A DNA stretch of 64,000 nt from Chloroflexota bacterium (GTDB taxonomy: Bacteria; Chloroflexota; Anaerolineae; Anaerolineales; Villigracilaceae), in the NCBI GenBank assembly GCA_016223135.1, contig JACRPQ010000017.1, positions 1-64,000 of the forward strand, read 5' to 3'. The notes under the pieces were generated by a model. The model did no database searches, was not told where the DNA came from, and worked only from the letters and a program-made list of their open reading frames with translations. A program made the position numbers and the translations under genes. Positions 1 to 64,000 of the stretch are shown here, piece by piece (positions within the stretch are counted from its first letter, which is position 1; each line of letters opens with the position of its first letter).

Positions 1-108
1 AGCCGCCAGCGCCGGCACAGCGCCTGACGGAAAGAGAGAGGCGGCAATGATTTGACTGAAGACCAGCAAGGCAAACGCCTTCTTCAAGAAAATAACATGC
101 TTGTTCAT
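1..108 (-). CDS. Exported protein, N-terminal fragment only
   Basis: An open frame starts with ATG at 108 on the minus strand and runs off the window after 36 codons. It begins MNKHVIFLKKAFALLVFSQI, a basic n-region (K3, K9, K10), then a hydrophobic core, and a small-residue stretch ending PALAA that resembles a signal peptidase I site. A purine-rich AGGATGG stretch lies just upstream of the ATG. The mature part is outside the window, so the function cannot be named. Confidence 0.6.
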   Translation of the reverse strand, partial: MNKHVIFLKKAFALLVFSQIIAASLFPSGAVPALAA

Positions 109-708
109 TTCTACCATCCTGCATACGAAAATGTTGCGCTATTCTACTTGACCGTCCTGCCGCCTTGTAATTTTCACGGGATAGGTTAATGTTTGGATTC
201 ACAACAACCGGCACAGAATCTTTCCACAACCCAAAGGCGGCATATTGTATTTTTTTCCAATTATTCTGACAAAACCAGGGTGGTATCTGCCACGCCCGCA
301 CGGGGGTAATCCCCATGCGGCGCCAAGAGGAGGGGGATTGTCAGGGTAAATTGTTAATCTGCAAAATGTCGCGCTGTACAATCTTCGCAATCGGCGTAGT
401 TTTTAAAGACCACTACGATAAAACCAATTTGGTTTATAAAACATTCCTCTTGTATGTGTATCCCCCATTGGACTGGACGCCTAATCCTTGGTTAATGTTT
501 TCGCCATTTTTGTATGTTATCTTTCCCCACGGCTGCCGCCTTCGCATCGCGGCGGAGATTTGCGCAACCCATGCCTTGCGCATTCTCCCACCGCCAATTG
601 CAAACATAATTGCACTTTTTCACGAAAGGCACACAGGACACGAAGTTAAAATTGCCTCGCTTCTTTGTGCTCTTCGTGGACGATCACCACTTTGCAATAG
701 ACTCGAAC
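109..708. other. Divergent intergenic region, no gene seen
   Basis: About 600 bases between the minus-strand exported protein and galK. Open frames here have no family-like composition and no good ribosome binding site. The last 90 bases (about 619-682) contain an imperfect inverted repeat, CACGAAAGGCACACAGG on the left and TTTGTGCTCTTCGTGG on the right, related to the hairpin at 28538-28632. Promoters for both flanking genes must lie here, but none stands out as a clear consensus. Confidence 0.5.
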
Positions 709-1884
709 ATGCCGCTCATTGACCGCCTCGCAACGATTTACCGCCAAACCTTTGGTGATTTCCCCGCCCATATCGTCCGCGCGCCGGGACGTGTGAACCT
801 GCTGGGCGAACATGTGGACTACAACGACGGCTTCGTCCTGCCCGCCGCCATTGACCGCGCCACCTACATCGCCTTCTCCCCGACCAATGCGTCTCACTCC
901 ACCCTCCTGGCTGTGGACTTCGACCAGCGCGCCTCCTTCTCCCCTGCCTCCGTTCGCACCAAAACCCAAGCCGACTCCTCCCCCCTGCCCGACTGGAGTC
1001 TCTACCCCGCCGGCGTGATGTGGGCGCTGATGGAGGCGGGGCTGTCCGTCCCCTCCATGAACGCGGTCTTTGCCTCCGATGTGCCGCGCGGAGCAGGGTT
1101 GAGTTCATCAGCCTCGGTGGAGATGGCTTTCCTGCTCGCCTGGCAAACCCTCGGCGGCTGGACTCTGCCGCCCATGCAGCGCGCCCTGCTCGGACAAAAA
1201 GCCGAGAATCAATACGTCGGCGTCAACTGCGGCATCATGGATCAATTTGCCTCTGCCTGCGGCGTGGAGGACAGACTGCTCCTGCTCGATTGCCGCTCGC
1301 TCGAATGGAAAACCATCCCATTGCCAAAGGATGTGTCCATTGTCATTGCCGATACCAGCGTGCGCCGCAAGTTGACCAGCGGCGAATACAACCAACGCCG
1401 CGCCGCATGTGAGGCGGCGGTGCGCCTGCTGCAGCAGGATTTGCCGCACATCCAAGCGTTGAGAGATATCAGCGTGGAGGAATTCAATCGGCTGGCAGGT
1501 AAACTCCCCCCCGAGGTGAGGCGGAGAGCGCGTCACGTGGTGGAAGAGATTGAGAGGACGAGACAGGCTGAGGCGTTGTTGGAAGCGGGAAATATCCGTG
1601 AGTTTGGCAGGTTGATGAACGAATGTCACGTCAGCCTGCGCGATCTGTATGAAGTCTCATGTCCCGAATTGAACGCAATGGTGGACATTGCCCAGTCGCT
1701 GGAGGGGTGTTACGGCGCGCGGTTCACGGGAGCAGGCTTCGGCGGCTGCACGGTGAATTTGGTCGCAAGCGAAAAGGCGCATGAATTTTCCCAGGCGCTG
1801 GCAGAGCGATACGAAGCAGAAACAAGCCTGCACCCCGAAATCTACATCTCGCACGCTTCCAGCGGCGCCGCGCTGCTCAAGTAG
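709..1884 (+). CDS. galK: Galactokinase
   Basis: GHMP-family kinase of 391 aa that phosphorylates galactose at C1 with ATP, the first step of the Leloir pathway in the cytoplasm. The galactokinase signature GRVNLLGEHVDY is at residues 27-38, the ATP-binding PRGAGLSSSAS loop at 126-136, the catalytic-Asp region NCGIMDQFAS near 180, and the C-terminal GHMP motif FTGAGFGGCT at about 339-348. The frame is open further upstream (to 610), but that stretch is encoded by an intergenic hairpin repeat. The ATG at 709 gives the usual family length and the usual distance to the signature. No other Leloir gene is visible in the window. It converges on the membrane protein gene at 1920. Confidence 0.95.
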   Translation: MPLIDRLATIYRQTFGDFPAHIVRAPGRVNLLGEHVDYNDGFVLPAAIDRATYIAFSPTNASHSTLLAVDFDQRASFSPASVRTKTQADSSPLPDWSLYPAGVMWALMEAGLSVPSMNAVFASDVPRGAGLSSSASVEMAFLLAWQTLGGWTLPPMQRALLGQKAENQYVGVNCGIMDQFASACGVEDRLLLLDCRSLEWKTIPLPKDVSIVIADTSVRRKLTSGEYNQRRAACEAAVRLLQQDLPHIQALRDISVEEFNRLAGKLPPEVRRRARHVVEEIERTRQAEALLEAGNIREFGRLMNECHVSLRDLYEVSCPELNAMVDIAQSLEGCYGARFTGAGFGGCTVNLVASEKAHEFSQALAERYEAETSLHPEIYISHASSGAALLK

Positions 1885-1919
1885 ATGCGCCCCCTGCGGC
1901 TGCGTGACGCTTTCGCCCG

Positions 1920-3002
1920 TCACCTGCCGGAGATTCCTTTCCGCACCGAATAAACCGTCATGCCGATGAACAACAAAATTGCGACCTCGTTCAACAATCC
2001 GCCCCACATGCGCAGGGTGTGCAGGTTGGCATAATCGGCGAACACGCGCAGGGCGAGCGAGGCGTGCAACAGAATCAAATGGACATAAAACGCAGGCTGA
2101 AAGTTGATCGGCACGCCCAGGATGGCGGGAAAGATGATGGGCGCATGACCGAAAATCATCGAGATGACAAACCCGACGAAGACGACATGCAGCGCCGCAT
2201 CGTATCTTGGACCTGCAGCCTGCGCGCCAAACCCCAGGCTTAATCCCCCGCCGACGCCCAGCCAGACGAACCCCAGCGCAAGACAGTGCGCGATGTATCG
2301 CGTCAACGGAAGGTTGTGTTTCAAGTTTCGCCATGCAATGTCGCTGCGGAGCGACCAAAGCGCCAGAGCAAGCAAAGCCGCGCCGTTCAGCCGTGTGCCG
2401 CTCTGCAAATCGAACAGGGATACGATGACGCCAGTCAGGAGAACAATCACGATGCCCCCAAACGCTGTCTGTTGATTCCGCGAAGGGCGCAGCACGCGGC
2501 TCAATTCCAGGCGTTCGCCTGCGATGGTCAACACGAGAAACGCCTGCCAGAAGAAAACCACCTGAAAGACCTGCCAGCCAAACAACCAGAGCAGATTACC
2601 CGTCAACCACGCCGCCGCGCCGAGAAGCATGGTGATCGTGTGGAGCGCAGTTTCGCGGCGGGTCATCTCAACCAAGATGGCGACCCCGCCCAGACTGGCG
2701 AGGGTGAGGAGAATCGCTCCCAGCGGAGGCGAAGGCATGAGGAGGGCAACCAGCCATCCCAGTCCGGAAAGAAGCGGAGGGAGGTACATCCACTTCTTTT
2801 GGATTGCGACGGCGCGCTCCAGCGTAATCAGAGTCCCCAAAAATCCAGAAATCATGAGGAGACCGTGCGTCATCGCCAGCGAGGGGGTGAGCGCGGGCAG
2901 TTGCCATCCGAGGCGCAGCAGCCCCGCCCACAGCGCGGCAAGCAGGGCAAGAATGGCAAGAAAGAGAAATGGGATGGGAAGGCGGTTGGTCATGGTTGTC
3001 AA
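1920..3002 (-). CDS. NnrS-like polytopic membrane protein
   Basis: A 360-aa protein with about ten predicted membrane segments and almost no soluble domain. Conserved-looking histidines occur in membrane segments: MTHGLLMISGF near residue 45, ALHVVFVGFVISMIFGHAP near 270-290 and LLHASLALR near 310, plus GERLELSR in a loop. This layout resembles NnrS / haem-copper oxidase subunit I-like proteins, which in other bacteria are haem- and copper-containing and linked to nitric oxide stress. The assignment rests on overall pattern rather than one diagnostic motif; a generic membrane protein is the alternative. It converges with galK and is divergent from the gene at 3230. Confidence 0.55.
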   Translation of the reverse strand: MTTMTNRLPIPFLFLAILALLAALWAGLLRLGWQLPALTPSLAMTHGLLMISGFLGTLITLERAVAIQKKWMYLPPLLSGLGWLVALLMPSPPLGAILLTLASLGGVAILVEMTRRETALHTITMLLGAAAWLTGNLLWLFGWQVFQVVFFWQAFLVLTIAGERLELSRVLRPSRNQQTAFGGIVIVLLTGVIVSLFDLQSGTRLNGAALLALALWSLRSDIAWRNLKHNLPLTRYIAHCLALGFVWLGVGGGLSLGFGAQAAGPRYDAALHVVFVGFVISMIFGHAPIIFPAILGVPINFQPAFYVHLILLHASLALRVFADYANLHTLRMWGGLLNEVAILLFIGMTVYSVRKGISGR

Positions 3003-3076
3003 ATTAAACCATCAAATCAGACTTCTGTCACAGACTGTTTGCGCGCTTTCCTGTACAATGTGTTCAAACCCATCAG

Positions 3077-3216
3077 AGAGTGTTTTGAAATTCATTTTCC
3101 AACCACAGATGAACACAGATCAATTGGATTTAAGGGTGATTTCATCACGTTTTTCATCAAAATCAGCGTTCATCTGCGTTTATCTGTGGTGAATCTCGAT
3201 TTATAAAACACTCTTT
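3077..3216. repeat. Nested inverted repeat, ACAGATGAACACAGAT family
   Basis: The outer arms are AGAGTGTTTT and AAAACACTCTT, at about 3077 and 3204. The inner arms, AACCACAGATGAACACAGAT at 3101-3120 and ATCTGCGTTTATCTGTGGT ending at 3190, are each built from a repeated ACAGATGAAC-like word. It lies between divergent genes and resembles the hairpin at 49276-49345. Confidence 0.7.
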
Positions 3217-3229
3217 CAGGAGAAATAAC

Positions 3230-3727
3230 ATGTTCAAGAGACTGATTTTCTTATCGTTTGCTTTCGGCGTCCTACTGTCCGTCACGGCTGTTTTCGCCAA
3301 AGGGAGCTTCGATTACCTCGCCGTAAAGGGACCCGGCATTACGGGCGAGATCAACATCACCAACCCCGCGTTGACGGGCGACTTCTTTGCCTTTGCCGAT
3401 TTCTCGCAAGGGGAGATTCCCGCGCCGGCTGAGGCAGGGGAAGGGTATCAGGTTGTGCGCGTGTATGTTGAGACGGTGAACGGCAAGCCCTCGCCGACGC
3501 CTTTCGATCAGTTGCACTATTATCCTTATACAGGATACGTGTTCTACGACGGGTTGGTGAACGGTTCTTCGGAGTACGACGGCAAATGGTACACGGCGAA
3601 CCCCGCCGCCGAGCAACCCTTTCGCGCCGCGCTTGCCGAACGCGCCCGCCTGACGTGGATCCCCTTTGCCGTGCTGGTCCTGATCGTTGGAGGCTTCTTC
3701 ATCGCATATAACCGCAAGCCGAAATAA
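3230..3727 (+). CDS. Hypothetical exported, membrane-anchored protein
   Basis: A 165-aa protein starting 12 bases after an AGGAG ribosome binding site. Residues 1-23 form a signal peptide (VTAVFAKG at the likely cleavage site), followed by an extracytoplasmic domain with many aromatic residues (LHYYPYTGYVFYDG, GKWYT). A C-terminal membrane helix at about 140-160 is followed by a short basic tail, YNRKPK. The topology is signal, outside domain, single anchor. No family was recognised. It is a separate unit, since the strong trp promoter lies 44 bases after its stop. Confidence 0.6.
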   Translation: MFKRLIFLSFAFGVLLSVTAVFAKGSFDYLAVKGPGITGEINITNPALTGDFFAFADFSQGEIPAPAEAGEGYQVVRVYVETVNGKPSPTPFDQLHYYPYTGYVFYDGLVNGSSEYDGKWYTANPAAEQPFRAALAERARLTWIPFAVLVLIVGGFFIAYNRKPK

Positions 3728-3769
3728 GCGCCCCGCAGGCTTTGTCAAAATTAATGACTGTTTTTTGCT

Positions 3770-3804
<35 letters not shown>

Positions 3805-3805
3805 G

Positions 3806-4210
<405 letters not shown>

Positions 4211-4281
4211 AACCACAACAACCACTTACTAATTACCATGCAGTAAATAGTAATTGGTAATTTGCCAAGCAAGGAGCCGAT

Positions 4282-5718
4282 ATGTTACTCGAAGCAACAA
4301 CCACCCAAACTGTCATCCGCGAAATTTCCGCCGATTTGGAAACCCCCATCAGCGTCTATATGAAACTGCGCGGCGGCGGCGCGTCGTTTTTGCTTGAATC
4401 CGTCGAAGGCGGAGAGCGGATTGCGCGCTATTCGTTCATCGGCATCCAGCCCAAAGCACAATACATCATCCGCGGACATGACATTGAAATCAAGGATGAT
4501 TACCGCTCACAAATTACCACTTACACCAATGATCCCACCTATTTCCTGCAGGAGGAAATGAGCCGCTTCAATTTCAAATCCCAACCGGGCGCGCCGCGCT
4601 TCATCGGCGGGCTGGTGGGATTTCTCGGCTTTGAAGCGGTTCGGTTTTTTGAACCAGTTCTAAAGTCCAGGGTGAAGCGGGCGGCGATACCCGACGGCAT
4701 CTTCCTCCTTGCCGATACCATTGTCGCCTTCGACCACGCGCGCCGCAGTCTTTCGCTCATTGCAAATGTCCTCGATGGGGATGTCGAATCTGCCAACCGC
4801 AAACTCGATGAAATCGAGGCGCGCATCCATGCGCCGCTGCCGCCCGCGCAGCCTCGTGAGGTCAAGCCGTCCAGGACGCGCTCGAACATGACGCAGGGAC
4901 GTTTCGAAGACATGGTGCGCGACGCCAAGGAGTTCATTGCGGCGGGAGATATTTTTCAAGTGGTGCTTTCGCAGCGCTTCACGCGCGAAACGGACGTCGA
5001 GCCGTTCGATGTCTATCGCGCCGTGCGCCGCCTCAACCCCTCGCCGTACATGTTCTTTTTCGATTTCGGGATGGTGGACGGCGAGCCGCTCTTTTTGGTC
5101 GGTTCATCGCCGGAAATGTTCGTGCGTTTGGAGGGACGAACCGCCTCGCTCCGACCGATTGCCGGGACGCGCCCTCGAGGAGCCGATTCCAACGCTGACG
5201 CCGCGCTCGCGCAGGAACTGCTTGCCGACCCGAAGGAACGCGCCGAGCATGTCATGCTGGTGGACCTGGGACGCAACGACTTGGGGCGCGTGTGCGAGTA
5301 TGGTACAGTCAGAGTCTCCGACTTCTTCACCATCGAAAAATATTCTCACGTCATGCACATCGTTTCGCACGTGGAAGGCAAACTGCGTCCCGAACTGACC
5401 GCCTTCGATTTGGTGCGCGCTTCCTTCCCCGCAGGGACCGTCAGCGGCGCGCCGAAAGTCCGCGCCCTTGAAATCATCGCCGAACTCGAACCCGATGCGC
5501 GCGGCGCGTATGCGGGTCTGGTCGGCTACTTCGGCTTCGACGGCAACATGGACACCTGTCTCGCCCTCCGCACGATGGTCGCGCATGGCAGCGTCTTCAA
5601 CGTGCAGGCTGGCGCAGGCATCGTCGCCGACTCAAACCCGACGACGGAGTATCAAGAAACGGTCAACAAAGCCAGCGCAATGTTAAGAGCAATTGAAATG
5701 GCAGAAATGAATTCTTAA
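4282..5718 (+). CDS. trpE: Anthranilate synthase component I
   Basis: The 478-aa large subunit of anthranilate synthase converts chorismate plus amidotransferase-supplied ammonia to anthranilate, the committed step to tryptophan. The N-terminal regulatory region has the LLES motif (37-40) that in characterised TrpE proteins forms part of the Trp feedback site. The C-terminal chorismate-binding domain has DIFQVVLSQRF near 218, NPSPYMFFFDF near 250, SSPEMFVRLEG and GAPKVRALEIIAELEP near 390-405. AAGGAG at 4271-4276 sets the start. It is the first gene behind the T-box, so its expression should follow tRNA-Trp charging. Its glutaminase partner is the N-terminal half of the next gene. Confidence 0.97.
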   Translation: MLLEATTTQTVIREISADLETPISVYMKLRGGGASFLLESVEGGERIARYSFIGIQPKAQYIIRGHDIEIKDDYRSQITTYTNDPTYFLQEEMSRFNFKSQPGAPRFIGGLVGFLGFEAVRFFEPVLKSRVKRAAIPDGIFLLADTIVAFDHARRSLSLIANVLDGDVESANRKLDEIEARIHAPLPPAQPREVKPSRTRSNMTQGRFEDMVRDAKEFIAAGDIFQVVLSQRFTRETDVEPFDVYRAVRRLNPSPYMFFFDFGMVDGEPLFLVGSSPEMFVRLEGRTASLRPIAGTRPRGADSNADAALAQELLADPKERAEHVMLVDLGRNDLGRVCEYGTVRVSDFFTIEKYSHVMHIVSHVEGKLRPELTAFDLVRASFPAGTVSGAPKVRALEIIAELEPDARGAYAGLVGYFGFDGNMDTCLALRTMVAHGSVFNVQAGAGIVADSNPTTEYQETVNKASAMLRAIEMAEMNS

Positions 5719-5722
5719 ACCC

Positions 5723-5788
5723 TAACCACAGTCACTGAGGCACGGAGATTCAACATAAAAAGTCTCAGTGTTGCCGGTCTCAGTGGTT
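5723..5788. repeat. Intergenic inverted repeat between trpE and trpGD
   Basis: AACCACAGTCACTGAGGCAC on the left and GTCTCAGTGGTT on the right, with a second GTCTCAGTG in between. It belongs to the same style of hairpin made of repeated short words as at 3101 and 28538, and fills most of the 87-base gap. Confidence 0.6.
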
Positions 5789-5805
5789 AAGAAAGGCTCA
5801 CAACC

Positions 5806-7425
5806 ATGCTCGTCCTCATAGACAACTACGACTCCTTTACCTACAACCTCGTCCAATACTTCGGCGAACTCGGCGCGGAGGTCAAAGTCTTCCGCAACGA
5901 CCAGGTGACGCTGAACCAACTGATTGCCCTCAACCCCTCTCACCTCGTCATCTCCCCCGGTCCCGGCGAACCCATCAAGGACGACGGCATCTCCTCCGAA
6001 GCCATCCAATACTTCGACGGCAAAATTCCCGTGTTGGGCGTCTGCCTCGGTCATCAAGCCCTCGCGGCGGTCTTCGGCGGCAAAGTGGACCGCGCCCAGC
6101 GTCTCATGCACGGCAAGACCTCCAAAGTGACCCACAACGGACAGGGCATCTTCAAGGGCATCCCCTCCCCGTTCGAAGCGATGCGTTATCACTCGCTCGT
6201 GGTTTACGACCCGATTCCTCCCGAACTTGAAGTGACCGCCATCACGCCCGAAGAAGAAATCATGGGACTCAAACACAAAGAGCATCACACCTACGGCGTG
6301 CAGTTCCACCCCGAATCCATCCTTACGGAACACGGCAAACAGATTCTCAAAAACTTTCTCGACCTAAACCCCGCTCCCGCCGCGAAAGGAGAACCCGCCA
6401 TGCTCAAATCCTTTATCGCCAAAGCCATCAACCGCACAGACCTCACCGCCGATGAAGCCGAGCAAGCCATGAACATCATCATGACCGGTCAAGCCACGCC
6501 GGCGCAAATCGGCGCCTACCTCGTCGCCCTCCGCATGAAAGGCGAGACCATCCCCGAAATCACCGGCTCCGTGCGCGCCATGCGCGCCAACGCGGTCAAG
6601 GTCAAACTGGACACGGACGAACCCCTTTACGACATCGTCGGCACAGGCGGCGACGGGGCGCACACCTTCAACATCTCCACCGCCGCCGCCTTCGTCCTGG
6701 CAGGCACGGGGCGCAAAGTCGCCAAGCACGGCAACCGCGCCGCCTCCTCCCAATGCGGCAGCGCCGATGTCCTCTCCGCCCTCGGCGTCAACCTCGACCT
6801 CACGCCCGAACAAGTTGCCCAAGCCATCGAACAGGTTGGCATCGGCTTTATGTTCGCGCCCAAGTTTCACCCCGCCATGAAGCATGCCGTCGGTCCGCGC
6901 AAAGAAATCGGACAGCGCACCATCTTCAACATTCTCGGTCCGCTCACCAACCCTGCGGGCGCGCACATCCAACTCACGGGCGTCTTCGATCCCCAACTCA
7001 CCGAGCCGCTCGCGCACGTCCTCAAAGAACTTGGCAGCAAAGCCGCCCTCGTCATTCACGGCGCGAACGGACTCGACGAACTCAACACCACAGGCGTCAA
7101 TCGCGTCAGCCATCTGAAAGGCGGTTCGGTCGAGACCTATGACCTCCATCCCGCCGACCTCGGTCTTGCGCCAGCCAGCGTGGCAGATCTGCGCGGCGGC
7201 ACGCCTGACGAATCCGCGCAAATGATGCGCGACCTGCTCTCCAACAAACTAAACGGCGCGCGCCGCGACGCCGTCCTCCTCAACGCCGCCGCCGCCCTCG
7301 CCGCCGAAACGGGCGATTTCCAATCCGCCCTCGCCGAAGCCCAAGCCTCGCTCGAAAGCGGCGCCGCCCTCGCCAAACTCAACGCGCTGGTCGAATTTAC
7401 CCAGCAGTTCCAGACCATTCAATGA
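5806..7425 (+). CDS. trpGD: Fused anthranilate synthase glutaminase and anthranilate phosphoribosyltransferase
   Basis: A 539-aa bifunctional protein. Residues 1-190 are a class I glutamine amidotransferase: oxyanion region ISPGPGEP (49-56), nucleophile Cys80 in [10 protein letters not shown] and the His-Glu pair in QFHPES at about 166-171. It supplies ammonia to TrpE. Residues from about 199 are TrpD, which joins anthranilate to PRPP: GTGGDG near 279, FNISTAAAF, then [17 protein letters not shown]. The linker contains GAAAGGAGAACCCGCC directly before ATG at 6400, a ribosome-binding-site-like sequence at the exact domain junction, so separate TrpD translation is possible. The fusion also occurs in enterobacteria. 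The last codons overlap trpC by ATGA. Confidence 0.95.
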
Positions 7426-8300
7426 GCATCCTCGCCCAAATCATCGCACACAAGAAGATGGAAATCGCAGCGCTCGACGCCTCAGCCTTACGCCGCGCCG
7501 CAGACTCTTCTCCTGCGCCCCGAGATTTTCTTTCTTCCCTCACCCCAACCCCTCTCCCTAAGGGAGAGGGGCAAGGGGTGAGGGTGAGCCTCATCGCTGA
7601 ACTCAAACGCGCCTCTCCCTCCAAGGGACTCCTCGCCCCACACCTCGACTTGTTTCAAGTTGCAGACATCTACGCTCAAAACGGCGCGTCCGCCATCTCC
7701 GTCCTCACCGACGAAAAGTTCTTCATGGGCAGCCTCGCAACACTTCGCCAACTTCGCCAATTACCGATTACCAGTTATCAGTCTCCAGCCTCCAATCACC
7801 AATTACCGCTCCTGCGCAAGGACTTCATCATCTCCGAATCCCAACTCTACGAATCCCGCGTCAACGGCGCCGACGCGGTGCTCCTCATCGCTGCGGCGCT
7901 GACCGACGATGCGCTCCTCGCTGATCTACACGCCCTTGCGCTGGAACTTGGCTTGACGCCCCTGCTCGAAGTCCACGACGAAGCAGAGACCGAACGCGCC
8001 CTGAAATTGAAAGATGTGAAACTTATCGGCATCAACAACCGCAATCTTTCCACTTTTGAAGTCTCGCTGGAAACAACGGAAAGACTCCGCCCAATGATTC
8101 CGGCTGAAATCGCCGTCGTCGCCGAAAGCGGCATCTTCACCGCCAGCGACGTGGAGCGCCTGGCAAAGGCAAACGTGGACGCGATTCTTGTCGGCGAAGC
8201 GCTGGTGACCTCCGATGATATTCCCGCCAAAGTGCGTGAACTCTCAGGGCAAACGTCAAAGGTCGAGGGTCGTATGCCTGCCAACCAAATTGACTTGTGA
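7422..8300 (+). CDS. trpC: Indole-3-glycerol phosphate synthase with two repeat-encoded insertions
   Basis: A 292-aa (beta/alpha)8-barrel enzyme that closes the indole ring from CdRP. Family landmarks are [12 protein letters not shown] (about 58-69), [32 protein letters not shown] and VAESGIF. The usual length is about 255-270 aa; the surplus comes from residues about 39-54 ([14 protein letters not shown]), encoded by a 48-base palindrome, and about 112-127 ([14 protein letters not shown]), encoded by ACCAATTACC-type repeats. The C-terminus ([14 protein letters not shown]) is likewise repeat-derived. All catalytic segments are intact, so activity is expected. ATGA overlap with trpGD indicates translational coupling. 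Confidence 0.93.
7537..7584. repeat. 48-bp palindromic element inserted in frame in trpC
   Basis: CCCTCACCCCAACCCCTCTC on the left and AGAGGGGCAAGGGGTGAGGG on the right form a nearly perfect hairpin with a CCTAAGGG centre. The length is 16 codons exactly, so the frame is kept. Related copies are at 11999, 13837, 16434, 19128 and 61171. Confidence 0.9.
7758..7806. repeat. ACCAATTACC-type repeat array inside trpC
   Basis: Consecutive imperfect words (CCAATTACCGATTACCAGTT, then CCAATCACCAATTACC) encode a run of N, Q, Y, S and P residues just before the conserved LLRKDF strand of TrpC. The same words fill intergenic gaps at 8936, 16040, 18900, 20440 and 42611. Confidence 0.8.
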
Positions 8301-8317
8301 CGCCTGACTTTCGACCT

Positions 8318-8947
8318 ATGACGAAGATAAAGATCTGCGGAATCAAAACCCTGACAGACGCCCTCGCCGCCATCCAAGCAGGCGCGGATTATCTTGGCTT
8401 CAACTTCTATCCCAAGAGCGTCCGCTTCGTCGAAAAATCCGCCTGCGCAGAAATCGCATCCGTGCTGCAGGGCGAACATCCGCAAATCAAACTCGTCGGC
8501 GTGTTCGTCAACGCCTCGGCGGAGGAGATTCAGGCAACGATGGAGGCTTGCGGGTTGAGCCTGGCGCAGTTGCATGGCGATGAATCGGTTGAGATGTTGA
8601 AGCGCCTCAACGGCAAAGCCTTCAAAGCCTTTCGCGGAATCCCTGAAAGCGTGGATGAATTTGCCAGAAATCAGCCGCCCGCATTCCTGCTGGATGCGTC
8701 CGTCAAAGGCGTCTATGGCGGGAGCGGTGTGACAACCGATTGGGATAAAGCGGCAGAACTGGCAAACAAATATCCGTTCTTCCTGGCGGGCGGCTTGACT
8801 CCAGAAAACGTCGCGGAGGCGATTTGCAGAGTCAAGCCCTGGGGGGTGGACGTGGCTTCGGGGGTGGAATCAGCCCCGGGGAAGAAAGATGCGGAGAAGA
8901 TGGCAAGCTTCGTGAGAGAGGTCAAGAGCGTAGAGATTGGTAAATAG
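8318..8947 (+). CDS. trpF: Phosphoribosylanthranilate isomerase
   Basis: About 209 aa; an Amadori-rearranging TIM-barrel enzyme converting PRA to CdRP. The N-terminal [10 protein letters not shown] carries the catalytic Cys, followed by [45 protein letters not shown] with the catalytic Asp, [11 protein letters not shown] and [10 protein letters not shown]. The frame is open seven codons upstream (8297), but that stretch (TPDFRP) is repeat-derived, and the ATG at 8318 places KICGIK normally. No ribosome binding site is obvious for either start, so coupling to trpC is likely. The last codons run into an ACCAATTACC repeat. Confidence 0.95.
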
Positions 8948-9003
8948 TAAGTGGCAATTGTCCGCTCCCCAATTACTATTTACCAATTACCAATCACCAA
9001 GAG
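8936..9003. repeat. ACCAATTACC-type intergenic repeat between trpF and trpB
   Basis: ATTGGTAAATAGTAAGTGG on the left and ATTACTATTTACCAATTACC on the right form an inverted arrangement that fills the gap and supplies the last trpF codons. Confidence 0.75.
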
Positions 9004-9008
9004 GTCTT

Positions 9009-10196
9009 ATGACAACACTACTACCCCCAAAATTCGGTCCCTACGGCGGACAGTTCGTCCCCGAAACGTTGATGCCCGCATTGATTGAGCTGGAAGAGGC
9101 GTTTGTGTCGGCGCGGGGAGATGCCGCCTTTCAAGCAGAGTTCGACAAATTGATGGCGTCGTTCGTCGGGCGACCAACGCCATTGACCTATGCCAAACGT
9201 CTCTCGGAGGCGTTGGGCGGCGCGCAAATCTATTTGAAGCGCGAAGATTTGGCGCACACCGGCGCACACAAGATCAACAATGCGCTGGGGCAGGCGCTGC
9301 TCGTCAAGCGCATGGGCAAGCGGCGCATCGTGGCAGAGACGGGCGCGGGGCAGCATGGCGTTGCCTCGGCAACGGCGGCGGCGCTGCTGGGTCTCGAATG
9401 CGTGGTATATATGGGCGAGGTGGACATCGCGCGGCAGGAGCCGAATGTGTTTCGCATGAAATTGCTCGGCGCGGAGGTGCGTCCCGTCAGTTCGGGGACA
9501 AAGACATTGAAGGACGCCATCAACGAAGCCATCCGCGATTGGGTGACGAACGTGCGCGACACCCATTACCTGCTCGGCTCGGCGCTGGGACCGCATCCAT
9601 ACCCCACGATGGTGCGCGAGTTCCAGTCTGTGATTGGGCGGGAGGCGCGCGAACAGATGATGATGGAAGTGGGACGACTGCCCGATACCGTCATTGCCTG
9701 TGTAGGCGGCGGCTCGAATGCCATTGGTATTTTTAGCGGATTTGTGAATGACGCTGATGTGGAGTTGATCGGCGTTGAAGCCGGCGGAAGCGGAATCGAA
9801 ACGGGCAAACACGCGGCGCGCTTCGGCGACCCGTCGAGAGGGCGGGTTGGTGTGATTCACGGCACGCGGACGTATGTACTGCAGGATGAAGACGGTCAGA
9901 TCGCGGAGACGCATTCCATCTCGGCAGGGTTGGATTACGCAGCAGTCGGTCCCGAACATGCGTTGATGCGCGATGCCGAACGGGCGTTTTACACCTTCGC
10001 AACCGACGAGGAAGCGTTGAACGCATTCCAAACCTTGTGCCGCACCGAGGGAATCATCCCGGCGCTGGAGTCGTCCCATGCGGTGGCAGAGGCGATTAAG
10101 CGAGCGCCCAAGATGCGGCGCGACCAGGTGATTCTGGTCAATTTGTCGGGGCGGGGGGATAAGGATTTGAATACGGTGATCAAGGAAACAAAATAA
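9009..10196 (+). CDS. trpB: Tryptophan synthase beta chain
   Basis: A 395-aa PLP enzyme condensing indole with serine. The N-terminal [15 protein letters not shown] is typical of the TrpB1 type that pairs with TrpA. The Schiff-base lysine is Lys88 in HTGAHKINN, and the phosphate-binding GGGSNAIG loop is near residue 235. The frame is open to 8937, but the extra 24 codons derive from the upstream repeat and the conserved N-terminus begins at the ATG at 9009. Its stop codon TAA is the first base triplet of a 103-bp repeat also found at 58799. trpA follows only after an intervening membrane protein gene. Confidence 0.97.
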
Positions 10197-10296
10197 CCTG
10201 AATTCGGGATAAGGCTTTTGAATCGTCCCGAAGGCTTTTGACGCAGCGGGTTCGAAAGCAGAATCAGCCTTCGGGACGATTATCCCGAACTGACGT
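10194..10296. repeat. 103-bp two-copy palindromic repeat, copy A (abuts trpB stop)
   Basis: The sequence starts at the trpB TAA and reads TAACCTGAATTCGGGATAAG, ending CTTCGGGACG-ATTATCCCGAACTGACGT. The arms TTCGGGATAA/TTATCCCGAA and CGTCCCGAAGGCT/AGCCTTCGGGACG form a long hairpin. Copy B at 58799-58901 differs at about four positions. It may act as an mRNA 3' hairpin or terminator, though no T-run follows. Confidence 0.9.
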
Positions 10297-10319
10297 AAAA
10301 TAAGTTCGCAGGAGAAAAA

Positions 10320-11033
10320 ATGGATACAACATCACAGATTCTTCAATCCGCCGATTATTTGTTGTTATTGATAATTCTGATTGTTCTTGCAGGGAAGGTG
10401 ATTCGCCGTCATGAAATTCGTACATTCTGGATGCTGGTTGCTTTAGCCTGGACAATGAATTTATTCGGAAATATTGCCTGGGTGATTCATGACCTGACAA
10501 CCGGAACCCCCTTGAATACATTTTCCGCTGTTGACCTGTTCTACGGTGCGCGCTACGTGTTGATTGGCATTGCGATTTGGCTCTATCCAATGCCGTTATC
10601 TCGCAGGGATGGAATATGGGCGGGCGCCGTCACGGTCATTGCGAATATCATGATTTGGGCGATTTATTTCAACCCCGCCATGAAGATTCGCGGCGGAGAT
10701 TGGACAGGTTTTCTGGGCTTGGCGATGTACCCTGCTTTGGATACTGCGCTCATTATGCTCGCCTGGTTCAGATTTCGCGCTGTGCAAGAGGGCTGGCAGG
10801 CTAAATTCTTCCTGCTGCTGTTTTGCGCCATGGCATCTTATGGAGTTGCCAATACCCTCAACCTGACCGGCTATGTGTTCCCGTCAATGAATAGCGGCAT
10901 ATTGCCAAATATATTTTGGATTTTGACAAATATATTTTTGTTGCTCCTGACGTTCGGCTTTAGCGAAACAAAAGAAAAAGGATGGTGGTCAACGCAAGCA
11001 GTTTCAGCGCAAAACGCCATCGAAAAAAGATAA
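10320..11033 (+). CDS. Seven-transmembrane protein of unknown function inside the trp operon
   Basis: A 237-aa protein with about seven hydrophobic segments spread evenly over its length and short loops (RRHEIRT, MPLSRRDG, RFRAVQEGWQ). It resembles the 7-TM sensory modules often fused to kinases or GGDEF domains, but no output domain follows; the C-terminus is a short polar tail. A GCAGGAG ribosome binding site precedes ATG. It lies between trpB and trpA, three bases before the trpA signals, so it is probably co-transcribed. Codon use is less GC-rich than its neighbours. No family was recognised; transport of an aromatic compound would be speculation. Confidence 0.55.
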   Translation: MDTTSQILQSADYLLLLIILIVLAGKVIRRHEIRTFWMLVALAWTMNLFGNIAWVIHDLTTGTPLNTFSAVDLFYGARYVLIGIAIWLYPMPLSRRDGIWAGAVTVIANIMIWAIYFNPAMKIRGGDWTGFLGLAMYPALDTALIMLAWFRFRAVQEGWQAKFFLLLFCAMASYGVANTLNLTGYVFPSMNSGILPNIFWILTNIFLLLLTFGFSETKEKGWWSTQAVSAQNAIEKR

Positions 11034-11042
11034 GGAATGGAA

Positions 11043-11843
11043 ATGACCAGCCGAATCGAAGATACATTCAAAAGCAAACCCATCTTCATGCCTTACTTTC
11101 CTTTGGGCTACCCTGCCTTGGATACGTCCATTGACGTGATCGAAGCGCTCGCCAACAACGGCGCGGACTTGATCGAAGTGGGCTTATCCTTCTCCGACCC
11201 GCTCGCAGACGGACCCGTCATTCAACACGCCACACAAACCGCCCTCGAAAAAGGCATCACCGTCAAAAAATCGCTCGCCGCCCTGAAGGAATTGCGGCGG
11301 CGCGGCGTGAACATCCCCTTGATTTTGATGGGCTACTATAACCCCATGCTGGCGTATGGACTGGAAAATTTCGTCCGTGACGCAGCCGAGGCGGGCGCGG
11401 ATGGATTCATTGTCCCGGATTTGCCGCTGGAAGAGTCGAGGGAATTTGAAAATGTGGCGGGCGATTTTCCGCTGATACGAATGCTCGCCCCTACCACCCC
11501 TCCCGAACGCATGGAACTGATTGCACGGAGCGCCAGGGGATTTATCTATCTCGTCTCCGTGACAGGCGTGACGGGCGAACGCAAATCCATTGCGGAAGGA
11601 CTCGGCGAGTTGATCGCCCGCGTGCGTGAACACACCTCCGCGCCGGTCTGCGTCGGATTTGGCATCAGCACGCCCGAACAAGCCAAAGAAGTAGGCAGGA
11701 TGGCAGACGGCGTCATCGTCGGTTCGGCGTGTGTGAAAACGATCGGGGGGAGCAAAAAGCCTGTCGAAACCGCAAAACAGTTTGCGGCGGCGTTCCGAAG
11801 CGCCTTACGGTCAACCCTTGACGCATCCGCCTCTCACGCATAG
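11043..11843 (+). CDS. trpA: Tryptophan synthase alpha chain
   Basis: A 266-aa TIM-barrel subunit cleaving indole-3-glycerol phosphate to indole, which channels to TrpB. From the ATG at 11043, catalytic Glu45 and Asp56 lie in IEVGLSFSDPLADGP, equivalent to Glu49 and Asp60 of the enterobacterial enzyme; VPDLPLEE, LLAPTTPPERM and YLVSVTGVTG follow. An ATG at 11037 is also in frame, but AAGGA at 11032-11036 leaves room only for the start at 11043. The C-terminal residues RSTLDASASHA are encoded by DNA that also forms the next promoter, so this tail is probably shaped by promoter sequence rather than enzyme function. Confidence 0.96.
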   Translation: MTSRIEDTFKSKPIFMPYFPLGYPALDTSIDVIEALANNGADLIEVGLSFSDPLADGPVIQHATQTALEKGITVKKSLAALKELRRRGVNIPLILMGYYNPMLAYGLENFVRDAAEAGADGFIVPDLPLEESREFENVAGDFPLIRMLAPTTPPERMELIARSARGFIYLVSVTGVTGERKSIAEGLGELIARVREHTSAPVCVGFGISTPEQAKEVGRMADGVIVGSACVKTIGGSKKPVETAKQFAAAFRSALRSTLDASASHA

Positions 11844-11846
11844 AAT
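11818..11846 (+). promoter_or_regulatory. Promoter of the aro operon, inside the trpA 3' end
   Basis: TTGACG at 11818-11823 and TAGAAT at 11841-11846 with a 17-base spacer. The predicted start near 11853 is only about four bases before the leader peptide ATG, so the leader may be translated from a nearly leaderless RNA. Confidence 0.7.
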
Positions 11847-11856
11847 TGCGCCCAAT

Positions 11857-11934
11857 ATGCTTAAGTCTGTCCGCTGGTTTGCGTTCTATTTTTATTACGG
11901 TTTCCGAGGCTCGGTTACCGTTGGCGGCGCTTAA
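11857..11934 (+). CDS. Aromatic-rich leader peptide of the aro operon attenuator
   Basis: A 25-codon frame beginning MLKSVRWFAFYFYYGF, with Trp at 7, Phe at 8, 10, 12 and 16 and Tyr at 11, 13 and 14: eight aromatic codons within ten positions. It lies between a promoter (11818-11846) and an intrinsic terminator (11961-11997), ahead of chorismate mutase and DAHP synthase genes. This is the arrangement of classical ribosome-mediated attenuators such as the enterobacterial pheA and trp leaders: stalling at aromatic codons would favour an antiterminator. GGTTTC (11899-11904) can pair with the GAGACC of the terminator's 5' arm (11966-11971). No ribosome binding site is seen, consistent with the start being almost at the 5' end. 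Confidence 0.8.
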   Translation: MLKSVRWFAFYFYYGFRGSVTVGGA

Positions 11935-11960
11935 GCAGGCAGCATCAGTCTGTTGACACA

Positions 11961-11997
11961 AGAGCGAGACCCCAACGGTCTCGCTCTTTTATTTTTT
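11961..11997 (+). terminator. Attenuator terminator ahead of aroH
   Basis: A perfect 11-bp stem, AGAGCGAGACC (11961-11971) with GGTCTCGCTCT (11977-11987), a five-base loop, then TTTATTTTTT. It sits 26 bases after the leader peptide stop. Confidence 0.9.
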
Positions 11998-11998
11998 A

Positions 11999-12055
11999 TC
12001 CCTCACCCCCGTCCCCTCTCCCTCAGGGAGAGGGACGCCGAAGGGGGGAGAGGGC
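11999..12055. repeat. CCCTCACCCC palindromic element, intergenic copy before aroH
   Basis: TCCCTCACCCCCGTCCCCTC on the left, AGGGAGAGGG at the centre and GGGGGGAGAGGG on the right. It is the non-coding counterpart of the elements inserted in trpC, aroE, tyrA and aroKB, directly before the aroH ribosome binding site AAAGGAG. Confidence 0.8.
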
Positions 12056-12070
12056 AAAGGAGAAGAATTT

Positions 12071-12442
12071 ATGCCCATTCGTGGAATCCGCGGCGCCACC
12101 ACCGTCCCCGCCGACGACCCTGACCTCATCCTCGCAGCCACGCGCGAACTGCTCGAGGAAATCCTCCGCGCAAACGAAACCATGCGCCCCGAAGACATCG
12201 CCAGCGCCTTCTTCACCGTCACCGAAGACCTCGCTTCCACCTTCCCGGCGCAGGCGGCGCGCCAAATGGGCTGGGACCTCGTCCCCATGCTCTGCGCGCG
12301 CGAAATCCCCGTGCCGAACAGCCTGCCGCGCGTCATCCGCGTGCTAGTGCATTGGAACACAGAAATCCCGCAGAATCAAATTGCCCATGTCTATCTGCGT
12401 GAAGCGGTCAAACTCCGACCCGACCTCGTCGCCGCGCAGTGA
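12071..12442 (+). CDS. aroH: Monofunctional chorismate mutase, AroH type
   Basis: A 123-aa trimeric chorismate mutase of the Bacillus AroH fold, converting chorismate to prephenate for Tyr and Phe. Landmarks are GIRGATTVPADDP at the N-terminus, TEDLASTFPA with the active-site region, PMLCAREI and RVLVHWNT, the usual motif order at the usual length. AAAGGAG lies 8 bases before the ATG. It is the first structural gene after the attenuator, so aromatic limitation should raise prephenate supply together with DAHP synthase. No prephenate dehydratase is visible in the window. Confidence 0.95.
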   Translation: MPIRGIRGATTVPADDPDLILAATRELLEEILRANETMRPEDIASAFFTVTEDLASTFPAQAARQMGWDLVPMLCAREIPVPNSLPRVIRVLVHWNTEIPQNQIAHVYLREAVKLRPDLVAAQ

Positions 12443-12600
12443 GAGTGTAAACACGTAGACACGGAGACATGTACACACGTAAACACGTACACACGTAGAC
12501 ACGTACACACGTAGACAACGGAACACGCAACACCTGCATATCGTATACCTGTATACCTGTGTACCTGTGTACCTGTGTACCTGTATACCTATCTTACAAC
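12443..12600. repeat. GTACACACGTA / TACCTGTGTACC tandem arrays
   Basis: About 80 bases of imperfect tandem ACACGTA-type words (12453-12517) are followed by about 60 bases of tandem TACCTGTGTACCTGTGTACC-type words (12540-12592). The two arrays are partly complementary, so the region can fold on itself. It fills the gap between aroH and aroF; a relative is at 15967-16020. Confidence 0.85.
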
Positions 12601-12618
12601 CACCCCAAGGAGCCTCCC

Positions 12619-13665
12619 ATGTTGATCATCATGAAACCCAACGCCACCCCCCAGCAAATCGAGAACGTCGTTCAACACATCAAACAAACGGGACTTGCCG
12701 CCCATCTCTCACAAGGCATCGAAACCACCCTCATCGGCGCCATCGGCGAGACCCACGACATGTCCACCGAAACCTTCGAAGTCTTGGACGGCGTGGACAT
12801 GGTCAAACGCATCACCCAGCCCTTCAAACTCGCCTCGCGGCAATTCCATCCCGAAAACTCCGTCTTTCCCATTGACGGCTTCAAAGTCGGCGGAAACGAC
12901 ATTGTCCTTATCGCCGGACCGTGTTCGGTGGAGAGCCGCTCCCAGATTTTGGAAACCGCCCACGCCGTCAGAGAAGCGGGCGCGAACGCCTTGCGCGGCG
13001 GCGTCTTCAAACCGCGCACCTCTCCCTATTCCTTCCAGGGACTCGGCGAGCAAGGTCTCGAACACCTCGCCGAAGCGCGCGAGCAGACCGGCATGCCCAT
13101 CGTCGTCGAAATCATGTCGCAGACCCAACTCGACCTCATGCTCAAATACGTGGATGTCTTCCAAGTCGGCGCGCGCAACATGCAAAACTTCAACCTCCTG
13201 CGCGCCCTCGGCGAAACGCGCAAAACCGTCCTCCTGAAGCGCGGACTTTCCGCCACCATCGAAGAATTGCTCATGTCCGCCGAATACATCCTTGCCGGCG
13301 GCAACAAACAAGTCATCCTGTGCGAGCGCGGCATCCGCACCTTCGAGACCGCCACGCGCAACACCACCGACATCAACGCCATCCCCGTCCTCAAAAACCT
13401 CACCCACCTGCCCGTCATCCTCGACCCATCCCACGCCACCGGTCACGCCGATTACGTCTCCGCCATTGCGCGCGCCGCCATCGCCGCCGGCGCCGACGGA
13501 CTCATCGTCGAAGTCCACCCCGACCCCGCGCGCGCCGTCTCCGACGGCAAGCAATCGCTCAAGCCTGAAAAATTCGCCGAAATGGTCAAACAGGTCAAAG
13601 CCATTGCCGAAGTGATGGGACGCCGCATCGCCCCCGTCGGCAAACCCCTTGTTGTTGGATGGTGA
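12619..13665 (+). CDS. aroF: 3-deoxy-7-phosphoheptulonate (DAHP) synthase, type I beta
   Basis: A 348-aa enzyme joining phosphoenolpyruvate and erythrose 4-phosphate, the entry step of the shikimate pathway. Residues 1-70 form the ferredoxin-like domain ([18 protein letters not shown]) that in Thermotoga-type enzymes confers feedback control by Tyr/Phe. The catalytic barrel follows: [37 protein letters not shown]-type sequence, [28 protein letters not shown] and [19 protein letters not shown] at 12607-12612 selects the ATG at 12619 over in-frame starts inside the repeat array. The 3' end overlaps tyrA by seven bases. Confidence 0.95.
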
Positions 13666-14534
13666 ACATGGAGGACGGCTTTTCGCTCGAACATGCAACC
13701 GTTGGAATCATTGGATTGGGACTCATGGGCGGCTCGCTCGCCTTGGCGCTCAAAGGCAAGTGCGCCCGCATCGTCGGATTCGACTCGCATCATCCCACGC
13801 TCGAACTTGCTCTTTCCAAAGGAATCATTGACCACGCCCTCCCTCACCCCCAACCCCTCTCCCGGTGGGAGAGGGAAATTGACCTCCTCATCCTCGCCTC
13901 CCCCGTCCCAGCCATCCTCGACATCCTCCGCCATCTGCAACGTACCAATTATCAACTACCAATTACTATTTTAGACCTCGGCTCCACCAAACGCGGCATC
14001 GTTCAAGCCATGTCGAAACTGCCTGCCAACTTCGACCCCCTCGGCGGGCATCCCATCTGCGGCAAGGAAAAACTCGGACTCGAAAACGCCGAACCCAGCC
14101 TGTATCAAAACGCTCCCTTCATCCTCACCCCTCTGGAGCGTACCTCACAGCGCGCCATCCGCCTTGCCAAACAACTCATCGCCGCCATTGGCGCTCGTCC
14201 TATCGAAATGACCGCCGAAGAACATGACCGCGTCCTTGCCGCCACAAGTCACCTGCCCTTCCTGCTCTCTTCTGCTCTTACTCATGCCACACCGAAAGAA
14301 TTTGCTCCTCTCATTGGACCAGGCTTCCGCTCCGCCTCGCGCCTGGCAGGCACACCCTCTCACATGATGCTGGGCGTCCTTGAATCAAACCGTGATAACA
14401 TCCTTAACGCCCTCCAAACCTTCCGCGCCTCGCTGGATGAAATCGAATCGGCGCTCAAAAACGAAGACTACACCCGCCTCGAAGACTTCCTCCACCACTC
14501 CCGCGCCGCCTACCACTCCCTCACTGACCACTGA
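13659..14534 (+). CDS. tyrA: Prephenate (or arogenate) dehydrogenase with two repeat-encoded insertions
   Basis: A 291-aa NAD(P)-dependent dehydrogenase leading to tyrosine. The Rossmann motif [14 protein letters not shown] is at 15-28, the catalytic region [15 protein letters not shown] near 128-142, then [16 protein letters not shown], typical of TyrA. There is no ACT domain. Residues about 61-72 ([12 protein letters not shown]) are encoded by a shortened CCCTCACCCC palindrome and about 95-103 (RTNYQLPIT) by an ACCAATTACC repeat. Both fall between secondary-structure elements of the NAD domain. The C-terminal SLTDH comes from the TCACTGATCAC repeat. Prephenate versus arogenate specificity cannot be read from the sequence. 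Confidence 0.9.
13837..13876. repeat. Shortened CCCTCACCCC palindrome inside tyrA
   Basis: CCTCACCCCCAACCCCTCTC with GGGAGAGGGA. It lacks the 3' GGGGTGAGGG part; in this reading frame that part would bring a TGA stop. Confidence 0.8.
13943..13971. repeat. ACCAATTACC repeat inside tyrA
   Basis: ACCAATTATCAACTACCAAT continues into ATTACT and encodes TNYQLPIT immediately before the conserved ILDLGSTK strand. Confidence 0.75.
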
Positions 14535-14580
14535 TCACTGATCACTGCTCACTGCTCACTGATTACTTTCCCCTCCCTCC

Positions 14581-15966
14581 ATGCCCCCTCTCTACCCTTC
14601 CTCTCTCCCCATCCGCCCCCTCCGCCGCCCCCTCAACGCCACCGTCCGCGTGCCCGGCTCCAAATCTCTGACCAACCGCGCCCTGCTCATCGCCGCCCTC
14701 GCCAATGGACAAACCCGCCTCACCAACGCCCTCTTCTCCGACGACTCGCGCTACTTCGCCAACGCCCTCCGCGCCCTCGGCTTCGACGTTCACATGGACG
14801 AAACCAATTCAACCATGACCGTCACCGGCTTGGGCGGAAAAATCCCCGCACAGCGAGCCGAACTCTTCATCGGCAATGCCGGCACTGCCGCCCGCTTCCT
14901 CACCGCCTTCCTTACCCTCGCTCACGGCGAATATCTCCTCGACGGCGACGCCCGCATGCGCGAACGCCCCATCGGCGATTTGGTAGAGGCGCTGGAACAA
15001 TTGGGCGCATCCGTAACGACGATGGACGATAGACGGCAGACCGTGTTACCGTCTGTCGTCCATGGTCTGCGGTCAGAAATTTGTCCTCCCCTCAAAATCC
15101 TCGCCAATGGCTTACCCGGCGGCAAAGCCAGACTAGCTGGCGACATCTCCTCCCAATTCCTCTCCGCCCTGCTCATGGTCGCCCCTTATGCTCAAACGCC
15201 CGTCGAAATCGAACTCACCACCGACCTCAACTCCCAACCCTACGTGGACATGACCCTCGCCGTCATGCGCGACTTCGGCGTGGAAGTTCAACGCAATGGC
15301 TATCGCTCTTTCACCATTCCCCTTACCGCTTACCGCTTACCGCTTACCAATTACCAGCCTGCCCTGAGCGCAGTCGAAGGGTCACCACCTCCCACTTACC
15401 CAATCGAATCCGACGCCACCGCCGCATCCTACTTCTTCGCCGCCCCTGCCATCTGCGGCGGGAGGGTCAAAGTCGAGAACATCTCCCGCCGCTCCAAACA
15501 AGGCGACATCGCCTTCCTCGATGTGCTGACTCAAATGGGCTGCACCGTCCAAGAAACTGATAACTGTTTACTGATCACTGGTCACTCGCAGTTACGCGGC
15601 ATAGACGTGGACATGCGCGACATCCCCGACACCGCCCAAACCCTCGCTGCCATCGCCCCCTTTGCCGATTCTCCCACCCGCATCCGCGGCATCGCCTCCG
15701 CCCGTCTCAAGGAGACCGACCGCATCCACGCGACATGCACCGAACTGACCCGCCTCGGCGTCCGCGTGGAGGAACATCCGGACGGCATGACCATCTACCC
15801 CTGTCAAACCTTCAAACCTGCCAGCATCCAAACCTACAACGACCACCGCATGGCAATGGCTTTCTCCCTCATCGGTCTGCGCGTCGAAGGCATCGTCATC
15901 GAGAATCCGTCCTGCGTCTCAAAGACATTTCCGAATTTTTTTGAGATTCTCGGAAAGTTATCGTAG
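14581..15966 (+). CDS. aroA: EPSP synthase (3-phosphoshikimate 1-carboxyvinyltransferase) with three repeat-encoded insertions
   Basis: A 461-aa enzyme transferring enolpyruvate from PEP to shikimate 3-phosphate. Landmarks are VPGSKSLTNRALLIAALA (24-41), LFIGNAGTAARFLTA (96-110), MRERPIGDL, SSQFLSALLM, SDATAASYFFA, RLKETDRIHA and NDHRMAMAFS. Family members are usually about 420-445 aa. The surplus lies at 147-166 (an inverted repeat GACGATAGACGG/CCGTCTGTCGTC), at 247-273 (CTTACCGCTTACC repeats plus a CCTGAGCGCAGTCGAAGG word) and at 325-338 (CTGATAACTGTTTACTGATC repeat). Active-site segments are untouched. No ribosome binding site is visible; the start is the first ATG in frame after a TCACTGATCAC array. 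Confidence 0.93.
   Translation: MPPLYPSSLPIRPLRRPLNATVRVPGSKSLTNRALLIAALANGQTRLTNALFSDDSRYFANALRALGFDVHMDETNSTMTVTGLGGKIPAQRAELFIGNAGTAARFLTAFLTLAHGEYLLDGDARMRERPIGDLVEALEQLGASVTTMDDRRQTVLPSVVHGLRSEICPPLKILANGLPGGKARLAGDISSQFLSALLMVAPYAQTPVEIELTTDLNSQPYVDMTLAVMRDFGVEVQRNGYRSFTIPLTAYRLPLTNYQPALSAVEGSPPPTYPIESDATAASYFFAAPAICGGRVKVENISRRSKQGDIAFLDVLTQMGCTVQETDNCLLITGHSQLRGIDVDMRDIPDTAQTLAAIAPFADSPTRIRGIASARLKETDRIHATCTELTRLGVRVEEHPDGMTIYPCQTFKPASIQTYNDHRMAMAFSLIGLRVEGIVIENPSCVSKTFPNFFEILGKLS
15018..15074. repeat. Inverted repeat inside aroA (GACGATAGACGGCAGAC type)
   Basis: GACGATAGACGGCAGACCG on the left pairs with CCGTCTGTCGTC on the right across TGTTA, flanked by ATGGACG and CCATGGTCTGC words. 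It translates to an insert not expected in EPSP synthase. Confidence 0.7.
15321..15401. repeat. Composite repeat inside aroA
   Basis: Tandem CTTACCGCTTACC words merge into ACCAATTACC, then CCCTGAGCGCAGTCGAAGGG, then CACTTACC. CTCGACTTCGTTCAGGG at 43723 is the reverse-complement relative of the central word. Confidence 0.75.
15555..15590. repeat. CTGATCACTG-type repeat inside aroA
   Basis: ACTGATAACTGTTTACTGAT continues as CACTGGTCACTC and encodes TDNCLLITGHS. The same word family fills gaps at 14520, 16935, 18193 and 18858. Confidence 0.75.
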
Positions 15967-16020
15967 GCAGGTACATAGGTGCACAAGTATATAGGTACAC
16001 AAGTACACAGGTAACTCGCA
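15967..16020. repeat. AGGTACACAAGTAC tandem repeat between aroA and aroE
   Basis: Imperfect words AGGTACATAGGTGCACAAGT, ATAGGTACACAAGTACACAG fill the whole gap; relative of the array at 12443. Confidence 0.75.
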
Positions 16021-16024
16021 TCTC

Positions 16025-16951
16025 ATGAACTCAACCGCTCACCAATCGCCGCTCACCAATCACCAATTACCAATCACCAATTACCACTTGGGTCTCATCG
16101 GCTACCCTCTCAGCCACACCCTCTCGCCCAAAATTCACGCCGCCGCTCTCCAAGCCTGCGGATTGCAGGGCGAATATGTACCATTTACCATTTACCCAAA
16201 CGATACACAAGGCTTGAAAAATATCCTCCGCCGCCTCCGCGCTGGCGACCTTCACGGACTCAACGTCACCATTCCGCACAAGCAAAATGTGATTCCATTC
16301 CTCGATGAACTCACCCCCACTGCCCAAGCCATTGGCGCAGTCAATACAATTTACATGCAGGGAGGCAAACTCATCGGCGACAACACCGACGCAGCAGGTT
16401 TTTTAGCAGACCTCAAAAAATTTTTAGCAGAATCCCCCTCTCCCATTTTGGGAGAGGGGACAGGGGTGAGGGAGAAATCAGCAATCGTCTTGGGCGCCGG
16501 CGGCTCTGCACGCGCCGTTGTCCATGCCCTGCTCAACGACGGCTGGAACGTCACCCTCGCCGCCCGCCGCATCGAACAAGCCGAACAACTTGCTGGCTCA
16601 TTTGCCAATTACCAATTACAAATCACAACCTTCGACCTTCGACCTTCGACCTTCGACCTTCGACCTTTGACCTTTGACCTCATAGTCAACACCACCCCCC
16701 TCGGCATGACCCCGAACATCGAAACCTCTCCCCTGCCCGAAACCGCAACTTTCCGGCCGGGCACAATCGTTTATGATTTGGTCTATAACCCGCGCGAAAC
16801 CAAACTCGTGCGGCAGGCGAAAGCGCAAGGCTGTCGCGCCGTCAGCGGCTTGGGCATGCTCATCGAACAAGCCGCATTATCCTTTCAAATTTGGACCGGC
16901 TACAACCCTCCGCGCCAAGCCCTTTACAACTCACTGCTCACTGATCACTGA
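16025..16951 (+). CDS. aroE: Shikimate dehydrogenase with repeat-derived N-terminus and two insertions
   Basis: A 308-aa NADP-dependent enzyme reducing 3-dehydroshikimate. Family landmarks are LGLIGYPLSHTLSPKIH (22-38), GLNVTIPHKQNVIPFLDE with the catalytic Lys, GAVNTIY, GDNTDAAGF, the NADP loop LGAGGSARAVVHAL (156-169), VNTTPLGM and DLVYNP. The usual length is about 270-285 aa. Residues 1-21 are encoded by CTCACCAATCACC repeats, 137-151 (SPSPILGEGTGVRE) by a CCCTCACCCC-type palindrome, and 195-219 by ACCAATTACA plus five CTTCGACCTT words. The C-terminal LTDH again comes from TCACTGATCAC. The true start may be downstream, but no better codon precedes LGLIGYP. Confidence 0.9.
   Translation: MNSTAHQSPLTNHQLPITNYHLGLIGYPLSHTLSPKIHAAALQACGLQGEYVPFTIYPNDTQGLKNILRRLRAGDLHGLNVTIPHKQNVIPFLDELTPTAQAIGAVNTIYMQGGKLIGDNTDAAGFLADLKKFLAESPSPILGEGTGVREKSAIVLGAGGSARAVVHALLNDGWNVTLAARRIEQAEQLAGSFANYQLQITTFDLRPSTFDLRPLTFDLIVNTTPLGMTPNIETSPLPETATFRPGTIVYDLVYNPRETKLVRQAKAQGCRAVSGLGMLIEQAALSFQIWTGYNPPRQALYNSLLTDH
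16434..16472. repeat. CCCTCACCCC-type palindrome inside aroE
   Basis: CCCCCTCTCCCATTTTGGGA continues as GAGGGGACAGGGGTGAGGG. It is read in the same frame as the trpC copy (GEGTGVRE versus GEGQGVRV). Confidence 0.85.
16603..16680. repeat. ACCAATTACC plus CTTCGACCTT tandem array inside aroE
   Basis: CCAATTACCAATTACAAATC is followed by CCTTCGACCTTCGACCTTCG-type tandem words up to CCTTTGACCTCATAG. It encodes repeated (T/S)TFDLRP units immediately before the conserved VNTTPLGM. Confidence 0.85.
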
Positions 16952-17000
16952 TTACTGATCACTGATCACTGATTACTGATCACTGCTCACTACCCACTAC
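16935..17000. repeat. TCACTGATCAC tandem array between aroE and aroC
   Basis: Consecutive CTGATCACTGATTACTGATC words run from the last aroE codons to the aroC ribosome binding site CTGGAG. Confidence 0.8.
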
Positions 17001-17015
17001 CCCCTGGAGACCCTC

Positions 17016-18191
17016 ATGCCCCTCCGCTTCCTCACCGCCGGCGAATCCCATGGACCTGCCCTCACCGCCATCCTCGAAGGCATCCCTGCCGGCTTACCTC
17101 TCACCGCCTCCATCATTGACCTCGAACTTGCCCGCCGCCAAAAAGGCTACGGCTCCGGCGGACGCATGAAAATCGAACACGACGCCGTGCAAATCCTCGG
17201 CGGCGTCATGGCAGGGCAAACCACAGGCGCGCCAATTGCCCTGCTCGTCCCCAACGCCGACCACGTCAAGTGGAAGGGCAAACCCATCGAACCCATGACC
17301 GCTCCCCGTCCCGGTCATGCGGACCTCACCGGCGCAGTCAAGTACGGCTACAAAGACCTGCGCCCTGCCCTCGAACGCGCCTCCGCCAGAGAGACCGCCA
17401 TGCGCGTCGCCGTCGGCGCAATCTGCAAACATTTTCTCGCGCAGTTCGGCATCCGCATCGGCGGATACGTCCTCTCCATCGGCAAGGTGCAAGCCGACCT
17501 CGGCGACATGCCCTACGAAGAACGCTTTCAGCGGGCGGAAGAGTCCGAAGTCCGCTGCCCAGTCCCGAGGTCCGCGCAAGCGATGCGCGACGAAATCGAA
17601 AAAGCCATTCACGGCAAAAACACCCTCGGCGGCGTCCTCGAAATCGTCGCGCTCGATGTTCCCGTCGGTCTCGGCAGTTTCGCCCAATGGGACAAACGTC
17701 TCGAAGCCCGGCTTGCCATGGCGGTCATGTCCGTGCAGGCAATCAAGGGCGTGGAAGTGGGCGACGCCTTTGAAAATGCAAAACGACTCGGCGCCGAATC
17801 CCACGACCCCATCCACCTTCAACCTTCGACCTTCGACCTTCAACGTTCGACGAACCGCGCCGGCGGCATCGAAGGCGGCATTAGCAACGGACAACCCATC
17901 GTCATCCGCGCCGCGATGAAACCGATAGCCACCACGCTTCTTCCCCAGCCGACGGTTGACCTGGCGACCCAAACCGAAGCCCCCACCCGCTACGAACGCT
18001 CCGACTTCTGCCCCGTTCCGCGCGCCGTTCCCATCTTGGAGGCGATGGTCGCCTTTGTGCTGGCAGATGCCCTGCTCGAAAAACTCGGCGGCGACTCGCT
18101 GGACGAAATCAAACCGCGCTTTGAGACACTGCGAAAAGCCACACTCAATGATTTGCCAATGGACAACTTCCCGCACGTCTTCTGGGAATGA
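17016..18191 (+). CDS. aroC: Chorismate synthase
   Basis: A 391-aa FMN-dependent lyase turning EPSP into chorismate, the branch point of the cluster. Conserved segments are LTAGESHGPALTAILEG at the N-terminus, RRQKGYGSGGRMKIE, RPGHADLTGAVKY, RASARETAMRVAVGAI, GGIEGGISNGQPIVIR and RSDFCPVPRAVPILEAMV. Residues about 266-281 (HLQPSTFDLQRSTN) are encoded by CCTTCGACCTT repeats and sit just before GGIEGG. The ATG follows CTGGAGACCCTC. Repeats flank both ends of the gene. Confidence 0.95.
   Translation: MPLRFLTAGESHGPALTAILEGIPAGLPLTASIIDLELARRQKGYGSGGRMKIEHDAVQILGGVMAGQTTGAPIALLVPNADHVKWKGKPIEPMTAPRPGHADLTGAVKYGYKDLRPALERASARETAMRVAVGAICKHFLAQFGIRIGGYVLSIGKVQADLGDMPYEERFQRAEESEVRCPVPRSAQAMRDEIEKAIHGKNTLGGVLEIVALDVPVGLGSFAQWDKRLEARLAMAVMSVQAIKGVEVGDAFENAKRLGAESHDPIHLQPSTFDLQRSTNRAGGIEGGISNGQPIVIRAAMKPIATTLLPQPTVDLATQTEAPTRYERSDFCPVPRAVPILEAMVAFVLADALLEKLGGDSLDEIKPRFETLRKATLNDLPMDNFPHVFWE
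17814..17850. repeat. CTTCGACCTT repeat inside aroC
   Basis: ACCTTCAACCTTCGACCTTC, then GACCTTCAACGTTCGAC; encodes QPSTFDLQRST. Confidence 0.8.
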
Positions 18192-18192
18192 C

Positions 18193-18245
18193 GCCTCACT
18201 CGCCACTGATCACTGATTACTGATCACTGATCACTGATCACTGGC
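18193..18245. repeat. TCACTGATCAC tandem array after aroC
   Basis: CACTGATCACTGATTACTGA and ATCACTGATCACTGATCACT words fill the gap before the VanZ-like gene. Another array occupies 18858-18925. Confidence 0.8.
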
Positions 18246-18274
18246 ATCCTCCACTTCCCCCAAAAGGATTCTCC

Positions 18275-18859
18275 ATGTTTGTCGAATTCAACCCGCTCTA
18301 CGGACTCGTCGCCCTCATCGTCATCCTGATTGTCCTGCGGCGGAAGGGCAAGAGCCTCCCCTGGCTGTTCTTTTTCTCGCTGTTTGGGTTATACCTGATA
18401 CAGGTGATCAGCCTTGCCATCTTTCCGTTTCCAATTGACATTCCTTATGAAAATTTCAAACCGAACCTCAACCTCATCCCCTTCAACTTCGGACACTGCG
18501 ACCCGCGCGGCATCGAACTGTGCTTCAGGCAAATCTACGAAAACATCCTGCTTACTGTGCCTTTCGGCTTTGGCGTCAACTTCATCGCCCGCATCAAGCC
18601 CAGGCAGATTTGGAGGCTGGCGGCAGGCGTCGGCTTGACGCTGGAATTCATCCAACTCGCCATCTCGCTCACATTCCGCACATCCTACCGCGTCGTGGAC
18701 ATCAACGACGTGATTCTCAATGCGGCTGGCGTTCTAATTGGCTATGGCGTCTTCCGCGTCTTCGGATGGACATATTCTCAACTTCTTCAGCGCCTCAGCC
18801 TCCAGCCCCGCCACATCTTCGCTTACGTCTATATCATCACCCACCCGCCCATCCACTGA
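18275..18859 (+). CDS. VanZ-like family membrane protein
   Basis: A 194-aa integral membrane protein with about five hydrophobic segments. The VanZ-like pattern is visible: NLIPFNFG, then YENILLTVPFGFGVNF, LTLEFIQLAIS with the conserved Glu-Phe-Ile-Gln, and VVDINDVILNAAGVLIGYG with the conserved D(I/V)ND..N..G. VanZ relatives are linked to glycopeptide tolerance or cell-envelope processes; the molecular role is generally unknown. It sits between aroC and aroKB in the same direction, with AAAGGA before the ATG. It is a passenger with no obvious link to aromatic synthesis. Confidence 0.8.
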   Translation: MFVEFNPLYGLVALIVILIVLRRKGKSLPWLFFFSLFGLYLIQVISLAIFPFPIDIPYENFKPNLNLIPFNFGHCDPRGIELCFRQIYENILLTVPFGFGVNFIARIKPRQIWRLAAGVGLTLEFIQLAISLTFRTSYRVVDINDVILNAAGVLIGYGVFRVFGWTYSQLLQRLSLQPRHIFAYVYIITHPPIH

Positions 18860-18925
18860 TTACTTGCCCACTGATCACTGATCACTGATCACTGCATCAC
18901 TAATTACCATTTACCAATTACCACC

Positions 18926-20446
18926 ATGCCCCACCTCTTCCTCTACGGTCCACCCGGCACAGGCAAAACCACCATCGGACAGCGGCTCGCCGATAACCTG
19001 CGTCTGCCCTTCATTGACCTTGACCGCCTCATCGAGTCGCGGGCGGGCATGTCCATTCCGCAAATCATGGAAAGGGAGGGCGAAACTGCGTTTCGGGATA
19101 TGGAAACCGCCGCGTTGAGGGAAATCGCCCTCGCCCCTAACCCCTCTCCCTTAGGGAGAGGGGAAACTGTCATCGCCCTCGGCGGCGGCGCGCTCCTGCG
19201 CGAAGAAAACCGCGCCATTGCCGAAGCCAGCGGCGTCATCATCCTGCTCATGGCAGAGATGGAAACCCTGCACGCAAGGCTCAATGCCGACCCGCACCAA
19301 CGCCCCCTGCTCGCCGGAGACCTGCGCCAAAAACTGACCTCTCTCCTCGCAGCCCGCAAAGAACACTACGCCTCGTTCCCCGTGCGCCTGCACGTGGACG
19401 GAAAATCGGCAGAGCAACTTGCCCGCCAAATTCAAGTCGTTGCAGGCAGACATCACCTCTCTGCCATGGGCGCATACGATGTCATTGTAGGACAAATTTC
19501 CAATTTGTCCTGCCGCCCGGGTTCTCTCCTCGTCACCGATGAAAATGTGGCGAAGCATCATCTCGACAAAATCCAAGGCGTCAAGTCCATCGTCCTCCCT
19601 GCGGGCGAAGAGCATAAAAATCTCGAAACCGTCTCGCGTCTGTGGCAAGCCTTCCTCGAAAACGGACTCGACCGCAAAAGCACGGTCATTGCGTTGGGCG
19701 GCGGCGTAATCAGCGACCTGACCGGCTTTGCCGCCTCGACCTACATGCGCGGCGTGGATTGGATTGCCCTGCCGACAACTTTACTTGCCATGGTGGACGC
19801 TTCGCTCGGAGGAAAAACCGGCATTGACCTGCCCGAGGGGAAAAACCTCATCGGCTCTTTTCATCCGCCGAAACTTGTCCTCGCCGACCCAAGCCTTTTG
19901 CTCACCCTCAGCGACCGCGAACTGCGCTCCGGCATGGCGGAAGTGGTGAAGCACGGCGTCATCGCCGACCCTGAATTGTTCGAGATGTGCTCCAACGGCA
20001 TGGAATGGGTGAAAGCCAATCTCGAAACCATCGTCAAGCGCGCCATGGCAGTGAAGATACAAATCATCGAGGCAGACCCGTATGAAAAGGGCGTCCGCGC
20101 CATGCTGAACCTGGGACATACCGTCGGTCATGCCGTTGAATTGGTCAGCGGCTTCAAGTTGAGTCACGGCGAGGCGATTGCCATCGGCATGACTGCCGAA
20201 GCCAGATACGCCGAACGAAGCGGAATTGCCAAAGCAGGTGTAGCCGATACACTGGGCAGGGTGTTATCTTCTTTAGGCTTGCCCATCGAAATCCCGAAGG
20301 AATTGCCGCGCGATGCCATCCTCCGCGCCATGCGCGTGGACAAGAAGAAAAACGCACACTCCATCCGTTTCGCCCTGCCTGCCGAGGTTGGGCGGGTGGA
20401 GTTGGTGGAGGCGACGGATCTGGAAGAGGTAATTGGTAAATGGTAA
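18926..20446 (+). CDS. aroKB: Fused shikimate kinase and 3-dehydroquinate synthase with two repeat-encoded insertions
   Basis: A 506-aa bifunctional enzyme. Residues 1-175 are shikimate kinase: Walker A GPPGTGKTTIGQRLA (9-23), DLDRLIESRAG with the shikimate-binding Asp, GGGALL, and an arginine lid region. Residues about 195-506 are 3-dehydroquinate synthase (DHQ from DAHP, NAD and Zn): VLPAGEEHKNLETV, ALGGGVISDLTGFAAS, PTTLLAMVDASLGGKTG, NLIGSFHPP, GMAEVVKHG, LNLGHTVGHAVE and SHGEAIAIGM. Residues about 68-79 (LAPNPSPLGRGE) come from a shortened CCCTCACCCC palindrome, and about 187-196 in the linker from an AGGACAAATTT palindrome. The fusion puts steps 2 and 5 of the pathway on one chain. Confidence 0.95.
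   Translation: MPHLFLYGPPGTGKTTIGQRLADNLRLPFIDLDRLIESRAGMSIPQIMEREGETAFRDMETAALREIALAPNPSPLGRGETVIALGGGALLREENRAIAEASGVIILLMAEMETLHARLNADPHQRPLLAGDLRQKLTSLLAARKEHYASFPVRLHVDGKSAEQLARQIQVVAGRHHLSAMGAYDVIVGQISNLSCRPGSLLVTDENVAKHHLDKIQGVKSIVLPAGEEHKNLETVSRLWQAFLENGLDRKSTVIALGGGVISDLTGFAASTYMRGVDWIALPTTLLAMVDASLGGKTGIDLPEGKNLIGSFHPPKLVLADPSLLLTLSDRELRSGMAEVVKHGVIADPELFEMCSNGMEWVKANLETIVKRAMAVKIQIIEADPYEKGVRAMLNLGHTVGHAVELVSGFKLSHGEAIAIGMTAEARYAERSGIAKAGVADTLGRVLSSLGLPIEIPKELPRDAILRAMRVDKKKNAHSIRFALPAEVGRVELVEATDLEEVIGKW
19128..19163. repeat. Shortened CCCTCACCCC palindrome inside aroKB
   Basis: CCCTCGCCCCTAACCCCTCT, then CCCTTAGGGAGAGGGG. The 3' GGGGTGAGGG part is absent, and the copy is read in the third frame (APNPSPLGRGE). 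Confidence 0.85.
19487..19513. repeat. AGGACAAATTT palindrome in the aroK-aroB linker
   Basis: AGGACAAATT and AATTTGTCCT flank TCC, a near-perfect palindrome. In frame it encodes GQISNLSC between the kinase and synthase domains. Confidence 0.8.
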
Positions 20447-20492
20447 TTACCACTTACCAGTTACCATTTACCTCCAATGAGGATACACAAAA

Positions 20493-20930
20493 ATGAAAAT
20501 ATTAATTTTGCACGGACCCAACATCAACCTGCTCGGCACACGCGAACCCGAAATTTACGGCACGCTGACGCTGAACGACATCAACGAAAAATTGACTGCC
20601 TTGGGAAAAGAGTTGGGCGCGGAAGTGACCTGCCTGCAATCGAATCACGAAGGCGCATTGATTGACGCCCTGCACGAGGCGCGCGGCTGGGCAGACGGTG
20701 TGGTCTTCAACCCCGGCGGGTACACCCACACGTCCGTGGCGCTGCGGGACGCTGTCGCCGCAATTGGCATCCCCGTCGTTGAAGTTCATCTTTCGAATAT
20801 GTACGCGCGCGAGGAATTCAGGCATCGCTCCATGATTTCGGCGGTGTGCGTGGGGAAAATCGCAGGCTTCGGGTGGAGGTCGTATGCGCTGGGGCTGCGG
20901 GCGCTGGTGGAAATGCTGGCGGGTAGATAA
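20493..20930 (+). CDS. aroQ: Type II 3-dehydroquinate dehydratase
   Basis: A 145-aa dodecameric-type dehydroquinase forming 3-dehydroshikimate. Landmarks are [19 protein letters not shown] with the flexible-loop Arg and catalytic Tyr, [31 protein letters not shown], and [18 protein letters not shown] with the catalytic His region. Length and motifs fit the family. CCAATGAGGA precedes the start. It is the last gene of the aromatic cluster; the gap to aroKB is again an ACCAATTACC inverted repeat (20430-20475). Confidence 0.96.
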
Positions 20931-21005
20931 GGTTGGTTTGGTCCGGGCAGGTTCCGGCGGGGAGCGAAGCGAGCAGCGGAGGTTCTCTAACGTCTGGAAA
21001 AACAT

Positions 21006-21119
21006 TAGACCTCTTCCATAAGCGTCCCGAAGGCTGTCGGCTATGCCGCATATCGCCTTGAAAAAAACCTTCGGGACGGTTTGCGAATATGCCGGATTGT
21101 TACTTCTGCAAGAGGTCTA
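21006..21119. repeat. Nested palindrome after aroQ
   Basis: The outer arms TAGACCTCTT (21006-21015) and AAGAGGTCTA (21110-21119) enclose an inner CGTCCCGAAGG/CCTTCGGGACG pair. It may end the aromatic transcript, as members of the CCGAAGG family do at 37428 and 40781. Confidence 0.75.
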
Positions 21120-21149
21120 TTAGAAAACAAGGAATGAGATATTTCAAGA

Positions 21150-21866
21150 ATGTTCACACTCTCGAATGAAAAAGTCAGACACTTCTGGGCGGGCGTGCGC
21201 GCCGAACTGCCGCTGCTGGTGGGCGTTTTCCCCTTCGGCATGATTTACGGCGCGCTGGCATTGAGCGCGGGGTTATCGAAATCTGCGGCGCAGATGATGT
21301 CCTCCATTGTATTTGCGGGGTCTTCGCAATTTGTGGCGGCGCAGTTGATTCACGAATCGGCGCCGGGGCTGGTGATTGTGCTGACGATTGCAGTCGTCAA
21401 CCTGCGGCACATGCTCTACTCCGCTTCGCTCGCCCCGTATATTGCCTCCCTTTCGACGCGCTGGAAAACGCTGTTAGCCTACCTGCTCACCGACGAGGCA
21501 TACGCCCCGACCATCCTTCATTATGAACGCAACGGCGTACAGCCGTTCGGTCACTGGTTTCTGCTGGGGGCGGGGCTGGCGCTCTGGTCCACTTGGCAGG
21601 CGAGCACGGCGCTGGGCATCTTTCTGGGCGCTGCCATCCCCGATTCATGGTCGCTGGATTTTGCCCTGCCATTGACGTTCATCGCTATGGTTGTGCCAGT
21701 CCTCAAAGGACGCCCCTACATCGCCGCCGCTCTCTCTGCCGGGACGGTGGCTTTGATTGCCCATGCCCTGCCGTTCAAACTCGGCTTGATTCTTGCCGCG
21801 CTGACCGGCATCGCTGTGGGAACGGTTTTGGAAGGGTGGGAAGCCCGTAAAGGAGGCGCACTGTGA
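21150..21866 (+). CDS. azlC: AzlC family branched-chain amino acid exporter, large subunit
   Basis: A 238-aa membrane protein with about six to seven helices. The AzlC pattern is clear: LLVGVFPFGMIYGALALSAG, then SSIVFAGSSQFVAAQL, and VVNLRHMLYSASLAPY followed by LTDEAYA. Together with AzlD it forms a LIV-E type exporter; in Bacillus AzlCD affects azaleucine resistance and branched-chain amino acid export. It precedes azlD with a four-base overlap. The wider regulation is not visible. Confidence 0.9.
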   Translation: MFTLSNEKVRHFWAGVRAELPLLVGVFPFGMIYGALALSAGLSKSAAQMMSSIVFAGSSQFVAAQLIHESAPGLVIVLTIAVVNLRHMLYSASLAPYIASLSTRWKTLLAYLLTDEAYAPTILHYERNGVQPFGHWFLLGAGLALWSTWQASTALGIFLGAAIPDSWSLDFALPLTFIAMVVPVLKGRPYIAAALSAGTVALIAHALPFKLGLILAALTGIAVGTVLEGWEARKGGAL

Positions 21867-22177
21867 ACATCTGGCTGGTGATGATCTTCGGCGGGCTGGT
21901 CACGTTTGGGATGAGGTTCTCGCTGATTTATTTGTTTGGCAGGTTTCAGGTCCCGGAGACGATGCGCCGCGCGCTGCACTACGTCCCGCCGGCGGTGCTG
22001 TCTGCCATCATCTTTCCGGAGTTGTTTTTATCGGATGGGGTTTTGGATGTTTCGCTGTCGAATACGCGCCTGCTGGCTGGTCTCGCCGCCATTCTGACGG
22101 CGTGGTTCAGCAGAAACACGCTTATCACCATCGTGGCGGGGATGGCGATACTGTTGACGCTGCAATACTGGATGTAA
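21863..22177 (+). CDS. azlD: AzlD family branched-chain amino acid exporter, small subunit
   Basis: A 104-aa, four-helix membrane protein partnering AzlC. It starts with GTG overlapping the azlC stop (GTGA) and is preceded by a strong AAAGGAGG at about 21850. The motifs LVTFGMRFSLI, VPETMRRALHYVPPAVLSAI and RLLAGLAAILTAWFSRN are typical. It is convergent with the signalling protein gene at 22179. Confidence 0.9.
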   Translation: MNIWLVMIFGGLVTFGMRFSLIYLFGRFQVPETMRRALHYVPPAVLSAIIFPELFLSDGVLDVSLSNTRLLAGLAAILTAWFSRNTLITIVAGMAILLTLQYWM

Positions 22178-22178
22178 G

Positions 22179-23090
22179 TTAGAGGAAAACGGCGTAAACC
22201 TGACCGTCCGCCGCCTGACGTGCAGCGGCGAGCGCCTCATGTCCCTTTTCAACCAGCATTTCAATTTCGGTCGCCGCCGTGACCCGCATGACGGTGACGA
22301 CGCCCGCGCCGAGTTTCAGGTCGAGGGCGGTGCCGTCGAGCAGGGAGATATTGGCGCTTTGAATGCCCTTGAGGATGCGGGCGGCGATTTTTTCTGCATC
22401 CTGCCCGATGACCCCGGGCAGTGGGATGAGAAAGAGACTTTCGCCCACCCGCCCAACGCCATCGTAGGGACGGCTCTTTTCGCGGATGGTTTGCGCGATG
22501 AGGACGAGCGCGTCGCCGGCGGTGTCTTCGCCGTGCTGTTGAGCAATCTCGCGGTAATTTTCGACTTCGATGGCGACGAGGCTGAGGGGCGATTGGGCGC
22601 GGCGGGCACGTTCAAGCTCGCCGCGTGAAAGGGCGAGAAAGGCTTTTTCATTCAGGACTTTGGTCAGCGGGTCGAACATGGCGGTCTGTTCGAGCGCGCC
22701 TTTTGCACTGACGAGGTGATCCCTCAAGCCGAGCATTCGCAGACCGATGTGCAGGCGGGATCTCAATTCGAGCGGTGTAATGGGCTTGTGCAGGTAATCA
22801 TCCGCTCCGCCGCGCGAGGGGGCGACGTCGTCATCCTCCAGCTTGGAGGCAATCAACAGGATGTAGATGTAGTAGGGCGGCTGCGCCTCGCGCACGCGCT
22901 GGACGAAATGGGCTTCGCCGGCGTCTGTCGTTTCGCGGTTCACGATGACAAAACGCGCCTCCCCCTCCCGAAGGAGCTGCATGGCATCCTCGCTGTTTTC
23001 CGCCAGGATGGTCTCATGCCCGTCTTGCTGAAGCGTCTGCTGGATGACGGAACGCTCCACTTCATCGTTATCGAGAACAAGAATTTTCAT
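22179..23090 (-). CDS. Degenerate receiver-GGDEF protein (PleD-like layout)
   Basis: A 303-aa cytoplasmic protein with a receiver domain (1-120) and a GGDEF-fold domain (about 135-300). The receiver keeps the acidic pocket (DNDE, 7-10) and Lys102 in HKPI, but the phosphoacceptor Asp is replaced by Asn51 (FVIVNRETTD). The cyclase domain keeps DPLTKVLNEKAF at 140, but the GGDEF signature reads GESLF (216-220). Neither phosphorylation nor diguanylate cyclase activity is expected. It could be a structural or nucleotide-sensing relic. It stands alone between azlD and the HD gene. Confidence 0.8.
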   Translation of the reverse strand: MKILVLDNDEVERSVIQQTLQQDGHETILAENSEDAMQLLREGEARFVIVNRETTDAGEAHFVQRVREAQPPYYIYILLIASKLEDDDVAPSRGGADDYLHKPITPLELRSRLHIGLRMLGLRDHLVSAKGALEQTAMFDPLTKVLNEKAFLALSRGELERARRAQSPLSLVAIEVENYREIAQQHGEDTAGDALVLIAQTIREKSRPYDGVGRVGESLFLIPLPGVIGQDAEKIAARILKGIQSANISLLDGTALDLKLGAGVVTVMRVTAATEIEMLVEKGHEALAAARQAADGQVYAVFL

Positions 23091-23216
23091 GCCTGCATCT
23101 CCATGGGGGATTATATCGCAAGGCTCAAGGAGTCATTCGGGCGCGCGGCGCGGCAAGAAAAATCAACGAGACACCAAAAAGAAAAGAGCGGGACGTCAGC
23201 CGCCCGCTCGATTCAT

Positions 23217-23789
23217 TCATGGTTTTTGAAGGTTTCCTTCCAGCCCTAATTCCGGCGCGATTTTTCTCATCGCTTGGATCACGTTGCCCACATGCTCCCA
23301 CAATTCGACGCCGAATTCCTGTGCGGCGTGTTCCATTTCGGGGCGGGAGGTGCCGGCGGCAAAGGCTTTGTCCTTCCACTTCTTTTTGACGGAGGCAGGC
23401 TCGAGGTCATAAAGCGAGCGGGAGGGGCGCACCAGCGCGACGGCGGTAATCAATCCTGTGATTTCGTCACAGGCGGCGATGGCTTTGCGCACCAGCGTAT
23501 CGCGCGGCATGTTCATGTGGTCGGCGTGACTCAAAATATCCTGAATGATGTCTTCGGGGACGCCGCGTTCGCGCAGGATGGGCGCACCGTCCTGCGGGTG
23601 CTGTTCGAGGGTGGGGTGAATTTCCCAGTCAAAGTCATGCAGCAGACCAATCAAGCCCCAGCGTTCCACGTCTTCGCCGAATTTTTCGGCGTAGAAGCGC
23701 ATGACGGCTTCCACTGAAAGCATGTGGCGCACCAGGCTTTCGTTCTTTACATATTCGCGCACAAGGGATAGGGCTTCATCACGAGTCAT
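23217..23789 (-). CDS. HD-domain phosphohydrolase family protein
   Basis: A 190-aa soluble protein. His22 (VRHMLSVEAVM), the HD pair in LIGLLHDFDWE (about 47-55) and a later HADHMNM form the metal-binding pattern of HD hydrolases. The substrate is unknown. An in-frame ATG exists at 23822, but GGGAGA just before the ATG at 23789 and the match of MTRDEAL to the usual N-terminus favour the shorter start. Confidence 0.8.
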   Translation of the reverse strand: MTRDEALSLVREYVKNESLVRHMLSVEAVMRFYAEKFGEDVERWGLIGLLHDFDWEIHPTLEQHPQDGAPILRERGVPEDIIQDILSHADHMNMPRDTLVRKAIAACDEITGLITAVALVRPSRSLYDLEPASVKKKWKDKAFAAGTSRPEMEHAAQEFGVELWEHVGNVIQAMRKIAPELGLEGNLQKP

Positions 23790-23834
23790 TGAATCTCCCA
23801 AATATTCACCGCGAAGGCGCAAAGAGACTCTCTA

Positions 23835-23952
23835 CAGGATTTACGCAGATGCTGCGTTTTAATCCGCTAATCATCACTAATCTCCGCTAATCTGTATTCG
23901 CGAAGAGTGATGCAGATTGGTGGAGGAGAAAGCCTTTTTGCGTAAGTCCTGT
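23835..23952. repeat. Long inverted repeat of GGATTTACGCAGAT type
   Basis: ACAGGATTTACGCA at 23835 pairs with TGCGTAAGTCCTGT at 23939; between them are repeated CTAATC-type words (CCGCTAATCATCACTAATCT). Intergenic, no gene seen. Confidence 0.65.
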
Positions 23953-23989
23953 CTTTATAAGGGTTCCCTAACGTCTTCACGGTTTGATT

Positions 23990-25012
23990 TTAGATACTTG
24001 TCGAAGTCTCCAGACCGTATTGTGCTGCCAGGTCGTCGAGCAGCGCCTCCACTTCATCGAGGAAATGATCGAGCGCTTCCACGCGTTCGCTCATGCCTGC
24101 CACCAGCCCCAATTGACCGCACGCGGCGCGCCAAGGGCTTTCCAATTCTGGCACAACGCTCACGGCAAGCGTCCAGGTTTGCAGAAGAGACCACAAAGCG
24201 GCGTGCGGCTTGTCGCCGGCAAGCATTGCCAGGATTGCCTTCTCGTAGTAATTCATGCGCGCCGGATGGATTCTCGAATCCACGCGATTGTTTTTCGCTG
24301 CGGCTTCGAATGCAAGACGCCAATCGGGAAGCCAGGCTTGGATGGTGGACGGCTCCAGCGCGGGGACGCCCATCAAGGCGGCAAGCGCCGCGTCCATGCC
24401 GGGACGTCCAGCCGTCTCTGCCCGTTCGGCAAATTCCAATATCAGACGCCTCTCCTGCAACGGCGGACCGGATAACTCCGCCACGGCGTTGACCGCATGG
24501 TAGAGTGATTTCATGTATTTTGCCACGTCGGTGGGGGTGACCGATCCGCTCACTTCGAGCAGGTCGCGCCAAATCTGCCGTCCATGCGAGAGCAGTTCGC
24601 GCGAGCGGTGCAAGGCAGGCGCCGGGGCGTTGAATTCGGACCCTGCTCGCAAGCCAGCCTGCACAAACTCGAAAAACTTCTCGCGCTCATAGAGCAGCAT
24701 GGGGTCGTACATTTCCCAGCCCAGCCAGGGGTCGAGGCGCAGTTCGCGCGGACGTTTGAACTCCGCTTTGGCGCGGTGACCGATGTCTATGTGAAAGTCG
24801 GGGGTTAGTTTGATGAATTCGCGGCGGTGACGCGGTTCGTCGGCGTGGACGAAGATGATGTCAATGTCGGCGGCGCCGCCGAGGAGCGGGTCAGTCTGGT
24901 CATCGGCGAGGGCGCCGGTCAGGTAGGCGGCGATGATGCCCTTGTCGTTGTAGGCGCGTTCCTGGGCGGTTTCGCGTGCAATTTTTATAAGGGATTCGCG
25001 TGTGACTCGCAT
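23990..25012 (-). CDS. Nucleotidyltransferase-like protein
   Basis: A 340-aa soluble protein. The N-terminal part resembles a minimal nucleotidyltransferase core: AAYLTGALA (about 28-36), then GGAADIDIIFVHAD (45-58), matching the G..(S/A)D(I/V)D pattern, and a third acidic residue in FHIDIGHR. The rest is mostly helical, with no other recognised domain. The ATG at 25012 follows AGGAAGATACTT; an ATG 13 codons upstream is less likely. It may add a nucleotide to an unknown substrate. It stands next to a deoxynucleoside kinase, which may be coincidence. Confidence 0.6.
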   Translation of the reverse strand: MRVTRESLIKIARETAQERAYNDKGIIAAYLTGALADDQTDPLLGGAADIDIIFVHADEPRHRREFIKLTPDFHIDIGHRAKAEFKRPRELRLDPWLGWEMYDPMLLYEREKFFEFVQAGLRAGSEFNAPAPALHRSRELLSHGRQIWRDLLEVSGSVTPTDVAKYMKSLYHAVNAVAELSGPPLQERRLILEFAERAETAGRPGMDAALAALMGVPALEPSTIQAWLPDWRLAFEAAAKNNRVDSRIHPARMNYYEKAILAMLAGDKPHAALWSLLQTWTLAVSVVPELESPWRAACGQLGLVAGMSERVEALDHFLDEVEALLDDLAAQYGLETSTSI

Positions 25013-25084
25013 AAGTATCTTCCTGGTGTTTGCGCAAGGCACGTTCTTCAACGTGTCATTCTGTCAAAGCCGGCGGAGAGGAGA

Positions 25085-25726
25085 TCAGACTTCGGGGAGG
25101 GGCAAAGGCTGTTGAAAGGGAGACAGGTTCAGGCTTTGGCGGATGCGGTTTTCGATCAGTTTGAGGTGTTCGGGGTTTTGGACGATGTTCAGGTGGTTGG
25201 TGTCAATGGTCAGCACGGGCGTATGGTCGAAGGGTTTCGAGAAGAAATCTTCGTAGGCGAGGTTGAGTTCGTGGATGTAGGAACGCTCCATCTGGCGTTC
25301 GTAGGGGCGGTCGCGCAGGGCGATGCGCTGCATGAGGGTGTCGGTGCTGGCTTGCAGGTAAACGAGCAGGTCGGGCTTTTGGATTTTCTCCGCCAGCGCC
25401 TCGTGGACTTTGTAGTACATGTCGAGTTCGTCGCCTTTGAGGTTGATGCGGGCGAAGAGGGCGTCTTTGGCGAAGGTGTAATCGGCGATGATGTTTTTGC
25501 CGCTGGCAAGAAGTTCGTTGACGGTGCGGCGCTGCTGGTGGTAGCGGCTGAGCAGGAAGAAGATTTGCGTTTGAAAGGCGTAGCGCGCGCGGTCGCTGTA
25601 GAAGTCGGACAGGAACGGGTTTTCTTCGAACACTTCGAGCAGGAGTTCGGCGTCGAAGGCGGGTTGTAACAGGCGGGCGAGGGTGGTCTTTCCTACTCCG
25701 ATCACCCCTTCAATGGCAACATACAT
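25085..25726 (-). CDS. Deoxynucleoside kinase
   Basis: A 213-aa P-loop kinase of the dCK/dGK family phosphorylating deoxynucleosides for salvage. Walker A is IEGVIGVGKTTLAR (5-18); FEENPFLSDFYSD (33-45) is the family substrate motif; DRP and ERQMERSYIHELN form the arginine-lid segment. The exact base preference is not readable. A 72-base gap separates it from the nucleotidyltransferase gene downstream. Confidence 0.9.
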   Translation of the reverse strand: MYVAIEGVIGVGKTTLARLLQPAFDAELLLEVFEENPFLSDFYSDRARYAFQTQIFFLLSRYHQQRRTVNELLASGKNIIADYTFAKDALFARINLKGDELDMYYKVHEALAEKIQKPDLLVYLQASTDTLMQRIALRDRPYERQMERSYIHELNLAYEDFFSKPFDHTPVLTIDTNHLNIVQNPEHLKLIENRIRQSLNLSPFQQPLPLPEV

Positions 25727-25814
25727 GAATTGCGCTCCAGAGGATAAGTTGGGTTAAGGATACCATATTCGGTAGATCACGAAAACTTTGCGCCGCCGTA
25801 ACTGCCTACCCTGC

Positions 25815-25892
25815 CAAACAGGATAGACAGGATGCTCAGGATAAGCCTTCGGCAAGGGAAAAATATCCTGCTTATCCTGTACATCCTGTTCG
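25815..25892. repeat. Inverted repeat of CAGGATAGACAGGATG type
   Basis: CAGGATAGACAGGATGCTCA (left) pairs with TATCCTGTACATCCTGTTC (right); each arm is itself a tandem of CAGGAT words. It lies between the kinase and topoisomerase genes. Confidence 0.7.
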
Positions 25893-25961
25893 ATGCGCTT
25901 TTTTACTGGATTTACCTTCACGCTGCATTTTTGATCAGTCGTGTTCTTTGTGGACGATGGT

Positions 25962-28517
25962 TTATTTCTTTGCCTTTGCCGCCGGCTTCTTTGTTTTGGA
26001 TTTGGCAGAGGTCTTTGCCTTCGCTGCTTTCTTCGGTTTTACCTTACTGCCGGCTTTTTTCTCTTCGCGGATGAACTTTTCCACTGTCCACGCCACGTTG
26101 ACGGAGACGACTTCTTCGCCGGGTTTCACTTCCACCACCGCGTCGCCTTTTGCGGCGGCGCGTTTGCGCAGGGCGGCTGCATCCAGCCGCGTGGATTTGG
26201 GCGCGCCCTTGCTCAAATGGATGGTCGCCATGTGATTCGGTTTGTCGCTGACCACGCCGGCGAGTTTGGTCTTGCCCGTCAGTTCCCAGGCGATGACGCC
26301 CTTGCCGTAACGTCCCTGCACCGGGAAGTCTTTTTCCTCCACACGTTTGGCTGTGCCGTTGGTGGTGAGCAGGAAGAGTTCGCCCGCCGCCGGCAGGATT
26401 TCCATGCCAACGACCTCGTCGTTATCGTCCAGTTTCATGCCGTTGACGCCCGCGGCAACGAGCCCCATGGGGCGCACGTCGTCCTCCTTGAAGCGGATTG
26501 CCATGCCGCCTGCCGTGACGAGCAAAATGTGCTTGGTCTTGTTATCGGTCAAGCCGACGGAAATCAAGCGGTCGCCTTCATTCACTTTGACCAGCGTGAA
26601 AGTCTGCGCCGAAGGACCGGGCAGTTCGCTGATGAGGCTTTTCTTGATCATGCCGAAGCGTGTGCAGGTGACAACGCAGGTCTCTTCGGGCAGGGCAGTC
26701 TTACGCGAGGGCAGGGCAAACACTGCCGCCAGCGAATCCGTCTCCTGCAGCGGCGTGACCTTGTAAAACAGCGAGCCTTGCGTCAACCTTTCGGCTTGCG
26801 GGATGACATGCACCGCCACCGCCGCCGCGCGCCCCGATTTGGCGACGAAATAGACGGTATCGGTGGTGGAGGCTTTGACGAGCCAGCGCGGCGCGTCGTT
26901 GCCGGAGTGTTTCGGCTCTTTTTCGTCTGCGGTGCGCGAGACCAGCCCGTCGGCGGTCACGCCAATCCACACCTGCTGCTGAGGCAGGATGTCGGAGGCG
27001 GTGAGGGCTTTGGCGGCTTTTCCGCGCTTCGTCACGTCCACGATCTGTGTGCGGCGGCGGTCGGCGTATTGCGCCTTGACTTTGAGCAATTCGTCCGCCA
27101 CCACGCCGCGCATTAACTTGGGCGATTTGAGGAGCGTGGTCAGTTCCTTGATGAGCGCGGTCACTTCCTTGTATTCGGTTTCGATCTTCTTGCGTTCGAG
27201 TGCGGCAAGCCGGCGCAACTGCATGTCAAGGATGGCGGTGGCTTGAAGTTCCGTCAGTTTGTAGCGTTTCATCAGGCGGGAGCGGGCGGTGTCCACGTCA
27301 GGAGCGGAGCGGATGAGTTCGATGATTTCTTCCAGATTCTTCAACGCGACGAGGTACCCCTCCAGGATGTGCGCCCGCGCCTTTGCCTTTTCCAAATCGA
27401 ATTCGGCGCGTCTCTTAATGACCGTCAGCCGGTGCTCGATATAGACGCGTAATGCCTGCTTGAGAGTGAGTGTGCGCGGCTCGCCGTCCACCAGCGCCAG
27501 CAGGTTGATGCTGAAGGTGGTCTGCATGGGCGTGCGCTTGTAGAGTTCGCGCAGGACGGCGTCGGGGTCGGCGTTTTTGGTCAGTTCGAGGACGATGCGC
27601 ATGCCCTGACGGTCCGATTCGTCGCGCAGGTCGGAGAGCCCTTCGAGGTAGCCCTCGCGGGCAAGGTCGGCGATGCGCTCGATGAGGCTGGATTTGTTGA
27701 CGGTGTAGGGCAGTTCGGTGACGATGATGCGGTTCTTGCCGCGCTCCATCTCTTCGACGTGCGCCTTTGCCTGCACGGTGATGCGTCCGCGCCCCGAACC
27801 ATACGCCGCTTCGATGGGATTCTCTTCCTTGTCGTCGAGCACGATGATGCCGCCGGTGGGAAAGTCGGGTCCCTGCACGAACTTCATCAGGGTTTCCACG
27901 TCAATGTCGTCGAGCTTTTCCCACTTCTCGAGCATATAGACGATGGCGTCAATCACCTCGCCGAGGTTGTGGGGCGGAATGGAGGTTGCCATGCCGACGG
28001 CGATGCCGGTCGCACCGTTGACCAACAGGTTGGGGAGGGCGGCGGGCAGCACGCTCGGTTCGGTCAGCGTGTCGTCGAAGTTGGGGACGAAGTCAACGGT
28101 GTTCTTGTTGAGGTCGGCAAGCAGGTCGAGCGCAGCGGGGGTGAGGCGCGCTTCGGTGTAGCGCATGGCGGCGGGGGGGTCGCCATCCACCGAGCCGAAG
28201 TTGCCCTGACCGTCCACGAGCAGGGTACGCATGGAGAAGTCCTGCGCCATGCGCGCCATGGCTTCATAGACGGCGGCATCGCCGTGCGGGTGATATTTAC
28301 CCAACACTTCGCCTACGATACGGGCGGATTTTTTGTAGGGGGAATCGGCGCGGATGCCCATGTCGTACATGGCGTAGAGGATGCGGCGCTGGACGGGTTT
28401 GAGTCCGTCGCGGGCGTCGGGGAGGGCGCGCGCCACGATCACGCTCATGGCGTAATCGAGATACGATTGCTGCATTTCGCGGTCAATGTCTATTTTGCGG
28501 ATGGTTCCAAGGTCCAT
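25962..28517 (-). CDS. gyrA: Type IIA DNA topoisomerase subunit A (GyrA/ParC)
   Basis: The 851-aa breakage-reunion subunit of gyrase or topoisomerase IV. Catalytic Tyr120 lies in [21 protein letters not shown] (74-85) is the quinolone-resistance region. Positions equivalent to E. coli Ser83 and Asp87 are Ala81 and Glu85. The beta-pinwheel C-terminal domain (from about 505) has [13 protein letters not shown]-type blades, but no QRRGGKG GyrA-box was found, so it could be a ParC-like enzyme. The last 35 residues are a Lys/Ala-rich, histone-H1-like tail. No B subunit is nearby. The choice between gyrase and topo IV is open. Confidence 0.9.
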
Positions 28518-28537
28518 GAAAACTCCAAATTCTTCTT

Positions 28538-28632
28538 AACCACGAAAGGACACCAAGGAGCACGTCGCTTGCGCCGAAGGCAAGCACAGGTGAGTAAAAA
28601 CCTTGGTGTACCTTTGTGCCCTTTGTGGTAAT
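28538..28632. repeat. Inverted repeat of CCACGAAAGGACACCAAGG type
   Basis: AACCACGAAAGGACACCAAG on the left pairs with CTTTGTGCCCTTTGTGGT on the right, with an inner CTTGCGCCGAAGGCAAG hairpin. It occupies the gap upstream of the topoisomerase gene; relatives are at 619 and 30850. Confidence 0.75.
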
Positions 28633-28684
28633 TGAATGTTTGTTCTATGAGCGGGGACAATCTTACGGGCAAAGGGAGAGGGCG

Positions 28685-29770
28685 TCAAGTGACGCGCCTT
28701 TTGCCCAGATAGGAGCGAAACGCCATGATGGAAATGATCAGGAAGGTGAAAGGCGCGTAGAAAAGAGCAAACGCCGTCAGGGCGGGAAGAGCCGCGCTTT
28801 CCGATGAACGCAGGACGAGATAGGTAGTGTAGATCAGGTAGTAGGAGAACAACAGTCCGCCTTCAAAGCGCGAGATGCGGCTGTCAATGTAGAAGATGGG
28901 CAGGGTGGCAACGGCAACAAAAATCATGACCGGAAAATCGAAGCGGAGGGCATGTTCGGCAACGTCAATGCCGCCCGGCGCCACCAAGCCGGCAATCCCC
29001 AGCACGCCGAGCAGGTTGTAGATGTTGCTTCCCACTGCGTTGCCAACGGCAATATCGCTTTCGCCGCGCAGCGCAGCGACGACGGAGGTGGCAACCTCAG
29101 GCAGAGAGGTGCCGGCGGCGACGATGGTCAAGCCAATCACCAGTTCGCTCACGCCCAGCGCCACGGCAATGTCGGTCGCCGCGTTGACCAGCCAGCGCGC
29201 GCCCAGCACCAGCAAGCCCAGCCCGGCGGCAATGAGCAGGAGGTATTTTAGGATGTTACGCGGCGTAGAGGCTTCCCTTTGGGCGTATTCCTGGGCGTAT
29301 TCCTGCTGGACGTTTTTATGCTCCTGCCGGCTTTGGCGCAGCGAAAATAGGGTGTAAGCAATGACGCCGCTGAAAAGAAGCGCGCTGTCCAGTTTGCCGA
29401 ATTTCCCATCCGCCGCCAACAGGTAGGCGAGCAAAGAAATGCCAACCATGATGGGCGCATCGAGACGGATGAGCTGCTCGGCGATGAGCAGAGGCGCAAA
29501 CACGGCGCTCACGCCCAGCACGAACAGGATGTTGAAGATGTTCGAGCCGATGATGTTGCCAACGGTGATGTCTCCCTGTCCGCTGACGGCGGCTTGCAAA
29601 GAGACGGCAATCTCCGGCGAGGCGGTGCCTACCGCGACAACGGTCAAACCGATGACGAGTGGCGAAACGCCGAAAGCCGCCGCCAAACGCGAAGCGCCCC
29701 GCACGAGAAGCTCCGCGCCGAGGATGAGGACGATCAGTCCTGCGGTGAAAAGTAGGATGGTGGATAACAT
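28685..29770 (-). CDS. Calcium/cation antiporter (CaCA family, YrbG-like)
   Basis: A 361-aa membrane protein with about ten helices in two homologous halves. The two alpha-repeats are visible: GTASPEIAVSLQAA with GNIIGSNIFNILF in the first half and GTSLPEVATSVVAAL with GNAVGSNIYNLLG in the second. These motifs bind Na+/Ca2+ in K+-dependent or independent exchangers. Ion preference cannot be fixed from sequence. A 914-base gap-free spacing to the topoisomerase gene contains only the hairpin repeat. Confidence 0.9.
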   Translation of the reverse strand: MLSTILLFTAGLIVLILGAELLVRGASRLAAAFGVSPLVIGLTVVAVGTASPEIAVSLQAAVSGQGDITVGNIIGSNIFNILFVLGVSAVFAPLLIAEQLIRLDAPIMVGISLLAYLLAADGKFGKLDSALLFSGVIAYTLFSLRQSRQEHKNVQQEYAQEYAQREASTPRNILKYLLLIAAGLGLLVLGARWLVNAATDIAVALGVSELVIGLTIVAAGTSLPEVATSVVAALRGESDIAVGNAVGSNIYNLLGVLGIAGLVAPGGIDVAEHALRFDFPVMIFVAVATLPIFYIDSRISRFEGGLLFSYYLIYTTYLVLRSSESAALPALTAFALFYAPFTFLIISIMAFRSYLGKRRVT

Positions 29771-29839
29771 CTGATGACTCCCATAACAGCCGGTCCCGCC
29801 CGGCTGGGGAGATATTGTATCCTCTTTTTGAATTAAAAC

Positions 29840-29923
29840 CTCACCTTACGCAGTTCCTTCGTAGGGCGACATAAATGTCGCCCGAAAACGCGAGATAAAT
29901 CTCGCGCTACCGCGTAAGGTGAG
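29840..29923. repeat. Cloverleaf-like nested palindrome
   Basis: The outer perfect 12-bp arms CTCACCTTACGC (29840-29851) and GCGTAAGGTGAG (29912-29923) enclose two side-by-side palindromes: GGGCGACATAAATGTCGCCC (29864-29883) and CGCGAGATAAATCTCGCG (29889-29906). Related words occur at 40900-40935 and 59782-59807. Confidence 0.85.
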
Positions 29924-29924
29924 T

Positions 29925-29955
29925 AAAAACCGGGCAGGTCTTTCTGCCTGCCCGG
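29925..29955 (-). terminator. Terminator of the first SH3 lipoprotein gene
   Basis: On the minus strand ACCGGGCAGG pairs with CCTGCCCGG, followed by TTTTT. Confidence 0.8.
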
Positions 29956-29962
29956 TGCCTGT

Positions 29963-30823
29963 TCAGGGCTTGAATTCGATGTTGCGCGTGACGCACATGC
30001 CATTTACGCCGTCTTCAGAGCAAAGGGTAAGCGTCGCGCGGAATTTATGTCCGCTGGGATCGTAATTGAAGACGGGCGAACTGACAATCAGTTTTTCGCC
30101 AAGAGCCAGCGCCTTTTTTGCGTCAATATCGGAGCAGCCGTTACGGTTTGTGAAATTGTTGTCGCTCAGCGAGAGGGTGATTTTGGCGTCGGTATCCTGC
30201 ACCGACATGGAGATGGAGCGGAACGTAATGCCGCCGCTGTTTTGCAGTTTGAATTCCACCCACCAGCCGGTGCCGGTGCATGCTTCCAGCCCGGTGTATT
30301 CCACCGCGAAATCGGGAGCAGGTGTCGGCGTGGGGGGAGGCGTGAAGACCGGCAGCGCCTGAACGTTGCCAACCAGTGTGGCGTATTCCCCCCACAGCCA
30401 GCAGAATCCCCCATCCACATCCGGGTTGGCGACATACCAGTAATTGCCAAGCGCGTCGCGCCCATAGACCTCCGTCGTCTCGCCCACCAGGAGCGCTCCC
30501 ACCCGGTCATACGCTTTGCCGGGACCTACGCGGCAGTTGGTGGCAACCGAGACGCTGATGAGCGGCACGGAGGGGGTGGCGGTGAATTCCGGCGTGGGGG
30601 TGAAGGTAATAGTGGGAGATGCTGTGGGCGGGGCAGGGGTGAACGTGGCGCCCGGCGGGATGCCCGGCTGTGCGCTCTGAGTTTGGATGACCGCGAGGGT
30701 CTGGGCGACCAGCGTGTTGACGAGATTGGGGTTGGGCGTGGCGGTCATGCCGAGTGGTGCGCAAGCCGCCGCACCGACCGTCAGGACAATCACAATGATA
30801 CGCAACGGAGAGAGCTTGAACAT
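29963..30823 (-). CDS. Lipoprotein with bacterial SH3 domain
   Basis: A 286-aa lipoprotein. The signal peptide ends in GAAAC with lipidated Cys21. A Thr/Pro-rich linker (TFTPAPPTASPT) leads into an SH3-type domain (about 90-155: NCRVGPGKAYDRVGALLVGE, NYWYVANP, WLWGEYA), a second TPTP linker and a C-terminal beta domain. Such SH3 domains often bind cell-wall glycans, so a surface role is likely, but the ligand is unknown. It is paralogous to the next gene upstream, with the same three-part order, pointing to tandem duplication. Confidence 0.85.
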   Translation of the reverse strand: MFKLSPLRIIVIVLTVGAAACAPLGMTATPNPNLVNTLVAQTLAVIQTQSAQPGIPPGATFTPAPPTASPTITFTPTPEFTATPSVPLISVSVATNCRVGPGKAYDRVGALLVGETTEVYGRDALGNYWYVANPDVDGGFCWLWGEYATLVGNVQALPVFTPPPTPTPAPDFAVEYTGLEACTGTGWWVEFKLQNSGGITFRSISMSVQDTDAKITLSLSDNNFTNRNGCSDIDAKKALALGEKLIVSSPVFNYDPSGHKFRATLTLCSEDGVNGMCVTRNIEFKP

Positions 30824-31008
30824 GTTTCTCCTTTTTTCAAAAGACTATTACCCACGAAGGACACGAAGGAAAAAACGCCTCTACAATTCACACCTTCCCT
30901 CCCTTTGTATCCTTCGTGTTTAGGTTCTTTCCAGTTGATAACGGAAGAGCCGTGTTTTATAGACGAAATCACTGCCAAACGAGTTCCTCAAGGCAGGAAA
31001 AGCAGCGA

Positions 31009-31036
31009 GCCGCTCCTCTTTTCAGGAGCGGCTCAA
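31009..31036 (-). terminator. Terminator-like hairpin after the second SH3 lipoprotein gene
   Basis: GAGCCGCTCCT and AGGAGCGGCTC form an 11-bp stem around CTTTTC, just downstream (minus strand) of the stop at 31055. Confidence 0.7.
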
Positions 31037-31054
31037 GGACAGTGAAAGAAACGG

Positions 31055-31906
31055 TTACGGCTTGAAGGTGATTTCGCGCGTCAGGCAGGAGCCTTTGAGG
31101 TCGGGGTCGGTGCAGGCGGTGATGGAAGCGCTCATGGAATGTCCGGCAGGATTTGCCGCCAGCGGCGGCGAACTGATGGTCACTGCGCCGCCGGGGATGA
31201 GCATATCTGTCGTGACGGGGGCGTTACAGCCATCGCGCTGCGTGAAGTCGTTGGCTTCGAGTGAGGCGGTGGTGTTGGCGGTTATGTCGCGCATGGTCAG
31301 CGAGAAGGATTGAAACGCCGCCGAGCTCGAGTTGGTCAGGCGAAAGTCCACCCACCAGACTTTGCAGTTTCCCACCCGCTGGAAGGAGATAGTGAAACTG
31401 CTGGCGGGCGGAGGCTCGGGGGAAATGTAGGCAATGTAGAGGGTATTCCCTGAGACAGTGGCGTAGTTGCCCCACACCCAGCAAAATTCGGGACTTTGAT
31501 CGGGATTGCGAATGTACCAATACTCTCCCTTCGGTTCGCGCCCGACGATTTCGGCTGTTTCGCCCACGAGGAGTATTCCCACACTCTGATATAACTTGCC
31601 GGGACCCGTCCGACAGTGGGTATCTACCGAGACGCTGATGAGGGGAATTTCGGGGGTGGCGGTAAAGTCGGAGGTGGGGGTGAGGCTTGGGAGGGGGACC
31701 GGGCTGAGGGTCGGGGGAGAGGCGGTGAAGGTAGCGGTGGGAGGGTTAGCGCGGGCGGCTTCGGTCTGGCGGGCAGCGATCGTCTGCACAATGGATGTGG
31801 CAGGGGCGTTCGGGTCTGCAGTTGCGGCAGGGACGGCTAGTTCGCAGGCGAGCGAGGCGGCGAGCAGGATGATAAGGGCGGCGAGAGGAATATGTCGCTT
31901 TCGCAT
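31055..31906 (-). CDS. Lipoprotein with bacterial SH3 domain, paralogue
   Basis: A 283-aa lipoprotein. The start at 31906 follows AAAGGAGCCGT; the frame is open much further upstream but only as a shadow of the methyltransferase gene. The lipobox ASLAC gives Cys21. The linker (PTATFTASPPTLSP), SH3 domain (THCRTGPGKLYQSVGILLVG, EYWYIRNP, WVWGNYA) and C-terminal domain align along their whole length with the protein at 29963, which differs mainly in the linkers. Cysteines conserved in the C-terminal domain (CKVWW, GCNAP, CTDPD, CLTRE) may form disulfides outside the cell. Confidence 0.85.
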   Translation of the reverse strand: MRKRHIPLAALIILLAASLACELAVPAATADPNAPATSIVQTIAARQTEAARANPPTATFTASPPTLSPVPLPSLTPTSDFTATPEIPLISVSVDTHCRTGPGKLYQSVGILLVGETAEIVGREPKGEYWYIRNPDQSPEFCWVWGNYATVSGNTLYIAYISPEPPPASSFTISFQRVGNCKVWWVDFRLTNSSSAAFQSFSLTMRDITANTTASLEANDFTQRDGCNAPVTTDMLIPGGAVTISSPPLAANPAGHSMSASITACTDPDLKGSCLTREITFKP

Positions 31907-31940
31907 ACGGCTCCTTTTGTTAGTGTCATCATACCAAATT

Positions 31941-32744
31941 TTATAACCGCCAGATGAGGTAACCGCGGGAGAGCCATCGGCGTTGCAGCGCCACGCGGTA
32001 GCCTTTGGCTTCGAGCCGCTCCGCCGCAGCGATAAACCATTGACGCAAACCATAGGTTTTGGCGGCGGAGGTTTCGGCGGCGGCGCGTTTCCATGCCTGA
32101 AAGAAGTCGTGGATGGGTTCGCCCGGCACGACGCGGTGGATGAGGTTCTTTGGCAGGATGGTCTGAAATTCGACCGGGTCGAACCCGAGCCGGAAGTTGG
32201 TGCTGAAGACCAGCGCTTCAAACTTCCACGTTCCATCTTCCTTTTTTCTTGCCAGGTTCGCCGCCCAAATGCTCCCAAACGGATTAGATGTTCCTTCGAT
32301 GATTAGCCCACCAGGCAGGAGGTACTGCACCAGCATTTGGTAAGCAGGGACGACATCGGCTTCTTCGTATTGACGCAGGACGTTGAAGGCGCGCAGGAGC
32401 CGCACGTGTTCGCCGGGCTGAAGCGGCAGGTTGAAGCCGCCGAGGCGGAAGAAGGTTTGTTCGTCGGCGAAGGGTTGGGCGGCTTCGACGCGTTCGCGGT
32501 CAATTTCCACGCCGAGGATTTTGAGATGGGGATTGAGACGGCGGAAGCGCTGCGCCGCTTCGAGGGTGGTGCGGGGGTCGAAGCCATAGCCGAGGTCCAC
32601 GAAAAGGGAATCGGCGAAGAGTCCATCGGTCCGTGTGAGAAGCGAGGGTTCGTAGAGCAGGAGGAAGGTGTCCACGCGGCGCAGGCGGTTGGAGGCGGTC
32701 TTTCCGCGGGTGGGTTGTCCGAGCGGTTTTTGGGTGCGCGGCAT
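31941..32744 (-). CDS. Class I SAM-dependent methyltransferase-like protein
   Basis: About 267 aa with a Rossmann-type methyltransferase core: FVDLGYGFDPRTTLEAAQ (motif I region), ILGVEIDRERVEAAQPF (acidic end of strand 2) and LLPGGLIIEGTSNPFG. The C-terminal half is basic (FFQAWKRAAAE, RRWLSRGYL). The substrate is unknown. ATG at 32744 is preferred because the longer frame would run over the rpoC terminator hairpin. Confidence 0.7.
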   Translation of the reverse strand: MPRTQKPLGQPTRGKTASNRLRRVDTFLLLYEPSLLTRTDGLFADSLFVDLGYGFDPRTTLEAAQRFRRLNPHLKILGVEIDRERVEAAQPFADEQTFFRLGGFNLPLQPGEHVRLLRAFNVLRQYEEADVVPAYQMLVQYLLPGGLIIEGTSNPFGSIWAANLARKKEDGTWKFEALVFSTNFRLGFDPVEFQTILPKNLIHRVVPGEPIHDFFQAWKRAAAETSAAKTYGLRQWFIAAAERLEAKGYRVALQRRWLSRGYLIWRL

Positions 32745-32762
32745 GGCTGTGATTATAAAAAG

Positions 32763-32796
32763 AAACTCACCCCTGAGCATTCTCAAGGGTGAGTTT
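32763..32796 (-). terminator. rpoC terminator
   Basis: AAACTCACCCTTGAG and CTCAGGGGTGAGTTT (minus-strand sense) form a 15-bp stem around AATG, followed by CTTTTT. It lies 20 bases after the rpoC stop. Confidence 0.85.
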
Positions 32797-32816
32797 GTGA
32801 ACGGTGGATGTGCGGT

Positions 32817-37073
<4,257 letters not shown>

Positions 37074-37149
37074 TGGTTCCTCTCCTTAGAAAAATTCTGT
37101 CAAAGACACGGGACGATGTGCAGGCGTCCTGTATAAGAGACAAACAAAG

Positions 37150-37183
37150 GCAAGCGCTTCGAGGGTTTTCCTCAAGCGCTTGC
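37150..37183 (-). promoter_or_regulatory. Hairpin in the rpoC leader
   Basis: GCAAGCGCTTGAGG pairs with CTCGAAGCGCTTGC; on the minus strand CTTTGTTTG follows. It lies between the promoter (37218-37245) and the rpoC start and could be an attenuator or a stabilising 5' structure. Confidence 0.6.
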
Positions 37184-37217
37184 GGTGTTTTGTTGTTTGA
37201 TTTCATCCAGCAGTCAA

Positions 37218-37245
37218 ATTATATGCGGAAAACCCTGTGAGTCAA
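37218..37245 (-). promoter_or_regulatory. Promoter of rpoC
   Basis: On the minus strand TTGACT (37245-37240), 16-base spacer, TATAAT (37223-37218). Transcription should start near 37211, leaving a leader of about 137 bases. Confidence 0.75.
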
Positions 37246-37276
37246 GGAAAAAATTGGCGTTTCGCGAGCATCGTAA

Positions 37277-37420
37277 CGGGGCGCGAACCGCGTGGACAAG
37301 GTCTTCAAGCACGAGGAACTGGACTGGGTGACCCTGCTCACCTGCGAGGGCTACAACCCGCTGATGGGCAACTATCTCTTCCGCCGTATGGTCCGCGCTG
37401 TGCTGGTGGAGGTGAAGTAG
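37277..37420 (+). pseudogene. C-terminal remnant of a sortase gene
   Basis: Reading from 37277 gives a 47-codon fragment ending in TAG with the sortase catalytic block: DKVFKHEELDWVTLLTCEGY, then LFRRMVRAVLVEV. TLLTC holds the nucleophilic Cys and RMVRAVLV the Arg-containing strand of class D/E-like sortases. The N-terminal two thirds, including the catalytic His, are missing, and just upstream the matching frame is interrupted by TAA at 37274. A CCGAAGG-family terminator follows. The fragment sits head-to-head with rpoC, marking a rearrangement boundary. Confidence 0.75.
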
Positions 37421-37427
37421 CAAATAC

Positions 37428-37485
37428 ACCATCCCGAAGGCTAAGCCCCTTCAGTCTGTTCAGGGCAAGCCTTCGGGATGGTTTT
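37428..37485. terminator. CCGAAGG-family terminator after the sortase remnant
   Basis: ACCATCCCGAAGGCT (37428-37442) and AGCCTTCGGGATGGT (37468-37482) form a 15-bp perfect stem, followed by TTTT on the plus strand. The loop TTCAGTCTGTTCAGGGC is nearly the same as in the hairpin at 40781. Confidence 0.85.
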
Positions 37486-37512
37486 CGTCAAGAGGCTGAT
37501 GTGGGGGTGGTT

Positions 37513-37866
37513 TTACTTCAGCCGTGCCGCGAGTTGACGCAACTGAATGGGACTGACCGGTTTGAGCAAGACGAAATCCGCCTGCTCACGCAGGGCGTCT
37601 GCCTGGCGGTCGTCGGCAGTGCAGAGGATGACAGTGAGGTCACACAGGTTCTCGTCGGCGCGGAGGCGGGAGAGGATGTCGCTCCCCGTTGCGCCGGGCA
37701 GGTGCAGGTCGAGGAGCAGGAGGCGGGGTTTGACTTGGGAAAGCCGTGCCAGCGCAGAGTCGCCGTCTCCGAATGATTCCACCGTAAAGTCGTTCTGAAG
37801 CGCGAGGGTGAAAATCTGGTTGAGTTGCGGGTCGTCCTCGACGATGATGACAAGCGGCTTGGTCAT
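37513..37866 (-). CDS. Single-domain response regulator
   Basis: A 117-aa stand-alone receiver: acidic pocket EDD (10-12), phosphoacceptor Asp53 in LLLLDLHLPG, Thr/Ser switch in ILCTADD and Lys102 in LLKPVSP. All key residues are present and no output domain follows, so it likely relays phosphate in a phosphorelay. Its ATGA start overlaps the stop of the hybrid kinase gene, the probable cognate donor. Confidence 0.92.
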   Translation of the reverse strand: MTKPLVIIVEDDPQLNQIFTLALQNDFTVESFGDGDSALARLSQVKPRLLLLDLHLPGATGSDILSRLRADENLCDLTVILCTADDRQADALREQADFVLLKPVSPIQLRQLAARLK

Positions 37867-40670
37867 GTGTTAACTGCTCCTTTCGCTTCTTGAGCAATTT
37901 TTTTGAGACGCTCCACGCTGACCGGCTTGATGAGGATGTGGTCTGCCTTGTCGGGCAGGGATTTTGCCTTGATGAAATCTGCCGTAACGACCGCAATCAC
38001 GGCATCGGGGCATTTGGCGCGGAGGTCATGCAAGATGTTGGCGCCGGAGGCATAGGGGAGGTGCAGGTCGAGGAGAACCAGAGCGGGTTTTCTTGCGGTA
38101 ACGAGGGAGGGATACTGATTGCCGTTGATGTCCAGCGCGGCATCGAAACCAGCCTCCTGCAGGGCTATGGTGTAAATACGGGAAAGTGCAGGATCATCTT
38201 CAATAACAAGAGCATAGGGTTTGCTCATGACCGGTTCGCCAGAGGCAGCGAGGATGGGCAAAGTGACGGTGAATGTGCTGCCTTTTCCCACTTCGCTTTC
38301 GAGGGTGATCTGCCCGCCCATTAATTCTATCAAATGCTTGGCAATGGAAAGACCCAGCCCGGAGCCGCGGTTTTCGCGGGTGATGCGGTTATCCACCTGA
38401 CGGAAGGGTTCAAAGATGTACTCCTGCGCCTCTTTGGGAATGCCCGCACCGGTATCGCTGACCACAATTGCCCATTGTCCGGGCGCGGGGCAGGCGAGGC
38501 GTACGCGCACTTCGCCGCGCTCGGTAAATTTAATCGCATTCCCAACCAGGTTGATGAGGATTTGCTGCAGGCGGTGAACATCGCCGAAGAGCTTTTCGGG
38601 GAGATCAGGCGAATGTTCTGTAACAAATGACAAGCCCTTTTTGATTGCCTGCACCGAGAGGCTGGCGCTTGCCTGTTCGAGCAATTCAACGGGAGAGAAC
38701 CAGTCGTTTTGCAGTTTGATGGAACGGGCGGCAATTTCTGCCTCGTTCAGCAGGTCGTTGACCATTTGATTCAAGTAATGTGCGCTGTCAAGAATATTGG
38801 CGGCAGCTTCGTGCTGCTGGTCATTGAGAGCGCCAAAGGCATCTGCCTGCATGAGTTCGGCGTATCCCAATATGCCTCCCAGCGGCGTGCGCAGTTCGTG
38901 GCTGACGCGGGAGAGTAACTGGCTTTTGAAACGACTGGCTTCCAACGCCTCGTCGCGAGCTTCTTCCAGCGCGTGCTGCGCCTTTTTAAGCTCGGTAATA
39001 TCACGCGCAACCGCCTGAAAGCCGGTCACTACGCCATTGTGACGAATGATTTGAACATTTTGACCAATCCACACTTTGCGTCCATCGGCGGCAACGGCTT
39101 CAAATTCATAGTAAGTGTTAGGAATACCCTGGATAAATTGACGCCCATAGAAGTGCTGCAGTCGGGCGTGCCATTCGGGATGGGCTAATTCCAGGTAGTG
39201 ACGCCCTAACACTTCAGCCTCGCTATGGAAACCCATGAGATTGACAGCTACCGGATTGACATAGATGAAATGACCAAGCGCGTCGGTGCGATAGATAATG
39301 TCACTAGCGTTTTCGACAAGCTGGCGGAAGCGGGCTTCGTTCTCGCGCAGCTGCTCTTCCAATTCTTTTTGGGTGGTGATGTCCAATTTCACCGCCACAT
39401 AATGGGTGATTTTGCCGTTGGCGGAGACGGGGGCGATGGTTTGGAACTCCCAATAGAGGGAGCCGTCCTTCCGTCGGTTGTTCATCTCACCTTGCCAGAT
39501 CTGTCCGCTTTGGATGGTGCGCCACATTTCATCATAAAACTCTTTGGGATGTTTGCCCGATTTGAGGAGGCGCGGCGTTTGCCCGATGACTTCTTCGCGG
39601 GTGTAGCCCGTCATGCGCTCGAAGGTCGGGTTGACGTATTCAAAGACGCCCTGCGGATTAGTAATGGCGACGCCCGAAGCGGCATGCTCCACCGCCTGCT
39701 GTAATTTGCGAATTTCGGCTTCCTGGCGTTTGCGCTCGGTAATGTCCACCGAGTATTCGACCATTTGAGTCACTTCGCCGTGTTCGTCGAAGAGCGGGTA
39801 GCCGCGCACTTCGGCGTAATAGGTAGAGCCGTCGGGGCGGTAGTGGATATGTTCAGTTGCATAAGGTTGGCGCTCGATGCGGACGCGCTGGAGCGGGCAG
39901 GGGTGTTCGTCCCCGCCGCAGGGTTCGGAGCGGCGATGCGTAAGGGCATAGCAGGTGACGCGCTCTTCCAGCAGTCCCAGTTCGCGGGCGGCGCGGTTCG
40001 CCAGACGAATGCGGTAGTCTTTCACATCTATAACGTAAAAAGGCGATTGCACACCGTCAATCACGCTTTGCAAATATTCCTTCTGTTTCTGAAGGGCGGC
40101 AACCGCCTCCGCCCGCTGATGCTGGTCGCGTTCGCGCAGCCAAGTTCCCAACCCAAGCAAGACAGTTGCGGCGAGGTGAAGTTCCACGTTGGCACTCATC
40201 AATCCGACGCGGTAGCGCAGCCATTCCACCAGCCAGGTGGAAAGCATGTGCAGGACGGCAAAGATAATATACTGACGCAGGTCAAGCAGCAGGAATGCCA
40301 TCACCATGCCGAGCATCACCCATATTCCCATTGTAGCGCCCACTTCCATGCCTTCGCCCAAGGCAGTGTCGAGCAGGATGTCGAGTGTCCAGCCAAGCAG
40401 GGTGAGCCAGACGGCAGGGTGGACGAAGCCCCGTTTCGCTGCCAGGAACCCCGTCAGAGTCAGTGTTGTTCCGAACAGGATAATCAGCACTTTGATCAAT
40501 GAGACGGGAGCGGGCGGGGCGAGCAGGTGGGCAATCAGTTCAGGGATGAAGTAAAAGAACAGGGTCAAGCCGCTGACCACCATGGTCAGGCGGGCGCGGT
40601 ACCAGTCCGGCGAGTCTTCAGGCAGGGCGGGGGAAAAGATGCGATTGAAGAAGGATAAGAGAGAATTCAT
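37863..40670 (-). CDS. Hybrid sensor histidine kinase with membrane and PAS domains
   Basis: A 935-aa protein. N-terminal membrane segments (about 25-175, five or six helices) lead into three PAS-type modules: about 190-320, where a Cys-containing CGGDEHPCPLQRV may bind metal or haem, then 320-440 and 440-570. HisKA follows with the phospho-His in SRVSHELRTPLGG near 588, then HATPase with NAIKF, DTGAGI and GSGLGLSIAKHLI, and a C-terminal receiver with Asp in LVLLDLHLP near 866. All catalytic motifs are intact. The organisation suits a multistep relay to the receiver encoded next. The signal sensed is unknown. Confidence 0.93.
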   Translation of the reverse strand: MNSLLSFFNRIFSPALPEDSPDWYRARLTMVVSGLTLFFYFIPELIAHLLAPPAPVSLIKVLIILFGTTLTLTGFLAAKRGFVHPAVWLTLLGWTLDILLDTALGEGMEVGATMGIWVMLGMVMAFLLLDLRQYIIFAVLHMLSTWLVEWLRYRVGLMSANVELHLAATVLLGLGTWLRERDQHQRAEAVAALQKQKEYLQSVIDGVQSPFYVIDVKDYRIRLANRAARELGLLEERVTCYALTHRRSEPCGGDEHPCPLQRVRIERQPYATEHIHYRPDGSTYYAEVRGYPLFDEHGEVTQMVEYSVDITERKRQEAEIRKLQQAVEHAASGVAITNPQGVFEYVNPTFERMTGYTREEVIGQTPRLLKSGKHPKEFYDEMWRTIQSGQIWQGEMNNRRKDGSLYWEFQTIAPVSANGKITHYVAVKLDITTQKELEEQLRENEARFRQLVENASDIIYRTDALGHFIYVNPVAVNLMGFHSEAEVLGRHYLELAHPEWHARLQHFYGRQFIQGIPNTYYEFEAVAADGRKVWIGQNVQIIRHNGVVTGFQAVARDITELKKAQHALEEARDEALEASRFKSQLLSRVSHELRTPLGGILGYAELMQADAFGALNDQQHEAAANILDSAHYLNQMVNDLLNEAEIAARSIKLQNDWFSPVELLEQASASLSVQAIKKGLSFVTEHSPDLPEKLFGDVHRLQQILINLVGNAIKFTERGEVRVRLACPAPGQWAIVVSDTGAGIPKEAQEYIFEPFRQVDNRITRENRGSGLGLSIAKHLIELMGGQITLESEVGKGSTFTVTLPILAASGEPVMSKPYALVIEDDPALSRIYTIALQEAGFDAALDINGNQYPSLVTARKPALVLLDLHLPYASGANILHDLRAKCPDAVIAVVTADFIKAKSLPDKADHILIKPVSVERLKKIAQEAKGAVNT

Positions 40671-40780
40671 GAAGGGAAATTATATGCGCTTTGGCGCATT
40701 GAAAGATTACAATCCACTAACGTTGCTATTCAGGCGAGGGATTCGTTGCCGCCCAAAGGACTCCTTCTCCCAGAACAAAC

Positions 40781-40837
40781 ATCCCGAAGGTTGAGACCCT
40801 TCACTCCGTTCAGGGCGAACCTTCGGGACGTTTTTTT
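40781..40837. terminator. CCGAAGG-family terminator between ettA and the sensor kinase
   Basis: ATCCCGAAGGTT (40781-40792) and AACCTTCGGGA (40818-40828), loop containing TTCACTCCGTTCAGGGC, then TTTTTTT at 40831-40837. It probably works in both directions. Confidence 0.85.
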
Positions 40838-40935
40838 ATCGTTTCAACGTTCCACACATTATCGCTTTGTAATCGTACTAGTTGCCGTCTCATGTACCGC
40901 GACATTCATGCCGCCTTTGCGAGATAAATCTCGCG

Positions 40936-42609
<1,674 letters not shown>

Positions 42610-42610
42610 G

Positions 42611-42650
42611 GGTGTTGGTAATTGGTAATTGGCGATTGGTAATTGGGGCG
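42611..42650. repeat. AATTGGTAATTGG tandem repeat upstream of ettA
   Basis: GTAATTGGTAATTGGCGATT, then GGTAATTGGGG; the same word family as in the aromatic cluster, in the opposite orientation. Confidence 0.7.
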
Positions 42651-42657
42651 TATTGTA

Positions 42658-43193
42658 TCAGAGTGCGGAAAGTTTCTTTGCGAAGACAGAAAATTCTTTT
42701 TCTTTTCCTTCAACTTTTGACCAGCGTTTGATCTCCTTCACATCCACGGGATTGTTTTGGGCAACCAACACAGCCTGCTCCAGCCCTTGCAGGTCATTCC
42801 AAAAATAGAAGGCGCACAACCTGTCTTTGACGCAATCGGTGGGGGATAGAATCTTCAGCGTTCCCGTAGACAACGTAAACTCGCTGATATCCTTCACTGG
42901 CTCTTCGCCTACTGAAAGCGGACCGTCGGGAAATTCCACAAAGAATGCCGTTTCGGGGTGGATGAAATAACGTCCCTGCTCGTGAAAGCCCAATTTCTCC
43001 ATTACCGTTTTGATTTTGCTCCGTTTGGCGAAATTGGCATTGATCAAATCCAAATCTTTTGAGACGTATTTGTCGCCGCTGTAAAAGGAAACCGCGCTGC
43101 CGCCTGAAAGAACAACATGGATTCCGTCACCTGCAAAGCGTCTTGAATATATGCCGCCAGTTCCGCCTGACTCATGTTTTTGAGGCGCTTCAT
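42658..43193 (-). pseudogene. AbiEii-like nucleotidyltransferase gene with a frameshift
   Basis: From the ATG at 43193 (overlapping the upstream stop as ATGA) the frame reads MKRLKNMSQAELAAYIQDAL and then shifts. The next frame continues GDGIHVVLSGGSAVSFYSG, then DKYVSKDLDLINANFAK and runs open to 42658. LSGGSAV and SKDLDL are the nucleotidyltransferase core (GGS...D.D). One missing G in the run TTTGCAGG (about 43145) would restore an approximately 178-aa protein. It is either a real disruption or an assembly error. Family members of this type pair with a winged-helix protein as candidate toxin-antitoxin modules, as here. Confidence 0.7.
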
Positions 43194-43519
43194 AATTCCT
43201 TGCCCCGTGACCGCGGTCTACGGCGATTCATGATCAATTCTTCCTGCTCTTTCGCAGGATAAAAAGAAAGCGCCTTTTCCAGCAGGGACTTCAACTCATT
43301 CAAAAACGGGTAGCGGGGATTGAACTGGTAGGGACGCGTCCGCCCGATTGCGCGGCTGACCAGCACGCCGCCCGCTTCGAATTTGTCCATTTGGTTTTGA
43401 ATGGACTTCAAATCCGTCTTGAAGAAACGCGCAATCTCACGTGGATATCCCTCCCCGCGCGCAAAGATATAAATCAGGACTCGTTCCGCGTTTTTTGAGC
43501 CGAGCAGAACCTCGATCAT
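43190..43519 (-). CDS. Winged-helix regulator paired with nucleotidyltransferase
   Basis: A 109-aa DNA-binding protein. A helix-turn-helix is seen in YPREIARFFKTDLKSIQNQM (25-44), followed by a wing-like stretch GVLVSRAIGRTRPYQFNPRY. It resembles ArsR-like regulators commonly encoded before AbiEii-type nucleotidyltransferases and likely autoregulates the pair. Its TGA overlaps the ATG of the next gene. The C-terminal tail is strongly basic. Confidence 0.75.
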   Translation of the reverse strand: MIEVLLGSKNAERVLIYIFARGEGYPREIARFFKTDLKSIQNQMDKFEAGGVLVSRAIGRTRPYQFNPRYPFLNELKSLLEKALSFYPAKEQEELIMNRRRPRSRGKEL

Positions 43520-43943
43520 TGGAGAACCTCACCTTAGGCGACGGTTATTGTCCGTCTTGTGACGTATACTTTCCGTCATTATATCACAAGGCAAAAAACG
43601 CTTTGTCCATGGAGTAGATAATTTATGGGGTTTTGTCGGATATGGTCAGTGGAGATTGGGGCATATTGAATTAAAGAGTGGGAAAGGATGAATGATGAAG
43701 GATGAACTTTTTGACCATCCTCGACTTCGTTCAGGGCACAAAGAGCGCGAAGAACGGGGATGATTTTTTGGGGAAGATGAAATACCCGCTTCGTTTTTAA
43801 CTGGAGGTTGGTTCGATTTCGAGGGGCGTTATGCCGTGCTGTTAGCCTGCATGGGGTGGTAGACGTAAAGAGTAATACATTTTTAATCTTGACTTACTAT
43901 TTGAATTGATGTAGTATATCAGCAATTGAAGGAGATATTTAAA
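43520..43943. other. Intergenic region between the two accessory pairs
   Basis: No gene seen. On the minus strand TATAAT at 43583-43578 is a likely -10 for the winged-helix gene. It lies within an inverted pair CTTGTGA (43555-43561) / TCACAAG (43584-43590), with further GACGG/CCGTC words, a plausible operator. CTCGACTTCGTTCAGGG at 43723 belongs to the repeat word found inside aroA. The right end holds the vapBC promoter. Confidence 0.5.
43889..43917 (+). promoter_or_regulatory. vapBC promoter and likely operator
   Basis: TTGACT (43889-43894), 17-base spacer, TAGTAT (43912-43917). TACTA (43895-43899) and TAGTA (43912-43916) form an inverted pair across the spacer, fitting autoregulation by the antitoxin-toxin complex. 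Confidence 0.7.
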
Positions 43944-44174
43944 ATGGAAACTTACGCAACCGTAAAAGGTCAAATTGTCATTCCTGCGGCGTTACGGAGA
44001 AAATACGGGATTAAGAACGGCACAAAAATCATCGTCACGGATACTGGCGATGCGATTGTTTTGAAACCTGTGACGGAACAGTATCTCAGGAGCCTGCAAG
44101 GCTCGCTCAAAGGCAAAGGCGGGCTAAAAACATTGATGAATGAACGTCAAAAAGACAAGGAAAGGGAAAAGTAA
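43944..44174 (+). CDS. vapB: AbrB/SpoVT-type antitoxin of a VapBC pair
   Basis: A 76-aa protein with a swapped-hairpin AbrB DNA-binding domain: ATVKGQIVIPAALRRKYGI (4-22), then GTKIIVTDTGDAIVLKP. The charged C-terminal tail is the usual toxin-binding region. AAGGAGA at 43929 selects ATG 43944; an upstream in-frame start at 43926 has no ribosome binding site. Two bases separate it from vapC. Confidence 0.88.
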   Translation: METYATVKGQIVIPAALRRKYGIKNGTKIIVTDTGDAIVLKPVTEQYLRSLQGSLKGKGGLKTLMNERQKDKEREK

Positions 44175-44176
44175 AC

Positions 44177-44575
44177 ATGGCAGCCAAAGTCCTTGACTCG
44201 TATGCCTTGCTGGCTTTCTTTGAAGACGAGCCAGGCGCGGACTTCGTGAGGGGGCTGATTCACAAAGCCGTGGAAGGTGATGTAACCTTGCTGATGACCG
44301 TCGTCAATTTGGGGGAGGTTTGGTATGCCATTGCCCGCAATACCTCCCCTGAAATTGCAGATCAGTACATTCATGAAATCAAGGGCATGGGCATTGAAAT
44401 TGTGGAAGCGGATTGGAATTTGACCCGTCAAGCCGCTGTGTTCAAGGCGAATGGGAATATTTCATACGCCGATTGTTTTGCGGCGGCATTGGCGAAGTTG
44501 AAGAAGGCGGAGTTGGTGACAGGGGATAAGGAATTCAAGCCGCTGGAAGGCGAGATTAAGATTGTGTGGGTATAA
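44177..44575 (+). CDS. vapC: PIN-domain ribonuclease toxin
   Basis: A 132-aa PIN protein. Acidic residues fall where metal ligands are expected: Asp7 in KVLDSYALLAFF, Glu near 47 in VVNLGEVWYA, and Asp near 98 and 116 in SYADCFAAALA and LVTGDKEF. VapC toxins cleave tRNA or rRNA when freed from VapB. It follows the antitoxin gene by two bases and ends in a region without genes before the HerA operon. Confidence 0.88.
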   Translation: MAAKVLDSYALLAFFEDEPGADFVRGLIHKAVEGDVTLLMTVVNLGEVWYAIARNTSPEIADQYIHEIKGMGIEIVEADWNLTRQAAVFKANGNISYADCFAAALAKLKKAELVTGDKEFKPLEGEIKIVWV

Positions 44576-44692
44576 GGATTAGACAGACGTGGGGTAGATG
44601 ACGAGGGATGTGGAGGACATGATGATTGGAGATTGACTGGCTTATTTATCAAGATCTAAAAATTGATAAGACGCCAATCGCAACCAATGGGA

Positions 44693-46468
44693 TTAGAGCA
44701 TTTTTCCTTGTGTTATCAAACCGTTTGATTTGATAAACTCATCTACGCTACTAAAAGCGTTGAGAAACAAAGGGGTCCCTGCAAACGAGAGCGGCGAAAC
44801 GGGTCCAATGGTCATAAAGGAATACTCTCGGCTGGTTATGTCGAAAGATGAATGTGGGTCGCGGAACTGTTGATAGAGTTTCAAATATTCTCCTTTGCCT
44901 CCTACCAACTCCTGCAATTTTCTGAACTCCGTTCCCATGCTCAAGCCAAAACCAAAGAACGAAATACGCAATTGCTGGACAATTTCGTTATCCAGACTTG
45001 ACAGAGTTTGACTTAAGAACATCCACCCCAAGCCATATTTGCGCGTAGTGCGAACAGCGTCTACTAAATTGCGCTTGATACGCTGCTTGCGCTCGTTATT
45101 GTCGCGTTCTTGCGGCGCGAAACGATGGGCTTCGTCCAATACAACAAGAGTATTGAGGCTTTTTTCTCCCTGATAGGCGTCTTCAGCCTCTCGGATTAGA
45201 ACGCCCAAGAAAGCGTCTATCAGGAGTGGTTTAATTTTTTCATCCCACACCCCTGTTGAAATTCCACTTGGTCGTTTGGAAAGGTCAACTACAATGACAG
45301 GGCGGCTATTGTTGTTGAAAGTGGTTAGAGCCTTCTTGACAATTGCCTCGATTGAACTTTTACCGCCTGTTTCGGCGAAGAATTTTGCGACATTATGCCA
45401 TTTCTCTTTAACAGCTACATACTGACCGTCCCTCGATTTTTGAATTGTCTCTTGGATAAATCCTTGTACTCGTTCAATTCCCGCTCCACCGCTGTAAATG
45501 CGATGAACGTTTTGGTGCAAGTGAGACAATGCCGAAAGTAGCGCCTCATCATCAATCGCTGATAATTTATGTTTTCTGCTCTCGCGAAAATAGTCGGTTA
45601 AGTACGCGGCAGCAATATTTTGGTAATCAGCCGCTTTGATACCTAAATCAAAAAAGAATCCAAATTCAGTTAGCAATTCGGTGAATAGCTCCCACGAGTC
45701 CAACCTAAACTTGTCCAAGTTGTAAACTTCGACAGTTCTACCTATTCCTTTAATTAATGCAGAGTGCAAAATTCGTCCCATCGTAGGAGTGGGCTGAGTA
45801 CTTTGCAAATCGAGGGAGAATTCCCCTTGTGGATCTAGAACAAACAATCCCATCTTTTTATGGCGCATATAAGCCAGCAGAATCATCTTCGCCAACACAG
45901 ATTTACCAGAGCCAGTTTTGCCAAAGATACCAAGATGATAGGCTTCCCCTGCTCCGTCTTGACCGCTATCAAAATGTTTGAACCATAGCGGCAATTTTGG
46001 CTTGGAGCCGTACACATGACCAAGATAGAACAACTGTGATTGATAGGGCGAGAGTAATTCTTTCAGAATGTCATCGTCGGCAAGATAAATTGGCGTGCCA
46101 GTAGCAGGGACAGTACCGAGAATGCTGGGATGATAGTTGCCGTTCTCGTTAGCAAACACCGCGCTGATTATCATCTGCCCCTGATGTGTATCCTGTCGTT
46201 CGCTAATGGAATCAACTCGCCCGCGTTGACGAATCAGGCTTCGCATGGTTGGGTCTTCATGCCAGATGTTACGCAGGGTAATTTCGGTAATTTGACCCAG
46301 CGCGTAATTTGTGTAAGCCTCCTGGCTATATGGGAAAAAGGCTAATTCACCAACCAGTTTTTTGTTCACTGCGCTTGCCATAATGTCGAGTGCAAGTTCG
46401 TTAGTTGAGGAGGGAGACCCAATCACGCCGATTCGCTCGGCTTTGGCGACAAGTTGCTCCAGTGCCAT
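44693..46468 (-). CDS. herA: HerA-like DNA translocase ATPase
   Basis: A 591-aa FtsK/HerA-superfamily ATPase. The N-terminal HAS-like barrel covers about 1-150; Walker A IFGKTGSGKSVLAK is at 181-194, an internal FVLDPQGEFS at about 210-220, Walker B VVLDEAHRFAP near 444-454, and an arginine-finger candidate in DAVRTTRKYG. It is expected to form a hexameric ring pumping or unwinding DNA together with NurA. It is the last gene of the four-gene operon, three bases after nurA. Codon use is AT-richer than in the flanking housekeeping genes, suggesting transfer. Confidence 0.9.
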   Translation of the reverse strand: MALEQLVAKAERIGVIGSPSSTNELALDIMASAVNKKLVGELAFFPYSQEAYTNYALGQITEITLRNIWHEDPTMRSLIRQRGRVDSISERQDTHQGQMIISAVFANENGNYHPSILGTVPATGTPIYLADDDILKELLSPYQSQLFYLGHVYGSKPKLPLWFKHFDSGQDGAGEAYHLGIFGKTGSGKSVLAKMILLAYMRHKKMGLFVLDPQGEFSLDLQSTQPTPTMGRILHSALIKGIGRTVEVYNLDKFRLDSWELFTELLTEFGFFFDLGIKAADYQNIAAAYLTDYFRESRKHKLSAIDDEALLSALSHLHQNVHRIYSGGAGIERVQGFIQETIQKSRDGQYVAVKEKWHNVAKFFAETGGKSSIEAIVKKALTTFNNNSRPVIVVDLSKRPSGISTGVWDEKIKPLLIDAFLGVLIREAEDAYQGEKSLNTLVVLDEAHRFAPQERDNNERKQRIKRNLVDAVRTTRKYGLGWMFLSQTLSSLDNEIVQQLRISFFGFGLSMGTEFRKLQELVGGKGEYLKLYQQFRDPHSSFDITSREYSFMTIGPVSPLSFAGTPLFLNAFSSVDEFIKSNGLITQGKML

Positions 46469-46471
46469 GTC

Positions 46472-47620
46472 TTATGCTCCTGTTTCTGTACGATATCCAT
46501 GCAGACTCATGAAAACTTCGCCAATATCGCCATCGTAGTTTTCGGCCAAGTTTTGGCTGGCAATTTGACGAAAAACGGGAATAGAACGCGCCAGATGTTT
46601 TACCATGCGGTCAGCCATATAAAGCGGGAACGGTTCCATGATGGCAGTTGCCTGGCATTGATGTTCAATACCTTTGAGAACAATGCTCAGACGGGATGGG
46701 TTGTCTGCAATTGATTGTGCCAATTCCAGCCGCAACGCTGGCCACCACTGGACAGGACGATAGTAGATAACTTTAACCCCATTTAAAAGTTTAATGATTT
46801 CATCTACCACCTTTTTTGCTTGTTCCTTGTTTTCCTTGAGGGCAGAAATGTTGATATGCCATGGGGTTTCAGGAGCAGTTAAAGGCATAGGATGGGTATA
46901 TTCGCCAGGCTCCATGACAAGACTCAAGATTCCCCGGTCTTCATAGGCGCTATGCCAACCAGCCAATTCGCCAATCTCGCGTCTGGTTGTATACTTTGGC
47001 ATTGCTACCCAAAAATGATCGGAACGTGTGGATTGTAAAATTGTACGATAAGACTCTAAATAAGCAAGGGCGGTCTCGAGTAAATATTTGCTAACGCGTA
47101 AATAAGGCGCTTCGGCTATTTTGCTTAACGCCTGGTTAAAAAAGATAGTCGGTGTAGTTAGGGAGCCGTCCAAAAAGACCACCTCATGAGGAGCGTCTTT
47201 TGCAAGTTGCATTTCATTGCCCGCCATAATACCTTGTAATACTGAGCCAGTATCGGCATGATGGATTTCTGTATTGACATAAACTAAATGACGTGGCTCA
47301 GGCCAATAACGCGCCTCGGATGGTGGTGTCAAGCCCTCGACGGCCACTGCGCCAACTGCCACTAAATCTAACGCAAGTAGACGTTCAATCGCCATGCTTC
47401 CATCTACGCCGCATGTTGTAGGAGCGTTGACAAAAGGGAGGGCAATTTGCTTGTGGATTAAATTTTTTTGGAATAGTTCGCTTCGCCAAGTTTCTTTCTT
47501 GGTTTTTAAATCACCAAAAGCGGAAAGCAATCTCTGGCTAACATCTTTCGTTTGTATTAGCACTTCATCTACCAGCGCGGCAGGCAATTCGGCAAAGGGT
47601 GTATTATTTACTTCGGGCAT
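46472..47620 (-). CDS. nurA: NurA-domain nuclease
   Basis: A 382-aa protein with NurA landmarks: GVDGSMAIERL (71-81) with the metal-binding Asp73, VVFLDGSL near 148-155 with a second acidic site, and a C-terminal YYRPVQWWPALRLELAQS block typical of the family. NurA is an RNase H-like 5'-3' exonuclease/endonuclease that works with HerA in DNA-end processing. It lies directly upstream of herA, with start eight bases after the small ORF. In bacteria HerA paired with a nuclease is often part of phage-defence operons, which fits its neighbours. Confidence 0.88.
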   Translation of the reverse strand: MPEVNNTPFAELPAALVDEVLIQTKDVSQRLLSAFGDLKTKKETWRSELFQKNLIHKQIALPFVNAPTTCGVDGSMAIERLLALDLVAVGAVAVEGLTPPSEARYWPEPRHLVYVNTEIHHADTGSVLQGIMAGNEMQLAKDAPHEVVFLDGSLTTPTIFFNQALSKIAEAPYLRVSKYLLETALAYLESYRTILQSTRSDHFWVAMPKYTTRREIGELAGWHSAYEDRGILSLVMEPGEYTHPMPLTAPETPWHINISALKENKEQAKKVVDEIIKLLNGVKVIYYRPVQWWPALRLELAQSIADNPSRLSIVLKGIEHQCQATAIMEPFPLYMADRMVKHLARSIPVFRQIASQNLAENYDGDIGEVFMSLHGYRTETGA

Positions 47621-47628
47621 AGTCAGTT

Positions 47629-47793
47629 TTAATTAAAGGTCATGAAATCTTTGAGAATTTCTTTTTTATTCCAAGAGCACCAACCGTTTACACTATTCAA
47701 AACGCGATAAATGGTAACGTTTTCTCCGATATGCAATGCAAGCAAATCCGCCAACGGTAAATTTTTGGAAAATGATTGAACGAGAAACATCAT
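47629..47793 (-). CDS. 54-aa protein between druA-like and nurA
   Basis: A small frame that starts with ATG overlapping the DUF4338 stop (AAAATGATG), begins MMFLVQSFSKNLPLADLLAL and ends in TAA at 47629, eight bases before the nurA ATG. Middle residues include HIGENVTIYRVLNS; the C-terminal part has SWNKKEILKDF. No family was recognised, but the overlap and the short spacers on both sides indicate a genuine operon member. It could be a small regulatory or adaptor subunit. Confidence 0.65.
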   Translation of the reverse strand: MMFLVQSFSKNLPLADLLALHIGENVTIYRVLNSVNGWCSWNKKEILKDFMTFN

Positions 47794-48704
47794 TTTTGTT
47801 CTGTTTCACCTTCAGGAGATAAAACTTTTATCAACTTTAAACGAGTTTCCTTATTTAATCCATAAAGATATATTTTCTTGGGTTCTTGGCTATTTCGATA
47901 TGACATTCCACTTTTTGCATAGCCTTTTGTTATGCCTATTTCTAGCCAGTTTGCTGCTTTATAACTTGTTCCTAAATATCTTGATGGTTGCACAAAGGTC
48001 TCTGCAATTAATGGAGTAATTGAATAATACCAAGCCCAATCGGAAACAACCTTCTCTGTTGACAGGGAAAGAATTTTTGAAGCAAGATTTTTCACTTTCA
48101 CTGTCGGCAAAATCAAAAATCGGCTGTTGTTGATTACCTTATTCAAGATGTCTTCGCGCGTAAAGCCCAATTTTTGGAGAATCTGATTTCTTGGACTGAG
48201 ATTCCAAGCAGGTGAGGAATAGGCAATAGCACCCAAAATGATATTCTCAGAAACGATTAGATATTTGAGAGTACGTCCAACTGTAACCTTGTGACCCAAA
48301 TAGTGGTATTGCTCGACTAGGTAATTCCAAATTTGTTCCTCTTTGTTACTCTTTGCTAAAACAAAATCAATTAAGTTGGGAATTTGAGTTACTTCATTTG
48401 GAATGATATATTTTTCAAGTTTAGGTATTGGGGCATTGTTTTCTTTTTTAGTTTTCCTTGTTACTTTTGGTTCAGGTAGTTTGATCACTCCCCTTTTCTC
48501 CAGTTGTATTAAAACATCACGGCAAGCCCTATCTTTTAGCCAGCCATTTGGTTGTCTCCAGTTTAGCCTTTTACAAACTTCTTTTGAAATTCGAGTTCTT
48601 CCGAACTTATAGTATCTCTTTACACATGATTTGACCACACCTATTGAAGATGCTGTGAATTTTCTCCCTCGCAGCGTAATCGGTGTAGTAATCTTTGGCT
48701 TCAT
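47790..48704 (-). CDS. DUF4338 protein, DruA-like
   Basis: A 304-aa protein matching the DUF4338/DruA pattern throughout: SKEVCKRLNWRQPNGWLKD, RACRDVLIQLEKRGVIKLP, YHYLGHKVTVGRTLKYLIV, ILGAIAYSSPAWNLSPRNQ, NNSRFLILPTVKVKNLASKI, DWAWYYSITPLIAETFV, then YLGTSYKAANWLEIGITKGY. DruA is a core protein of Druantia type I defence; DUF4338 proteins also spread as stand-alone, transposase-like genes. The ATG at 48704 follows a TATAAT at 48725-48720; a TTG ten codons upstream would overlap that -10. None of the other Druantia genes (DruB-E) is present; NurA and HerA follow instead. Confidence 0.85.
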   Translation of the reverse strand: MKPKITTPITLRGRKFTASSIGVVKSCVKRYYKFGRTRISKEVCKRLNWRQPNGWLKDRACRDVLIQLEKRGVIKLPEPKVTRKTKKENNAPIPKLEKYIIPNEVTQIPNLIDFVLAKSNKEEQIWNYLVEQYHYLGHKVTVGRTLKYLIVSENIILGAIAYSSPAWNLSPRNQILQKLGFTREDILNKVINNSRFLILPTVKVKNLASKILSLSTEKVVSDWAWYYSITPLIAETFVQPSRYLGTSYKAANWLEIGITKGYAKSGMSYRNSQEPKKIYLYGLNKETRLKLIKVLSPEGETEQK

Positions 48705-48719
48705 AGTCCTATTGTAATA

Positions 48720-48725
48720 ATTATA
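48720..48725 (-). promoter_or_regulatory. -10 element of the druA-like/nurA/herA operon
   Basis: A perfect TATAAT preceded by GGG on the minus strand. A TTGACA exists at 48742-48737 but only 11 bases away, too close for a classical pair. The start would fall about 10 bases before the ATG. Confidence 0.55.
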
Positions 48726-48998
48726 CCCGCGCAATCTGTCAATCCAACAAGAAAAGAAAGACTCTCTAGAATTTGCCGGGTTTCATCCATTATTTAGGCA
48801 TGAAAAACCTTTATTAGGCGAAAAGCATCCTCATATGGGGAGGCACCACGACAACAGGTAAAAACCAAGAAACAAGAAAAAAGAAACCAACCCTGCAAGT
48901 GGAAATAGGTGAACACCGCCTCTCTTGAGCGCTTTATTCTTCTACAAATGCTCGGTCAATCGCGGTTCTATGGAACCCCCATCAGGTCTCCGCGAAAC

Positions 48999-49208
48999 TT
49001 ACCCAATCCTCCCTTTCAACTCTTGCGGGTCCAAATACATTTCCACATACCCGCAGTTGGGACAGGCGCGCGCCAGCGTAATTTTGGTGACCACCCTGAG
49101 CATCCCCGTCTGCTTTTTGGATACGTACCCAGACTGTCCGCTTCCAGACCAACTCATGTAGCCTTCGTCCATTGACGTATTGCACTTGGGGCAGGGGTGT
49201 GTTTTCAT
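48999..49208 (-). CDS. Small zinc-ribbon protein
   Basis: A 69-aa protein with two zinc knuckles, CPKC (6-9) and CPNC (near 49-52), separated by a beta-rich stretch with SGQSGYVSKK. It has the form of a stand-alone zinc ribbon often annotated as a nucleic-acid-binding protein. GGAGAATGAC before the ATG is a good ribosome binding site. Function unknown. Confidence 0.7.
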   Translation of the reverse strand: MKTHPCPKCNTSMDEGYMSWSGSGQSGYVSKKQTGMLRVVTKITLARACPNCGYVEMYLDPQELKGRIG

Positions 49209-49557
49209 GTCATTCTCCTTCGGTTCCGATAAAGATAATTCGCAAGCCTTGCCCCTTCCTAGCCACCCGACATTTTTGTTTTGGGACGCAGATGAACGCT
49301 GATTTAGTTTTTTTCTGCATTTATCTGCGTTTTTCAGCGTCCCATTTGAAACTGTCAGGTCAGTAGACCCCTTCTATTTATGTGAACTCCAAGCGGGTAA
49401 ATAAGTTTGGGAGGCGCTTTCGGAGACAACAGGTCACACCTGCGCTTGCGCGCTGACGCAAGTGTTCAGGGCTGACTTTACTGCCGCCCCGTAAAAATCG
49501 CACGGAGATTTCAACAAGGCGGGGTTGGTCGTGAAGGGCGAGGGGATGGCTTCCGCC
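49209..49557. other. Intergenic region with an inverted repeat, no gene seen
   Basis: About 350 bases. An inverted repeat spans 49276-49345: GGGACGCAGATGAACGCTGA and TATCTGCGTTTTTCAGCGTC, a relative of 3101-3190. The rest shows only short palindromes (TGCGCTTGCGCGC near 49441). Confidence 0.5.
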
Positions 49558-49776
49558 TCACCCCTCCCTCGGCGCGCGCATTTCATCCAGCCGCTGACGC
49601 AGTTCGATCTTGCGTTCGTCTGCCGCGTGGCGGATTTCCTCGAAAAATTTCTGTCCGCGCTCGCGGAGTTGGGAACGCAGCTCTTCGCCCGGTTCTGGCG
49701 TCAGCAGCAGGGCGATCACCGCACCCACCAGCCCGCCGACCAAGATTCCAATCAGAAAGCCGAATATTCTTCGCAT
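49558..49776 (-). CDS. YtxH-like small membrane protein
   Basis: 72 aa: an N-terminal Gly-rich membrane helix (GFLIGILVGGLVGAVIALLL, 6-25) followed by TPEPGEELRSQL and a charged amphipathic helix. This is the YtxH layout of stress- or envelope-associated small proteins. AAGGAGAATTC precedes the start. Confidence 0.75.
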   Translation of the reverse strand: MRRIFGFLIGILVGGLVGAVIALLLTPEPGEELRSQLRERGQKFFEEIRHAADERKIELRQRLDEMRAPREG

Positions 49777-50032
49777 GATGAATTCTCCTTGTTAGTGTCA
49801 TTGCGACCTTTGGAAAGCAATGGGGATTGCTTCATCGGGCTGCGCCCTCCTCGCATGACAAGATTCTGCTGAAACGATTATAGATGAAATTCGGATTTTG
49901 TGGAATAATCAAAGCGCCGGGTGTATCTGTTTCGGAACGCCACGGCATCATACTCAAGGCTGTTCAAGGCGCGGCAAATCAGGGGATGACCGCAACCATA
50001 CAACGGCTCCTACCATACGATTGGAGGATACC

Positions 50033-50920
50033 ATGTCCACACCTGCTCCTGTTTCCACCGGTGCGCCTGCTGCGGCGCGCAAAAAAGTCACCACGCTCAC
50101 CTTCCGCCAGAAAAAGGAACGCGGCGAAGTCATCACCATGCTCACCGCCTACGATTACCCCACCGCGCTGGCAATGGATAAAGCCGGCGTTGATTCCATC
50201 CTCGTGGGCGATTCGCTGGGGATGGTCGTTCTGGGTTATGAGAACACGCTTCCCGTCACCATGGAAGAGATGCTCCATCACTGCCGGGCGGTGGCGCGCG
50301 GCGCGAAGACCGCGCTGCTCGTCGGCGATATGCCGTTCATGTCGTATCAGGTTTCGGTTGAGGAAGCCGTCCGCAACGCCGGCAGATTCCTTCAGCAAGG
50401 CGGCATGGACGCAGTCAAACTGGAGGGCGGACGCGAACGCGCAGACGCCATCCGCGCCATCACCGGCGCAGGCATTCCCGTCATGGGACACATCGGTCTG
50501 ACGCCGCAATCCGTCCATCAACTGGGCGGCTTCCGTGCGCAGGGCAAGACCACCGCCGCCGCAAAGCGCCTCGTGGAGGACGCTCTCCTGCTCGAAGAGG
50601 CGGGCTGTTTCAGCATCGTGCTTGAATCCGTCCCTGCGCGGCTGGCGGCGCTCATCTCGAAGCGGCTGTCCATCCCCACCATCGGCATCGGCGCAGGCGC
50701 GGGCTGCGACGGTCAGGTGCTCGTCACGCACGACTTGCTCGGTCTGTTCGAACGCTTCACCCCCAAGTTCGTAAAAAAATACGCCAACCTTCACGCCGAA
50801 ATGCAAAGGGCGTTTGCCGATTACATCGAGGACGTGGAGACCCGCCGCTTTCCCGCTCCCGAACACACGGTGGAGATGGACGACCGTGAATGGGAAGGGC
50901 TGTTGAAGGAATTGGGCTGA
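50033..50920 (+). CDS. panB: 3-methyl-2-oxobutanoate hydroxymethyltransferase
   Basis: A 295-aa enzyme making ketopantoate from alpha-ketoisovalerate and methylene-THF, the first pantothenate step. Landmarks are MLTAYDYPTA, DSILVGDSLGMVVLGY with the Mg-binding Asp, MPFMSYQ, AVKLEGG, GHIGLTPQSVHQLGG, EDALLLEEAGCFSIVLE and GIGAGAGCDGQVLV. GGAGG at 50023-50027 selects ATG 50033; the longer frame upstream has no conserved sequence. A 15-residue Ala/Pro-rich extension precedes the conserved core. panE follows by 22 bases. Confidence 0.96.
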   Translation: MSTPAPVSTGAPAAARKKVTTLTFRQKKERGEVITMLTAYDYPTALAMDKAGVDSILVGDSLGMVVLGYENTLPVTMEEMLHHCRAVARGAKTALLVGDMPFMSYQVSVEEAVRNAGRFLQQGGMDAVKLEGGRERADAIRAITGAGIPVMGHIGLTPQSVHQLGGFRAQGKTTAAAKRLVEDALLLEEAGCFSIVLESVPARLAALISKRLSIPTIGIGAGAGCDGQVLVTHDLLGLFERFTPKFVKKYANLHAEMQRAFADYIEDVETRRFPAPEHTVEMDDREWEGLLKELG

Positions 50921-50942
50921 CGCGCCTCGCCGCAGGAATCAC

Positions 50943-51893
50943 ATGAACATTCTTATCGTCGGTACCGGCGCGCTTGCCTGCCTCTTCGCCGCGCGGCTGG
51001 CGCAGGCAAAACACACCGTCACCATGCTCGGCACGTGGCAGGCGGGCATCGAAGCGCTCAACCGCGAAGGCGTGCGGCTGGTGGATGCGCAAAACCGGGA
51101 ATGGCGCTTCCCTGTCCGCGCTGCAAGCGATCCGCGCGAATGCGGCAGGGTAAAGTACGCCATTGTGCTGGTCAAAGCCTGGCAGACGGAACGCGCCGCG
51201 CGTCAACTGCGGGATTGTCTGGCAGACGACGGACTCGCCCTCACTCTCCAAAACGGACTCGGCAACCGCGAAACGCTCATACGGGACCTGGGAACGGGGC
51301 GCGTCGCCCTGGGCAGTACCACCACTGGAGCCACTTTACTGGGTCCCGGGCTGGTCAAGGCTGGAGGGGAAGGAGTCGTTTCGTTGGAACAGAATCCGGC
51401 TCTCGGTCCGCTTGTGGAAGCGTTGACGTCAGCCCGTTTCAGCGTGCAGCCGGTGGATAATCCCGATGCGCTGGTTTGGGGCAAACTGGTCATCAATGCC
51501 GCCATCAATCCGCTGACGGCGCTGCTGCGCGTAAAAAACGGCGTATTGCTGGAAGACCCATTTGCGTGCGAGGTCATGCGGGCATTGGCGCGTGAAGCCG
51601 CCGAAGTCGCCCGCGCAGAACATATCGTCCTGCCATTCGATGACCCGATTGCCAAAGTGGAAGAAGTGGCGCAAAAGACCGCCGCCAACACATCCTCCAT
51701 GCTGCAGGATGTCTTGCGCGGCGCGCCAACCGAGATTGATGCGATTTGCGGAGCGGTGGTGCAAACGGCGGAAAAGCACCGCCTCGATGCGCCCGTCAAT
51801 TGGGTGTGCTGGCGCTTGGTGAAGGCGCTCCAAGCGAACCCACAGGAGGACAAACTAACTCTCCTTCACTCCTCTGCACACATGGTAAGATAA
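50943..51893 (+). CDS. panE: 2-dehydropantoate 2-reductase
   Basis: A 316-aa NADP-dependent reductase forming pantoate. The Rossmann motif ILIVGTGALACLFAARLA is at 3-20, LVKAWQT with the catalytic-type Lys near 78, LQNGLGN near 104-110, KLVINAAINPLTAL with the second catalytic Lys near 182, and TSSMLQDVLRGAPTEIDAI near the C-terminus. Operon with panB; panC/panD are not nearby. Confidence 0.94.
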   Translation: MNILIVGTGALACLFAARLAQAKHTVTMLGTWQAGIEALNREGVRLVDAQNREWRFPVRAASDPRECGRVKYAIVLVKAWQTERAARQLRDCLADDGLALTLQNGLGNRETLIRDLGTGRVALGSTTTGATLLGPGLVKAGGEGVVSLEQNPALGPLVEALTSARFSVQPVDNPDALVWGKLVINAAINPLTALLRVKNGVLLEDPFACEVMRALAREAAEVARAEHIVLPFDDPIAKVEEVAQKTAANTSSMLQDVLRGAPTEIDAICGAVVQTAEKHRLDAPVNWVCWRLVKALQANPQEDKLTLLHSSAHMVR

Positions 51894-51920
51894 AGCCCAA
51901 ATTACGACATGGAGGCATTC

Positions 51921-52811
51921 ATGCGCAAATGGCTTATTCTTTTGGCGCTGGTAATTTTGCTGTTTCCCTCGTCCGTGCAGGCGCAGGAGAGCGGGGCTGT
52001 CAAACTGGATACCTTAAACGTCATGCTCTGGTCGGAATATGACCAGCCGAGTATGCTGGTCATTTACAAATTCACAGTCACCGAGGATACAACTGTGCCT
52101 GCGAATGTGACTCTGCGTTTCCCCGCCGACGCCAATATCACGGCTGTGGCGTATGAGAGCGGCGGCGAATTGCTGCTGGCGCAGTATCAACCGCTCACCA
52201 TCGAAAACGGGCAATGGCAGGCAATTCAGATTTTTCTTACCGAGCGCACGACTTATCACATCGAGTATTATCAGCCTCTCAAACGCAGCGGCGAAACGAG
52301 GTCATTTACGTATCAATGGACGGGCGATTATGCCGTCAATGAGTTCAATGTCGATGTGCAATTGCCCGCCGACAGCAAAGGCGCCAAGACGGAGCCGGTC
52401 ATTCCGCTGATGCAAAGCGCTTCTTCGTTCACCGGCGGCGCACGCCTGAATGCCCTCGCTGAAGGGCAAACCTATCAATTGCAATTGGAATACGCCCGCT
52501 CGAGCGAAACGCCTGTGGCGACGGCTGTTTCCTCTCAAGTTGAACCGCTCACGCCGGTGGATGAGAACGCAGACGGGCGCGCAACGCTCAAGAACCTGCC
52601 TCTGGTACTCGGCGGGTTTGGCATGGCGCTCATCGTAGCGGCGCTGGTATATTTCTTTCGCGGTCAATCCGCTTCGGCGCGTTCCGCAAAGCCGCGCAAG
52701 CGTTTACAAAAGCAGGAAGAGACAAGTGTGCCAGGTTACTGCCCTGAATGCGGCACGCGCTCACAGCCAGGCGACCGCTTCTGCCGTGTGTGTGGGAGCA
52801 AGCTGCGGTGA
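51921..52811 (+). CDS. Exported protein with membrane anchor and C-terminal zinc ribbon
   Basis: About 296 aa. A signal peptide (RKWLILLALVILLF, cleavage near VQAQ) is followed by an extracytoplasmic beta-rich domain, a membrane helix (LPLVLGGFGMALIVAALVYF, about 226-245), a basic stretch and a cytoplasmic zinc ribbon with CPECGTRSQPGDRFC and CGSK. ATGGAGG precedes the ATG at 51921, favouring it over the one four codons earlier. Function unknown; such proteins may sense envelope state and act through the zinc ribbon. Confidence 0.7.
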   Translation: MRKWLILLALVILLFPSSVQAQESGAVKLDTLNVMLWSEYDQPSMLVIYKFTVTEDTTVPANVTLRFPADANITAVAYESGGELLLAQYQPLTIENGQWQAIQIFLTERTTYHIEYYQPLKRSGETRSFTYQWTGDYAVNEFNVDVQLPADSKGAKTEPVIPLMQSASSFTGGARLNALAEGQTYQLQLEYARSSETPVATAVSSQVEPLTPVDENADGRATLKNLPLVLGGFGMALIVAALVYFFRGQSASARSAKPRKRLQKQEETSVPGYCPECGTRSQPGDRFCRVCGSKLR

Positions 52812-52854
52812 AATCGAGCAGGTAAACCGCGTAAAAGGGCTAATGCAATAACAC

Positions 52855-52900
52855 GAAGCAAAAGATGACGGGCGCTGGTGCGCCCGTCATCTTTTGCTTC
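52855..52900. terminator. Bidirectional terminator between convergent genes
   Basis: A 21-bp perfect stem: 52855-52875 (GAAGCAAAAGATGACGGGCG, then C) with 52880-52900, loop TGGT. T-rich flanks occur on both sides of the stem itself (CTTTTGCTTC). Confidence 0.85.
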
Positions 52901-52923
52901 TTCCCCTCTTTGCGGGTTCGTCC

Positions 52924-55026
52924 TTATGGACGCTTGTACGTCGAAACGTTGCCACCAAGATCGGCAATCGAGTCGATCAAAATCTGGGCGATGAATTTGC
53001 CGTTATGTACAAACGCGCCCGGGTCCTTCTGGTAGTACTGGTAGTTGAAGGCGGCTTTGAGCAGGCGAGGCGTCCAGGCGGAAAAGCTCTTACCGTCTGC
53101 GCCGAAGAAGTACGGGTAGGCGGCTGGGTTGTAGGTGATGGGCGTGCCTTTGCTTTCACCATACGCCTGAATTTGGGCATACAGCGCCTCAGCCAGAGCG
53201 TCGAGTTCAGCCTTCACGCCTTCAGTGACGTCGCCGTCGCCGTCATAGTCATGGTCGCCGATGCGGTAGGTCTCGACTTCGGTGCTGTTAGCGTGACAAG
53301 CGGCACAAGCCTCAACCTTGGGTTCAAGCGCATGGACGTTGTGGCAGTCCTGGCACTTGTTGAGCGGATGGGCTGTGAAAGCGCCCACGTATTCCTTGCC
53401 GTCATACATATAGGCGCCCTGCACTTCAGAGCCGAACAGGGTGGCGCCAGCGGCAAAATAGTGGATGTTGCTGAAGCTCAGGCGTTTGCCTTCAGCAGGA
53501 CCGGAGTCATCATTGGCGGCGCCGGAAGCGCGAATGGCGCCATCCACTGTGACTTTGGAAGAGCGTCCCTGGTGGCACAGCAGACACAGGTTGCCGTCAT
53601 CGGCTACGAATTTGCCTTCGGCATCCTTGCCGCCAAAGCTGACTTCGACGCCGGAGGGGAATTTTACAGAGGCAACTGCATAGCGCTCGGGCCAGGCTTC
53701 CTCGTTATGGCAGGTGGTGCACATGAACCCGTTGGAAGGTTCGCCTGCGATGTTGAGACCGTTCTTCAAGAAGAACGGAACGCCCTCAGCCGTGTGGCAT
53801 TTGGTGCAGGCGGCGGGAACTTCGCCTTCTTCGTCCCAATGGCGGAAGGGTTCGGTGTTGCCGGCAAAGTGACCGGCGTCGTTGCGCGCCAAACCGCTGA
53901 CATCGCCGCCGAGGTCTTCGATGGAGTCAATCAGCAGTTGAATGACGTATTTGCCGCCGTGAGCAAATTTGCCCGGATCTTTCTGGGCGAGTTGATAGTT
54001 GTAGGCGGCTTTGAGCAGGCGCGGGGTCCAGTTGGGATACGGTTTGTCATCTGCGCCGAACCAGTAGGGATAGGCAGCCGCGTTGTATTTGATTTCGGCG
54101 CCGGCTGTGTTGACAGCGTACTTTTGGATTTCAGCCAGCAGCAGGTCCTGCAGCCCTTGGAGTTCGTAGTAGATGCCTTCTTCTGTGTCGCCATCGCCGT
54201 CGTAATCGGAGGCGGAGGAGACCATGCGGATGTTCTTCAAGTCATCCACGCTGGCAACGCCCTCATGGCAGAAGGCGCACTGGTCAATTTTGACCTGCAG
54301 AGTATGCGGGTCATGACAGCCGGTGCAAGTGTCGTATCCTTCCACATGGCGGAATTTGCCATCGTAGGTCTTGCCGTCGTATTGATAGCCGCCTTGCACA
54401 ACGCCGCCATAGAGAGTGGCAGCCGCCGGATAGTAATGTACGTTGCGGAAGCCGAAGGGGCGGTCATTGACGGGAGCGGGAACGGCGTCGGGAGCGTCCA
54501 CAGCGTTATAGTCCGCAATTGCCTTATCCACGCTCACCTTGGATTCACGTCCCTGATGGCATTCCATACAGCGGCTGTCGTCTCCGGCGGCAATCGTTAC
54601 ACCGGACGGGAATGTTACTTCGGTCTTGGTGAGGGTAACGGAGTTGTGGCACGCCACGCACTGAATGCCAAAGACCTCCTTGGCAGGCACAGCCAGGTCA
54701 ACCTTTCCCGCTTCAGAACCGTCCACACCCAGGAAATCCTGATAACCCTGGGTGCTGTGGCATTTGGCACAGGCAGTGGGCACTTCTGCTGGATCTTCTT
54801 CGTCCCAATGGCGGAACGCTTCGGTGTCACTGGCGTTATGGGCAGAGCCCTCCCAGGCAGCGAGATAGGGAACTTCCACCTCAGGCTGTGTAACAACCTC
54901 TTCCGTCGGGGCAGGAGCGGGAGGTTCGGTGGGAGGGGCGGGGGCTTCGGTGGGTTCAGCGCCGCAAGCGGTAATGAGGACAGCCGCCAAAAGCAGAGAA
55001 CCGAGAAGCATTAAAGTCTTTTTCAT
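52924..55026 (-). CDS. Decahaem c-type cytochrome lipoprotein
   Basis: 700 aa. Lipobox LITAC gives Cys21, followed by a Pro/Glu/Thr-rich linker. Ten CXXCH motifs occur: CAKCH, CVACH, CMECH, CTGCH, CAFCH in the first half and CTKCH, CTTCH, CLLCH, CQDCH, CAACH in the second. The halves match each other in order and context (AFRHWDEE/PFRHWDEE, FPSGV, DYDGDGD, TPRLLKAAYNYQ/TPRLLKAAFNYQ), so the protein arose by duplication of a pentahaem unit. DYDGDGD loops resemble calcium sites. It is expected on the outer face of the membrane in electron transfer. The next genes upstream encode its probable redox partners. Confidence 0.93.
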   Translation of the reverse strand: MKKTLMLLGSLLLAAVLITACGAEPTEAPAPPTEPPAPAPTEEVVTQPEVEVPYLAAWEGSAHNASDTEAFRHWDEEDPAEVPTACAKCHSTQGYQDFLGVDGSEAGKVDLAVPAKEVFGIQCVACHNSVTLTKTEVTFPSGVTIAAGDDSRCMECHQGRESKVSVDKAIADYNAVDAPDAVPAPVNDRPFGFRNVHYYPAAATLYGGVVQGGYQYDGKTYDGKFRHVEGYDTCTGCHDPHTLQVKIDQCAFCHEGVASVDDLKNIRMVSSASDYDGDGDTEEGIYYELQGLQDLLLAEIQKYAVNTAGAEIKYNAAAYPYWFGADDKPYPNWTPRLLKAAYNYQLAQKDPGKFAHGGKYVIQLLIDSIEDLGGDVSGLARNDAGHFAGNTEPFRHWDEEGEVPAACTKCHTAEGVPFFLKNGLNIAGEPSNGFMCTTCHNEEAWPERYAVASVKFPSGVEVSFGGKDAEGKFVADDGNLCLLCHQGRSSKVTVDGAIRASGAANDDSGPAEGKRLSFSNIHYFAAGATLFGSEVQGAYMYDGKEYVGAFTAHPLNKCQDCHNVHALEPKVEACAACHANSTEVETYRIGDHDYDGDGDVTEGVKAELDALAEALYAQIQAYGESKGTPITYNPAAYPYFFGADGKSFSAWTPRLLKAAFNYQYYQKDPGAFVHNGKFIAQILIDSIADLGGNVSTYKRP

Positions 55027-55539
55027 CGAATTGCATTTCTCCTTTCAGTGGGTTTGGGGAAGATGGATATATGAATTAGCCGCTATGCACCTCCTTATCG
55101 TATTACTTGTTACTTGCGAGCATCCATCGCAACCGTGAAGATCGGTAGCGCGTTATTCATCTGCCATTGAAATGACGCTTCAAAAGTTGTGTTGCAACTG
55201 GGGATTTAAGATTATTAGTCGTTTTAATCTAAAACTCATTTTAATATAAGCACCTGCCATAGGTAAGAATAAGTGTCACTTGGCAGCATAGATGAAAGTA
55301 ACAAATTTCACAAAGTGTATAAAAACTACACAAAATCTACAATTTCGAGGTAAAACAGCCCCTTGTTACCTAAACGTATGAGAGAAAACCACCGATGCCG
55401 CGAGTTTGGAATTGATTTTGACCAAAACCTTCGAGAGGGTGCGTAACCTCTAATTGAATAACAGAAGGCGCCTGCGGAGCGCCTTCTGTTATGTTTGCAA
55501 GAAAACGACGTTAGAAAGCGTTATTACGCGTTTGCTGCG
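55027..55539. other. AT-rich regulatory gap upstream of the decahaem gene
   Basis: About 510 bases, no gene seen. Strongly AT-rich between 55200 and 55380 (TCATTTTAATATAAGC, CACAAAGTGTATAAAAACTA). The decahaem gene has AAAGGAGAAATGC before its ATG. A hairpin closes the right end. The gap separates the decahaem gene from the cytochrome b-c operon, so they may be separately transcribed. Confidence 0.5.
55458..55492. terminator. Hairpin after the cytochrome b-c gene
   Basis: ATAACAGAAGGCGC (55458-55471) and GCGCCTTCTGTTAT (55479-55492) form a 14-bp perfect stem around CTGCGGA. Confidence 0.75.
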
Positions 55540-56805
55540 TTATTTTTCCAATCCGCCGGCGTTGATCCATTCCTTGATGAGGGCGAGTTCGTCGGCGGTC
55601 AACTGGGCATAAGGATGCTTGCCGCCCTCGAATTTTGTGATGATCAGGCTGTTGGCGGCATCACCGGCGATGAAAAACGGTCCGTTCACACCGCCTCGGA
55701 TGGCGTCGGCATAGGTGGAAAGGTTCAGCCCGCCCGAAGCCGCCGATCCATGACAGGTGAGGCATTGGGCGGCAAAGAGCGCGCCGATTTGCCCGTCCCA
55801 TGTGGGACCGGCGGCAGTGACCGCTTCGGGAGTGGGAGAAGGCAGTTCGGAAACAGGATCGGTCCCGGCGGCGGTGGGAAGCGGGGTTTCCGTTGGCGGG
55901 AGGGTGGGGGTGGCGGTCGGCGTCGAGGTGGGAGTCGGCGTGGGGGTGGATGTCTGTCTCACAAACACAGGAACGGTCTGCGTGACCACCGGCAGAGTCG
56001 CCGTTGTCTCATAGCCGACAAAGTAATAAAAGCCGAAGCCGAAGAGCGCCAAAATGGCGGCGGCAATGATGGCATAAATCCGCTGGCGCTTTTTGAGAAC
56101 ATCCGCCGGAATCGGTTCGTGGTATTTGCCCGATTCAATCAATGCCAGTTCGGCGGGATGTTCATGTTCCATCTCTTCACGGGTGAGCGTGCCGGTGAAC
56201 ATGCTCTTGTTGAAAGTCTTGAAATGGACGTGGTAGAAGTGCCAGATGAGAATTGCCAGCACTGCCAGCAGCGCCTCGCCGCCGTGCGCCGCCTTGGCTG
56301 CCGGCACCGCCTCGCCCGGCAAAAACCGCAGTGCGGAAATCGGGTTCCACATGATGAAACCGGTCAGCCCCATCACGATGGTTCCCCAAATGAGCGCCAG
56401 ATATTCGATCTTCTCGGCGTAGGTATAACGCCCGTAATACGCCTTGTGTTTCTTGCGTCCCAGGTAATATTGGATATCGTGAATGAGATGCTGGAGGTCG
56501 TCAATCCACGGGATCATGCTGATGGGGTTGCGCAGCACGAGCACACGGTAGGTCACATCCAGCACGTGTACCACGCTGACAATCATCATCACAATCGCCG
56601 CAGCATGATGAATTTGGCGGGCGGTTTCGACGCCGCCGATGAGGTTGAAAAACCAAATGCTGAACGGCGCAAGAGCATACTTCTGCGCTAGACCGGTGAG
56701 CGCCAGGAGCGTAAAGGAAATCAGGAAGATGAGGTGCTGCACCCGTTGAAGCGGGTCGAAGCGGACGTATTTTTGCGGCTCGGATGCGTGAGAAGTATCA
56801 GTCAT
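55540..56805 (-). CDS. Cytochrome b561/formate dehydrogenase gamma-like protein fused to a c-type cytochrome domain
   Basis: 421 aa. Four main membrane helices between about 25 and 200 carry haem-b candidate histidines (RVQHLIFLISF, QIHHAAAIVMM, LIWHFYHVHF), the pattern of membrane quinol-oxidising b-type subunits. A fifth helix (about 258-278) is followed by a TPTPTPTSTPTATPT linker and a C-terminal monohaem domain with CLTCHGSAASGG near 350 and a Met-free tail. The protein could take electrons from quinol to the extracytoplasmic multihaem proteins. The ATG at 56805 lies inside the end of the nonahaem gene with AAGAGGAGACC ahead; the longer frame is a shadow. Confidence 0.88.
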   Translation of the reverse strand: MTDTSHASEPQKYVRFDPLQRVQHLIFLISFTLLALTGLAQKYALAPFSIWFFNLIGGVETARQIHHAAAIVMMIVSVVHVLDVTYRVLVLRNPISMIPWIDDLQHLIHDIQYYLGRKKHKAYYGRYTYAEKIEYLALIWGTIVMGLTGFIMWNPISALRFLPGEAVPAAKAAHGGEALLAVLAILIWHFYHVHFKTFNKSMFTGTLTREEMEHEHPAELALIESGKYHEPIPADVLKKRQRIYAIIAAAILALFGFGFYYFVGYETTATLPVVTQTVPVFVRQTSTPTPTPTSTPTATPTLPPTETPLPTAAGTDPVSELPSPTPEAVTAAGPTWDGQIGALFAAQCLTCHGSAASGGLNLSTYADAIRGGVNGPFFIAGDAANSLIITKFEGGKHPYAQLTADELALIKEWINAGGLEK

Positions 56806-58207
56806 GGGAGGTCTCCTCTTCATCCGATGATTTCGACTCGTCCGCCGCTTCCGACTCCGCCGGCGCCTGCTCTGCCTCCACCGGCTGTTCCTCCACCGAC
56901 GGCTCTTCCTGCGCCTCGGCGGGCGATTCCGCCATCGCTGTTTCTTCCAATGGTTCGATCGCTTCCACCGCTTCGGCGACGGGCGTTTCTTCAGCGTGCA
57001 TTTCGGTCTCAGCGGGCGCATCCGCAGGCGAGGCAACCAGCTTCACAGCCTTTTTCTCCTTGTAACGATTGATCATCGCCCGGCTGAAGTCCATGATGAC
57101 GAGCAGGAGCATCGGTCCCAGCACGGCGGGGATAAAGAATTTGTAAAACAGATTCACGTAATAAACGAGGGGATACTTTTCCGGCGAGGGGATGTAATGC
57201 GACATCCACGCTTCAGGGAAATTCGCCGTCGCGCCCGGATGACAGGTCTGGCAGCGCGCCAGCAAATTCTCGCGCACAGCCAGCCCCTTGTTGGGGTCAT
57301 CTGAGCGGGCAATATCGTGAACCCCATGACAGTCGGTGCAGACCGGTTTGTTCGTCGGCTGGTCGGGGAAAGTCTTTTCGAACAACACCACCGTCGTGCC
57401 GTGAAAATCCGCCACATAGGTGTTCAACACCTGCGTGGAAAGACCATACTTCTGCATCAAGGCATTATTGGTATGACACTCCGCGCACAGGAACGGGATG
57501 CTGTTGTGGAACGACGCTGTGACGGGGTTGGAAATGTTATGCACCCCGTGACAATCAATGCAGGTCGGCACATCCAGGTTGCCGTCCTCGGTCAGCGCCT
57601 TGCCGTGAACGCTCTCCTTGTACTGATTGTAAATCGCGCTGTGGCATTGGGCGCATGTCTGCGGGATGTGCAGGCGGGCGTAACCGAGCAGTTTGCCAGT
57701 GTCGGGGTTCGTCAGCCGCGCCTGGGTGTGTGGATTATGGCAATCGGTGCAGACGGCGGCGTTTGTATTCCCTGCGGCGAGCGCGCTCTCATGCACGCTA
57801 TCGAGCGTCAGATTGAACTGCTCCTCGTGGCAGTTCTTACAGACCGTGTAATACTCCAATTTAAACTCGCGCAGCGACTCCGCCGTCCGTTCGGGGTGTG
57901 GGAAACCCTCGATGTCGGAGTGGCAGGTCACACAGGTCACATTATTGGAGCCGTGCGTGCTTTCGGCATACACAGCCGGGTCAATGGTCAACGGCAGAGG
58001 TTCGCCGCTTTTCAACTGGACGCTGAAGCCCGGCTGGGAATGACACGCCAGACAGGCATCGTTCTCCGCCTGAAAGGATGACGATTGCCTTATCGCCGCC
58101 TCACTCCCGGACCTCGAACCTGCGGCGGCTTCCGAAACAGCGGCTCCCCCGCTGACAAGGAGAACCGCAATGCCCATAACAATAAGGTAAACGTATAATC
58201 GCTTCAC
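56798..58207 (-). CDS. Nonahaem c-type cytochrome with C-terminal membrane anchor
   Basis: 469 aa. Signal sequence (YVYLIVMGIAVLLVSGG), then nine CXXCH motifs: CLACH, CVTCH, CKNCH, CTDCH, CAQCH, CIDCH, CAECH, CTDCH, CQTCH. A membrane helix follows at about 345-365 (FIPAVLGPMLLLVIMDFS), and a long acidic tail of Glu/Ala/Pro (about 390-469). The haem spacing resembles NrfH/OmcI-type or tetrahaem-repeat electron carriers, but no specific enzyme was recognised. Overlaps at both ends (four bases with 58204, eight with 56805) show a tight operon. Confidence 0.9.
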   Translation of the reverse strand: MKRLYVYLIVMGIAVLLVSGGAAVSEAAAGSRSGSEAAIRQSSSFQAENDACLACHSQPGFSVQLKSGEPLPLTIDPAVYAESTHGSNNVTCVTCHSDIEGFPHPERTAESLREFKLEYYTVCKNCHEEQFNLTLDSVHESALAAGNTNAAVCTDCHNPHTQARLTNPDTGKLLGYARLHIPQTCAQCHSAIYNQYKESVHGKALTEDGNLDVPTCIDCHGVHNISNPVTASFHNSIPFLCAECHTNNALMQKYGLSTQVLNTYVADFHGTTVVLFEKTFPDQPTNKPVCTDCHGVHDIARSDDPNKGLAVRENLLARCQTCHPGATANFPEAWMSHYIPSPEKYPLVYYVNLFYKFFIPAVLGPMLLLVIMDFSRAMINRYKEKKAVKLVASPADAPAETEMHAEETPVAEAVEAIEPLEETAMAESPAEAQEEPSVEEQPVEAEQAPAESEAADESKSSDEEETSHD

Positions 58208-58452
58208 TTCTTCACTCCCGGCTTGACTTGAACCGCTCCGCTTGTCAAACGTTCATATTCCTTTTCATGGAAGGCGGCGCACGTATTGGACGTGACGTAT
58301 TGCGTTCCTTCCTGCAGGGCAGGCGCCGGGTCGGCGGCAGCAAAGGCAGGTTTCGACAAGCTGGATAACGCCCCCACGGCAAGACCTATCGCAAAGACCA
58401 GAGAAAACGTCACACATGCAGACATTCCAAGATGAGGGACGAATTTCTTCAT
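58204..58452 (-). CDS. Small exported protein with a degenerate haem motif
   Basis: 82 aa: signal peptide ending at KPAFAA, then a short domain with SNTCAAFHEKEYERL. The position and context match a CAACH haem-binding site in which the second Cys codon reads TTC (Phe) instead of TGC. It is the first gene of the cytochrome operon and overlaps the next by four bases. It may be a relic, or a cytochrome-like protein that no longer holds haem covalently in the usual way. Confidence 0.65.
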   Translation of the reverse strand: MKKFVPHLGMSACVTFSLVFAIGLAVGALSSLSKPAFAAADPAPALQEGTQYVTSNTCAAFHEKEYERLTSGAVQVKPGVKK

Positions 58453-58798
58453 GCGTCATTCTCCTCTTTAATGATTTTTGCACTTGAGACGAAAAAAAAG
58501 ATAAAACCGATTGTGTTTGTGAGTTTTATCACAATACTCTAAGTCTATTCTAATTATGGTTGGGGATTTATATAGTGTTGAATATCACTTAATTTGTATG
58601 ATGGACAGAAAAATCATCATCCCCGCTAATGGATGTGCCGGGCAGCGGTGGAGCCTTCCAGCGCAAAGTCAATGGGCGCTAGAAGGTATCCACAAGCGTT
58701 TGTCACGAGAGCAGATTTCTTGCAAAAGCGCACTGGAGAACGCACTTTTGCAAGAGATCAAATCTATCGTCACCGCAAAGATTCTGCAGCGAGATATT

Positions 58799-58901
58799 TA
58801 ACCTGAATTCGGGATAAGACTTTTGAATCGTCCCGAAGGCTTGTGACGCAGCGGGTTCGAGAGCAGAATCAGCCTTCGGGACGCTTATCCCGAACTGACG
58901 T
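58799..58901. repeat. 103-bp two-copy palindromic repeat, copy B
   Basis: Begins TAACCTGAATTCGGGATAAG like copy A at 10194 and ends GAACTGACGT. About four substitutions separate the copies over 103 bp. Both start at a TAA trinucleotide. Confidence 0.9.
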
Positions 58902-58951
58902 TATTTATGTTTGAATGCTCTGTGGCAAACATGAGATAGGCATGGTAAATC

Positions 58952-59056
58952 GCTCTGTTGCAAGGATTTTTCCGAGCGTACTCGGCGGTCTCTACCGCCG
59001 GGTTTGCGCAAGAGAGCGCAAACTACGCAGATTTTTTTTGATGATTGCAACAGAGC
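58952..59056. repeat. 105-bp element with 12-bp terminal inverted repeats
   Basis: GCTCTGTTGCAA (58952-58963) and TTGCAACAGAGC (59045-59056) are perfect inverse copies; inside are GGCGGTCTCTACCGCC and TTTGCGCAAGAGAGCGCAAA hairpins. It resembles a miniature inverted-repeat element, but only one copy is seen. Confidence 0.65.
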
Positions 59057-59112
59057 AATGTTTGAACGTCCGCGCTATGGGTGCAGGCGGGCGTTGTGAG
59101 AGAATGTGGGTG

Positions 59113-59793
59113 CTATGCGGCAGGAAGAAGATCGCTGAAGACAAATCCGTCACGGGTGACAATCTCACCGACGCGAATCGGAATGGGATGCTCGAACATG
59201 GGACCGGCGAAGCAGAAGGTGTGGAATTCGCCGTTTTCGCCGCAGGGGTCAACAGAGGCGGGAAGTTCGGCGAGCAGGCGCTCATCGTACATGCGCCCGG
59301 CAAAAGTTGGGTCAAGTTGTTTGGGGTCAATGGTTGTCAGCGCGGCGCGCAAACCGCCGGCGAGCATTTCGTCGGCGAGGGCTTTTGTGTCGTCCCGCGC
59401 CCGCCAAAGGGGGAAGAGCGGTTGAATGCCCGTGCCGGTCATCATCCGTTCGCGGTAGGCGCGGATGTCCTCGAGGAACAGGTCGCCGAATGCGACATGG
59501 GTCACGCCTTCGCGGCGGGCGCGTTCGATGACGGCGCGCATCCTTGCTTCGTATTCTTCATTCGAGCATGGGAAGGGCAGCGGCACAGACCAGAGCGGCA
59601 CGCCCGCCGCTTCCGCCTGCTTTTTAACCAGTTCCATGCGCACGCCGTGCATGGCGACGCGGTTGTTGGTCTCGTTGAAGGTGGTAAGCAAACCGACGAT
59701 TTCTACATCGCGTTGCCGGCGCAGGGTGTGGAGCGCCCAGGCGCTGTCTTTGCCTGAAGACCAAGAGAGGAGGATTCTGGTGTAGGACGACAT
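59113..59793 (-). CDS. PP-loop ATP pyrophosphatase, diphthine-ammonia ligase-like
   Basis: A 226-aa protein of the DUF71/Dph6-related family: PP-loop LLSWSSGKDSAWAL (7-20), FNETNNRVAMHGVR, CSNEEYEARM, HVAFGDLFLEDIRAYRE, and a C-terminal DPCGENGEFHTFCFAGPMF with the conserved GENGEFHT. Bacterial members often lie with cobalamin or Fe-S ABC transporters, as here, and their substrate is not established. Its ATG is inside a 26-bp palindrome that also carries the upstream gene's stop (TAATG overlap), so translation is probably coupled. Confidence 0.85.
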   Translation of the reverse strand: MSSYTRILLSWSSGKDSAWALHTLRRQRDVEIVGLLTTFNETNNRVAMHGVRMELVKKQAEAAGVPLWSVPLPFPCSNEEYEARMRAVIERARREGVTHVAFGDLFLEDIRAYRERMMTGTGIQPLFPLWRARDDTKALADEMLAGGLRAALTTIDPKQLDPTFAGRMYDERLLAELPASVDPCGENGEFHTFCFAGPMFEHPIPIRVGEIVTRDGFVFSDLLPAA

Positions 59794-59807
59794 TAATGTC
59801 GTCCTAC
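59782..59807. repeat. 26-bp perfect palindrome across a stop/start junction
   Basis: The half-site GTAGGACGACATT is followed by its exact inverse. It encodes VGRH-stop of the upstream gene and MSSY of the downstream gene on the minus strand, with TAA and ATG sharing base 59793. Related to the GGCGACATAAATGTCGCC word at 29864. Confidence 0.9.
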
Positions 59808-60596
59808 CAATTGCTGGTGCAGCCATTGGGCGGCTTTCATCATCGAGGGTCCATCGTGGATGAGGTTGTGTTCGGGCTGGACGTCGGCTTGGATGTAGGG
59901 GAAGTCCCAGCCGCGCTCGCGCATCAGGTCAACGGCTTGGACGGGGTGTTCGGGTTCGGAGAAGCACAGGAAGAGGTCAGGCTGACGGCGCTCGACTTCT
60001 TTCATGTCCAGTTCGAGATAGCCCGTGCGGACATCGCCGAAGATGTTCTCGCCGCCTGCGGTTTGGATGATGTCGTGGACAAAGGTCAGCCCGCCCGTCA
60101 TGCGGACGTGTTTGCCGAACCAGAGTTCGGCGTAGATTCGCGGCTTGGGGGTCGGGGAATCCGCTTCGAGGTCCAGAAAGAGGCGGTTCCACGTTTGGAC
60201 GAGAGCGCGGGCGGCGGGGATGTCGTCCACCAGCGCACCGAGAGTCAACACGTTTTCCAAAACTCCCTGCAGACTGTTGGGAAGCGGCAGGAGGTACACG
60301 GGCAAGCCCTGTTGGTGCAGTTTGTACGCCAGCGTGCGCTGGATGCCTGTGGTGAGCAGGATGAGGTCGGGCTGGACTTCGCGCAGGGCGGCGGCGTCCA
60401 CTTTGAGGTAGTCGCCCACGATGGGGGCTTGCAGGCTGGGAACGTAACGGGGACAGAATTCGGAGATGCCGACGATGGCGTCGCTGTGCCCCATATGGAC
60501 GAGGGCTTCGGTGAGACCGGAGGCGAGGGAGACGATGCGGCGCGGGTGTTCGGGGAGGTGGACGTAGTCGCGGAGGGGATCGCAATAGAGTTTCAT
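59793..60596 (-). CDS. BtuF/FepB-type periplasmic-binding-fold protein without signal peptide
   Basis: A 267-aa helical-backbone binding protein: RRIVSLASGLTEALVHMGHSD near the N-terminus, VDAAALREVQPDLILLTTG, LPLPNSLQGVLENVLTLG, and GGENIF. This is the cobalamin/siderophore-type binding fold. No signal peptide or lipobox precedes it: the frame starts MKLYCDPLRDYVHLP. It may be cytoplasmic and bind cobalamin-like ligands after uptake. Operon order: permease, ATPase, this gene, PP-loop ATPase. Confidence 0.82.
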   Translation of the reverse strand: MKLYCDPLRDYVHLPEHPRRIVSLASGLTEALVHMGHSDAIVGISEFCPRYVPSLQAPIVGDYLKVDAAALREVQPDLILLTTGIQRTLAYKLHQQGLPVYLLPLPNSLQGVLENVLTLGALVDDIPAARALVQTWNRLFLDLEADSPTPKPRIYAELWFGKHVRMTGGLTFVHDIIQTAGGENIFGDVRTGYLELDMKEVERRQPDLFLCFSEPEHPVQAVDLMRERGWDFPYIQADVQPEHNLIHDGPSMMKAAQWLHQQLVGRH

Positions 60597-60623
60597 AGTC
60601 TGATGGTCGGATGGTCTGATAGT

Positions 60624-61676
60624 CTATCCTCGCCCCTGCACTTCTTCCACTGGGAGAGGGGTTGTGAGGGCGGCGAGGAGGGAGGCGAGGGTGGGGTGTT
60701 CGCTGTGTCCGTGCAGGGTGGTGAGGCGCCAGTGACCCGAATCCAGCACGTCCACATGGACGGGGCGGCGGATGCCGTTGTTGTGGACTTCGTAGCCGAT
60801 GCGTTCGAGGGCGCGCCAAGTCCAGGCGGTGGCAACGCCGTCGCGGTCGCCGTGCAGGCTGATGGGTCCGCAAACGGGCTGATGGATTTTGAACGCGCCG
60901 CTGGCACGGTCGAATTCGACGCCTTCGCTGCGAAAGACGCGCGCGATGACGCCATTGAGGGCAAGTTCTTCCGGGATGCCGCAGTGGAATTCACCCTGCG
61001 AGGAGAGCAGCCAGAGTTGGTCGGCGATGCGCAGCGCAAGGTCGAGGTCGTGGGTGGTGAGCAGGATGGCGCAGTTTGTCTCGCGCGAGAGGCGTTTGAG
61101 GAGTTGGAGGAGTTCGACGCGGCGGGGCAGGTCGAGGAAGGCGGTCGGTTCGTCGAGGAGGAGGATGTTGTCCCTCACCCCCAGCCCCTCTCCCACTGCA
61201 GGAGATGGGAGAATTTGGGCGAGGGCGCGGGCAATCATCACGCGCTGACGTTCGCCGTCGCTCAATTCATGGATGGGACGATGCGCAAAGGCAAGCGTAT
61301 CGGTGAGCCGCATGGCGCGCTCGATTGCCGCTTCATCCTGGACCGTAAGCCTGCCCAGCCAATCGGTGTGCGGATGCCTCCCCAGCGAGACCAGCAGCCG
61401 CGCCGAGAGGCTGCCTGCCTCCACGCCTCCCGTCAGGACAATGGCGAGGCGTTTTGCCAGTTCGAGGGAGGGCATGGCGTGGAGATTTTCACCGTCCAGC
61501 CTGACGATGCCCCCCAGCGGAGGGAGCATTCCCGCCAGGGTGCGCAGCAGGGTGGATTTGCCCGCGCCGTTGGGACCGATGAGGCAGACGAGTTCGGCGG
61601 GACGCAGCTCAAGGTCGAGGTTCGAGGCGATGAGGCGGCGGGGGTAGCCGATGGCGAGGGAGGAGGAGGTGAGCAT
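60624..61676 (-). CDS. ABC transporter ATPase, vitamin B12/Fe-siderophore type, with a repeat-encoded insertion
   Basis: 350 aa. Walker A GPNGAGKSTLLRTLAG is at 34-49, signature LSDGERQRVMIARAL at about 138-152, Walker B LLLDEPTAFLDL at about 172-183. Between signature and Walker B, residues about 154-168 (ILPSPAVGEGLGVR) are encoded by a CCCTCACCCC-type palindrome. This is a normally tight segment of the ATPase core, so tolerance of the insert is notable. A C-terminal extension of about 100 residues beyond the core (FKIHQPVCGPISLHGDRDG) occurs in some cobalamin-type ATPases. Partners: permease at 61706 and the binding protein at 63033. Confidence 0.88.
   Translation of the reverse strand: MLTSSSLAIGYPRRLIASNLDLELRPAELVCLIGPNGAGKSTLLRTLAGMLPPLGGIVRLDGENLHAMPSLELAKRLAIVLTGGVEAGSLSARLLVSLGRHPHTDWLGRLTVQDEAAIERAMRLTDTLAFAHRPIHELSDGERQRVMIARALAQILPSPAVGEGLGVRDNILLLDEPTAFLDLPRRVELLQLLKRLSRETNCAILLTTHDLDLALRIADQLWLLSSQGEFHCGIPEELALNGVIARVFRSEGVEFDRASGAFKIHQPVCGPISLHGDRDGVATAWTWRALERIGYEVHNNGIRRPVHVDVLDSGHWRLTTLHGHSEHPTLASLLAALTTPLPVEEVQGRG
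61171..61215. repeat. CCCTCACCCC palindrome inside the ABC ATPase gene
   Basis: CCCTCACCCCCAGCCCCTCT on the left, then CCCACTGCAGGAGATGGGAG on the right. It is read on the minus strand as PSPAVGEGLGVRD, the same peptide phase as in trpC and aroE. Confidence 0.85.
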
Positions 61677-61705
61677 TTCAGTGATCAGTAATCAGTAATC
61701 AGTGG

Positions 61706-62761
61706 TTAGGAGAAGCGCAGTTGACGCTGGCGGAGGATGATCCAGAGGATGATGGGAACGCCAAAGAGGGACATGACGACGTTGAGCGGCAGGACGTGCT
61801 GGCTGCCCGGTGCTTGGGCGATGACATCGGCGACGAGGGCGAAGGATGCGCCCATCAGCATCGAAGCGGGGAGCAGGGTGCGGTGGTCGGCGGTGCGCAG
61901 CAGGGAACGCGCGACGTGCGGCACGGCAACGCCGATGAACCAGATGGGTCCGCAAAAGGCGGTGGAGGCGCCGGCGAGGAGCGATGCGCTCAGGATGATC
62001 CAGAAGCGGGCGCGGCGGACGTTGAGACCAAGCGAGCGGGCGTAGTCATCGCCGAGCAGCAGGGCGTTGAGCGGTTTCATCATGGCAAAGCCGAGCAGCA
62101 GTCCCAGTATGGCAGCGGGAGCGAAGACGCGCATCTGACTCCACGTCACGCCGCCGAAACTGCCCGAAGACCACAGGCTGAAGAGCTGCACGCGTTCGGG
62201 CTGGCTGAAGTAAATGAGCAGTGTGACGACGGCGCTGGCAAGGTAGCCAAACATCAGTCCAACCACCAGCAGGGTGAGGGTGTTTTGCACGCGGCGCGCA
62301 ACGACCAGCACCGCTCCCAGCACCAGCCCCGCGCCCAAACTCGCCGCGATGGCGAGGGTCAGGTCGCCGAAGACGCTCAAGCCGGCGGTGAATGTGAGTG
62401 TGCTGGCGGCGCCGATTCCGAGGATGACCAGCGCCACGCCAAGGCTGGCGCCGGAACTCACGCCGAGGATGAACGGGTCAGCGAGGGGGTTGCGGAAGAG
62501 GGTCTGCATTTGCAAGCCCGCCGTTGAGAGCGCCGCGCCGACGAGGACAGCGGTCACGGCTTTGGGCAGGCGGAACTTGAAGAGGATGTCTGCCCAGGAG
62601 GCTTTCGCAGGCGCGCCGCCGAGGAGAATCTGCGCCACCTGTTGAGGGGGAATGTTCACCGAGCCAAGCATCAGGCTGAGGGTGAATGCCAGGACGAGGA
62701 GGAAAAGCAGGAGAAGAAAGAGCCAGGGGCGTAGTCCAAGTTTTGGGAAGGGGGTGGGCAT
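61706..62761 (-). CDS. ABC transporter permease, FecCD/BtuC family
   Basis: A 351-aa permease with about ten helices. Landmarks are LRLPKAVTAVLVGAALSTAGLQMQ-type sequence (about 65-85), NPLADPFILGVSSGASLG, WSSGSFGG, and GPIWFIGVAVPHVARSLL near 270-285 with the EAA-like coupling loop. It matches importers for cobalamin, haem or iron siderophores; the substrate cannot be fixed, but the PP-loop ATPase neighbour favours cobalamin-type uptake. The gap to the ATPase is 29 bases. Confidence 0.92.
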   Translation of the reverse strand: MPTPFPKLGLRPWLFLLLLFLLVLAFTLSLMLGSVNIPPQQVAQILLGGAPAKASWADILFKFRLPKAVTAVLVGAALSTAGLQMQTLFRNPLADPFILGVSSGASLGVALVILGIGAASTLTFTAGLSVFGDLTLAIAASLGAGLVLGAVLVVARRVQNTLTLLVVGLMFGYLASAVVTLLIYFSQPERVQLFSLWSSGSFGGVTWSQMRVFAPAAILGLLLGFAMMKPLNALLLGDDYARSLGLNVRRARFWIILSASLLAGASTAFCGPIWFIGVAVPHVARSLLRTADHRTLLPASMLMGASFALVADVIAQAPGSQHVLPLNVVMSLFGVPIILWIILRQRQLRFS

Positions 62762-62762
62762 G

Positions 62763-63010
62763 GGATTCAGTAATCAGTGATCAGTAATCAGTTATCAGTG
62801 AGCGGTGGGTGGTTTTGAGCGGATGGTGATCAGTGGTTGGTAATTGGTAAGTAGTAAGTGGGGTGTGGTCAAAGGTCGAAAGTCAAAGGTTGGATGTTGA
62901 AGGTCGAAAGTCAAAGGTCGAAGGTCAAAGGTTGGAGGTTGAAGGTCGAAAGTCAAAGGTCAAAACCGTCTCTGACTTCGACGTGTGACCTTCGACTTTC
63001 GACTTGGGAT
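62763..63010. repeat. Composite array of three repeat word families
   Basis: In order (plus strand): CAGTAATCAGTGATCAGTAA words (62768-62800), GGTAATTGGTAAGTAGTAAG (62840-62862), then about 130 bases of AAAGGTCGAAAGTCAAAGGT words ending with the opposing GTGACCTTCGACTTTCGACT. They are the inverse strands of the families in the aromatic cluster. Confidence 0.85.
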
Positions 63011-63032
63011 TGGGAGTTTAGACCTTGACTTG

Positions 63033-64000
63033 TTACTTCAATTGCCTGTAATACACCAACTCGTGATCAGGCAGCAGGTCGGGGTGGAAGATTTTGATCA
63101 GGTCGGCAAGCACGAGTTCGGGGTGCGCCACCGCGCTTTCGTAGTAGTCATTGCCGCCGTTGGGGGAGGTTTTGGCATCGTTGTTCCACACGTTGCCGTT
63201 TTGGAAAGCGGCGAAGTCTGCATAGCGGGCATCGAGGGCTTTGAGGTCTTCGAGGGTTGCCACAAAGGGCAGGTTGAGCCAGAAGTCAGCCTCTTTGGCT
63301 TTTTCGAAGACGGCTTCAAAGGAGAGCGGAAGGCTGCCCGTGGAGGCATCGTCTGCCCAAAGGTAGGCGGCGCCCGCATCGGTGAGGAAGGCGGCAGCAA
63401 AGCTCTTTCCGCCTGGCACGTTCCACGTCCCTTGATAAGCGGTGCCGGTGAAGACGGTCGGTTTTTCGGTCACGCCGGCGGCAAGGGCTTTCAACTCTTC
63501 GTATTTTTGCGCCTTCGCCGCAAAGAGCGTTTCAGCTTCGGCTTCCTTGTTGAAGAACGCGGCGATGAACTTGCCCCATTCGGCACGTCCAAGCGGGGAG
63601 GTGTCCATCCATTCGGCGTTTAATACCACTTTCAAGCCCGCCTGAAGCAGAACGGGATGCGCGTCATACTCCGGCGCGCCGGAGCCGTAGGTCATGATGA
63701 GGTCCGGGGCGAGTTCGAGCGCCTTTTCCACGTTCACGCCGGAGCCGTAGCCGAGCATGGTCAATTTGCCTTCTTCCGCCATTTTCAGCACGGTCGGGTT
63801 GCTGACGTAAGTGGCGTCATCCAAACCGACGAGGCGGTCGAGCAGACCCAATTCGTCGAGGAAGGGCAGGTAGGATGTGGACATGGTGACGATGGTCTGC
63901 ACGGGGACTTCGATGATTTGCTCGTCGAGGAAGCCTTCGGGCGCGGGCGTGCCGCATTGAACGAGGACATATTCCACCGATTCGGTCGCGCCGGGATAGG
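63033..64000 (-). CDS. ABC transporter substrate-binding protein, N-terminus outside window
   Basis: At least 322 residues of a BtuF/FecB-type binding protein; the frame stays open to the window edge (upstream residues read YPGATES). VPVQTIVTMSTSYLPFLDEL, LVGLDDATYV, LAPDLIMTYGSGAPEYDAHP and LNAEWMDTSPLGRAEWGKFIA are typical of the family that binds cobalamin, haem or Fe-chelates. It is probably a lipoprotein, but the signal is not visible. A repeat array of about 270 bases separates it from the permease. Confidence 0.88.
   Translation of the reverse strand, partial: YPGATESVEYVLVQCGTPAPEGFLDEQIIEVPVQTIVTMSTSYLPFLDELGLLDRLVGLDDATYVSNPTVLKMAEEGKLTMLGYGSGVNVEKALELAPDLIMTYGSGAPEYDAHPVLLQAGLKVVLNAEWMDTSPLGRAEWGKFIAAFFNKEAEAETLFAAKAQKYEELKALAAGVTEKPTVFTGTAYQGTWNVPGGKSFAAAFLTDAGAAYLWADDASTGSLPLSFEAVFEKAKEADFWLNLPFVATLEDLKALDARYADFAAFQNGNVWNNDAKTSPNGGNDYYESAVAHPELVLADLIKIFHPDLLPDHELVYYRQLK

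Follow-up and report, generated by a model that had tools for sequence, protein, structure and literature searches.

A DruA-NurA-HerA gene cassette with exchangeable druA genes, a candidate anti-invader system of Chloroflexota

The window, i.e., the whole 64-kb stretch of DNA analysed here, carries a DruA-family (DUF4338) gene directly upstream of genes for a NurA-family nuclease and a HerA/FtsK-type ATPase, and the existence of a three-gene DruA-NurA-HerA cassette is well supported by comparison with related genomes. We read this cassette as an anti-invader system in which DruA would mark DNA and HerA-NurA would destroy unmarked DNA, with DruA being swapped between cassettes, and assign this reading a probability slightly above one half (approximately 0.53). 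We infer a role in phage defence, with modification of DNA by DruA and the logic of restriction. If this is true, the cassette would represent a three-gene anti-phage system of which no description was found, and the orphan DruA family would become tied to a nuclease pump.

Layout of the locus and exchange of druA

All four predicted ORFs of the block are encoded on the minus strand (Table 1), and the ORF check in the window reproduced the coordinates first read as well as the reported packing, including the ATGA overlap between the DUF4338 gene and the 54-aa ORF, an 8-base gap before NurA, and a 3-base gap before HerA. The preliminary description of the block as AT-richer than its surroundings was borne out in 1-kb windows, with a GC content of 0.36-0.48 in the four-ORF block, 0.46-0.50 in the toxin-antitoxin stretch alongside, and mostly 0.50-0.63 farther out. 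Toxin-antitoxin-like neighbours were likewise recovered, i.e., a MazE/PIN pair of VapBC type by Pfam, as well as an adjoining HTH ORF that PADLOC matched.

Table 1. Positions of the cassette genes, the druA remnant and flanking features in the window
Feature	Coordinates	Strand	Remarks
ABC-F gene bordering the variable slot	40936..42609	-	Neighbour
MazE-like antitoxin and PIN toxin (VapBC-type)	43926..44575	+	Pfam; neighbour, not component
HerA/FtsK-type ATPase	44693..46468	-	591 aa; Walker A GKTGSGKS, Walker B VVLDEA
NurA-family nuclease	46472..47620	-	382 aa; two DG-type acidic motifs, D73 and D151
54-aa ORF	47629..47793	-	Residues 10-54 (~47632-47766) are the C-terminal leftover of a long druA
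Short DUF4338/DruA protein, swapped in	47790..48704	-	304 aa; motifs NLAS ... GTSYKAANW
Stretch of ~40 bases upstream of the cassette	48951..48989		Common to the L005 long-druA upstream region

Pfam NurA matched the window nuclease just below its 21-bit cut-off (E 9e-4, 19.2 bits) and 19 of the 20 family members (best E 1.2e-9); both aspartates listed in Table 1 are invariant across the 20-row NurA alignment, and a PDB sequence search with the NurA profile gave no match. The ATPase was matched by Pfam DUF87/HerA (E 2.9e-14) and by the PADLOC HerA models, and the HerA profile matched HerA chains in the PDB (e.g., 8xau, E 2.8e-9), some of which we take to be defence HerAs. The DruA-like identity of the upstream gene held at the level of the family (Pfam DruA PF14236, E 4.3e-32); the usual cassette DruA of related Chloroflexota is a Druantia-type protein of approximately 380 aa, and the window protein, which none of the PADLOC DruA models matched, was swapped in from another subfamily.

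This exchange is apparent from comparison of the window with the nearest cassette that carries a long DruA (L035), which shares 90% identity with the window in NurA, 94% in HerA, and only 19% in DruA. A second exchange was detected between two other cassettes (L042 and L100), with identities of 78% for NurA, 75% for HerA, and 34% for DruA. Replacement of the long druA in place by the short DUF4338 gene is well supported by these alignments for the window and one sister genome, and DruA is an exchangeable module that is swapped between cassettes whose NurA and HerA travel together. The 54-aa ORF, which had been counted as an operon member, is not a gene of its own, and as judged from its alignments it is a scar, consisting of 45 codons of the 3' end of the old long druA: it shares 44% identity with the L003 DruA over residues 331-373 (E 4e-6) and is matched by the long-DruA HMM (E 3.4e-5), on the basis of which a four-gene operon was rejected. 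In the sister copy (L002) the corresponding stretch aligns with gaps and gave no such long-DruA match. The stretch of approximately 40 bases upstream of the cassette matches the L005 long-druA upstream region (blastn, 82.5%, E 2e-4) and possibly represents the upstream border of the exchanged segment; a 20-base core of it is found only once in the genome when as many as 2 mismatches are allowed. A multi-copy mobile element was rejected, since PF14236 has one match in the genome of the window and the shared leader occurs once.

Distribution and genomic setting

A DruA-family gene beside NurA-HerA is a real and conserved arrangement, since all 23 assessable genomes with cassette-type NurA have such a gene immediately upstream of it, and the refuting case of an arrangement found only here did not arise. 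Cassette-type NurA is patchily distributed (24 of 396 genomes of the class, a second NurA piece at a contig end in G278 being left out of the count). In a phylum sample of 301 genomes, DruA was encountered in 18, with adjoining cassette-type NurA and HerA in 10 of these and an adjoining second NurA-like and HerA-like pair in one. Co-inheritance was strongest for NurA and HerA (rho 0.89), followed by DruA and NurA (0.71) and DruA and HerA (0.62), in a permutation test that ignores host kinship and leaves out the window and L034. The searches covered genomes of the Chloroflexota lineage, plasmids, and viral contigs, and one scan of genome contigs employed patterns derived from close relatives. 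They also revealed a decayed cassette copy in L005. The plasmid matches were two distant NurA-HerA pairs, one from a Rhizobium and one haloarchaeal, with no DruA match within 6 kb on either side. The cassette was also found on three IMG/VR contigs, where in two cases evident phage genes adjoin it, and on 3 viral contigs DruA occurs without NurA-HerA within the stretch examined. The phage records contained neither cassette-type NurA nor long DruA, and short DruA had no matches in viral contigs or phage records.

The stretch upstream of the ABC-F gene, for which "EttA-like" is our own name, differs among sister genomes, and a same-genus sister genome carries TIR and NACHT-like genes in place of the cassette, which agrees with the defence-island-like setting proposed before. 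The low frequency of the cassette, the TIR/NACHT-like content of its slot, and the viral contigs that carry it indicate that the cassette is probably accessory and horizontally moving. Among 136 ORFs flanking 21 cassettes, which were chosen by a crude longest-ORF rule, PADLOC gave few defence matches among the best 25 of 54 families, several of which may represent the same ORF; this scarcity speaks against the anti-invader reading. The MazE/PIN pair is also present in the sister genome at L034.

The nearest relatives of the window DruA belong to a second cassette type (NurA2-HerA2), and in 2 genomes with relatives of NurA2-HerA2 an Eco57I-type DNA methylase occupies the DruA position. NurA2 displayed no significant match with the NurA profile, and Pfam NurA was absent from six NurA2-type proteins, so NurA2 is termed NurA-like only because it precedes a HerA relative and displays, by eye, a DGT/DGS motif. 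No NurA2 was found in plasmids, and a PDB sequence search with it returned nothing useful.

Relation to known systems

Among known systems, Druantia type I is related through DruA itself, because the usual cassette DruA is a DruA1 homologue: the L003 and L004 proteins match PADLOC DruA1 over nearly the full model length (E 1e-99), and L003 DruA shares 31-35% identity with five DruAs that adjoin DruE-like genes. The partners are different, being NurA and HerA, and the DruE-adjacent DruAs are separate from those of the cassette, which form two clades together with some solitary DruAs. According to PMC13316683, the DruE helicase is present in all three Druantia types. Three DruE queries (tblastn) gave no match in the window or in 32 cassette loci, many of which are short contigs, and did match 4 controls; the assignment to Druantia was rejected on this basis. 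Five queries for DruB, DruC, and DruD also gave no match in the window or these 32 loci, many on short contigs; these queries were named from gene order, and one DruB and one DruC query matched controls (L116, L119), while the remainder, including DruD, matched none. The earlier statement that Druantia partners are absent agrees with these searches beside the cassette for DruE and, more weakly, for DruB and DruC.

HerA-SIR2 and HerA-DUF4297 resemble the cassette in combining a HerA-type ATPase with a nuclease, whereas the cassette nuclease is NurA-family and a DruA-family gene lies alongside; a Pfam scan detected neither a SIR2 nor a DUF4297 domain in the four ORFs. The archaeal and Deinococcus HerA-NurA pairs share the two-gene nurA-herA order and the families, with a NurA-family nuclease adjoining HerA, but the cassette sequences are distant and coupled to DruA. 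It has been suggested that HerA-NurA may act by degrading viral double-stranded DNA (PMC12977600). Systems that combine Mom with an endonuclease differ in having a restriction-endonuclease fold fused to the enzyme, where the cassette has NurA and a HerA pump. In BREX-Related Capture (BRC), one of the proposed systems pairs a HerA/FtsK translocase with a GNAT that may modify DNA (PMC12839542), but BRC contains PglZ, DUF6079, a STAND NTPase, DUF4007, and TGT, and neither of the strings NurA and DruA appears in that text. In the literature searched, no description of a DruA-NurA-HerA system and no text joining "Druantia" and "NurA" was found, in agreement with the original impression that the combination is unlike any recognised system.

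Proposed action of the cassette and its alternatives

In the known families HerA forms a hexameric ring placed on a NurA dimer, and by analogy the HerA ring of the cassette would pump double-stranded DNA into the NurA dimer, which would cut it. DruA, as a GNAT/Mom-like protein, would supply the discrimination between self and non-self, most likely by placing an acyl-type mark on DNA bases such that the own DNA is spared. A role of DruA as modifier is suggested by the long-DruA fold, which is near Mom and acetyltransferases, by the methylase in the DruA position in two genomes, and by the solitary DruA on three viral contigs. More tentatively, and at somewhat less than even odds, the cassette could represent a new class of restriction-modification, characterised by a Mom-kind acyl mark, HerA-NurA as a processive pump-nuclease, and a mark that is changed by whole-DruA swaps. 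The acyl-mark reading, if true, would point to DruA proteins in general, that of Druantia type I included, as enzymes. If the anti-invader reading is true, the DruAs that phages carry in the absence of NurA-HerA may serve as enzymes of protection or counter-defence, and the replacement of one DruA type by another beside near-identical NurA-HerA constitutes a natural swap experiment by which the role of DruA becomes testable.

The likeness to Mom, the hallmark of whose family is a modified adenine in DNA, was found in the structure model of a long DruA (pLDDT 83), for which the top VIA match was phage Mu Mom (8bv8, entitled "inactive mutant S124A" in the PDB; Z 9.8, 183 aligned, rmsd 5.0), pointing to a GNAT-like fold. 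Nearly all of the lower-ranking VIA matches listed are acetyltransferases, over which Mom leads by less than 1 Z unit, and plain Foldseek ranked other GNATs above Mom; Foldseek against viral models returned giant-virus and phage proteins without informative names. The sequence profiles of Mom and DruA are not significantly related (hhalign with Mu Mom, prob 0.5 for short and 0.1 for long DruA), and a PDB sequence search with the DruA profile returned nothing useful. Pfam Mom PF25680 did not list the window DruA at E 0.1 and matched L061 (E 1.2e-4) below its cut-off (22.2 versus 27.1 bits), and a PHROG "Mom-like" family matched the window DruA (E 7e-6). By eye, NxxS and GxxYxAxN[WF] motifs are common to Mom and short DruA; in our reading, the Ser of the Mom NxxS motif aligns with Gly in long DruAs, and long and short DruA may for this reason not share their chemistry.

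The same fold also accommodates a rather unlikely alternative, in which DruA would be an activator or effector that, as a GNAT, acylates protein or senses phage DNA and then triggers HerA-NurA or kills the cell by abortive infection. GNAT acyltransferases in general share this fold and many of them act on proteins, and the long DruAs are of the same kind as Druantia type I DruA, for which we know of no modification or tested enzymatic role. A GNAT is also among the DndF-fused domains that possibly act suicidally on proteins, according to PMC10853773. Against an activator or effector, a DNA methylase occupies the DruA position in related pairs, the DruAs that lack NurA-HerA on phage contigs are more readily explained by modification or counter-defence, and the top VIA match is Mom, albeit by the small lead given above.

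It is improbable that the cassette is a HerA-NurA-type DNA-repair (end-resection) operon with DruA as accessory and defence as incidental. HerA-NurA has been studied as an end-resection pair (PMC5715905, PMC4351679, PMC9960219), and at L145 genes for a calcineurin-like phosphoesterase and an SbcC/Rad50-like protein come after a related NurA2-HerA2 pair, but the cassette is confined to 24 of 396 genomes, resides in a variable slot, has its DruA exchanged, occurs on phage contigs, and is decayed in L005.

The predicted structure of the short DruA of the window had a pLDDT of 41 and was unusable for fold comparison. It is likewise improbable that this DUF4338 gene is a hitchhiker from a mobile element that disrupted the old druA and left only NurA-HerA as operon, as might be suspected from the destruction of that gene and from the transposases fused to or adjoining 8 of the 9 other class loci with short-DruA relatives (a count that leaves out the window, G130, and the G171 cassette), but in the tree the window DruA joins its counterparts from the second cassette type with a support of 100/99, apart from the transposase-linked ones, and queries for four transposase types (IS66, IS4, ISAs1, and ISAzo13) detected no homologue anywhere in the window. 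For one tree row, the L106 DruA, a presumed IS66 link was not borne out. Of the earlier idea that the DUF4338 gene might be a freely mobile element lodged in the operon, the exchangeability of DruA remains, while a transposase did not emerge from the four queries and the nearest kin are cassette genes. Finally, the short druA is intact in both the window and the sister genome, and a dN/dS of 0.115 between the two copies indicates that purifying selection acts on the newly acquired gene.

The window cassette and its usual form

In the preliminary description, four minus-strand open reading frames (ORFs) were placed in an AT-rich block lacking the known Druantia partners. The ORFs are real and positioned as described (see the table), and the GC content of the block is 0.36-0.48 vs mostly 0.50-0.63 beyond the cassette block and the toxin-antitoxin stretch. 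Searches by tblastn with DruB, DruC, DruD and DruE found no match in the window or in 32 cassette loci, while in the controls DruE was matched in 4 of 4, DruB and DruC in 2, and DruD in none. Pfam NurA was matched by 19 of 20 members of the window NurA family (best E 1.2e-9).

Features of the window cassette and of the corresponding cassette-free slot in G271, a genome of the same genus
Feature	Position	Strand	Remarks
DUF4338/DruA	47790-48704	minus	Pfam DruA E 4.3e-32
54-aa ORF	47629-47793	minus	residues 10-54 match long DruA end
NurA	46472-47620	minus	Pfam NurA score just under cut-off
HerA	44693-46468	minus	Pfam E 2.9e-14
G271 slot contents	L135:1477-7825		TIR protein, NACHT-like/TPR protein, radical SAM protein

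The DruA/NurA/HerA arrangement, looked for in other genomes, recurs. A NurA scan of named genomes yielded four relatives (L002, L003, L004, L005), of which L002 has the same arrangement as the window; in the other three, the protein directly upstream of nurA (361-381 aa) is DruA, with Pfam E-values of 3.5e-79, 3.1e-78, and 4e-64, respectively, and PADLOC DruA1 matches covering nearly the whole model for L003 (E 1e-99) and L004 (E 1e-100). NurA of the window type is present in 24 of 396 genomes of the class and is directly preceded by a DruA-family gene in 23 of these, 21 times by the long form (20 from fetched loci plus G364, in which druA and the nurA start lie on a separate contig) and twice by the short form (the window and G130, which appears to be the L002 genome and is listed in the same genus as the window genome). 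The contig of the 24th genome, G375, starts within nurA. HerA follows NurA wherever the sequence extends far enough.

Within Chloroflexota, the phylum of the host bacterium, PF14236 was found in 18 of 301 genomes. The DruA neighbours were NurA-HerA in ten (G000, G130, G010, G410, G425, G457, G491, G499, G526, and G605; NurA of G526 is split over two frames), a NurA-like/HerA-like pair of a second kind in one (G528), a DruE-like helicase in two (G498, G628), and an upstream HerA-like gene in one (G148); the other four are G409, G472 (at a contig end), G654, and G658. A decayed cassette is seen at L005:6932-9551, where DruA has lost an internal part and a deletion fuses NurA to HerA; this locus comes from a MAG, and an assembly fault is a possible source. 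Another DruA-translocase pairing is seen on a haloarchaeal plasmid (L111:3666-10711), where genes for a large DUF4338 protein and an annotated DNA translocase FtsK stand in a row with two hypothetical genes.

Exchange of druA within the cassette

A conserved, mobile DruA-NurA-HerA cassette very probably exists, with the window carrying a DruA-swapped and scarred version of it. Residues 10-54 of the 54-aa ORF are 44% identical to the last part of long DruA (E 4e-6; E 3.4e-5 with the long-DruA HMM), and therefore an old long druA was replaced in place, leaving its 3' end behind. The corresponding stretch of L002 aligns only with gaps and gave no comparable long-DruA match, and no convincing N-terminal remnant of long druA was found at the window locus. 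Between the window and the long-DruA locus L035, the same record as L003, identity is 90% for NurA and 94% for HerA vs 19% for DruA. The window genome and its sister (L002) each carry an intact copy of the new druA, with a dN/dS between the copies of 0.115 (NurA, 0.048; HerA, 0.045).

A second exchange was detected between cassettes L042 and L100 (identity: NurA, 78%; HerA, 75%; DruA, 34%), which are sisters in the NurA and HerA trees (support 100/100 and 99/100), while their DruAs sit in different, well-supported clades. Among 21 cassettes, the window and the sister-genome locus L034 being excluded, Spearman distance correlations were 0.89 for NurA-HerA, 0.71 for DruA-NurA, and 0.62 for DruA-HerA, values reached by 0, 0, and 1 of 999 permutations, respectively.

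Short-DruA relatives were found at 12 places in 10 of 298 class genomes. Besides the window and G130 copies, one in G171 (L061/L071; 54% identical) precedes genes for a 355-aa protein and a HerA-like protein, and eight have a transposase fused or next to them, of the ISAs1 (L062, L067), IS4/Tn5 (L063, L064, L070), ISAzo13 (L069), or IS66 type (L065, L066), with L070 and L066 assigned by tblastn. L068 (G199; E 4.5e-4, internal stops) did not match the four transposase types searched. In a 14-row tree, the window and L002 DruAs group with the G171 and G528 cassette copies (support 100/99), apart from the transposase-linked ones. At transposase-linked loci the short DUF4338 domain is fused to, or directly upstream of, the transposase; such a protein may act on behalf of transposons, perhaps as a marker of their DNA.

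Genomic slot and viral contigs

In the window, G130, and G362, the cassette occupies a site upstream of an ABC-F gene. In G271, the slot between this gene and a homologue of the window ORF at 48999-49208 contains other genes in place of the cassette (see the table; NACHT-like match of 26.2 bits, cut-off 26.7), and no cassette protein was matched in approximately 12 kb beside the ABC-F gene of G345, G089, G027, and G164. In G148 (L097:7879-10687), a HerA-like gene followed by a divergent DruA, with no NurA match, lies upstream of the ABC-F gene, perhaps a third DruA-HerA arrangement. At window 42658-43519, an HTH ORF with a PADLOC PDC-M05A match (E 7e-10) is followed by two ORFs, of 49 aa and 131 aa, with a slight overlap between different frames; the two are perhaps one frameshifted partner gene.

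DruA-NurA-HerA also occurs on three IMG/VR contigs: between a phage-type integrase and phage replication genes (L114/L118), adjoining tail and head genes (L120), and with druA truncated at the contig end (L113, whose single tested neighbour had no PHROG match). Two other IMG/VR contigs, L116 and L119, harbour genes of Druantia type I. In the examined stretch of three further viral contigs (L115; L117, where the contig ends; L121, which has a shortened DruA and a terminase gene nearby), DruA occurs without NurA-HerA, possibly for phage counter-defence or DNA modification. PADLOC analysis of 136 ORFs flanking 21 cassette loci gave, among the matches listed (25 of 54 families), one each for a CBASS cyclase, PDC-S01, a type IIG enzyme, DrmMI, and a GajA-like ATPase, besides a few P-loop matches, which is suggestive, not strong.

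DruA as a candidate marking module

Beyond the existence of the cassette we infer, at a probability of about 0.53, that this conserved, mobile unit, DruA-swapped and scarred in the window, is an anti-invader system in which DruA would be the marking module. The predicted L003 DruA model (pLDDT 83, pTM 0.81) matches GNAT acetyltransferases; with 997 chains realigned by VIA-align 2, phage Mu Mom (8bv8) ranked first (Z 9.8, rmsd 5.0, 183 residues), other GNATs lying less than 1 Z unit away. The window DruA model reached a pLDDT of 41 only. DUF4338 is termed a GNAT domain in PMC10853773, and Mom is described in PMC7824862 as a GNAT-superfamily enzyme acylating adenine, in jumbo phages typically fused to endonuclease domains. 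Profile comparison of DruA with Mom gave no significant match, and the window DruA was absent from the Pfam Mom matches; aligned by eye, aided by a non-significant hhalign, the short-DruA motifs NLAS and GT[SC]YxAANW are set against NSES and GVVYQASNF of Mom.

In the second cassette type, the ATPase proved to be a HerA relative (hhalign 95%, E 2.6e-8), while the putative nuclease has no recognisable kinship to NurA by profile and is labelled NurA-like solely by gene place and a DGT motif. This nuclease was matched in 5 of 350 phylum genomes, in G528 with short DruA (E 2e-244) and more weakly in four (E 1e-13 to 3e-8). In two of the latter, G073 and G298, a large upstream gene matches the Eco57I methylase model (E 3e-9 and 4e-12, respectively); a DNA methylase, which we read as one of the adenine-N6 class, thus fills the DruA slot there. 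Such three-gene sets of an Eco57I-type DNA methylase with NurA-like and HerA-like genes, at L142:2-5298 and L143:277-6358 in two Chloroflexota genomes, are perhaps a restriction-like system of their own. Of the other two weaker matches, that in G461 precedes a HATPase protein and that in G618 a calcineurin-like phosphoesterase plus an SbcC/Rad50-like protein.
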